Assembly: GCA_011391545.1 (NCBI GenBank)
Contig: JAABQI010000225.1
Coordinates: forward strand, 1-36,384
Reading direction: 5' to 3'
Source: Rhodoferax sp.
Lineage (GTDB): Bacteria > Pseudomonadota > Gammaproteobacteria > Burkholderiales > Burkholderiaceae_C
Length of the DNA stretch: 36,384 nt
The stretch's first letter is position 1. Every line of letters begins with the position of its first letter. Below, piece after piece: positions 1 through 36,384 of the stretch. Under the pieces are notes generated by a model. It was not told the DNA's origin. It did no database searches and saw only the letters and a program-made list of their open reading frames with translations. A program made the translations under genes and the position numbers.

Positions 1-1
1 G

Positions 2-289
2 ATTGCCCGCGCGCTGGCCATGGAGCCCGAGGTGATGCTGTTCGACGAGCCCACCAGCGCGCTCGACCCCGAGCTGGTCTCGGAAGTGCTCAAGGTCATG
101 AAAGACCTGGCGCAGGAGGGTCGCACCATGGTGGTGGTGACGCACGAGATGGGTTTTGCCCGTGAAGTGGCCAACCACCTGATATTTTTGCACAAGGGCC
201 AGATCGAGGAAGAAGGCGTGCCGGCCCAGGTGCTGGCCAGCCCCAAGAGCGTGCGGCTGGCGCAGTTTTTATCGGGCAGTTTGAAATAG
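2..289 (+). CDS. Amino-acid ABC transporter ATP-binding protein, 3' end only
   Basis: This is the C-terminal part of an ABC ATPase. The reading frame is open from the window edge (first residues IARALA, the end of the region after the signature motif), so the true start lies upstream and the ATG at 20 is internal. Visible motifs are Walker B with the D-loop ([12 protein letters not shown]) and the switch histidine (VVTHE). The spacing and the C-terminal sequence resemble the polar amino-acid uptake family (GlnQ/HisP/ArtP). Known family role: a cytoplasmic ATPase dimer energising an inner-membrane permease fed by a periplasmic binding protein. Its stop codon lies 9 bases from the stop of the converging kce gene. 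Substrate cannot be read from this fragment. Uptake of a basic amino acid would fit the neighbouring lysine genes but is only a guess. Confidence 0.9.
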
Positions 290-297
290 GACTCAGC

Positions 298-1119
298 TCA
301 AGCTGATGACTTCAGGCCGAGCAGCGCGCGCGCTTCGTCGGGCGTGGCCACGTCCCGCTCAAGCTCCCGGCTGATGCGGGCGATGCGGGCCACCAACTGC
401 GCGTTGCTGCTGGCGAGTTCGCCCTTGCGGTAATACACGTTGTCTTCAAAGCCCACACGCACATGGCCGCCCAGCAGAATAGCCAATGTGCCCAGTGGCA
501 GTTGCGCCGGACCGATCCCCGCGACAGTCCAGCTGGACTGCGCGGGCAGTTGGGACCGCAGGTACATCAGCGCCTCAGGGGTGCCGGCCATGCCGCCGGG
601 AATGCCCAGCACAAAGTCGACATGCTGCGGCCCGCTGAGCAGGCCTTTTTTTAGCCAGCGGTGAACCGTGGTCAGCATGCCGCTGTCAAAAATCTCCAGT
701 TCAGGCTTAACGCCGTGGTCCCGCATGGCGGCGGCAAAAATTTCCATCTCGGCGGGCGGGTTCATGAACACGTCACCGCCAAAGTTGACCGTGCCCATCG
801 ACAGCGTGGCCATTTCGGGCTTGAGGGTGACCGGGGCCAGGCGTTCCTGCGGTGTCATGCCGACGGCGCCGCCGGTGGACACCTGCACGATCACATTGCA
901 GCGCTTTTTGACCTCGGCAATGATCTGCCGATAAATCTCCTTGTCCTGGGTCGGTGTGCCGTCGGGCAAACGCGCGTGCACATGCACGATGGACGCACCG
1001 GCCTGAGCACATTCACAAGCCGCGTCGGCAATTTCCTGGGGCGTGATGGGCAACGCCGGTTGCTGTGCGCGGGTCACTTCGGCTCCGGTCAACGCGGCCG
1101 TGATGATGAGCTTGTCCAT
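298..1119 (-). CDS. kce: 3-keto-5-aminohexanoate cleavage enzyme (BKACE/DUF849 family)
   Basis: Kce condenses 5-amino-3-oxohexanoate with acetyl-CoA to give acetoacetate and L-3-aminobutyryl-CoA, the carbon-chain cleavage step of the beta-lysine pathway. The 273-residue length matches the family. The metal-binding HVH motif is at residues 46 and 48, the positions known for characterised Kce, and the downstream acidic ligand is probably E225 in VGFED. The QVSTGG and GIPGG loops typical of the TIM-barrel BKACE fold are present. The ATG follows the kal stop by one base and has no clear Shine-Dalgarno, so translation is probably coupled to kal. BKACE enzymes act on many beta-keto acids; the substrate call rests on the flanking kam/kdd/kal genes, which make it strong. 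Confidence 0.9.
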   Translation of the reverse strand: MDKLIITAALTGAEVTRAQQPALPITPQEIADAACECAQAGASIVHVHARLPDGTPTQDKEIYRQIIAEVKKRCNVIVQVSTGGAVGMTPQERLAPVTLKPEMATLSMGTVNFGGDVFMNPPAEMEIFAAAMRDHGVKPELEIFDSGMLTTVHRWLKKGLLSGPQHVDFVLGIPGGMAGTPEALMYLRSQLPAQSSWTVAGIGPAQLPLGTLAILLGGHVRVGFEDNVYYRKGELASSNAQLVARIARISRELERDVATPDEARALLGLKSSA

Positions 1120-1120
1120 G

Positions 1121-1534
1121 TCAGCAGGTCACAGTGGCGTGCGCGATGCGCTGACACGCGGCGGGGACCACGCAGGTGCCGGAGGCCTTGCACACCAAAA
1201 TCGGCTCAGCCAGCACATCGGCGGCTGAAGCCTGACCGGCCACACCGGCCGGGGCAATGACCTTGCGTGCCTCGAATTCCATGGTGCGCGAGGTCTTGCC
1301 CATGGTGACGATGCGACCGGTGGCCTCGATGTAATCCCCGGCGTAAACCGGCGCCAGAAACTGCACGTTGTCATAGGCCACGAACAGGCCTTCGTCGCCG
1401 TCGCTGCGAATCAGCAACTCGGTCGCCACATCGCCAAACAGGTGCAACATTTTGGCGCCATCGACCAGGCCCCCCGCGTAATGGGCGTCATGTGCACTGA
1501 TGCGCAAGCGAATCAGGCTGGTGATGTTCTTCAT
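1121..1534 (-). CDS. kal: 3-aminobutyryl-CoA ammonia-lyase, hotdog fold
   Basis: Kal removes ammonia from L-3-aminobutyryl-CoA to give crotonyl-CoA, which can enter butanoate metabolism or beta-oxidation. The 137-residue protein is a single hotdog domain: the N-terminal part contains [16 protein letters not shown], a family hallmark, followed by a strand-rich region ([17 protein letters not shown]). The start is supported by an AAAGGA Shine-Dalgarno five bases before the ATG. The C-terminus is slightly longer than in clostridial relatives and carries several cysteines (residues KASGTC to the final C). It lies between kamDE, from which it is separated by a 140-base gap holding a large palindrome, and kce. 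Other hotdog thioesterase/dehydratase functions are possible in isolation, but the operon context makes Kal the best call. Confidence 0.87.
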
Positions 1535-1570
1535 TGCATTCCTTTCAAAACCGACAGTACGTCCAATGTA

Positions 1571-1650
1571 GCGCGGGGTAATCGGCAGGGGTGGTCGCCG
1601 ATTTCTGGTACCCCAGTATGAGGCGGCCGCCCCTGCCGGTTACCCTGCGC
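1571..1650. repeat. 80-bp palindromic element between kamDE and kal
   Basis: Arms 1571-1594 and 1627-1650 are inverted repeats matching at 21 of 24 positions (core CGGCAGGGG against CCCCTGCCG). The 32-base interior holds a further small hairpin, CTGG-TACC-CCAG. In RNA from either strand this would form a long stem-loop. It fills most of the 140-base gap between kamDE and kal. It has no following T-run, so it is not a canonical terminator. It resembles a dispersed intergenic palindrome, but no second copy is in the window. Confidence 0.75.
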
Positions 1651-1674
1651 GGCACAGCGCACCGGCAGTCCGCA

Positions 1675-4059
1675 TCAATGCCTTTTAATCCACTCATGAA
1701 TGGCAAAAGAGGCCACGTCCTCGGCATAACTCTTGACGCCAAAACCCGCATCGTAGCCCAGCTCCTTGGCCAGCTCGTGGCTGATGCGCGGCCCGCCCAC
1801 CACCAAAATCACCTTGTCGCGCAGCCCTTCGGCTTCCAGCAGGTCGGCGAGTTTGGTGAGGTTGTCGAGGTGAATGTTCTTTTGCGTCACCACCTGCGAC
1901 ACCAGAATCACGTCGGCCTGCTCTTCAATCGCCCGGGTCACCAGGTCTTCGGAGTCCACCTGCGCGCCGAGGTTGATGGCGCGGATCTCGTGGTAACTCT
2001 CCAGCCCCTTGTGGCCATTAAAACCCTTCATATTCATGATGGCGTCGATGCCCACGGTGTGGGCGTCGGTCTCGATGCAGGCGCCCACCACCACCATGCG
2101 TCGCCCCATCTTTTCAGCGATAAGCGCGTTGATGCCTTCCTTGTCCAGAACCTCGTACTCGGGCTTGACCACTGAGAAACTGTTCAGGTCCACCTGGTGT
2201 TTGCACTGGCCATAGACCACGTAAAAGCTGAAGCCCTGGCCCATGTCCTCGCAGTGCACCACGGCCGGCTCGTCCAGCCCCATTTGCGCGGCCAGACGCT
2301 TGGCGCCCTCCTTGGCGCGCTCGTCCAGCGCCACCGGCAGGGTGAACGAGAGCTGCACGCGCCCGTCGCCAAGCGTGTCGCCGTAGGGCTTGACTGGGTT
2401 ATTGGGGTCAGACACCAATTTCGCTGCGGAGCTTTGCACCGCACCCGAAGGGGCTGCCGGAGGCAGTGCGAATTTGGGCTCTGACCCCAAAAACCCACAA
2501 GCATGGTCGACTCCTTGGGTGGCTGGCAACATGAGGCTGGGGAACGGGTTGAAGTAGTCAGGCGCTTTGGCGATCACACCATCCAGCCCCTTGCCTCCGG
2601 TCGGTGTGCGCGAAATTTCGGCAAACATACCCTTGCCAATGGCGCCTGGCAGGCTGATAGCCTCAATCTCGGCCAGCATGGCCTCCGCTTGTGCCAGCAC
2701 GTCCTGGGCGCGTTGCTCGATCTTTCCGCCGCGCTTGAATTCAATTTCCGAGTGCAAGTCCTTCATGGTGCCAAACACGTACCTCGCGTTCTGGATGGCC
2801 AGAAAGCGGTCCTGGATGAACGGCGTGTGGATGGCCTCGGTCATCATGCCCAGCAGGTGGATATTTTGCTGGGTGACAGTGCTCACGATGTTGAACAGCG
2901 CGTCCTGCACATGGCCCTTGAAAATATTGCCGGTCATGTGTTTGGTGGGCGGCATGTATTTCAGGCAGGCGTCGGGAAAGACCTGGCGCACCAGCTGCGC
3001 ATGGGCCAGTTCCCACAGGAAGCCATTTTCCAGCTCGGGATGAATCTCGAACGCATGGCCCAGGCCCATCTGCTCGGGCTTCAAGCCCGACAACTCGGCG
3101 AACTGTTCGTTGATGAGCTGGGACGCCAGCACCGTGTGCGCGGCCTCATAAGCGTCGGCCGTGGTGAGGTAGTTGTCTTCGCCGGTGTTGATGATGATGC
3201 CGGCATAGGCGTTGACCATGCGCGAGAAAAACTGGTCGATGAAGGTGCGCTTCATGTTGATGTCGCGAAAGATGATGCCGTACATCGAGTCGTTGAGCAT
3301 CATGTCGAGCCGCTCGATGGCGCCCATGGCGGCAATCTCGGGCATACACAGGCCGGAGCAGTAATTGGTCAGGCGGATGTAGCGGCCCACGCGCGTACCG
3401 ACCTCGTCCAGCGCGGCGCGCATCAGGCGAAAGTTTTCCTGCGTGGCATAGGTGCCGCCAAAACCCTCGGTGGTGGCGCCATGGGGCACATAGTCGAGCA
3501 GGCTCTGGCCGGTGGACCGGATCACCGCGATGATGTCTGCCCCCTGCTCGGCGGCGGCACGGGCCTGCACCACGTCCTCATGGATATTGCCGGTGGCCAC
3601 GATAAGGTAGAGCCAGGGGGTTTGGGCCTCGCCGCTGGCGGCAATCTTCTCGGTGCGCTGGGCGCGCTGCGCGGCAATGTGGTCACACATGCTGCGGGCC
3701 TGCGTTTGCGCGGCGGCGCGGGCGGCGGCTTCATCAAGCGGGCGCGTCAGGGTCAGGCTGCCCTTTGACACAGCCTCGGCGACCTGCTGCGCCGTCATGC
3801 CGTGCTGCTGCATGGCACCCGCCAGCACCGTGGCGGCGCCGTGTTGCAGCAGGTTCTGCTCCTGCAAATGGCTCACCACCCGGTTGGGCAGCGGGATGCC
3901 AACCTCGTCGACCCCATCGACCCCCATGAGGCGCAGCGTGGCGCGCTCCACGGTGGTGGTGGTGAAACCCGACATGTCGTCAAAGACCTGCCGCGCAATG
4001 CGCCGCGCCGAGTCGCGGGCGCGGTCGATTTGCGCCTGATCCAGGTTGAGATGGCTCAT
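1675..4059 (-). CDS. kamDE: Lysine 5,6-aminomutase, alpha and beta subunits fused (KamD-KamE)
   Basis: This enzyme is an adenosylcobalamin- and PLP-dependent mutase that moves the terminal amino group of beta-L-lysine (or D-lysine) to give 3,5-diaminohexanoate (or 2,5-diaminohexanoate). In clostridia it is two proteins, KamD (about 516 residues) and KamE (about 262). Here both are in one 794-residue chain. Residues 1 to about 520 are the KamD TIM barrel (TTVERATLRLMG, GATTEGFGGTYATQENFRLM, MPPTKHMTGNIFKGH). Residues from about 553 are KamE, starting at VKPYGDT. The cobalamin-binding D665-x-H667-x-x-G670 motif and the PLP-anchoring lysine (K678 in NMKG, equivalent to K144 of clostridial KamE) are intact. 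The linker, residues about 524-553, is encoded by a palindromic repeat. The start overlaps the kamB-like stop as ATGA, giving tight coupling. Confidence 0.95.
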   Translation of the reverse strand: MSHLNLDQAQIDRARDSARRIARQVFDDMSGFTTTTVERATLRLMGVDGVDEVGIPLPNRVVSHLQEQNLLQHGAATVLAGAMQQHGMTAQQVAEAVSKGSLTLTRPLDEAAARAAAQTQARSMCDHIAAQRAQRTEKIAASGEAQTPWLYLIVATGNIHEDVVQARAAAEQGADIIAVIRSTGQSLLDYVPHGATTEGFGGTYATQENFRLMRAALDEVGTRVGRYIRLTNYCSGLCMPEIAAMGAIERLDMMLNDSMYGIIFRDINMKRTFIDQFFSRMVNAYAGIIINTGEDNYLTTADAYEAAHTVLASQLINEQFAELSGLKPEQMGLGHAFEIHPELENGFLWELAHAQLVRQVFPDACLKYMPPTKHMTGNIFKGHVQDALFNIVSTVTQQNIHLLGMMTEAIHTPFIQDRFLAIQNARYVFGTMKDLHSEIEFKRGGKIEQRAQDVLAQAEAMLAEIEAISLPGAIGKGMFAEISRTPTGGKGLDGVIAKAPDYFNPFPSLMLPATQGVDHACGFLGSEPKFALPPAAPSGAVQSSAAKLVSDPNNPVKPYGDTLGDGRVQLSFTLPVALDERAKEGAKRLAAQMGLDEPAVVHCEDMGQGFSFYVVYGQCKHQVDLNSFSVVKPEYEVLDKEGINALIAEKMGRRMVVVGACIETDAHTVGIDAIMNMKGFNGHKGLESYHEIRAINLGAQVDSEDLVTRAIEEQADVILVSQVVTQKNIHLDNLTKLADLLEAEGLRDKVILVVGGPRISHELAKELGYDAGFGVKSYAEDVASFAIHEWIKRH
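2402..2490. repeat. 89-bp palindromic element inside kamDE, at the subunit seam
   Basis: Outer arms 2402-2424 and 2468-2490 match at 20 of 23 positions and both end in the 11-mer TTGGGGTCAGA. The interior folds into three short hairpins: TGCGG/CCGCA (2425-2443), CCC-GAA-GGG (2444-2452) and CTGCC-GGA-GGCAG (2454-2466). The whole would be a cloverleaf-like structure. It contributes an open frame of about 30 residues, rich in Ala, Pro and Ser, to the KamDE linker. A shorter element with the same ends lies upstream of kdd (6276-6320). The TTGGGGTCAGA end recalls REP-type palindromes associated with RAYT transposases (recollection, not searched). Confidence 0.85.
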
Positions 4060-5216
4060 TCTGTTTCCTTGGTTTGATTCATCCTGGTCTCCAACATCAC
4101 ATCGCTGACGCCATAACCGGCAAAGGCCGCGCGTGCGCTGGCCAAAAACTGGGCGGGGTCAAAACTCCCGCCCAGCGGCGAAAACGGGTTCAGGGTGATG
4201 CCGGTCATGTGAATGCCGCGGTAGGCCATCAGGCGCGCGCCCTGTTTTTCAAACGCGGTCAAGTCGGCCGCTTCGACAAACAGCCGGGTGCCGTCATTCA
4301 CCACCACCCGCAGGCCCGGCTTGTGCCCTGCCAGCGCCGTCAGAGCGCGCCACAGGGAGCGCCCCACGGCGCCGCTGAGCGCCACCGTGGCCACATCGGC
4401 CAGCTGGTGCTGCAGCAAGGTGGCGGCGGCATTGAGCGTCGCGATTTCGGCCAGCATCAGCGGCTGGCCCGCGCTGTTCCAAAGGCCAACGCCGCCCAGC
4501 GCAAAAACAGGCTCGCACAGGCTGCGGGTGGCCTCATCGGCCTGCGGGATACCCAGAATGGCCAGGCGGTCACGCGTCTTGCGGATCACGTCACCCATAC
4601 CGCCGCCGATGGCGGCACCGGTCGCCAGAATCACGCCATTGGCAATGGCCGGCGAGGCATGGTGGCTGCGACCCAGCGCGCCGTCCAGAATCACCAGCGC
4701 GGCGCCACACTGCTTGAGGCGGGCAATCACGGTAAGCTGGTCCGAGCTGCGTGAGGCGCCGGCAATTTCCATCTCGCCGTGCTCCAGCACCTTGACCACC
4801 AGAATCTCACCCATCGGGCTGTCAATGCCGGTGGCGTCGATGTGCTTGTAGCGCACCTTGGCGCGCTCCAGGGTGGACCGTGCCGTGGCCACCAGGTTGC
4901 CGGGCCACACCACAATGGCGGGCTTGGGCACAAAAAACACCGCGTCTCGGTCTTCCCCGTCGCGCCCGATCGACGTGACCCCCAGCGCCACCCCCGACGC
5001 CGCAGCCTGCGCCAGCAAGTGGTTCAGCGCCACGGTTTTCCCGGTGTTCTTGGTCATGCCCATGACGGCCAGCGTGGTCATGCCGCTGGCCTGCATGCGT
5101 TGCCAAAGTGCGCTGGATGAGGTTGTCACTGCGAGCGCAGCGTGGCAGTCCATGCCTTCTGAAGTCATGGATTGTTTCACTTCGTTCGCAATGACAGCGG
5201 GTTGTTGTTCCATCAT
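4056..5216 (-). CDS. kamB: P-loop protein, probable lysine 5,6-aminomutase reactivase subunit KamB
   Basis: A P-loop NTPase-like protein placed between kdd and kamDE, whose start it overlaps (ATGA). It contains GMTKNTGKT, a Walker A-type loop directly after a hydrophobic beta strand (TTLAVM), and later glycine-rich segments (ATGAAIGGGMGD, ALSGAVGRSLWRAL). Clostridial lysine-fermentation clusters carry kamB in this position. KamB with KamC is proposed to reactivate the B12 mutase by exchanging damaged cobalamin. Function is therefore inferred mainly from context and the P-loop. The start is uncertain: the frame is open back to a TTG at 5228, with ATGs at 5216 and 5213, but residues from the 5125-5195 region are encoded by a dispersed repeat, and the next in-frame start after it is ATG 5096, which places the P-loop at residues 13-21. 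None of these starts has a good Shine-Dalgarno. Confidence 0.68.
   Translation of the reverse strand: MMEQQPAVIANEVKQSMTSEGMDCHAALAVTTSSSALWQRMQASGMTTLAVMGMTKNTGKTVALNHLLAQAAASGVALGVTSIGRDGEDRDAVFFVPKPAIVVWPGNLVATARSTLERAKVRYKHIDATGIDSPMGEILVVKVLEHGEMEIAGASRSSDQLTVIARLKQCGAALVILDGALGRSHHASPAIANGVILATGAAIGGGMGDVIRKTRDRLAILGIPQADEATRSLCEPVFALGGVGLWNSAGQPLMLAEIATLNAAATLLQHQLADVATVALSGAVGRSLWRALTALAGHKPGLRVVVNDGTRLFVEAADLTAFEKQGARLMAYRGIHMTGITLNPFSPLGGSFDPAQFLASARAAFAGYGVSDVMLETRMNQTKETE
5125..5195. repeat. 71-bp dispersed palindromic repeat, copy 1 (in the 5' part of kamB)
   Basis: The inverted arms are 5125-5154 and 5166-5195 (30 bases each, starting GTCACTGCGAGCG and ending CGTTCGCAATGAC) around an 11-base centre. 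The same element, the same length and with the same arm layout, occurs at 13393-13463. Read on the minus strand in the kamB frame it encodes VIANEVKQ...MDCHAALAVT, a peptide type often seen when this repeat family is translated by accident. Most arm mismatches between copies are transitions that keep GU or GC pairing. Confidence 0.9.
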
Positions 5217-5229
5217 GTTGGTTTGCAAG

Positions 5230-6267
5230 TCAAACGTAAAGCTTCTCGAACAGTTCGCGCAACTTCGGGCTTTCGCGCAGCAGGTTCAACGCGTAATCGG
5301 CGTGCCCGGTGGCATAACCGTTGCCGACGATCATCTCCACATCCTTGCCCACGCCTTCGGCGCCCAGCGCCGCGGCGGTGAAGCTGGTGGCCATGGAAAA
5401 GAAGTAAATCTTGCCGTGCTGTTTGGTCGCCAGAATGCTGCCCATCTCGGTGTTCTGGATGTTGACGCAGTTGATCACCACGTCGGCCAGCTTGCCATCG
5501 GTCACCTTTGACACAGCGTCCATCAAGGCCAATGCGTCGGTGGCATCCACCTGCAGCGCGTGGTCAACCCAACCCAGATCAAGCATGCGCTGGCAGTCGT
5601 TGGCAAACGGCGACACACCGATGACACAACCGCTCGCGCCGGCGCGCTTTTTGGCCTCATACACACACAGCGTGCCGGACTTGCCACCACCGCCAATCAC
5701 CACCACGGTGTCACCCTCTTTGACCAAGCGAGCCGTCTGGGCAGGGGCACCGGCGACATCCAGAACGGCCAGCGCCAGTTTCTCGTCGAGATCAAAGGGC
5801 AACCTGGCATACAGGCCGGTTTCGAACAGGATGGCGCGACCCTTGATCTCGATCTGATCCTTGGCCATGTGGATCTTGGTGATGCTGTCAATGCGCAGGG
5901 GCGTCAGCGACAGCGACACCAGCGTAGCGATTTTGTCACCCAGCTTCAGGTCGATCTTGCCGAGCAGCGCAGGGCCGATCTCGGCCACGGTGCCAATCAG
6001 CATGCCGCCCGAACCCGTGACCGGGTTGTGGTGCTTGCCGCGCTGGGCCACGATGTCCATGACCATGGCTTCCACCTTGGCCTCATCGCTACCGGTCGCG
6101 CTTTTGATCTGGGTGAAGCTGGCCGAGTCGATGTTGAGTGCCGACACGTCGATCAGGATCTCGTTGTCATAAATTTCCATCGTGTTGTCGAGCTTCCAGG
6201 CGGGCTGGGGCAGCACGCCGAGGGGTTCGAGCACGCGGTGCGTGCCGTAGGGGGAGCCGATATTCAT
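5230..6267 (-). CDS. kdd: L-erythro-3,5-diaminohexanoate dehydrogenase
   Basis: Kdd oxidatively deaminates 3,5-diaminohexanoate to 5-amino-3-oxohexanoate with NAD(P)+, the only redox step of the pathway up to crotonyl-CoA. The 345-residue product starts MNIGSPYGTHRVLEPLG, close to known Kdd N-termini, and the Rossmann glycine motif VVIGGGGKSG lies near residues 185-195. DVSALNIDSASFTQ and GGMLIGTVAEIGP are also characteristic. The frame is open upstream to 6318, but those extra 17 residues are encoded by a hairpin repeat (6276-6320), so ATG 6267 is preferred. No strong Shine-Dalgarno precedes it. It lies between kamA (58-base gap) and the kamB-like gene, whose possible TTG start is one base beyond the kdd stop. 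Confidence 0.92.
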   Translation of the reverse strand: MNIGSPYGTHRVLEPLGVLPQPAWKLDNTMEIYDNEILIDVSALNIDSASFTQIKSATGSDEAKVEAMVMDIVAQRGKHHNPVTGSGGMLIGTVAEIGPALLGKIDLKLGDKIATLVSLSLTPLRIDSITKIHMAKDQIEIKGRAILFETGLYARLPFDLDEKLALAVLDVAGAPAQTARLVKEGDTVVVIGGGGKSGTLCVYEAKKRAGASGCVIGVSPFANDCQRMLDLGWVDHALQVDATDALALMDAVSKVTDGKLADVVINCVNIQNTEMGSILATKQHGKIYFFSMATSFTAAALGAEGVGKDVEMIVGNGYATGHADYALNLLRESPKLRELFEKLYV

Positions 6268-6275
6268 AATATTAG

Positions 6276-6320
6276 TTGGGGTCAGAGCACGTTCGCGGCG
6301 CGAAGTAGTCTGACCCACAA
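6276..6320. repeat. 45-bp hairpin element in the kamA-kdd gap
   Basis: The ends are TTGGGGTCAGA (6276) and its inverted copy TCTGACCCACAA (to 6320, one extra base), and the centre is the perfect palindrome TTCGCG-G-CGCGAA. The element occupies nearly the whole 58-base gap between the kamA stop and the kdd start, so a strong stem-loop would form in the operon transcript. It shares its ends with the 89-bp element in kamDE and looks like a shorter member of the same family. Confidence 0.8.
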
Positions 6321-6325
6321 GTCAT

Positions 6326-7507
6326 TTAGTTACTGGTGGTCGGCAAACTGAAATCTTGCCCCAGACCGGGCATCTCGACCGTTTTTCCGGCGTAGTTGCG
6401 GCACTTCACGGTGGTGCCACTGCCATCGGGCAGGGCCTCTTCGCGCACATAACTCGGGATGATCGGCAGCTTGCCCAAGCCGCCCAGGCCGTCGACGATG
6501 AAGGTGGGCACGGCCGGGCCGCTGATCCAGCCGCGAAGGCCTTCGTAGAGTTCGAGCATGCGACGGTGAGGCACGATGAAATGGTGCGCGCCTTCGACCA
6601 TGTCGGTCGAGTAAACGTAGTAAGGACGCACGCCCATTTCGACCGTTTGCATGAACAATTCGCGCATCACCTCGACGCTGTCGTTGACACCCTTGAGGCA
6701 CACGGTTTGCAGGCCCATCATGATGCCGGCTTTTTGCAGCAACTTGACCCGCGAGCGCAACAGCGGCGTGATTTCCTTGGGGTGGTTGATGTGGATGTTG
6801 ATCATCTGAACACGGTGACGCTCCAGCACCGCGCACAGTTCCGGTGTGACGCGGGTGGGCAGTTGCACCACCATTCGCGAGCCGATGCGCAAGAAACGCA
6901 CATGTGGCGCCCGGCTGCGAATCATGCCCAGAATTTCGTCCAGGCGCTCGTCGGTAAAGGTCAGCGGATCGCCGCCCGACAACAACACGTCGTCAATATT
7001 CTTGTTGTTGGCAATGTAGTCGATCGACGCCTCAATCTCGTCCTTGTGCACCGAGCCCGACGGCTGGCTGACCATGCGCTTGCGGGTGCAGAAGCGGCAC
7101 AGGGTGGCGCAGGTGTTGCTCACCAGAAACAGCACCCGGCGCGGGTAGCGGTGCACGATGCTGGTGCCGGGAATGGTGTCGCCTTCTTCTCCCAACTGGT
7201 CGAGCATGGTGGCAAAACCGGGCTTGGTTTCTTCGTGAAACGACGGCAGGTACTGCATGCGGATCGGGCAATTCGGGTCGTTGCGATCCATCAGCTTGGC
7301 CATATAGGGCGTGATGGCGATGGCGAACTTGTTGTAGACGGTCTCATTCACGTCTTCCACATGGTTCAAGACCCCCTTCAACTGCGCGTGGTGGGTGTAA
7401 CGCCGGGCGAACTGCTTTTGCCAGCTCTCGGACTCCGGGTCGTAGGCTTGCAACTCGTCATAGGTCATGAAAATTTTGGGGGTGGCGAATTCGACGGTTT
7501 GCAGCAT
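6326..7507 (-). CDS. kamA: L-lysine 2,3-aminomutase (radical SAM, PLP)
   Basis: KamA converts L-alpha-lysine to L-beta-lysine using a 5'-deoxyadenosyl radical from SAM, a [4Fe-4S] cluster and PLP. The radical-SAM motif CxxxCxxC is at C133, C137 and C140 (CATLCRFC). LLSGGDPL follows as the SAM-binding GGD-type loop, and the PLP lysine is K346 in GGLGKLPIIP. The 393 residues are close to the roughly 416 of the clostridial enzyme. ATG 7507 is chosen because AGGAG lies six bases upstream; the frame stays open to 7558 without a comparable site. It is the first gene of the operon and diverges from the Lrp-type regulator. With kamDE, kdd, kce and kal nearby the role is lysine catabolism, not synthesis of the osmolyte acetyl-beta-lysine, for which ablB would be expected. 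Confidence 0.95.
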   Translation of the reverse strand: MLQTVEFATPKIFMTYDELQAYDPESESWQKQFARRYTHHAQLKGVLNHVEDVNETVYNKFAIAITPYMAKLMDRNDPNCPIRMQYLPSFHEETKPGFATMLDQLGEEGDTIPGTSIVHRYPRRVLFLVSNTCATLCRFCTRKRMVSQPSGSVHKDEIEASIDYIANNKNIDDVLLSGGDPLTFTDERLDEILGMIRSRAPHVRFLRIGSRMVVQLPTRVTPELCAVLERHRVQMINIHINHPKEITPLLRSRVKLLQKAGIMMGLQTVCLKGVNDSVEVMRELFMQTVEMGVRPYYVYSTDMVEGAHHFIVPHRRMLELYEGLRGWISGPAVPTFIVDGLGGLGKLPIIPSYVREEALPDGSGTTVKCRNYAGKTVEMPGLGQDFSLPTTSN

Positions 7508-7513
7508 GATGTT

Positions 7514-7518
7514 CTCCT
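7514..7518 (-). promoter_or_regulatory. Ribosome binding site deciding the kamA start
   Basis: AGGAG on the minus strand, six bases before ATG 7507, supports this start over the upstream in-frame codon at 7558. Confidence 0.75.
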
Positions 7519-7605
7519 GGGGGTCTTTGCGTTGCTGTGCGGTCTGCACCGTTGCCACAGAAGAATCAAGTTTAGGTAATCACGCCGCCGGTGAAAACAA
7601 GCAAA

Positions 7606-7636
7606 TTGACTGAAATTAATGTCAAAATTCAGTCAA
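7606..7636. promoter_or_regulatory. Operator-like palindrome in the kamA / lrp divergent promoter region
   Basis: Arms TTGACTGAA (7606-7614) and TTCAGTCAA (7628-7636) are perfect inverted repeats. Extending inwards gives 11 of 12 matches, with an AT-rich centre at 7621. It is the only strong palindrome in the 150 bases between kamA and the Lrp/AsnC gene. Lrp-family proteins commonly bind such AT-rich partial palindromes near their own gene, so autoregulation and control of kamA are inferred. TTGACT and TTGACA hexamers overlap it on both strands, but I cannot assign -10 boxes with confidence. Confidence 0.65.
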
Positions 7637-7657
7637 ATTGATTGATTTTTAGACACT

Positions 7658-8116
7658 ATGATTCATTCACCTCAAAAACCCAATCTGGACGCGCTGGACT
7701 ACCAGTTGATCGAACTGCTCAAGGTCAATGCCCGGTTGCCCATGGTCAACCTGGCCAAAGCGCTGGGCTGCGCGCGCAGCACCGCGCAGTTGCGGCTCAA
7801 GGCACTTGAAGATGCCGGCGTCATCACCGGCTATACCGTGGGGGTAAGCAGCCCGCGCGCGGCCCATGGCTTGCGGGCCATGGTGCTGATCTCTATGGAG
7901 TCTCAAAACGAACCCGACGTGGTGCGTGCGCTGGCCAGGCGGCATGAGATCACCAAGCTGTATTCGGTCAGCGGTCGTTACGACCTGTGCGCCATGCTGA
8001 TCACCGAATCGACGCAGGAACTCGACACCGTGCTGGACAAGATCCGCTTGATCAAGGGTGTGGTGGACACGTTTTCAACCATCATGTTGTCGACCAAGCT
8101 CGATCGACCCGAATGA
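7658..8116 (+). CDS. Lrp/AsnC-family transcriptional regulator
   Basis: The 152-residue length is typical of the family. The N-terminal winged helix-turn-helix (about residues 10-60) contains LDALDYQLIELLKVNARLPM and ALGCARSTAQLRLKALEDAG. The C-terminal RAM/AsnC effector domain (about 65-150) contains YSVSGRYDLCAMLI, the usual amino-acid-sensing region. It is transcribed away from kamA and towards ornithine cyclodeaminase, with a palindrome on its 5' side (7606-7636) and another on its 3' side (8146-8164). Family knowledge suggests a dimer/octamer responding to an amino acid; lysine, beta-lysine or ornithine are plausible here but not shown. No clear Shine-Dalgarno precedes the ATG, so an unusual or short leader is possible. 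Confidence 0.9.
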   Translation: MIHSPQKPNLDALDYQLIELLKVNARLPMVNLAKALGCARSTAQLRLKALEDAGVITGYTVGVSSPRAAHGLRAMVLISMESQNEPDVVRALARRHEITKLYSVSGRYDLCAMLITESTQELDTVLDKIRLIKGVVDTFSTIMLSTKLDRPE

Positions 8117-8145
8117 CGCAACAAATTAGCCAGCACCAGGATCGG

Positions 8146-8164
8146 TTCTGTCAATGTGACAGAA
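8146..8164. promoter_or_regulatory. Perfect 19-bp palindrome upstream of ornithine cyclodeaminase
   Basis: TTCTGTCA-ATG-TGACAGAA has perfect 8-base arms. It lies 30 bases after the regulator stop and 108 before the ocd start. The GTCA/TGAC half-sites recall the kamA operator, so it may be a second binding site of the same regulator. Alternatively it is the stem of a weak terminator, since CCCTTTTT follows eight bases later. The 155-base gap otherwise contains AT-rich sequence likely to hold the ocd promoter. Confidence 0.5.
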
Positions 8165-8271
8165 AGCAATCCCTTTTTGATAACTTTTTGACTATTTTGA
8201 ATTAAAACTGCCGATTTACATTGGCATGAGGGCTTGAGATACTTCTTTCCATACAAGGAAACTAGCCCATC

Positions 8272-9369
8272 ATGAAACTCCCTCAACTCGTCCAAACCCA
8301 ATTCCTCAGCGTCCAGGACGTGGCCAGCATCATTCACAAAATCGGCCTCAAAACCGTGTTCACACGCATGGCAGAGTACATCCGTGAAGATTACCTGCGC
8401 TGGCACGATTTTGAAAAATGCGCCCGCGTGGCCAACCACTCCAAAGACGGCGTGATCGAGTTGATGCCGATCTCGGATGCCAAGAGTTACGCCTTCAAGT
8501 ACGTTAACGGCCACCCCAAGAACACCATCAACGGCCTGCCCTGCGTGATGGCGTTTGGCGTGCTGGCCGATGTTGCTACTGGCATTCCGGAGTTTCTCAG
8601 TGAATTGACGCTCAGCACGGCCCTGCGCACGGCAGCCATGTCGGCGGTGGCAGCACAGGAACTGGCGCGCCCTGACAGCAAAACAATGGCCCTGATTGGC
8701 AACGGCGCCCAGAGTGAATTTCAGGCGCTGGCGTTCCACTATCTGCTCGGCATCGAGGAAATCCGCCTGTTTGATACCGACCCCAAGGCCACAGAAAAAC
8801 TGATTGCCAACCTGAAGTCAACCGCGCTGCGCCTGACCGTGTGCAGCAGCATTGCCGAAGCCGTGCGCGGTGCCGACATCGTGACCACGGTGACTGCCGA
8901 CAAGACCAATGCCGCCATCCTGACCGCCGGGCACATCGAGCCCGGCATGCACATCAACGGTGTGGGTGGCGACTGTCCGGGCAAAACCGAGCTGCATGCG
9001 GACGTGCTGCATCGCAGCGAGGTGTTTGTCGAATATGAGCCGCAAACCCGCATCGAGGGCGACCTGCAGCATCTGCCGGCTGATTTTGAGGTCACTGAAC
9101 TCTGGCAGGTGCTGGCTCGCCAGGCGCCAGGCCGCCGTGACGCAGACCAGATCACGCTGTTTGACTCGGTCGGTTTCGCGTTGCAGGATTACTCGGCCCT
9201 GCGCTTCATGCGTGATGCCGCCCGGGAACTGGGCCTGGGCCAAGTGGTGTCCCTGATTCCCGAACTGGTGAACCCGAAAGACCTGTTTGTGTTGATTCAT
9301 CCGGAGACCCAGGAAACCACCGAGCCGAGTCCGCGCCCCAATTTTTGCGCCATACTCGCTGCTGTTTGA
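8272..9369 (+). CDS. ocd: Ornithine cyclodeaminase
   Basis: Converts L-ornithine to L-proline and ammonia using tightly bound NAD+. The 365-residue protein matches my recollection of the Pseudomonas putida enzyme closely: ARVANHSKDGVIELMP and YAFKYVNGHP in the substrate domain, the NAD-binding LIGNGAQSEFQALAFHYL, and INGVGGDCPGKTELHADV, containing the catalytic aspartate region, then FVEYEPQTRIEGD. This close match favours true ornithine cyclodeaminase over the wider mu-crystallin/SbnB-like family. AAGGA lies about 12 bases before the ATG. It follows the Lrp-type regulator on the same strand and precedes a PLP enzyme gene by 72 bases. The C-terminus has a short extra tail (from about residue 345). 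Confidence 0.9.
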   Translation: MKLPQLVQTQFLSVQDVASIIHKIGLKTVFTRMAEYIREDYLRWHDFEKCARVANHSKDGVIELMPISDAKSYAFKYVNGHPKNTINGLPCVMAFGVLADVATGIPEFLSELTLSTALRTAAMSAVAAQELARPDSKTMALIGNGAQSEFQALAFHYLLGIEEIRLFDTDPKATEKLIANLKSTALRLTVCSSIAEAVRGADIVTTVTADKTNAAILTAGHIEPGMHINGVGGDCPGKTELHADVLHRSEVFVEYEPQTRIEGDLQHLPADFEVTELWQVLARQAPGRRDADQITLFDSVGFALQDYSALRFMRDAARELGLGQVVSLIPELVNPKDLFVLIHPETQETTEPSPRPNFCAILAAV

Positions 9370-9441
9370 GGCCTGTCCGCCTCCCACCCATTGACATGAA
9401 CGCCACCCACAGCAAACTCCCATCCACATCGGTCGCCTGAC

Positions 9442-10497
9442 ATGACGACCTGGCTCAACACCGCGCTGGCGCGCATCGAAGCCGACTACCAGCGCAGCGC
9501 CGACACGCATCTGATCGCGCTGCCCCTGCCGGCTTTTGCCAGTCACGGAATCGACCTGTACCTCAAGGACGAATCCACCCACCCCACCGGCAGCCTCAAG
9601 CACCGGCTGGCGCGTTCGCTGTTTCTCTATGGCCTGTGCAACGGCTGGCTGCATGAAGGCTCGACCGTGGTCGAGTCCAGCAGCGGCTCCACGGCGGTGA
9701 GCGAGGCCTACTTTGCGCGGCTGCTGGGCCTGCCGTTCATTGCCGTCATGCCGCGCAACACCTCGCCTGAAAAAATTGCCCAGATTGCGTTTTACGGTGG
9801 CCAGTGCCATCTGGTGGACAGCGCCAATGCGGTCCATGACGAGGCCCGCGCGCTGGCCGAACAAACCGGCGGCCATTACATGGACCAGTTCACCTATGCC
9901 GAGCGTGCCACCGACTGGCGCGGCAACAACAACATCGCACAAAGCATGTTCCATCAAATGGCGCGCGAACGTTTTCCGGTGCCGCGCTGGGTGGTGGTCG
10001 GGGCCGGCACTGGGGGCACCAGCGCCACCCTTGGCCGCTTTGTGCGTTACCAGCGCCAGGACACCCAGGTTTGCGTGGCCGACCCCGAAGGCTCGGTGTT
10101 TGGCGACTACCACCGCACGGGCGATGCCACTTTGACCGGACCCGGCTCGCAAATCGAAGGCATCGGCCGGCCGCGCGTGGAAGCCAGCTTTATTCGCACC
10201 CTGGTGGACCGCATGATCACGGTCAGCAATGTCGATTCTGTGGCCGCGATGCAGGTCCTCTCGGGGCTCTTGGGCCGCAAGGTCGGCCCATCCACCGGCA
10301 CCAATTTTGTCGGCATGCTGGCGCTGGCCTGCGAGATGCATCAAAGCGGCGAGCGGGGATCGATCTTGTCGCTGCTGTGCGACGCCGGTGAACGCTACCT
10401 GGGCAGTTACTTTGATGATGCCTGGGTGGCAAAGCACATCGGCGACTGCGCCTCGGCGCGTGGCCGGCTGCAGGCCCAACTCAACTGCACGGCATGA
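9442..10497 (+). CDS. PLP-dependent cysteine synthase-family enzyme (Cds1-like desulfhydrase?)
   Basis: A fold-type II PLP enzyme of 351 residues. The PLP lysine is in HPTGSLKHRLA, the substrate-binding loop in ESSSGSTAVSEAY, and the phosphate-binding glycine loop in GAGTGGTSATLGR. The N-terminal pattern LPLPAFASHGIDLYLKDES and the motif YAERATDWRGNNNIA mark the subgroup annotated as PLP-dependent cysteine synthase family, which as I recall includes the mycobacterial cysteine desulfhydrase Cds1. A desulfhydrase or other beta-elimination/replacement role is thus possible, but the substrate cannot be told from sequence. There is no clear Shine-Dalgarno. Its stop overlaps the next start as ATGA, so it is cotranscribed with the AttH-like gene. 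Being next to ocd recalls the SbnA/SbnB pair, although the OCD here looks like the genuine cyclodeaminase. Confidence 0.72.
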   Translation: MTTWLNTALARIEADYQRSADTHLIALPLPAFASHGIDLYLKDESTHPTGSLKHRLARSLFLYGLCNGWLHEGSTVVESSSGSTAVSEAYFARLLGLPFIAVMPRNTSPEKIAQIAFYGGQCHLVDSANAVHDEARALAEQTGGHYMDQFTYAERATDWRGNNNIAQSMFHQMARERFPVPRWVVVGAGTGGTSATLGRFVRYQRQDTQVCVADPEGSVFGDYHRTGDATLTGPGSQIEGIGRPRVEASFIRTLVDRMITVSNVDSVAAMQVLSGLLGRKVGPSTGTNFVGMLALACEMHQSGERGSILSLLCDAGERYLGSYFDDAWVAKHIGDCASARGRLQAQLNCTA

Positions 10498-11591
10498 AAC
10501 GCCGGCAGTGCCTGATCGCAAGTTTGAGCCTGCCACTTTGGCCCGGGCTGGTGCAAGCCCAAGCCAGGCAGGCCTTGCGGTTCCCGCGCGACCTCGGCAG
10601 CCACCCTGACTTTGCCATCGAGTGGTGGTACATCACCGGGCGGCTGCAGGCGGCGCAGCGCGAGTTTGGTTTTCAGCTCACTTTTTTTCGCTCGCGCGTT
10701 CCCGTCACACAAGGCATGCGCTCCAGCTTTGCCGCCAAACAACTGATCTTTGCCCATGCCGCGGTGACCGACGTGGCGGGCCAGCGCCTGCTGCACGACC
10801 AGCGCATTGCGCGCGCCTCGGGCAACACCCAGGTCGACCTGGCCACGGCCAGCGAAGTGGACACCGATGTGCGGCTGGGCGACTGGTCACTCAAGCGAGA
10901 TGGCGGCAGTTATCAGGCAAAAGCCATCGGGTCAGACTTCTCGTTCGAACTGGCTCTGCGTGAAACCCAGCCCCTGCTGCTGCAAGGCGACCAGGGCTGG
11001 TCTCGCAAGGGACCCGAGGCCAGCCAGGCCAGCTATTACTACAGCCTGCCGCAGTTGCAGGTGGGCGGCCAACTCAGCCTGGGCGAGCAAACCTTGCCGG
11101 TGCAGGGACAGGCCTGGCTGGACCACGAGTGGAGCCAGTCGCTGATGCACCCGGATGCGGTGGGCTGGGACTGGATTGGCATGAACCTGCTCGATGGCAG
11201 CGCGCTGACAGCCTTCAGGCTGCGCACCAAAGAAGGCGGCACGCTGTGGGCGGGCGGCTCGCTGCGCGCGGCGGGGTCGGCACAAGCAGAGATTTTTGGC
11301 CCTGACGATGTCCTCTTCACGCCGCAGCGCAACTGGAAAAGCCCGGCCAGCGGGACCAGCTACCCAGTGCAATGGTCGGTGCAGATCAGGCGCACCGGGT
11401 CAGGCCAGACGGCACCCGTGCTTGCGCGCTACACCGTCAACGCCGTCATCGACAACCAGGAGCTTGACAGCCGCCAGTCCACCGGCGCCATCTATTGGGA
11501 AGGCTTGAGCGAACTGCTGGACAGCCGTGGCCAATTGGTGGGCCGGGGCTATCTGGAGATGACGGGATACGCGAGCCCGTTGCAACTTTAA
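10494..11591 (+). CDS. Exported AttH/CrtC-family lipocalin-like protein
   Basis: 365 residues with a signal peptide (MKRRQCLIASLSLPLWPGLVQAQA, cleavage probably after residue 22-24), so periplasmic or membrane-associated. The mature part starts with DFAIEWWYITGRL, the hallmark of the CrtC N-terminal/AttH family, followed by FGFQLTFFRSRV and, in the second lipocalin-like domain, GQAWLDHEWSQS and GWDWIGMNLLDGS. Family members are named after carotenoid 1,2-hydratase and AttH. Most AttH-type members sit beside ABC exporters and are thought to handle lipids or hydrophobic compounds. No carotenoid genes are nearby, so a hydratase role is unlikely. The start overlaps the PLP enzyme stop (ATGA) and the stop is 8 bases from the ABC exporter start, pointing to a shared envelope function with it. 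Confidence 0.8.
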   Translation: MKRRQCLIASLSLPLWPGLVQAQARQALRFPRDLGSHPDFAIEWWYITGRLQAAQREFGFQLTFFRSRVPVTQGMRSSFAAKQLIFAHAAVTDVAGQRLLHDQRIARASGNTQVDLATASEVDTDVRLGDWSLKRDGGSYQAKAIGSDFSFELALRETQPLLLQGDQGWSRKGPEASQASYYYSLPQLQVGGQLSLGEQTLPVQGQAWLDHEWSQSLMHPDAVGWDWIGMNLLDGSALTAFRLRTKEGGTLWAGGSLRAAGSAQAEIFGPDDVLFTPQRNWKSPASGTSYPVQWSVQIRRTGSGQTAPVLARYTVNAVIDNQELDSRQSTGAIYWEGLSELLDSRGQLVGRGYLEMTGYASPLQL

Positions 11592-11599
11592 ATTTATAA

Positions 11600-13378
11600 A
11601 TGACCACACCCTCTGCCAAACCCGGCAACCCCAAGTCGCTCTCCGGCCTGTTGCCTTTCCTGAAGCCCTACCGCGGCCGTATCGGCCTGGCACTGCTGTT
11701 TCTGGTGCTGGCCGCCATGGCCACGCTGGCTTTTCCGCTGGCCTTGCGCAGCCTGATTGACGGCGGCCTGGTGCAAACCGACCGGGGCGCGCAGCTGATG
11801 GCCTTGCGCGAGCACTTTGTGGCGCTGTTTGCGGTGGCGGTGGCGCTCGGGCTGTTTTCTGCGGCGCGCTTTTACATGGTGAGTTGGCTCGGCGAGCGCA
11901 TCACCGCCGATGTGCGCAATGCCGTCTATGGCCATGTGCTGCAGCAAAGCCCGGCGTTTTTCGAGACCACCCAGACCGGCGAGGTGCTGTCACGCCTGTC
12001 GGCCGACACCACGCTGGTGCAGACCGTGGTGGGCTCATCCCTGAGCATGGGGCTGCGCAATCTGGTGATGGGGTTCGGTGCCCTGGCCGTGCTGGTCTGG
12101 ACCAACCCGATGGTGATGGTGCAGGTGTTGGGTGTGCTGGTGCTGATCGTGTTGCCGGCGGCCTGGTTTGGCCGGCGGGTGCGCAAGCTGTCTCGCGCCA
12201 GCCAGGACCGGGCGGCTGATGCCAGCGCCATTGCCGCCGAGGTGCTCAACGCCATTCCGGTGGTGCAAAGTTACACCGCTGAGGGGCGCGAAGCGGCGCG
12301 CTTCAACCAGGCGACCGACAACGCGTTCGATGTGGCGGTGCGCCGCTCGCGGGCGCGATCGGTGCTGGTGGCGTTCATCATCATTGCCACGTCGGCCGCG
12401 CTGCTATGGGGTCTGTACCAGGGCACGCAGGCGGTGATGGCCGGGCGCATCAGCGCCGGGCATCTGGGGCAGACGGTGCTGTATGTGATCATTCTGGCCA
12501 GCGCCTTTGCCATTTTGGGCGAGGTCTATGGCGACCTGCTGCGCGCTGCCGGTGCCACCGAGCGGCTGATGGAATTGCTGGCCAGCCAGTCTTCCGTAGT
12601 TTCGCCACCCCATCCGACCCCAGCCCCGGTGCCCGCAGCAGGTAGCGAAGTCCGGTTTGAGCACATCACGTTTCACTACCCGTCCCGACCCGGGCAGGCG
12701 GCGCTCAGTGATTTTTCACTGGACATCGCATCGGGCCAGACCGTGGCGCTGGTGGGGCCCAGCGGGGCCGGGAAAAGCACCGTGTTTCAACTGCTGCTGC
12801 GGTTTTACGACCCGGCCACCGGGCGGGTGCTGAAAGATGGCGTGCCAACGCGTGACTTGGCGCTGGCCGACCTGCGCCATGGCATTGGCATCGTGCCGCA
12901 GGACGCTGTGATTTTTTCCAGCAGCGCGCTGGAGAACATTCGCTACGGCAAACCCGGGGCCAGAGACGCCGAGGTCAAGGCCGCGGCGCAAGCGGCTTTT
13001 GCCGACGAGTTCATCAGCGCCCTGCCCCAAGGCTATGACACCTTTCTGGGCGAGCGCGGTGTGCGCCTGAGTGGCGGCCAGCGCCAGCGCATCGCCATTG
13101 CCCGCGCCATGCTGAAAAACCCGCCGCTGTTGCTGCTCGATGAAGCCACCAGCGCGCTCGACGCCGAGAGTGAACGCATGGTGCAGGCCGCACTCGAATC
13201 CGCCATGCGCGGGCGCACCACGCTGGTGATTGCGCACCGGCTGGCCACCGTGGTCAAGGCCGACCGCATCGTGGTGCTGGACCAGGGCCGGGTGGTCGAA
13301 CAGGGCACGCATGCCGAACTGCTTGCCGCCGGCGGCCTGTACGCCGGGCTGGCGGCACTGCAGTTCAATAGCGATTGA
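11600..13378 (+). CDS. MsbA-type ABC exporter (fused membrane and ATPase domains)
   Basis: A 592-residue half-transporter. Residues about 20-310 are the six-helix ABC membrane domain (hydrophobic runs from LALLFLVLAAMATLAFPLAL onward). Residues about 350-590 are the ATPase with Walker A GPSGAGKST (near 385), the Q-loop in IGIVPQDAVIF, signature LSGGQ (near 489), Walker B LLLLDEATSALD (near 510) and switch His in IAHR. It is expected to work as a homodimer in the inner membrane, exporting lipid or a hydrophobic substrate. It resembles the MsbA-related subgroup common in proteobacteria but not necessarily lipid A MsbA itself, since no lpxK or kdo genes adjoin. It directly follows the AttH-like gene without a recognisable Shine-Dalgarno. 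Confidence 0.88.
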   Translation: MTTPSAKPGNPKSLSGLLPFLKPYRGRIGLALLFLVLAAMATLAFPLALRSLIDGGLVQTDRGAQLMALREHFVALFAVAVALGLFSAARFYMVSWLGERITADVRNAVYGHVLQQSPAFFETTQTGEVLSRLSADTTLVQTVVGSSLSMGLRNLVMGFGALAVLVWTNPMVMVQVLGVLVLIVLPAAWFGRRVRKLSRASQDRAADASAIAAEVLNAIPVVQSYTAEGREAARFNQATDNAFDVAVRRSRARSVLVAFIIIATSAALLWGLYQGTQAVMAGRISAGHLGQTVLYVIILASAFAILGEVYGDLLRAAGATERLMELLASQSSVVSPPHPTPAPVPAAGSEVRFEHITFHYPSRPGQAALSDFSLDIASGQTVALVGPSGAGKSTVFQLLLRFYDPATGRVLKDGVPTRDLALADLRHGIGIVPQDAVIFSSSALENIRYGKPGARDAEVKAAAQAAFADEFISALPQGYDTFLGERGVRLSGGQRQRIAIARAMLKNPPLLLLDEATSALDAESERMVQAALESAMRGRTTLVIAHRLATVVKADRIVVLDQGRVVEQGTHAELLAAGGLYAGLAALQFNSD

Positions 13379-13392
13379 GGTCAGGAAACATC

Positions 13393-13463
13393 GTCATTGC
13401 GAACGCAGTGAAGCAATCCATGACTTCTGCATGCATGGATCGCCACGCTTCGCTCGCGATGAC
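13393..13463. repeat. 71-bp dispersed palindromic repeat, copy 2 (between converging genes)
   Basis: Arms 13393-13422 (GTCATTGCGAACGCAG...) and 13434-13463 (...CGCTCGCGATGAC) form a long stem with an 11-base centre. It is the same element as 5125-5195. Here it fills the 107-base gap between the stop codons of the ABC exporter and glutamate dehydrogenase, where its transcript hairpin could help end or protect both messages. No T-run follows. Confidence 0.9.
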
Positions 13464-13485
13464 GGGCCGAGGGCAGTGAGCGTCC

Positions 13486-16400
13486 TCAGGCGAGGTGGCG
13501 CAGTTCGCGCAATGCCACCGACACCGGGGCCAGATCGGCACCCTGTGTGCTGATGGTTTGCAGCAGCTTGCACAGGCGCTCGATGCTGGCCGTGTTGGCA
13601 TCCGACCAGCTCTGAACGTCGTCAAAACGCAGCAGCACGCTCAGGCTGATCTGGTTGGCGATGGCATAGACGTCTTCGCGCGCACTGCCCCGGGCCTGCG
13701 TTTGCCACAGGCTGTCGGTGGGCAGGCGGTTGATCTGGGCACGCCAGGCGCTCAGGCCCAGCATGCTGTCGACGCCAAAGTAGGTCTGCGCCGCCTGCGC
13801 CAGCGTGGTCTTGGCCTGTTCGGTCAGGTCCACCAGATCGAGCGCCGGGAAAATGAATTCCAGTGCACTGAGCTTGCGCGCGAGCTCGGGGGCCACTCCC
13901 GCCTGCTCCAGCTTTTGCGTGGCCTGTTCCCAGTTGGCCAAGGCGCTGGCGGGCAACCAGTTTTCAAGATTGGCATGCAATTCACGGGCGCCGGGCTGGT
14001 AACGCGCGATCAGGGTCGGCAAATCAGAGGCCTTGGAGCGCGCGCGCAGCATCCAGCGCGAGGCGCGTTGCGTGATGGCGATGAGCTTGCTCAGCAGGTC
14101 GAGTTGCAGGCTGCTGGCCACCACGCCGTCGAGCGCATCGATCTGATCCCACAGCGGCTCCAGGTCAAAGATTTCGCGCGCCAGCGTGTAGGCCCGCACC
14201 ACATCCGCCGTGCTGGCCGCGGCTTCAGCCGCAAGAAAATTGACGAAGGTAGCACCGCTTCGGTTGACCACGGTGTTGGCCACATAGGTGGCGATAATTT
14301 CGCGCTTGAGCGGATGCTGGTCGATGGCTGCGGAAAACTTCTCGCTCAGTGCCTTCGGGAAATAGGCCTTGAGGACCCGGCTGAAATACGGGTCATCAGG
14401 CAAATTGCTGGCCAGCAGGTCGTCAAACACCGACATCTTGGCGTAGGCCAGCAGCACCGCGCCTTCGGGTGCCGTCAGGCCCTGCTTGAGTGAGCGCCGG
14501 CGCACAAATTCTTCGTCGTCGGGCAGGAACTCGATGGCCCGGTTCAGGCGCCCTGCCCCTTCGAGCCACTGAATCAGGCGCTGCTGGCCGCCCAGCAGGT
14601 ACAAGGGCCGGTGGCAGGCCACATCAAGCGCCTGAGACTGGTAATAGTTGTCGGCCAGCACCAAGTGGGCGACTTCGTCGGTCATGGAGGCCAGCAGGTC
14701 GTTGCGCTGTTTGAGCGTGAGGTCGCCTGCCTCGACGACACGGTCGAGCAAAATTTTGATATTGACCTCGTGGTCGGAGCAATCGACGCCGGCCGAGTTG
14801 TCGATGGCGTCGGTGTAGATCAGGCCGCCGGCCTGGGCAAACTCGATCCGCCCCAACTGGGTACAACCGAGGTTGCCACCCTCCACCAGCACCTTGCAGC
14901 GCAGTTGCCGACCGTTGACCCGGAACGCGTCGCTGGACTTGTCACCCACCTGGGTGTGGTTCTCTTGCGACGACTTGACATAGGTGCCGATGCCGCCGTT
15001 GTAGAGCATGTCCACCGGGGCTTGCAGCAGCGCATGGATCAGGTCGTTGGGCGCCAGGTCTGCGGCCTCGATACCCAATGCTGTCTGCGCCGCTGCCGAC
15101 AAATGGATCGTCTTGGCCGTGCGCGGGTAAATGCCGCCGCCTTCGGACATCACGCCGCGGTCATAGTCGTCCCAACTGGAGCGCGGCAGATTGAACAGGC
15201 GCTGGCGCTCGGCAAAACTGCGCGCCACGTCCGGCGCAGGGTCGATGAAGATATGCCGGTGGTCAAAGGCCGCCACCAGCTTGATCTGCGTGGACAGCAG
15301 CATGCCGTTGCCGAACACGTCGCCCGACATGTCGCCAATGCCGACCACGGTGAAGGGTGTGGTCTGGATATCGTGCGACAGAGACCTGAAATGGCGCTTG
15401 GCCGACTCCCAGGCGCCGCGCGCGGTGATGCCCATCTCTTTATGGTCATAGCCGACCGATCCGCCCGAGGCAAACGCATCGCCAAGCCAGAAGCCATAGT
15501 CTGCCGAGACGCTGTTGGCGATGTCGGAAAAACTGGCCGTGCCCTTGTCGGCAGCCACCACCAGGTAAGTGTCATCCGCGTCATGGCGCACCACGTTGTT
15601 GGGCGCCACCACCTGGCCCTTGACCAGGTTATCGGTCAGATCGAGCATGCCCGACAACATCTGCCTGTAGCAGGCGATGCCCTCGGCCCGGAATGCCTCG
15701 CGCTCGCTTGCCGGCGGCGGGCTTTTCAGGACGAAGCCGCCCTTGGAGCCGACCGGCACAATCACCGTGTTTTTGACCTGCTGGGCCTTCACCAGCCCCA
15801 GAATCTCGGTGCGGAAATCTTCCGGACGGTCCGACCAGCGCAGGCCGCCGCGCGCCACCTTGTTCATGCGCAGATGGATGGCTTCGCTGCGCGGCGAATA
15901 GACCCAGATTTCGAACATCGGTTTGGGCTCGGGCATGCCCGGCACATCATGCGACTGGAACTTGAAGCTCATGTAGGGCTTGTGAGCCCGCGTGGCAGTG
16001 GTCTGCCACGCGTTGGTGCGCAGGGTAGCCAGGATGGTCCGGTGGTACTGGCGCAGGATGCGGTCTTCGTCCAGGCTGGCCACCGCGCTGAGTTGCGCTT
16101 CGATGTCCTCGTTGATACTGGCTTGCAGCGTTGCCCGATCGGACTCTTGCGCGGGGTCGAAGCGTGCGTCGAAGAGCTGGTAAAGGGTTTGCGCCAGGGC
16201 GGCGTTTTTGTACAGCGTGGCCTCCAGGTAGCTCTGGCTGTACGGAAAATCCAGTTGCTTGAAGTAACGGGTGTAAGCGCGCAGCACCGCAATGGCACGC
16301 GCATCGAGCGTGGTGGCCAGCACCAGCTTGTTGAGGTCGTCGCTGTCGAGCACTTTGCACCAGACCCGCACAAAAAGAGCCTCAAAGCGCTCGCGAATCA

Positions 16401-18255
16401 CGGCAGAATCCACCTCTGGCGGCAGTTGCAAACCCAGGTCGTGAATCCAGTAGTGGGCGCCATCGGCGTGGGGCTTCTCGCCCTCCAACCGGTAGGGATG
16501 CTCATCGAGAACGCGCGCGCCCATGCGCTCGAGCACCGGCAGAGAATCCGACAGCGCCACTTTGCTCATGCTGAAAATCTTGAAGCGCACCATGCCGGGC
16601 GCGCTGTCGAGTGGCCGGTACAGGCGCACCGCCATCGACTGCAGAGGCGACAGGCTGGCGAGCACCTGCACATCATCGGCGGCCCTGCGGCCGGAAAAAT
16701 CTTCCTGGTAAGCGGTGGGAAAGCTGTCGGCAAAACGAGCGGCCAAAGCCAGGCCGTGGCTTTCACCATGAATGTGCACCAAGGCCTGCCTGCAATCGTC
16801 TTCCCAGCGCTGGCAAAGCCGGGTGATGCGTGCCTCGAGCGCCGACACATCGACCGCGTCCGGCGCCTGCTGGTCCGCACGGATGAAGTAGTGGATGCGC
16901 GCCAGCGGACTGTTGGTTAGCGTTGGGGTGTACTCGACGGACTGGCCGTTCAGTGAGCGGCAGAGCTCGTCGCCAATTCTGGAGCGCAGTTCGGTGTTGT
17001 AGCGGTCACGCGGCACAAACACCTGGGCCGAGGTGAAGCGGCCAAAGGGGTCGCGGCGCAGGAACACGCGCACCCGCTGGCGCTCCTGCAATCGCAAGAT
17101 GCCCACGGCATGGTCGGTCAAGGTGGCGGTGTCGATCTGGAACAGCTCGTCACGCGGGTAATCGTCCAGAATCGTCTGCAAGGACTTGGCGGCATGGCTC
17201 TCGGGCAGCACGCCCGCGGCCGCCATGACATCGGCGGCGCGGCGCCGGATTTGGGGAATGTCCGAAACCGCGGCAGCGTAGGCCTTGGAGGTGTAAAGCC
17301 CCAGAAATCGGGCTTCTCCTATGACCTTGCCGGCAGCGTCATAGCGCTTGACCGTCAGGCAATCAAGCCAGGCCGGCCGATGCACGGTGGCCCGCGTCAT
17401 GGCCTTGGTGACCAGCACCAACTGGTCTGAATCCAGAAACTCAAGGGCATCAGCAGGCAAGCGACTCACGGGCGTTTTGGGCTCACCGCGCAAAATGCCC
17501 AACCCCGATTCAGCCACAGCCACCAACTTGACACCCTCCTCGTCGCGCACCAACTGGTAGTCACGCGCGCCCAAAAAAGTGAAGTGCTGCGCTTCCAGCC
17601 AGTGCAGGAATTCGACGCCTTCCTGTTGCCCCTTGGCCGACAGGGGCGAGCGCGCAGAGTCTTCCCTGACAGCCTGCAGGTGCTTGAGCATGGGCATCCA
17701 GTCGCTCACAGCGGCGCGCACGTCGTGCAACACCTGTGACAGCTCAGCGGCGAGTTGCTGCCGGTCTGACTCGAGCACGATCCGGTCGCATTCGAGCAGA
17801 ATCAGCGAAGAAATCTGACGACTGTGGTCTGCCTCCTGGCGGGCCAGCCTGGTGCTTTTGACCTTGCCATCGGCATCGCGCTCAACCGCCAGCAACGGGT
17901 GCACGATCCAGTGCACCATGCGACCGCTGCGGTTGATGGCCATGGTGACCGAATCCACCAGGAACGGCATGTCGTCCTGCACCAGTTGAATGACGGTGTG
18001 ACCGCTGTCGAAGCCGTCTTCGGCCAGGGTGGGGTTGAAGACCCGAAGGCGCTGGCCTGCAGCGTCAGGGGCGGCGTTCAGCAGGCGCCAGTGGCCGCTG
18101 GCCAGAGCCAGCAGCGTGGCTGAGCCGCGTTGCTGAAGTTCGTCGGGGTCGGTGTTATCGAAATAGGCGGTGACAAAGTCTGCCAGCAAGGGGGCGGCTG
18201 CACCGGCGTTTTCCAGAGTGTAGGCACGCAGGTCAGCAAGGTTCGCATGGGTCAT
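13486..18255 (-). CDS. gdhB: NAD-specific glutamate dehydrogenase, large bacterial type
   Basis: A 1589-residue enzyme of the large (about 180 kDa) NAD-GDH class, which oxidises L-glutamate to 2-oxoglutarate, ammonia and NADH, a catabolic role. The N-terminal half holds the ACT-like/regulatory regions. The catalytic core lies in the middle: RGGLRWSDRPEDFRTEILGL, the lysine-bearing VPVGSKGGF, VVGIGDMSGDVFGN and FIDPAPD. The C-terminal helical region contains NRSGATFVNFLA. The start is ATG 18255, with GGAG seven bases upstream; a TTG at 18267 is in frame but lacks this. It converges with the ABC exporter and lies downstream of the NUDIX gene with a 111-base gap. GDH can consume glutamate formed by transamination or proline breakdown, fitting the amino-acid-catabolic character of the left region. 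The gene symbol follows Pseudomonas usage. Confidence 0.95.
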   Translation of the reverse strand: MTHANLADLRAYTLENAGAAAPLLADFVTAYFDNTDPDELQQRGSATLLALASGHWRLLNAAPDAAGQRLRVFNPTLAEDGFDSGHTVIQLVQDDMPFLVDSVTMAINRSGRMVHWIVHPLLAVERDADGKVKSTRLARQEADHSRQISSLILLECDRIVLESDRQQLAAELSQVLHDVRAAVSDWMPMLKHLQAVREDSARSPLSAKGQQEGVEFLHWLEAQHFTFLGARDYQLVRDEEGVKLVAVAESGLGILRGEPKTPVSRLPADALEFLDSDQLVLVTKAMTRATVHRPAWLDCLTVKRYDAAGKVIGEARFLGLYTSKAYAAAVSDIPQIRRRAADVMAAAGVLPESHAAKSLQTILDDYPRDELFQIDTATLTDHAVGILRLQERQRVRVFLRRDPFGRFTSAQVFVPRDRYNTELRSRIGDELCRSLNGQSVEYTPTLTNSPLARIHYFIRADQQAPDAVDVSALEARITRLCQRWEDDCRQALVHIHGESHGLALAARFADSFPTAYQEDFSGRRAADDVQVLASLSPLQSMAVRLYRPLDSAPGMVRFKIFSMSKVALSDSLPVLERMGARVLDEHPYRLEGEKPHADGAHYWIHDLGLQLPPEVDSAVIRERFEALFVRVWCKVLDSDDLNKLVLATTLDARAIAVLRAYTRYFKQLDFPYSQSYLEATLYKNAALAQTLYQLFDARFDPAQESDRATLQASINEDIEAQLSAVASLDEDRILRQYHRTILATLRTNAWQTTATRAHKPYMSFKFQSHDVPGMPEPKPMFEIWVYSPRSEAIHLRMNKVARGGLRWSDRPEDFRTEILGLVKAQQVKNTVIVPVGSKGGFVLKSPPPASEREAFRAEGIACYRQMLSGMLDLTDNLVKGQVVAPNNVVRHDADDTYLVVAADKGTASFSDIANSVSADYGFWLGDAFASGGSVGYDHKEMGITARGAWESAKRHFRSLSHDIQTTPFTVVGIGDMSGDVFGNGMLLSTQIKLVAAFDHRHIFIDPAPDVARSFAERQRLFNLPRSSWDDYDRGVMSEGGGIYPRTAKTIHLSAAAQTALGIEAADLAPNDLIHALLQAPVDMLYNGGIGTYVKSSQENHTQVGDKSSDAFRVNGRQLRCKVLVEGGNLGCTQLGRIEFAQAGGLIYTDAIDNSAGVDCSDHEVNIKILLDRVVEAGDLTLKQRNDLLASMTDEVAHLVLADNYYQSQALDVACHRPLYLLGGQQRLIQWLEGAGRLNRAIEFLPDDEEFVRRRSLKQGLTAPEGAVLLAYAKMSVFDDLLASNLPDDPYFSRVLKAYFPKALSEKFSAAIDQHPLKREIIATYVANTVVNRSGATFVNFLAAEAAASTADVVRAYTLAREIFDLEPLWDQIDALDGVVASSLQLDLLSKLIAITQRASRWMLRARSKASDLPTLIARYQPGARELHANLENWLPASALANWEQATQKLEQAGVAPELARKLSALEFIFPALDLVDLTEQAKTTLAQAAQTYFGVDSMLGLSAWRAQINRLPTDSLWQTQARGSAREDVYAIANQISLSVLLRFDDVQSWSDANTASIERLCKLLQTISTQGADLAPVSVALRELRHLA

Positions 18256-18261
18256 GCAGTT

Positions 18262-18265
18262 CTCC
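18262..18265 (-). promoter_or_regulatory. Ribosome binding site deciding the GDH start
   Basis: GGAG on the minus strand, seven bases before ATG 18255, favours this start over the in-frame TTG at 18267. Confidence 0.65.
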
Positions 18266-18306
18266 AAATAATGCTTTGAACAGCAAACATTTTAGGAAGC
18301 TTAGCC

Positions 18307-18320
18307 GGCCTGAAGAGGCC
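18307..18320. other. Small hairpin between the NUDIX gene and gdhB
   Basis: GGCCT-GAAG-AGGCC gives a 5-bp stem with a tetraloop in the 111-base gap. No T-run follows on the minus strand, so termination of the nuo-NUDIX transcript here is doubtful. It could lie in the gdhB leader. Confidence 0.35.
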
Positions 18321-18366
18321 AGAACCCCGTCAAGTCATCTTGGCATGCAATAAACACATAAGGAAA

Positions 18367-18963
18367 TCATGGCGCACTTTGCCAGTCGAGCGCCCAGGCG
18401 CCGGAGCTCACGTTTTGCAGCCACAAGGCAGCCGTGAGCGTCTTGCCATCGGTGACCAGTCCCTGGCGGCACCAATCGAGCAACTGCGCAGGACTGGCCG
18501 TGAACACTTCCAGAAACTCGCCTTCATCAAGCTGCCGTTGTCCCGCCTGCAAGTCACGCGCAAACCAGATGTCGATGAATTCCGTGGAATAAGCAATGAG
18601 CGGGTGCAACACACCCGCGCGGGCCCACTGGCTGGCGCTGTAGCCAGTTTCTTCGAGCAATTCGCGCCGGGCACATTGAAAACAGTCTTCACCGGGATCG
18701 AGCTTTCCAGCGGGAAACTCGATCATGACCCGGCCCACGGGATAACGAAACTGACGCTCCAGCACCACTTGCATGGCGCCTGTTGCATCTTCGAGCAGGG
18801 GGACGATCATGACGGCACCCGGGTGAACCACATACTCGCGGATGGCCTGGGCGCCATTGGACAGGCCGACCTGATCGCGGAACGCGTGAAGGAGTTTGCC
18901 CTTGAAAAGCTCGGTGCTGCCTAACTTCTTTTCGACCAGATGGTCAAATTGAGGCTCGCCCAT
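18367..18963 (-). CDS. NUDIX hydrolase, ADP-ribose pyrophosphatase type
   Basis: 198 residues with a complete NUDIX box GX5EX7REUXEEXGU at residues 86-108 (GKLDPGE at its start, RRELLEETGY at its end), preceded by the PVGRVMIEFPAG strand typical of the NudF/ADP-ribose pyrophosphatase subgroup. Those enzymes cut ADP-ribose to AMP and ribose-5-phosphate, using Mg2+ bound by the box glutamates. It begins 33 bases after nuoN on the same strand, so it probably ends the nuo transcript. A NUDIX gene directly after nuoN is familiar to me from other Burkholderiales. Exact substrate is not readable from sequence. Confidence 0.88.
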   Translation of the reverse strand: MGEPQFDHLVEKKLGSTELFKGKLLHAFRDQVGLSNGAQAIREYVVHPGAVMIVPLLEDATGAMQVVLERQFRYPVGRVMIEFPAGKLDPGEDCFQCARRELLEETGYSASQWARAGVLHPLIAYSTEFIDIWFARDLQAGQRQLDEGEFLEVFTASPAQLLDWCRQGLVTDGKTLTAALWLQNVSSGAWALDWQSAP

Positions 18964-18995
18964 GACCAGTCAGATTGAGCCAGGAAACAGCACGA

Positions 18996-20486
18996 TCACG
19001 TGGCCAGCATCTGCACCACGGCGTTGGCGCACAGGGCCATCAGGCCGCCGGGGACGATACCCAGAATCAACAGCAGGGCACCATTGAGCGACAGCACGGC
19101 GCGAACCTCAAACGGTGAATTGATTTGCCCGATGGTGCTCGAGGGCGCGTCAAAGTACATGACCTTGACCACGCGCAGGTAATAGAAGGCGCCGACCAGC
19201 GACATCATGACGGCAAACACGGCGAGCACCAGTGGAAGCGTTCCACCGGAAGCCAGCAAAGCCTGCAGCACCGCCAGCTTGGCATAAAAACCGATCATGG
19301 GCGGGATGCCTGCCAAGGAGAACAGGCAGACGGCCATGAGCGCGGCATAAAAAGGGCTGCGCTGGTTGAGCCCGGCAAAGTCGGAAATCTCTTCGCTCTC
19401 AAAACCATTGCGTGACAACAGCAAAATAATGCCGAAGCTGACCAGCGTGGTCAACACATACGAGATCACATAAAACATGGACGAACCGTAGGCATTGGCG
19501 GCGGCCTCGGGCTGGCCGCTCACGGCGCCCGACATCATGCCGATCAGCACAAAACCCATGTGTGAAATGGTTGAAAAGGCCAGCATGCGCTTGATGTTGG
19601 TCTGCGCAATGGCGGCCAGATTACCAACGGCCAGTGAGCCTATCGCCAGCAGCATCAGCATCTGTTGCCAGTCGACCGACAGGGGCATCAGGCCTTCCAC
19701 AAACAGACGAATCATCACGGCAAAGGCGGCCAGTTTGGGGGCGCCGCCGATCATGAGCGTGATGGCTGTGGGGGCGCCCTGGTAAACGTCGGGAATCCAC
19801 ATGTGAAAGGGCACGACACCGAGCTTGAATGCGAGACCGGCCACGATGAACACCAAACCAAAGACCAGCACCTGGTGTTTCAACTGACCTGATTGGATAG
19901 CGGCAAAAGCCTCCTGAATATTGAGCGTGCCGGTGGCGCCATACAGCATGGACATGCCGTAAAGCAGAAATCCGGAGGCCAGTGCACCGAGCACAAAATA
20001 TTTCATGCCCGCCTCGACCGACAGGATGTAATCGCGGCGCAGCGCCACCAGCGCATAGCTCGACAGGGTCAGCAATTCAATGCCCATGTAGAGCACCAGG
20101 AAGTTGTTGCCAGAGATCATGACAAACATGCCCAACAGCGAGAACAGGCCCAGGCTGAAGAGTTCACCGCCACGCAGCATGTCACGCTCGGCCGCGTAGT
20201 GCCGGCCGTAAACCAGCGTCACCATGACCGCAAGGGTGGCAAAACACTTGAGCCAGTTGCCCATGACGTCACTGACGATCATGTTGCCAAAACCATAAAT
20301 GGTCTGATTGGACAAGGCGTAATTGGCCTGCAGGGCGGCGACAACCGCCAGCGTGAGCATGGTCAACACATAGGTGGCGGTGCGCGTGCGGCTTTTGACG
20401 CTCAGGTCAAACAGCAGAATCACGCAAGCCATGACCAACAGGATTATTTCTGGATAAACCGCGATCAAACTGATTTTGTCAATCAT
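18996..20486 (-). CDS. nuoN: NADH-quinone oxidoreductase subunit N
   Basis: One of the three antiporter-like proton-pumping subunits of the complex I membrane arm. 496 residues, with about 14 hydrophobic helices. Recognisable segments are [18 protein letters not shown] (with the conserved glutamate), [40 protein letters not shown] and [20 protein letters not shown], carrying the lysines that line the proton path. Last of the fourteen nuo genes. AAGAGA lies a few bases upstream of the ATG, and the gap to nuoM is 37 bases. Confidence 0.97.
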
Positions 20487-20523
20487 AGGTATCTCTTATC
20501 TCAAAGTTGTCAGTACAGACTGA

Positions 20524-21999
20524 TCAGTTCAATTTCGTCATGGCCACATGCTTCAGCAGTTCGGCCACTGAAACATCCATCACATCGGTAAACGGCTTGG
20601 GATACACGCCCATGTAAAGGATGGCGACGGCCAACAGTGACAGGAACAGGAACTCACGCGCGTTGATGTCTTTCAGATGCTTGACATGGTCGTTGGCCAC
20701 CGGCCCCAGGTAAACACGCTTGAACATCCAGAGCGAGTAGGCCGCACCAAAAATCAGCGCACTGGCAGCTGCCATGCCGATCCAGAAGTTGACCTTGACT
20801 GACGCCAGAATCACCATCCACTCACCGACAAAACCGGCCGTGCCCGGCAACCCGCTGTTGGCCATGACAAACAACATGGCAAATGCCGTGAATTTGGGCA
20901 TGGTGTTGACGACACCGCCATAGGCTGAAATCTCGCGGGAGTGAACCCGGTCGTACAGCACGCCAATAGCCAGGAACATGGCTGCCGAGACAAAACCGTG
21001 GGAAATCATTTGCACAATGCCACCGGCCACGCCGAGGTCGCTGAACAGGAAGAAGCCCAAGGTGACAAAACCCATGTGCGCCACAGACGAATAAGCCACC
21101 AGCTTTTTCATGTCGCGTTGCACCATGGTCACCAGGCCGACATAAATGACAGCGGCCAGCGACAAGCCGATCATCAAACCCGACCACTCATGCGATGCGT
21201 CGGGCGCAATCGGCATGGAAAAACGCAGAAAACCGTAGGCACCGAGCTTCAACATGATGGCTGCCAGCACCGCAGAACCGCCAGTGGGCGCTTCGACGTG
21301 CACATCGGGAAGCCAGGTGTGCACCGGCCACATGGGCACCTTCACTGCAAAGGCAGCAAGGAAGGCAAAGAACAACAGCGTCTGCGCCGTCTGCCCCAGT
21401 GGCAACTTGTGCCAGGTGAGCAAATCAAAGCTGCCTCCGGCCGTGTTGTACAGGTAGATCAGGGCGATCAGCATCAACAGCGAGCCGAGCAGCGTGTACA
21501 AAAAGAACTTGAACGCCGCGTAGATCTTGTTGGGCCCGCCCCAGATGCCAATGATGAGGTACATCGGGATCAGGGTGGCTTCGAAGAAGACGTAGAACAG
21601 CATGCCGTCGAGCGCGCAGAAGACACCGATCATGAGCCCGCTCAGGATCAGGAAGGCACCCATGTACTGGTTGACCCGCTTGGTGATGACTTCCCAACTT
21701 GCGATCACCACAATCACGTTGATGAATGCCGTCAGCAGGATGAACCACACCGAGATGCCGTCAATGCCCAGGTGGTAATTGATATTGAAACGCTCGATCC
21801 AGGGCGCTTTTTCGACAAACTGCATGGCCGCAGTCGATAGGTCAAAGCGTGTGTAGAGCGGCAAAGTCACCAAAAGACTCACCACCGCCCCCACCAACGC
21901 GATCCATCGAACTGCCCGCGCCTGGTCATCACGACCAAGTGCCAGCAACACCACACCGAAGGCAATCGGCGTCCAAATAGCCAGGCTCAGCAAACCCAT
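20524..21999 (-). CDS. nuoM: NADH-quinone oxidoreductase subunit M
   Basis: Antiporter-like proton-pumping membrane subunit of complex I, 491 residues. Diagnostic stretches are FYVFFEATLIPMYLIIGIWG (conserved Glu in the fifth helix), KVPMWPVHTWLPDVHVEAPT and DMKKLVAYSSVAHMGFVTLG. A clear AGGAG precedes the start. It lies 13 bases after nuoL and continues into nuoN. Length and motifs are ordinary for the family. Confidence 0.97.
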   Translation of the reverse strand: MGLLSLAIWTPIAFGVVLLALGRDDQARAVRWIALVGAVVSLLVTLPLYTRFDLSTAAMQFVEKAPWIERFNINYHLGIDGISVWFILLTAFINVIVVIASWEVITKRVNQYMGAFLILSGLMIGVFCALDGMLFYVFFEATLIPMYLIIGIWGGPNKIYAAFKFFLYTLLGSLLMLIALIYLYNTAGGSFDLLTWHKLPLGQTAQTLLFFAFLAAFAVKVPMWPVHTWLPDVHVEAPTGGSAVLAAIMLKLGAYGFLRFSMPIAPDASHEWSGLMIGLSLAAVIYVGLVTMVQRDMKKLVAYSSVAHMGFVTLGFFLFSDLGVAGGIVQMISHGFVSAAMFLAIGVLYDRVHSREISAYGGVVNTMPKFTAFAMLFVMANSGLPGTAGFVGEWMVILASVKVNFWIGMAAASALIFGAAYSLWMFKRVYLGPVANDHVKHLKDINAREFLFLSLLAVAILYMGVYPKPFTDVMDVSVAELLKHVAMTKLN

Positions 22000-22012
22000 T
22001 TTTATATTTCTC

Positions 22013-24031
22013 CTATTTGAGCCAGACGAAATACGTCATCAGAACAAAGATACCCAGCACCATGGTCAGCGCATAGTCGTACAGATAGCCGGTCTGAAAT
22101 TTTCGAACCACGCCAGAAATCCAACCCACGATGCGCCAGGAACCATTCACAACCGCACCGTCAATCACAGCCTGGTCGCCCACTTTCCAAAGCGCCGTCC
22201 CCAAACCGCGAGCAGCAGGGGCCAACACGTTTTCATTGAACCAGTCCATGTAATATTTGTTTTCAAGCAGGGTGTAAATCGGCATGACACGGCGCTTGAT
22301 GGCCGCAGGCAAGGCCGGGTTCACCATGTACAGGTAGTAGGCACTCACCACCCCCGCCAGGGCCAGCCAGAAAGGTGCAGCCATGAAACCGTGGAGGGCC
22401 AACGCAACCGGACCATGGAATTCCTCACCCAGCAAGGTCATGGCCTGGTGAATTTCTGCGTTCACAAAGATGGCGTCCTTGAAGAAGTCACCAAACAACA
22501 TCGGGCCGATGGTGAAGAAACCAATCAGCACAGAGGGAATGGCCAGCAGAATCAAGGGCACGGTCACGACCCAGGGCGACTCATGCGGCTTGCTGTCATG
22601 GCCATGATGGCCATGGTCGTCATGCCCGTGGTGCGCATCGGGATTCTGGTCAAAGCGCTCCTTGCCGTGAAACACCAGGAAATACAGGCGGAACGAATAG
22701 AAGGCGGTGATGAAGACGCCCGCCAGCACCGCAAAGTAGGCAAAACCAGCCGCAGGCAACTGACTGGCATGAACCGCCATGATGATTTCGTCTTTGGAGT
22801 AAAAGCCCGAGAAAAAGGGCGTGCCGATCAGGGCCAGTGAACCGAGCAGGCAAGTCAGCCAAGTGATCGGCATGTACTTGCGCAAGCCGCCCATCCAGCG
22901 AATGTCCTGGTTGTGGTGCACCCCCATGATGACCGAGCCTGCGGCAAGGAACAGCAGTGCCTTGAAGAACGCATGCGTCATCAGGTGAAACACGGCCACA
23001 GAATAGGCTGAGGCACCCAATGCCACAGTCATGTAACCCAACTGCGACAGCGTTGAATACGCCACGATGCGTTTGATGTCATTCTGGATAATGCCCAGGA
23101 AGCCCATGAACAGGGCTGTGATGCCGCCAATGATCAGGATGAAATTGAGCGCGGTGTCGCTGAGCTCAAACAGCGGTGACATGCGCGCCACCATGAAGAT
23201 ACCAGCCGTCACCATGGTGGCAGCATGGATCAGCGCAGAAATGGGGGTCGGGCCCTCCATCGAGTCAGGCAACCAGACATGCAGCGGAAACTGTGCCGAC
23301 TTGCCCATGGCGCCGATGAACAAGCAGATACACGCCACGGTGATCAGCATCCAGTCGGTGCCGGGCAAGGTCAATTTGGCCAACTCACCAGACTGCGCAA
23401 ACACTTCGCTGTAGTTGAGCGAGCCGGTGTAGGCCACCAGCAAACCGATGCCCAAAATAAAGCCAAAGTCACCGACCCGGTTCACCAGGAAAGCTTTCAT
23501 GTTGGCAAAAATGGCGCTGGGCTTGTTGAACCAGAAGCCGATCAGCAGGTAAGACACCAGGCCCACCGCTTCCCAGCCAAAGAACAGCTGCAGCATGTTG
23601 TTGCTCATGACCAGCATCAGCATCGAGAAGGTAAACAGGGAAATGTAGGCAAAGAAGCGGTTGTAGCCTTCGTCTTCTTCCATGTAGCCAACGGTGTAGA
23701 TGTGCACCATCAAGGACACGAAGGTCACCACACACATCATCATGGCGGTCAGGCCGTCGACCAGGAAACCAATCTCCATTTTGAGGTCGCCCACCACCAT
23801 CCAGGTGTAGATCGTCTCGTTGAAGCGGGCGCCATCGACGACGACACTTTGCAGCGTCATGACCGACAGGACAAAAGACAGCAGCACACCCAGGATGGTC
23901 ACCGAGTGCGACAGGCGCCTGCCGATCACGTTGCCACCAAACTTGGTGCCCAGAACGCCGGCGGCAATGGCACCCACCAGCGGGGCCAATGCAACGACCA
24001 GCAGCGTTGAGGAAGAAAGGGTTTGACTCAT
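22013..24031 (-). CDS. nuoL: NADH-quinone oxidoreductase subunit L
   Basis: The distal antiporter-like subunit of complex I with the long lateral helix HL at its C-terminus. 672 residues is a usual length. Motifs: FFGWEAVGLVSYLLIGFWF, GKSAQFPLHVWLPDSMEGPT, NDIKRIVAYSTLSQLGYMTV. Around residues 450-475 is a histidine-rich cytoplasmic/periplasmic loop (PDAHHGHDDHGHHGHD), common in betaproteobacterial NuoL and of unknown purpose. AAGGG lies about 8 bases before the ATG, and the gap after nuoK is 5 bases. Confidence 0.97.
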   Translation of the reverse strand: MSQTLSSSTLLVVALAPLVGAIAAGVLGTKFGGNVIGRRLSHSVTILGVLLSFVLSVMTLQSVVVDGARFNETIYTWMVVGDLKMEIGFLVDGLTAMMMCVVTFVSLMVHIYTVGYMEEDEGYNRFFAYISLFTFSMLMLVMSNNMLQLFFGWEAVGLVSYLLIGFWFNKPSAIFANMKAFLVNRVGDFGFILGIGLLVAYTGSLNYSEVFAQSGELAKLTLPGTDWMLITVACICLFIGAMGKSAQFPLHVWLPDSMEGPTPISALIHAATMVTAGIFMVARMSPLFELSDTALNFILIIGGITALFMGFLGIIQNDIKRIVAYSTLSQLGYMTVALGASAYSVAVFHLMTHAFFKALLFLAAGSVIMGVHHNQDIRWMGGLRKYMPITWLTCLLGSLALIGTPFFSGFYSKDEIIMAVHASQLPAAGFAYFAVLAGVFITAFYSFRLYFLVFHGKERFDQNPDAHHGHDDHGHHGHDSKPHESPWVVTVPLILLAIPSVLIGFFTIGPMLFGDFFKDAIFVNAEIHQAMTLLGEEFHGPVALALHGFMAAPFWLALAGVVSAYYLYMVNPALPAAIKRRVMPIYTLLENKYYMDWFNENVLAPAARGLGTALWKVGDQAVIDGAVVNGSWRIVGWISGVVRKFQTGYLYDYALTMVLGIFVLMTYFVWLK

Positions 24032-24036
24032 TTTTG

Positions 24037-24345
24037 TTAACCCTTCAGCGAATCGAGTTCGTCCACATTGATATTGGATTTAAGGCGGAACAACAGCACC
24101 AGGATCGCAAGCCCGATGGCCGCCTCGGCCGCTGCCACGGTCAGAATGAAGAAGACAAAAATCTGTCCATTCAGGTCACCCAGGTAGTGCGAAAACGCGA
24201 CAAAGTTAGTGTTCACCGCCAGCAGCATGAGCTCAATGGCCATCAGCAACACAATCAGATTTTTCCGATTCAAAAAAATCCCGATCACAGAAAGCGCGAA
24301 CAAGATCGCCCCCAGCGACAAGAAGTGACCTAAGGTGAGCGTCAT
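24037..24345 (-). CDS. nuoK: NADH-quinone oxidoreductase subunit K
   Basis: A small membrane subunit of complex I with three transmembrane helices and the conserved in-membrane glutamates ([13 protein letters not shown] and [11 protein letters not shown]). ATG 24345 gives the standard 102 residues and overlaps the nuoJ stop as ATGA, with GAGGAGAAG upstream. The open frame that extends further upstream lies over nuoJ and is not used. Confidence 0.95.
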
Positions 24346-25001
24346 GCTTTCTTCTCCTCGAGCGTCGCATCGGCGACTGGCGCCGATGCCGCAGGTTGGG
24401 TGGCATCCAGTTTGACCACCACCAGGCGATCGGCCCATTTCACGCGAACCTGGTCTGCGGGATCAATGGCCTTGATGTCCTTGCGATGCCGCAAGGTCAG
24501 CGCAACGGCGGCAATCATGCCCACCAGCAAAATGGCCGCAGCCACTTCGAGCGGATACAGGTAATGCGTGTACATCAACATACCCAGCGCCTTGGTATTG
24601 GAGACATCAACAGGTGTCTGACCCAGGCCTGTCATCGCAGCTGGTGCGTCGCTGAGAGGGAAACCTGCCAACAATACGGCAGACATTTCCACAATGATGA
24701 CCAAACCAACCACGGCAGCCAATGGAAAGTGCTTCCAGAACCCCTGGCGGACACCATCGAGATTGATGTCGAGCATCATCACCACAAACAGGAACAGCAC
24801 CATCACTGCACCGACATACACCAGCACCAGGGTGATTGCCAGAAACTCGGCCTCAAGCAACATCCAGATCATGGACGCCTGAAAAAACGCCAGTACCAGG
24901 AACAATACCGCATGCACCGGGTTGCGCGTCGTGATCACACGAAACGCAGCCAGCAACAGCACGGTCGCAAAGACATAAAACAAACCCGTCTTGACATCCA
25001 T
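24342..25001 (-). CDS. nuoJ: NADH-quinone oxidoreductase subunit J
   Basis: Membrane subunit of complex I, 219 residues. Five hydrophobic helices lie in the first 165 residues, including the TM3 signature [18 protein letters not shown] (pi-bulge helix in known structures) and [16 protein letters not shown] hydrophilic C-terminal tail of about 50 residues (from [10 protein letters not shown]) ends in a Lys/Glu-rich stretch. The tail length varies between species. Stop overlaps the nuoK start. Confidence 0.95.
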
Positions 25002-25024
25002 AGTTAATTTATCTTTCTAAGTGG

Positions 25025-25558
25025 TCAGCGGTACTTGGCATCAGCCGCCCTGTTGGCAGCGATTTCACTTTCGTAGCGATCGCCAACAGCGAGCAGCATT
25101 TCCTTGGTGAAATACAAGTCGCCCCGGTTTTCACCGTGGTATTCAAGAATGTGCGTTTCAACAATCGAATCGACCGGGCAGCTTTCCTCGCAGAAGCCGC
25201 AAAAAATACACTTGGTCAGGTCGATGTCGTAGCGCGTGGTGCGGCGTGAGCCGTCATCGCGCACCTCAGATTCAATGGTGATCGCCATCGCCGGGCAAAC
25301 GGCTTCGCACAATTTGCAGGCAATGCAACGCTCCTCCCCGTTTTCGTAGCGGCGTAACGCGTGCAAACCACGGAAACGCGGCGACAAGGGCGTTTTTTCT
25401 TCGGGATACTCCAGCGTGATCTTGCTGCGAAACGCATATCTGCCGGTGAGCCGCATGCCCTTGAGCAACTCGACCAGCATGAAGCTCGACAGGAAATCCT
25501 TCAATGAGAAGGCGCTTGCAGCCGGCTTTGCAACCGTATTTAAAGTTGGGGTAGTCAT
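25025..25558 (-). CDS. nuoI: NADH-quinone oxidoreductase subunit I (two [4Fe-4S] clusters)
   Basis: Ferredoxin-like subunit of the complex I peripheral arm, carrying clusters N6a and N6b. Both CxxCxxCxxxCP motifs are present ([12 protein letters not shown] and [12 protein letters not shown]). ATG 25558 gives 177 residues beginning [13 protein letters not shown]. Upstream in-frame codons overlap nuoH. The N-terminal helix [19 protein letters not shown] docks on the membrane arm. The gap to nuoH is 11 bases. The GGAAG at the end of nuoH is rather far (14 bases) for a Shine-Dalgarno, so coupling to nuoH is likely. Confidence 0.95.
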
Positions 25559-25569
25559 AACAGCTTGAA

Positions 25570-26652
25570 TTACTTCCAAATGTTCCACGGGGTTTGCATC
25601 CACACCCCGACCACCACCAGCCACACCAAGGTCACTGGAATGAAGACCTTCCAGCCCAGACGCATGATCTGGTCATAGCGGAAGCGAGGGAAGGTAACGC
25701 GCACCCAGATGAACAGGGTCATCATGAAAAACGTTTTGATACCCAGCCAGATCCAGCCCGGGATCCAGTTGAACAGCGCACTGTCGATGGGGGACATCCA
25801 GCCACCCAAAAACAGGGTGACAGACATGATCGAGAGAATCCAGATGCTGGCGTATTCAGCCATCTGGAACATCGCCCATGACATGCCCGAGTACTCAACC
25901 ATGTGGCCCGCCACGATCTCCGACTCACCTTCAATCACATCAAACGGCGTTCGGTTGGTTTCAGCCAGTCCGGAAACAAAGAAAACGACGAAGATAGGCA
26001 GGAGAGGCAACCAGTTCCAGGACAGGAAGGTCAGCCCCATATCGGCAAAGTATCCCTGGCCCTGCCCCATCACGATGTCAGTCATGTTCAGGCTGGCTGA
26101 CACCATCAGCACAATCAACAGACAGAAGCCCATGGCAATCTCGTAACTCACCATTTGAGCCGAGGCGCGCAGTGCGCCAAGAAACGCATACTTGGAATTG
26201 GACGACCAGCCAGAAATGATCACGCCATACACTTCCATTGACGCAATCGCCATGAAGAACAGCAAGCCCGCATTCAGGTTGGCGACCGCAATCTCCGGTC
26301 CGAACGGAATGATCGCCCATGCTGTCAAAGCCGGCGCCACCGTCATCACGGGTCCAAGGTAGAACAAAAACTTGTCAGACTTGGCTGGCCGGACGATTTC
26401 CTTGGTCATCAGCTTGAGGGCGTCGGCAATGGGTTGCAACAGACCCAAGGGCCCGACGCGATTCGGCCCGAGCCGAATCTGCACCCAGCCCAGCAGTTTG
26501 CGCTCCCAAAGGGTGGCATAGGTCACGGCGCCCATCACAATCATCAGGACCACGGTGACCTTGATCAAGGCCCAGATCGTTGGCCAAGCAATGGCGGTCC
26601 ACCAGGGTGCAGCGAGCAGTCCCTGGCCGAAATTGAATACGAAGTCGCTCAT
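25570..26652 (-). CDS. nuoH: NADH-quinone oxidoreductase subunit H
   Basis: Membrane subunit forming the quinone-binding chamber of complex I with NuoB and NuoD. 360 residues, about eight helices. Signatures: [20 protein letters not shown] in the first loop, [14 protein letters not shown], and the glutamate-rich loop [20 protein letters not shown], all characteristic of NuoH/ND1. The ATG overlaps the nuoG stop as ATGA. Confidence 0.97.
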
Positions 26653-28781
26653 GCTGCCACCTCCTGGGTCCCAGCGGCCCGGGCATCTGCTGTTTGTTGC
26701 AGCGCAGGGGCGCGGCGCACGATGCCATCCAGTTGATAAATACCGGCCACCACTGGTGAACCAGCAGAAACTGACAGGTCGATGGCCGCCGTGGTGCGAT
26801 TGCCGAGTCGATCAGTCGACACCTGCACCACATCCCCGCCAGTCAACCCGGGAATACTTTGAAGGACCTGCTCTGACGAGTCGAAATCGAAGCCGGGCAC
26901 ATTGAGCATGTTGGCCAACACGCGTAGCACCTTCCAGGCCGGACGGGTTTCACCCAGCGGCTGGACCACGGCATGGAAGCTCTGGGCGCGACCTTCTGCG
27001 TTGACGAAGGTGCCAGAGGTTTCCGTGAAAGGAGAAATTGGCAACATCACGTCACAAAATGCCATGTTGGCCTTGAACGGATTCAGGGAGACCACCATCT
27101 GCGCCTTGCCCAGCACCTCGGCCGCCTGTGCACCGGCTGCCGAATCAAATTCGGGCTCCGTGTTCAACAGCACGACAGCCTTGAGCGCACCGCCGAGCAT
27201 TTGACCAGCATGCAAGCCGCCGGCCGCCGGCTGGGCTCCAACCAACTGCGCACCCACGGTGTTGGCGGCCTCGGTCAGGTAACCAAAGCTGGCACCTGTC
27301 TGGTCGGCCAGCCACTGCGCCAGCGCCAGCAAGCTGGACGCCTGCGCGTGATGCGCCGCACCGTTACCCAGCAAAATCGCCTTGCGCTCGCCGGCCAACA
27401 AGGCCTGCGCGATGGCAACAGAGGCATCGTCAGTTGCGACCGCAACCGGTGCGGGTATGCCCTTTTCAGCGGCAACGGCGGCTGCGACACCAGCCAGGGC
27501 TTGCACCCAATGGCCCGCCGGCAACTGAACCAGCTGCGCCACAGGCATCGCCCAGTCATCGTGACCCGAGGTAATGGCACTGACGACACAGCCCTTGCGT
27601 GCCGACTGGCGAATTCGCTGGGCAAACAGGGGATGCTCCTTGCGCAGGTTCGAACCAATCACCAGCACGCTCTGCAACTCCGACAAGGCCGCGATGGACG
27701 TACCCAGATAACGCACGCCCTCTGCCGCCACAAACTCGGCATGACGCAAACGGTGGTCGATGTTGTTGCTGCCCAGTCCTTGCATGAGCTTGACGGAAAG
27801 GTGCAACTCTTCGAGCGTGGCATGCGGACTCACCAGAGCCCCCAGGCTGGCGGGGCCGAATTCGGCACCAATCTGTTTCAGGCCATTGGCCACGTACTCC
27901 AGGGCCGTCTGCCAGTCGACCGATTTCCACTGACCGCCCTGTTTGATCATGGGCGTGGTCAAGCGCTCGGCGCCGTTCAGGGCTTCGTAGGAGAATCGAT
28001 CACGGTCTGCAATCCAGCATTCGTTCACAGCCTCGTTCTCGAAAGGAACAACGCGCATGACACGGTTGCTCTTGACCTGAACAATCAGGTTGGCGCCAGT
28101 CGAATCATGCGGACTGACCGACTTGCGACGCGACAACTCCCAGGTGCGGGCGCTGTAACGGAAAGGCTTGCTGGTCAGGGCGCCCACCGGGCAGATGTCG
28201 ATCATGTTGCCCGACAGCTCGGAGTCGATGGTGTGATCCAGAAAGGTCTCGATCTGCGAGTGCTCGCCGCGCTGCGACATGCCGAGTTCCATGACGCCGG
28301 CGATCTCCTGGCCAAAGCGAACGCAACGGGTGCAATGGATGCAGCGCGTCATCTCCTGCATGGAGATCAGCGGCCCGACATCCTTGACCGGTACCACGCG
28401 CTTTTCTTCCTCGTAGCGGGAAGCCGACGCGCCATAACCGACCGCAATATCCTGCAACTGGCATTCGCCGCCCTGGTCGCAGATCGGGCAATCCAGCGGG
28501 TGATTGATCAGCAGGAACTCCATCACCGACTGTTGGGCCTTGATGGCTTTGTCGGTCTTGGTGTGCACGATCATGCCCTGCGTCGCGGGCGTGGCGCACG
28601 CGGGCATGGGCTTGGGCATCTTTTCGATGTCCACCAGGCACATGCGGCAATTGGCCGAAATGCTGAGCTTCTTGTGGTAGCAGAAATGGGGAATGAAGGT
28701 GCCCGCTTTCTCAGCCGCATGCATGACCGTGCTGCCTTCTGCGATACCGACCTTGTGACCGTCGAGTTCAATTTCAATCAT
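26649..28781 (-). CDS. nuoG: NADH-quinone oxidoreductase subunit G
   Basis: Largest peripheral subunit, carrying a [2Fe-2S] cluster (N1b) and [4Fe-4S] clusters N4 and N5. Cysteine motifs visible: [16 protein letters not shown] and CATPA for N1b, [18 protein letters not shown] for the His-ligated N5, and [10 protein letters not shown] with CPVGAL for N4. Residues from about 220 are a degenerate molybdopterin-oxidoreductase domain. At about residues 225-245, where some NuoG proteins carry cysteines for the extra cluster N7, the sequence is [16 protein letters not shown] without cysteine, so N7 is absent. The length of 710 is shorter than E. coli NuoG (about 908) but usual for betaproteobacteria. 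Starts 12 bases after nuoF. Confidence 0.96.
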
Positions 28782-28793
28782 CTTGGGACTCGC

Positions 28794-30146
28794 TCAAACG
28801 TAAGCAGGAACCATGCAGGTCTTGTGGGCCACATGGTATTCAAATTCAGGCATGAAATGCTTGAGCATGGCGCGCACCGGCATTGCGGCGGCGTCACCCA
28901 ACGCGCAAATGGTGCGCCCCTGGATGTTTTCAGCCACCGAGTTCAGCAACTCGAGGTCGGACATCTTGCCATGGCCCGTTTCGATGCGGTCGACCACGCG
29001 CGACAACCAGCCCGTGCCTTCACGGCAAGGCGTGCATTGACCGCAGGACTCGTGCATGTAGAAGTAACTCAGGCGCTGCAGACTCTTGACCATGCAGCGC
29101 GAGTCGTCCATCACGATCACCGCCCCCGAACCCAGCATGGAGCCGGCCTTGGCGATGGAGTCGTAGTCCATGGTGCACTCCATCATGATGTCAGCGGGCA
29201 ACACCGGCGAGGAAGATCCGCCAGGAATCACTGCCTTGAGCTGACGACCCTTGCGCACGCCGCCCGCCAACTCCAGAAGCTGGGCAAACGACGTTCCCAT
29301 CGGCACTTCAAAATTGCCTGGCAATTCGACGTCGCCACTGACCGAGTAAATCTTGGTGCCACCGTTGTTGGGTTTGCCACTGGCCACATAGGCCGGGCCA
29401 CCGTTGCGGATGATCCAGGGCACAGCCGCAAAGGTCTCGGTGTTGTTGATGGTGGTGGGTTTGCCGTAAAGACCAAAACTGGCCGGGAACGGCGGCTTGA
29501 AGCGGGGTTGGCCTTTTTTGCCTTCCAGCGACTCCAGCAGGCCGGTTTCCTCACCGCAGATATAGGCACCAAAACCATGGGCAGCATGCAACTGGAAGGT
29601 GAAGTTGCTGCCCAGGATGTTGTCACCCAGCAGGCCGGCCGCACGCGCTTCTTCCAGCGCTTCTTCAAAACGCAGGTAGGTGTGAAATATTTCACCGTGA
29701 ATGTAGTTGTAGCCTACCGAAATACCCATCGCGTAGGCGGCGATGATCATGCCCTCAATCACGATATGCGGATTGAACTCCATGATTTCACGGTCTTTGC
29801 AGGTGCCGGGCTCACCTTCGTCAGAATTGCAGACCAGGTATTTCTGCCCCGGGAACTGGCGCGGCATGAAACTCCACTTGAGCCCGGTCGGGAATCCGGC
29901 TCCGCCACGTCCGCGCAATGAAGACTCCTTGACGGTGGCAATCACCTGGTCCTGTGTCATGCCGGTGCCGCCGTCCAGACCAAGCACCGTGCGCAATGCC
30001 TGGTAGCCGCCACGGGCTTCATAGTCTTTCAGACGCCAGTTGTTGCCGGTCAAGCCGGCATAAATCTGGGGATTGATGTGCCTGTTATGGAATGCGGTCT
30101 CTTGCCCGGTGGCCTGAAACTGCGCCAGAATTTGTTGGGCGTTCAT
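28794..30146 (-). CDS. nuoF: NADH-quinone oxidoreductase subunit F (NADH/FMN site)
   Basis: The NADH-oxidising flavoprotein subunit of complex I, 450 residues. [10 protein letters not shown] at residues 79-88 binds [21 protein letters not shown] follows, and the N3 [4Fe-4S] motif is [11 protein letters not shown] plus the later cysteine in [10 protein letters not shown]. Its ATG overlaps the nuoE stop (ATGA). NADH produced by Kdd or GDH in this cell would enter the respiratory chain here. Confidence 0.97.
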
Positions 30147-30634
30147 GAATTCACCTCGGCCGACCGCAAACCATCAATGAGCTGGTCGAGCTTGTCGTTG
30201 GTCATGAAGCTGCACATGGTGGTGTCGTTCACCAGCATCACCGGAGAGTCGGCACAAGCGCCAAGACACTCGCACTGCTGCAAGGTAAACAGGCCGTCGG
30301 GCGTGGTCTGGTCGTTGTCAATGCCCAGCTTGTCTTTCAGATGCGCCATGGCTTTGCCCCCATCACGCAGCTGACAGGGCAGATTGGTGCAGACATTGAG
30401 CTTGTACTTGCCAACCGGTTTCTGGTTGTACATGTTGTAGAAGCTGGTGACCTCGTGCACCGCAATTGCTGGCATTCCAAGGTAGTCTGCCACCAACTGC
30501 TCGCTCTCGGCGCTGACATAACCCAGCTCCTGCTGAACGATGGTCAGGCAGGCCATCACCGCCGACTGTTTTTGATCAGCCGGGTACTTTGCGACTTCTT
30601 TGGCGAAGCGCGCTTTGGATTCTTCAGAAATCAT
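30143..30634 (-). CDS. nuoE: NADH-quinone oxidoreductase subunit E ([2Fe-2S] N1a)
   Basis: Thioredoxin-like [2Fe-2S] subunit of the NADH-oxidising module, 163 residues. Cluster ligands are VCTNLPC (CX4C) and CECLGAC (the second pair, CX3C). The N-terminal helix bundle contains [20 protein letters not shown]. Overlaps nuoD upstream and nuoF downstream, both as ATGA. Confidence 0.97.
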
Positions 30635-31884
30635 CGGTCAACTTCCCCAAACACAATGTCCATCGTTCCAATAATTGCCACCGCATCGGCAATCATGTGG
30701 CCCTTGCCCATCTCGTCGAGTGCGGCGAGGTGCACAAAAGCGGGCGGACGAATCTTGAGACGATAAGGCTTGTTGGCACCATCACTGATCAGGTAAATGC
30801 CAAACTCGCCCTTCGGATGCTCAATGGCCGCATAGGCCTCGCCCTCGGGCACGGAGAAACCCTCAGTGAACAGCTTGAAATGGTGAATCAACTCTTCCAT
30901 GTTCGATTTCATGGACTCACGGTCGGGCGGCGCAATCTTGTGGTTGTCGGTGATGACTGGCCCGGGGTTGACACGGAGCCAGTCCACGCACTGCTTGATG
31001 ATGCGGTTGGACTGCTTCATCTCTTCCATGCGCACCAGATAACGGTCATAGGTGTCACCGGTCTTGCCGACCGGAATGTCAAAGTCGAGCTGGTCGTAAA
31101 CCTCGTAAGGCTGCTTTTTGCGCAAGTCCCAGGCGATACCCGAACCACGCAACATGGGACCGGTGAAGCCGAGGTTGAGGGCGCGCTCGGGCGTCACGAC
31201 ACCAATGCCGACCGTGCGCTGCTTCCAGATGCGGTTATCGGTCAACAGCGTGTGGTATTCGGCCAGATAGGTGGGGAAGCGCCGGGTGAAGTCGTCAATG
31301 AAGTCCAGCAGGCTGCCGTCACGGGCTTGATTGAGCCGCTCCGTGGACTTGGCACTGCGAATCTTGTTGGGCGAATGGCGCGGCATCGTGTCCGGCAGAT
31401 CGCGGTAAACACCACCCGGACGAATATAGGCCGCGTGCATGCGCGCGCCGCTGACCGCCTCATAGATGTCAAGCAGGTCTTCCCGTTCGCGGAAGGCAAA
31501 CAACATGACGGTCATTGCGCCGCAGTCGATGGCGTGCGCCCCGACCCACAGCAGGTGATTGAGCAGGCGCGTGATTTCGGCAAACATGACCCGGATGTAC
31601 TGGGCGCGCAAGGGCACGTCGAGTTCCAGCATTTTCTCAATGGTCAGGCAATAGGCCTGCTCATTGCACATCATGGACATGTAATCAAGGCGGTCCATGT
31701 AAGGCAGGGCCTGGATGTAGGTCTTGCTCTCGGCGAGCTTTTCGGTGGCACGGTGCAGCAGGCCAATGTGCGGGTCGGCGCGCTGGATGACTTCGCCATC
31801 GAGCTCGAGGACCAAGCGCAAGACGCCGTGCGCCGCCGGATGCTGCGGCCCAAAATTCAGGGTGTAGTTCTTGATGTCAGCCAT
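30631..31884 (-). CDS. nuoD: NADH-quinone oxidoreductase subunit D (49 kDa homologue)
   Basis: Quinone-site subunit related to the large subunit of [NiFe] hydrogenases, without the metal-binding cysteines. 417 residues, starting [20 protein letters not shown], which carries the HxxH loop near the quinone head group. [16 protein letters not shown] and the C-terminal [35 protein letters not shown] are diagnostic. Gap of 5 bases after nuoC. Confidence 0.97.
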
Positions 31885-31889
31885 GTCTC

Positions 31890-32507
31890 TTACTGCTGGG
31901 TAGCAGGGCCTCCGTAGTTTTCTTCACGGATGATGCGCGGTGTGATTTCGCGCGGCTCGATCGTGACCGGTTGATAGATCACACGTTTTTGCTCTGCGTC
32001 ATAACGCATTTCCACATTGCCCAGCATGGGGAAATCTTTGCGGAACGGATGGCCGATGAAACCGTAGTCGGTCAGAATGCGGCGCAGGTCGTCATGGCCT
32101 TCAAACACGATGCCGAACAAATCAAACGCTTCACGCTCGAACCAGTTGGCGCCGCTCCAGAGACTGCAAATCGAGGGCATGACGGGTGCCAGGTCATCGG
32201 ACACGAAGGCTTTCAGTCGCACACGCTGGTTCAGACTCACCGACAGCAAATGCAGCACCACACAAAACCTGAGACCTGGCCAGACCTCGTTCTTGTAGGT
32301 GGAGTAATCCACACCGCACAGGTCCACCATTTGCTCAAAACAGCAGGCCGGGTCGTCGCGAAGGATCTTGGCCGCCTGAAAATAATTGGCGGCATCAACC
32401 ACCACCGTCAGCTCACCCAGTGCCACAGCACTGCTCTTGACCAGATCACCCAATGCCGCATCGACCTGCGTTTTGAGCGTGTGTGGGTTTACAGCATACA
32501 CAGTCAT
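31890..32507 (-). CDS. nuoC: NADH-quinone oxidoreductase subunit C (30 kDa homologue)
   Basis: Peripheral-arm structural subunit of complex I, 205 residues from ATG 32507, which has AGGG upstream. The frame is open a little further upstream into nuoB but without support. The signature [29 protein letters not shown] contains the family motif ERExxDxxGxxFxxHP-like, and HPFRKDFP follows. NuoC and NuoD are separate here, unlike the fused NuoCD of E. coli. Confidence 0.96.
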
Positions 32508-32517
32508 CGTCAACCCT

Positions 32518-32997
32518 TTAAGTGCGAGCAATCGTTTGCGTGCGTCGAATTTTTCGCTGCAACTGGATGATCCCGTAAATCAGCGCTTCTGCCGTGGGCG
32601 GACAGCCCGGCACATACACGTCAACCGGAACAATGCGGTCACAACCCCGTACCACCGAATAACTGTAGTGGTAATAACCGCCGCCATTGGCGCATGAACC
32701 CATGCTGATCACCCAGCGCGGCTCAGCCATCTGGTCATAGACCTTGCGGAAGGCTGGCGCCATCTTGTTGGTCAGGGTGCCAGCCACAATGATCAGGTCG
32801 GACTGACGCGGACTCGGGCGAAACACCTCAGCACCAAAGCGGCTGATGTCGTAGCGGGCGGCTGCGGCGTGCATCATTTCAACCGCACAACAAGCCAGAC
32901 CGAAGGTCATGGGCCAAACCGAACCGGTCTTGGCCCAATTCACCACAGAGTCGTAGCTCGTGGTGACAAAACCCTCTTTGAGAATACCTTCAATCAT
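32518..32997 (-). CDS. nuoB: NADH-quinone oxidoreductase subunit B (cluster N2)
   Basis: Carries the terminal [4Fe-4S] cluster N2 that reduces quinone. 159 residues from ATG 32997. Cysteine ligands are in [27 protein letters not shown] and [13 protein letters not shown], including the unusual tandem CC. The frame continues upstream into nuoA, but the product would be over-long and that part would overlap nuoA. Starts 4 bases after the nuoA stop. Confidence 0.97.
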
Positions 32998-33001
32998 CGT
33001 C

Positions 33002-33361
33002 TTACTCCCAATCGAGGGCGCCTTTGATCCACATGTACACAAAGCCAATGGTCAGAATGGTCACGATTTCCAGACCCACCAAAAAGCCGAAAAGTCCCAA
33101 ATCCTTGAGCGCTATCGCCCACGGAAACAGCAACGCAGTTTCCAGATCGAACAGGATGAAAAGAATGGCGATCAGGTAGTAGCGGACGTCGAACTTCATC
33201 CGGGCATCGCCGAAGGCTTCAAAGCCGCATTCGTAAGGGGAATTTTTTGCTGGGTCTGGTCGATTGGGGCCAAGAATATAACCAATGACCTGTGGCATGA
33301 CACCAACCGAAATGCCAACCAGAATGAAAAGAATGACTGGCAAATACTGTTCTAGGTTCAT
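33002..33361 (-). CDS. nuoA: NADH-quinone oxidoreductase subunit A
   Basis: Small three-helix membrane subunit of complex I at the quinone chamber. 119 residues from ATG 33361 ([20 protein letters not shown]). The conserved matrix-loop motif is [20 protein letters not shown] and the second helix contains [11 protein letters not shown]. No Shine-Dalgarno is visible before the ATG. First gene of the nuo operon, 58 bases after tRNA-Leu on the same strand. Confidence 0.96.
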
Positions 33362-33394
33362 ATTTTCAGTGTATTCAATCGACTGTTTGACACA

Positions 33395-33408
33395 TTGACA
33401 TACATCAA
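33395..33408. promoter_or_regulatory. Candidate FNR/ANR-type box upstream of nuoA
   Basis: On the minus strand the site reads TTGATGTATGTCAA, one base off the FNR consensus TTGAT-N4-ATCAA. Its centre is 40.5 bases from the nuoA ATG. A -10-like TACACT lies at 33368-33373 (minus strand). No experimental support; one such match can occur by chance. Confidence 0.4.
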
Positions 33409-33419
33409 ACAAATTAACT

Positions 33420-33504
33420 TGGTGCCGTCGGCGAGACTCGAACTCGCACAGCTTTCGCCACTACCACCTCAAGATAGCGTGTCTACCAATTTCACCACGA
33501 CGGC
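33420..33504 (-). tRNA. tRNA-Leu (anticodon GAG)
   Basis: An 85-base class II tRNA with CCA encoded (33420-33422). The acceptor arms GCCGTCG and CGACGGC pair perfectly. The D-arm contains ATTGGTAGACACGC, the anticodon arm is CTATC-TTGAGGT-GGTAG giving GAG, a long variable arm follows (TGGCGAAAGCTGT), and the T-arm is GCGAG-TTCGAGT-CTCGC. It reads CUC/CUU leucine codons. It lies between secG and nuoA in the same orientation. Confidence 0.96.
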
Positions 33505-33516
33505 AGTTCATTTCAA

Positions 33517-33559
33517 CCGGCCATCGCGCTTGTGTTTGAACACTTGCTGATCTGGCCGG
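33517..33559. other. Nested inverted repeat between secG and tRNA-Leu
   Basis: CCGGCCA (33517-33523) and TGGCCGG (33553-33559) are perfect inverted arms enclosing a second partial stem (GTGTT/AACAC). It lies in the 119-base secG-tRNA gap. It could be a processing or stabilising hairpin; there is no T-run to make it a terminator. Nothing else is recognisable in this gap. Confidence 0.45.
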
Positions 33560-33623
33560 AGAGCCTAGAGTTTACCCTGAAATCCCCTCACATCCCCTGA
33601 GGAGAAGGCATTTTCACAAGCGA

Positions 33624-33977
33624 TTATTTGGCCGGGATTTGCGCCGCGCCTGAGGCGGCCTGAAGCGCTGGAACAGCCGTCGGCACAGGGGCTGTCAACG
33701 CTGCATTTTCAAGCACACTGCCCGAACTCGCGGCAGGACGAGCCGACCCCAAATAGGCCAGCATCAAGGTGCTGACAAAAAACAGGGTGGCCAGCACAGC
33801 GGTGGTGCGCGACAGGAAATTGGCGCTACCGCTGGCGCCAAACAAACTGCCCGAACCGCCACTGCCAAAAGCGGCCCCCATGTCGGCGCCCTTGCCATGC
33901 TGGACCAGGATGAGGCCAACCATGGTCACGGCTGAAATCATCTGCACCGCCAGCATCACCGTCAATAAAACATTCAT
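33624..33977 (-). CDS. secG: Protein-export membrane protein SecG
   Basis: Small accessory subunit of the SecYEG translocon that eases SecA-driven protein export. 117 residues: a first helix (LLTVMLAVQMISAVTMVGLILVQ), then the conserved GKGADMGAAFGSGGSGSLFGASGS loop and the second helix (AVLATLFFVSTLMLAYLG). An Ala/Pro-rich tail follows, as in other betaproteobacteria. AGGAGTG lies six bases before the ATG. It follows tpiA by 37 bases. Confidence 0.95.
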   Translation of the reverse strand: MNVLLTVMLAVQMISAVTMVGLILVQHGKGADMGAAFGSGGSGSLFGASGSANFLSRTTAVLATLFFVSTLMLAYLGSARPAASSGSVLENAALTAPVPTAVPALQAASGAAQIPAK

Positions 33978-34014
33978 AAATCACTCCTGAATAAATAGCC
34001 AGCAACACCCTGTT

Positions 34015-34758
34015 TCAGGAAGCTGCAGCAATAATGGTTAAGAAATCCTGGATCTTGAGTGCGGCGCCGCCAATCAAGCCGCCATCAATATCGGCTTGGG
34101 CCAGCAGACTGCCGGCATTGGCCGCATTCATGCTGCCGCCATAAAGCAACTTGATGCGGTCCGCATTGGCCGTTGCCGCCTTCAATTGCGCGCGCAGCAC
34201 AGCGTGGACCTGTTGCGCCTGTTCTGCCGTCGCGGAGAGTCCGGTGCCAATGGCCCAAACCGGCTCATAGGCCACCACCACTTCACTGATGCAATGGCCG
34301 TTGGTGTGAATCACCGCGGCCAATTGGCGCTTGACCACTTCCTCGGTCTTTCCCGCCTCGCGTTCTGCCAGCGTTTCACCGACACAGACAATCGGCGTGA
34401 TACCGCTGGCAAGGGCGCGCTGCGCCTTGAGCGCCACGAGCTCATCGGTTTCGCCGTGATACTGACGTCGCTCCGAATGCCCGACGATGACGTAGTGCAC
34501 CGCAAATTCCTTGAGCATGGCAGGCGCAATTTCACCTGTGTAGGCACCGCTCTCGTGGCTGGAAACATCCTGCGCACCCAGTTCGATGACGCTGCCGGCC
34601 AGCAAAGCCTGACATTGCGCCATGTATACCGAAGGCACACAGACAGCCACCTGACAGGCGGGCTGCCCCACACCTGCCAGCAAACCTTTGAGCAAGGCTT
34701 CATTGGCAGCCAGGCTGCCGTTCATTTTCCAGTTGCCTGCGATCAGCTTCTTTTTCAT
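34015..34758 (-). CDS. tpiA: Triosephosphate isomerase
   Basis: Interconverts dihydroxyacetone phosphate and glyceraldehyde-3-phosphate in the cytoplasm. 247 residues from ATG 34758 ([15 protein letters not shown]). Catalytic residues are visible: Asn/Lys in AGNWKMN, His in VIVGHSERR, Glu in [12 protein letters not shown], and the phosphate-binding [12 protein letters not shown]. The start overlaps the stop of the upstream oxidoreductase gene as ATGA; the frame open further upstream lies over that gene. Confidence 0.97.
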
Positions 34759-35750
34759 GCTTTTTCCCAAGTCAAAACAATTTTGCCAACATGTTGGTTG
34801 GATTCCATCAAGGCATGCGCCCTGGCCGCATCGGCGGCTGCAAACACACTGTGAATCACCGGCTTGATCTGGCCGCTTGCCAGCAGGGGCCATACGGTCT
34901 TCAGACACGCCTGCGCAATCTCCGCCTTGAACGCCACCGACCGGGGCCGCAAGGTCGAGCCGGTGATCGTCAGGCGGCGGCGCAACACCAGGCCCGCGTT
35001 GAATTCACTTTTAGTGCCCCCTTGCACGGCAATGATGACCAGTCGGCCATCCTCGCGCAAGCTCTGCACCTCCCTGGCCACATAGTCGCCAGCCACCATG
35101 TCCAGAATCACATCGACGCCCTGCCCCTGCGTGAGCCTGGCAATCTCGGCCTGAAAATCCTGCGTCTTGTAATTGATCGCCGCATCAGCGCCAAGGGCCA
35201 GACAGGCTGCGCACTTGTCATCACTGCCTGCGGTCCCAAACACCTGCGCCCCCATGGCTTTCGCCAGTTGGATCGCCGTGACACCGATGCCGCTGGTCCC
35301 GCCCTGGACCAACACCGTCTCACCCGCTGCCAGGCGGCCGCGGTCCATCAGGTTGCTCCAAACCGTGAAAAAGGTCTCGGGCAGACTTGCAGCCTGCACA
35401 TCACTCAGGCCGTCGGGCACCGGCAGGCATTGGGCAATCGGCGCCACGCACCACTGGGCGTAACCGCCACCCGCGACCAAAGCGCAGACCCGGTCCCCCA
35501 GCTTGAAGCCAGCCATTGACAACTCAGCCGCATCGCCCTGCTCAACCACACCCGCCACTTCCAGACCGGGAATGTCCGAGGCACCCGGCGGCACCGGGTA
35601 CAAGCCCATACGCTGCAACACATCGGGCCGGTTGACACCACTGGCAGTCACGCGAATAAGCAACTCCCCGGCGCCAGCCACTGGCACCGGTCGCTCAACC
35701 AGACGCAAAACGTCCGGCGCTCCATAACTTGTGATTTCAATCGCTTGCAT
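34755..35750 (-). CDS. NAD(P)H-quinone oxidoreductase, PIG3/zeta-crystallin family
   Basis: 331-residue medium-chain dehydrogenase/reductase of the quinone oxidoreductase group. The N-terminal GroES-like domain starts [19 protein letters not shown] and contains [20 protein letters not shown], followed by the Rossmann domain with [20 protein letters not shown]. It lacks the catalytic zinc cysteines, as expected for this family. Reduces quinones with NADPH; the physiological substrate is unknown. Located between pnp and tpiA, an arrangement familiar from other Burkholderiales. Confidence 0.9.
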
Positions 35751-35814
35751 TGTTATTTGCGCCTCAAGCCCTTTTGAATCGAGCCATCGGCCATCAATTT
35801 CAAATGATGAATGA

Positions 35815-36384
35815 TCAACCTCGGTTTTCCTGTGCCGGGCGCTCCAGCAGCGCTTTCATGGACAGCTTGACACGGCCTTTTTCATCTGTTTCCAAGACCT
35901 TGACCTTGACGATCTGGCCTTCGGACAAATAGTCGGTGACCTTTTCGACGCGTTCATGGGCGATCTGGCTGATGTGCAACAGGCCATCCTTGCCGGGCAA
36001 CAAAGTGATCAGTGCGCCGAAATCAAGAATCTTGACAACCGGGCCTTCGTAGATCTTGCCGATTTCAACCTCGGCGGTGATCTGCTCGATGCGGCGCTTG
36101 GCTTCTTCGGCCTTGGCCGGGTCAGCCGAGGCAATGGTGATGGTGCCATCTTCGTCGATGTTGATCTGCGTGCCGGTTTCCTCGGTCAGCGCACGAATCA
36201 CCGAGCCGCCCTTGCCGATCACGTCACGGATCTTCTCGGGGTTGATCTTCATGGTGAACAGGCGAGGTGCAAAAGTGGACACCTCGGTCTTGGCCACGGC
36301 CATCGCCTCGGTCATCTTGCCCAGAATGTGCATGCGGGCTTCCTTGGCCTGCGCCAGCGCCACCTGCATGATTTCCTTGGTGAT
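35815..36384 (-). CDS. pnp: Polyribonucleotide nucleotidyltransferase, C-terminal part
   Basis: 3' end of the gene for PNPase, the phosphorolytic 3'-5' exoribonuclease of the degradosome. The frame is open to the window edge ([21 protein letters not shown]), so the start is outside. Present are the KH domain ([21 protein letters not shown] region, with the GKGG loop) and the S1 RNA-binding domain ([20 protein letters not shown] to [10 protein letters not shown]). The two RNase PH domains lie beyond the window. The C-terminus is normal in length. Confidence 0.97.

Follow-up and report, generated by a model that had tools for sequence, protein, structure and literature searches.

REPs that lie in frame within genes, including those for UvrA, DnaE2 and RNA helicases, have been published (PMC3733652), and several classes of bacterial repeat can be compared with the element described here. 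TIRYT repeats, or TIRtrons (PMC3733652; subclass 2.1 in PMC6006769), have inverted ends that flank a gene for a Y1/HUH tyrosine transposase, and they are dispersed as singles and dimers, as are the ends of our element. Their published end motif is GGGGWSAS (Di Nocera et al. 2013, PMC3733652), which is fitted by the GGGGTCAG found at both ends of our element. The 89-bp form differs in its fixed cloverleaf interior, its covarying hairpins and pairing flanks, and its many coding copies, and the available text of PMC3733652 and PMC6006769 contains no description of the 89-bp sequence or of Rhodoferax.

The Rickettsia palindromic elements (RPEs; PMC10969869, PMC3733652, PMC2229807) are palindromes inserted in frame in unrelated conserved proteins, and a guanylate kinase that bears an RPE is translated and active (PMC2229807). 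Our element works like an RPE, a likeness of in-frame behavior that makes no claim to RPE membership; it differs in that the host belongs to another class, two separate genes are united, and relatives carry a transposase gene flanked by the same ends. Enterobacterial and neisserial MITEs (Delihas 2007, PMC2759123; PMC2229807) also occur in frame with host ORFs, and in one case a MITE removed a stop codon and extended the C-terminus of the protein (PMC2759123, PMC2229807). As described there, MITEs extend one gene or form new small ORFs, whereas here the genes for the two subunits of one enzyme are joined.

REPINs and the associated RAYTs have been published as well (PMC3116915, PMC2817692). 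A REPIN has two inverted terminal units, a variable center, a fold as one hairpin and a link to a Y1 transposase (PMC3116915), all of which recall our element, but REPINs were defined from extragenic space and have high copy numbers, whereas ours has few copies per genome and is often coding. Since the copy at the seam and many of its relatives are coding rather than extragenic, the element is not filed as a REPIN. Among the 13 papers listed for the end motif, none concerns bacterial repeats, judged by title, and no case in which an element of this kind united the genes for two subunits was found in the literature searched, a body that leaves most subscription papers outside its scope. In short, in-frame palindromes in ORFs are known, and what is apparently new is that the genes for two subunits should be fused repeatedly at a single operon border.

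A fused gene for lysine 5,6-aminomutase

The window is the whole 36,384-nucleotide stretch of DNA analyzed, taken from a Rhodoferax sp. assembly (the source genome) that is incomplete and of metagenome type, with 318 contigs and 79% completeness. On its reverse strand, positions 1675 to 4059 form one ORF for 794 amino acids, the stop codon being included in the coordinates. Residues 4-510 (2530-4050) match the lysine 5,6-aminomutase alpha subunit KamD, at 856 bits against a cut-off of 600 for NCBIfam model NF052384, and residues 556-793 (1681-2394) match the beta subunit KamE, at 387 bits against 280 for NF052385; Pfam agrees on both. The ORF is predicted to carry both subunits on one chain, and the fusion recognized in the initial annotation is borne out, given that both models exceed curated cut-offs and no stop codon lies between them.

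Family models place the fused gene in a lysine-fermentation operon, all on the reverse strand. Its neighbors are the 3-keto-5-aminohexanoate cleavage enzyme KCE (298-1119; NF052387), the 3-aminobutyryl-CoA ammonia lyase KAL (1121-1534; NF052388), the KamB reactivase (4056-5228; NF052386), the L-erythro-3,5-diaminohexanoate dehydrogenase KDD (5230-6318; NF052381) and a KamA-family radical SAM protein, probably lysine 2,3-aminomutase, that scores above its subfamily cut-off and below the AblA cut-off (6326-7558). A divergent gene for an Lrp/AsnC-type regulator adjoins the operon; its best regulator model is LysM, below that model's cut-off. Within kamB, a second, unrelated repeat lies in frame at 5125-5195 and encodes part of an N-terminal extension (about residues 12-35); the KamB model begins downstream of it, at residue 53, and an inverted copy of this repeat is found at 13393-13463.

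The seam element and its family

The linker between the two subunits is an 89-bp element at 2402-2490 on the reverse strand, which coincides exactly with codons 524-553, a match that the initial annotation had called almost exact. It reads TTGGGGTC...GACCCCAA, with inverted TTGGGGTCAGA ends around three hairpins. When its pairing flanks are included, the whole imperfect palindrome spans 103 bp (2395-2497). Inverted arms had been noted at the seam and are indeed present, but they had been given as 23 bases, whereas the arms at 2395-2424 and 2468-2497 are 30 nt long and 87% complementary. As single-stranded DNA, the palindrome folds at -38.1 kcal/mol, compared to a mean of -16.6 for 200 shuffles, none of which was as low (z -8.8), and both the single-strand fold and covariation describe the inverted doublet as a hairpin. 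The end motif occurs 43 times in the source genome and once in the reversed control. The source genome also holds a second repeat type with the same end, AATCRG-TTGGGGTCAGAGCACGTCGC...GTGGTCTGACCCGCAA (L016-L045), with several direct pairs about 56-59 nt apart.

A strict pattern for the element finds 35 copies in 18 of the 89 genomes of the genus and none in the reversed control. Thirty copies, comprising 29 of these 35 plus the copy from genome G115, were aligned and fit one cloverleaf, with an outer stem that has fixed mismatches and three hairpins. Standard pairs make up 97.1% of the 1209 cells in this alignment, and double changes are seen at 16 of 42 pairs; shuffles gave 5.2, and none of the 500 came as high. 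Additional pair types number 24 against 19.8, a level that 6 of 500 shuffles reached. Changes affect both sides in 52 cells and a single side in 2, and 35 cells are unpaired; G-U steps are nearly absent, which tends to favor a palindrome in DNA rather than RNA. Covariation extends to the flanks G(A/G)G and C(T/C)C. A covariance model searched at E<=1e-4 matches 49 of the 89 genomes; the E-values are rough, and related families with the same ends are included. An RNA reading was considered and set aside, as no Rfam family reached its gathering score; the four matches listed up to E=1 scored far below theirs.

A probable transposase

Matches to Y1 transposases are present in 79 of the 89 genus genomes. 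One type, of about 232 amino acids, has an HFH motif and a tyrosine within YLLACMAYIDLNP, which we take to be the HUH motif and the catalytic tyrosine. Inverted copies of TTGGGGTCAGATTCCAATTA flank the gene for this protein on both sides at five loci (L238, L241 in G048, L243, L244 and L245). Among the ten loci of this group (L236-L245), the exact core is found on both sides in those five, on one side in two and on neither side in three; among twenty other Y1 matches (L216-L235), one has a single unpaired core and nineteen have none. The gene for the 232-residue type was found in eight of ten genomes of interest and not in the source genome (79% complete) or G041, the two least complete of the ten. 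As judged by sequence, the element and the flanked Y1 gene appear to fit the TIRYT class, and the element may be moved by the HUH tyrosine transposase of its host.

Separate and fused junctions

Matches to kamD and kamE occur in 29 of the 89 genus genomes. Junctions between them were surveyed at 110 loci, 30 from the search of the genus and the best 80 of 593 named-genome relatives. Both halves are present at 108 loci (L073 and L075 lack the KamE half), and removal of nine duplicates left 99 distinct junctions, of which 93 are separate and six are fused. The ends of the element are found at the seam in all six fused junctions, and the element lies in the kamD tail of two of the 93 separate ones (L066, which is genome G013, and L086), such that element and fusion are associated with a Fisher p of 2.5e-8 if relatedness is ignored. 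Five genomes besides the source genome have the fusion with the same type of element: G048, G050, G067, G076 and G115. An even draw of 399 genomes from the family contained the gene in ten, with fusions in the source genome and G115, separate genes by direct reading in seven, one of which (G459, the genome of L086) has the element in its kamD tail, and separate genes in G005. One candidate for a fusion without the element, G367, was dismissed; it shows one long open frame in a search that reads through stops, but on direct reading a stop codon at the junction leaves the genes separate.

The initial annotation had pointed to related kamD and kamE genes for comparison, and in the nearest relatives (G041, G014 and G055, with KamD 93-94% identical) the genes are separate and free of the insert. 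There, kamD ends in CATGCTTGA and kamE starts at the ATG within it, an overlap of 8 nt. In the source genome and in G048, which is 95% identical, the junction reads through CATGYTTG and then enters the element. Relative to G041, 24 nt have been replaced, a stretch that begins with the final base of the kamD stop codon and reaches into the opening codons of kamE, for a net change of +80 nt and the loss of the stop. This change explains how the frame stays open. The initial annotation was right that it does, but had credited the length and reading phase of the element, and 89 is not a multiple of 3; rather, the gap grows from 55 to 135 nt relative to the unfused relative, which also mends the frame offset between the overlapping genes.

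Remnants of the older arrangement are still present on the reverse strand. Residues 512-520, PATQGVDHA (2500-2526), are the ancestral kamD tail, also found in the separate gene of G041. The old kamE start codon (2502-2504) is now out of frame and opens an off-frame ORF of 106 amino acids (2184-2504), and an AAGGAG upstream of it (2511-2516) is, from its sequence, presumably a leftover ribosome-binding site. A second near-empty site is provided by comparison of G337 with G459, which are different species, where about 8 host nt were replaced by insertion in the kamD tail. The loss of host bases counts against a clean insertion. Other repeat-like insertions are found at the unfused junctions L062, L064, L065 and L085, as if the region were a tolerant landing site.

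Both halves of the fused protein are under purifying selection, with dN/dS values between the source genome and G048 of 0.102 (0.10 when rounded) for KamD and 0.018 for KamE. Both values are in line with other pairs in the clade, with 0.018 the lowest of all for KamE; in this DNA comparison the row for the outgroup L065 held KamE only. An AlphaFold2 model (36 rows, mean pLDDT 67.9) gives residues 516-568 a pLDDT under 50, with a linker without structure. KamE is modeled too poorly for the span of the linker to be measured, and a disordered linker is all that the model supports.

Origin of the fusion

We consider it very likely that a mobile palindrome inserted at the 8-nt overlap joined kamD to kamE and was kept by selection as a linker, that related elements did likewise in other lineages, and that an HUH transposase moved them. 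The seam would be a non-autonomous mobile palindrome, with inverted TIRYT-type ends around three small hairpins. As the comparison with the separate genes shows, the kamD frame now runs through the element into kamE, and the old kamE start is left behind, out of frame. As the working kamE start would have been removed, only insertions that joined the frames would have preserved an enzyme, and selection would have kept these. The element would now serve as a flexible linker of about 30 residues, while related elements probably did the same in other lineages and lie in frame in many other proteins; the host transposase, whose same-ended gene is seen in relatives, would have moved the element.

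The number of such events bears on this reading. The fused genes are spread over a protein tree built from 45 loci, with a minimum of six state changes, a count that cannot tell gain of the fusion from loss. AU tests were made on clade groups named after a tree had been seen. A single clade of all fused genes is rejected (p=0.0006), and one origin of all fusions was discarded on that basis; clades of the source genome and G048 with G050 (p=0.00012) or with G115 (p=1.5e-64) are also rejected, and neither G076 with G067 (p=0.097) nor the source genome with G048 (p=0.062) is. The protein tree splits the source genome from G048, nesting the unfused genes of G041 and G055 within the group (bootstrap 93 and 96), and a DNA tree groups the two with a support of only 33, none of the alternatives tested being rejected (AU p 0.18-0.57).

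The borders of the insertions also vary. In the source genome and G048 the old kamD tail is kept, a tail absent from the other fused genes, and the first kamE codons are lost; in G115 the kamD tail is lost and PPEKW before KamE is kept. G076 and G067 have a common right border and different left borders. The junction of fused G050 holds a composite element. In G013, its unfused sister, a related composite lies in the tail of kamD and the start of kamE is undamaged; the two together suggest that insertion came first and the kamE start was lost later. Given the rejection of a single clade and the differing breakpoints, the fusion probably arose about 3-5 times, an estimate that rests on gene trees with recombination.

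Such recombination is the basis for a rather improbable alternative, in which there were only one or very few original fusions, after which recombination carried the junction between lineages, or lineages that are now separate lost it again. Part of kamD in G048 (L047) is 25-29% diverged from the source genome and is probably recombinant, so the junction may have spread in this manner; along the same gene, divergence from the source genome jumps to 19-29% at alignment columns of about 1200-1800. Between these two genomes, 2 of the 89 sites of the element differ, compared to 9-10% in the flanking stretches (binomial 0.007 with an assumed 9.5%), and the element is therefore constrained, recent or exchanged. 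The right border is common to the source genome, G048 and G050, as another is to G076 and G067, which the AU test leaves free to form one clade. Against these points stand the rejected clades listed above and the left borders, which differ among the fused genes, and a reversal to separate genes would need the deleted kamE codons to be restored. Insertion in several lineages is the reading we retain.

The chain itself is probably made as a single polypeptide, KamD-linker-KamE. There is a minor yet real chance that the ORF is fused but two proteins are made, by a KamE start inside the element or by re-initiation: in-frame TTG GTG codons at the 3' end of the element, directly before SDPNNPVKPYG, would give KamE a leader of about native length, but by inspection they lack a good preceding ribosome-binding site and lie within a strong stem, and the old kamE start with its AAGGAG, out of frame, would compete. 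The initial annotation had left it open whether the element created the fusion, by insertion between separate genes, or was tolerated in an existing linker. The second history has in its favor that linkers are permissive sites and that the in-frame copies elsewhere are located within established proteins. However, neither the 99 distinct junctions nor the family genomes read later include a fused gene that lacks the element, and hence none joined by an unrelated linker. The genes of the nearest relatives are separate, and traces of the kamD tail and the old kamE start persist in the source genome. Together, these points make later entry into an ordinary linker very improbable and favor the first of the two histories. 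An assembly error or a decaying gene is barely credible; the source is an incomplete assembly of many contigs, but the same fusion in five other genomes contradicts an error, and dN/dS values of 0.018-0.102 speak against decay.

Gene fusion is usually inferred from the end product alone, whereas here the agent can still be read at the seam, and separate genes, the unfused G013 with a related element in its kamD tail, and several fused products are found side by side. This offers a concrete path by which a bacterial mobile repeat can become a protein linker. It also adds a further bacterial genus to those with in-frame palindromes, one in which a probable transposase can be pointed to. Lysine 5,6-aminomutase, a B12- and PLP-dependent enzyme, is known for a large domain movement, and the fused and separate forms provide a comparative set for the effect of subunit fusion on such an enzyme.

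In-frame copies in other proteins

A broader reading, to which we give slightly less than an even chance, is that the transposase-linked cloverleaf acts across the genus as a recurrent, protein-compatible linker cassette that repeatedly enters conserved proteins in frame, with arms that change together as DNA, and that at one operon border it fused the same two subunits several times independently. If so, nature has run the fusion of the subunits of a B12 enzyme as an experiment with replicates.

To this reading belong the other coding copies. The 97 distinct elements examined were drawn from loci that earlier searches and the end pattern had selected, and proportions among them should not be taken as rates for whole genomes. 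In-frame copies with a family model in the same ORF are found in UvrA (L156, L157, L159 twice, L326 and L327), PurL (L160), a CusA-type pump (L163), an error-prone polymerase (L164), HrpA (L171), AMP nucleosidase (L177), an MmeI-like enzyme (L186), GcvP (L200) and a thioesterase (L270), and at the C-terminus in L287, L294 and L297. Further in-frame copies lie in a radical SAM N-terminal protein (L332), a formyl-transferase/enoyl-CoA hydratase protein (L303) and an E1-beta-like protein, ahead of its domains (L284), as well as in a UvrA-like protein (L184) and a caprolactamase-beta-like protein (L321) whose models score below cut-off. Sequence context alone assigns copies to UvrA (L325), PurL (L165, L167 and L178) and E1-beta (L209). 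Long frames also run over elements without a family match (L205 and L201) or upstream of a domain (L197 and L213), so that an open frame alone proves nothing.

The presence of the element in UvrA or UvrA-like genes of several genomes echoes the published frequency of REPs in repair genes. One site in PurL (L336-L365) varies among genomes, being occupied by one end unit, by a dimer or by a diverged form, and in G048 (L364) the end unit at this site has an unrelated repeat nested within it.
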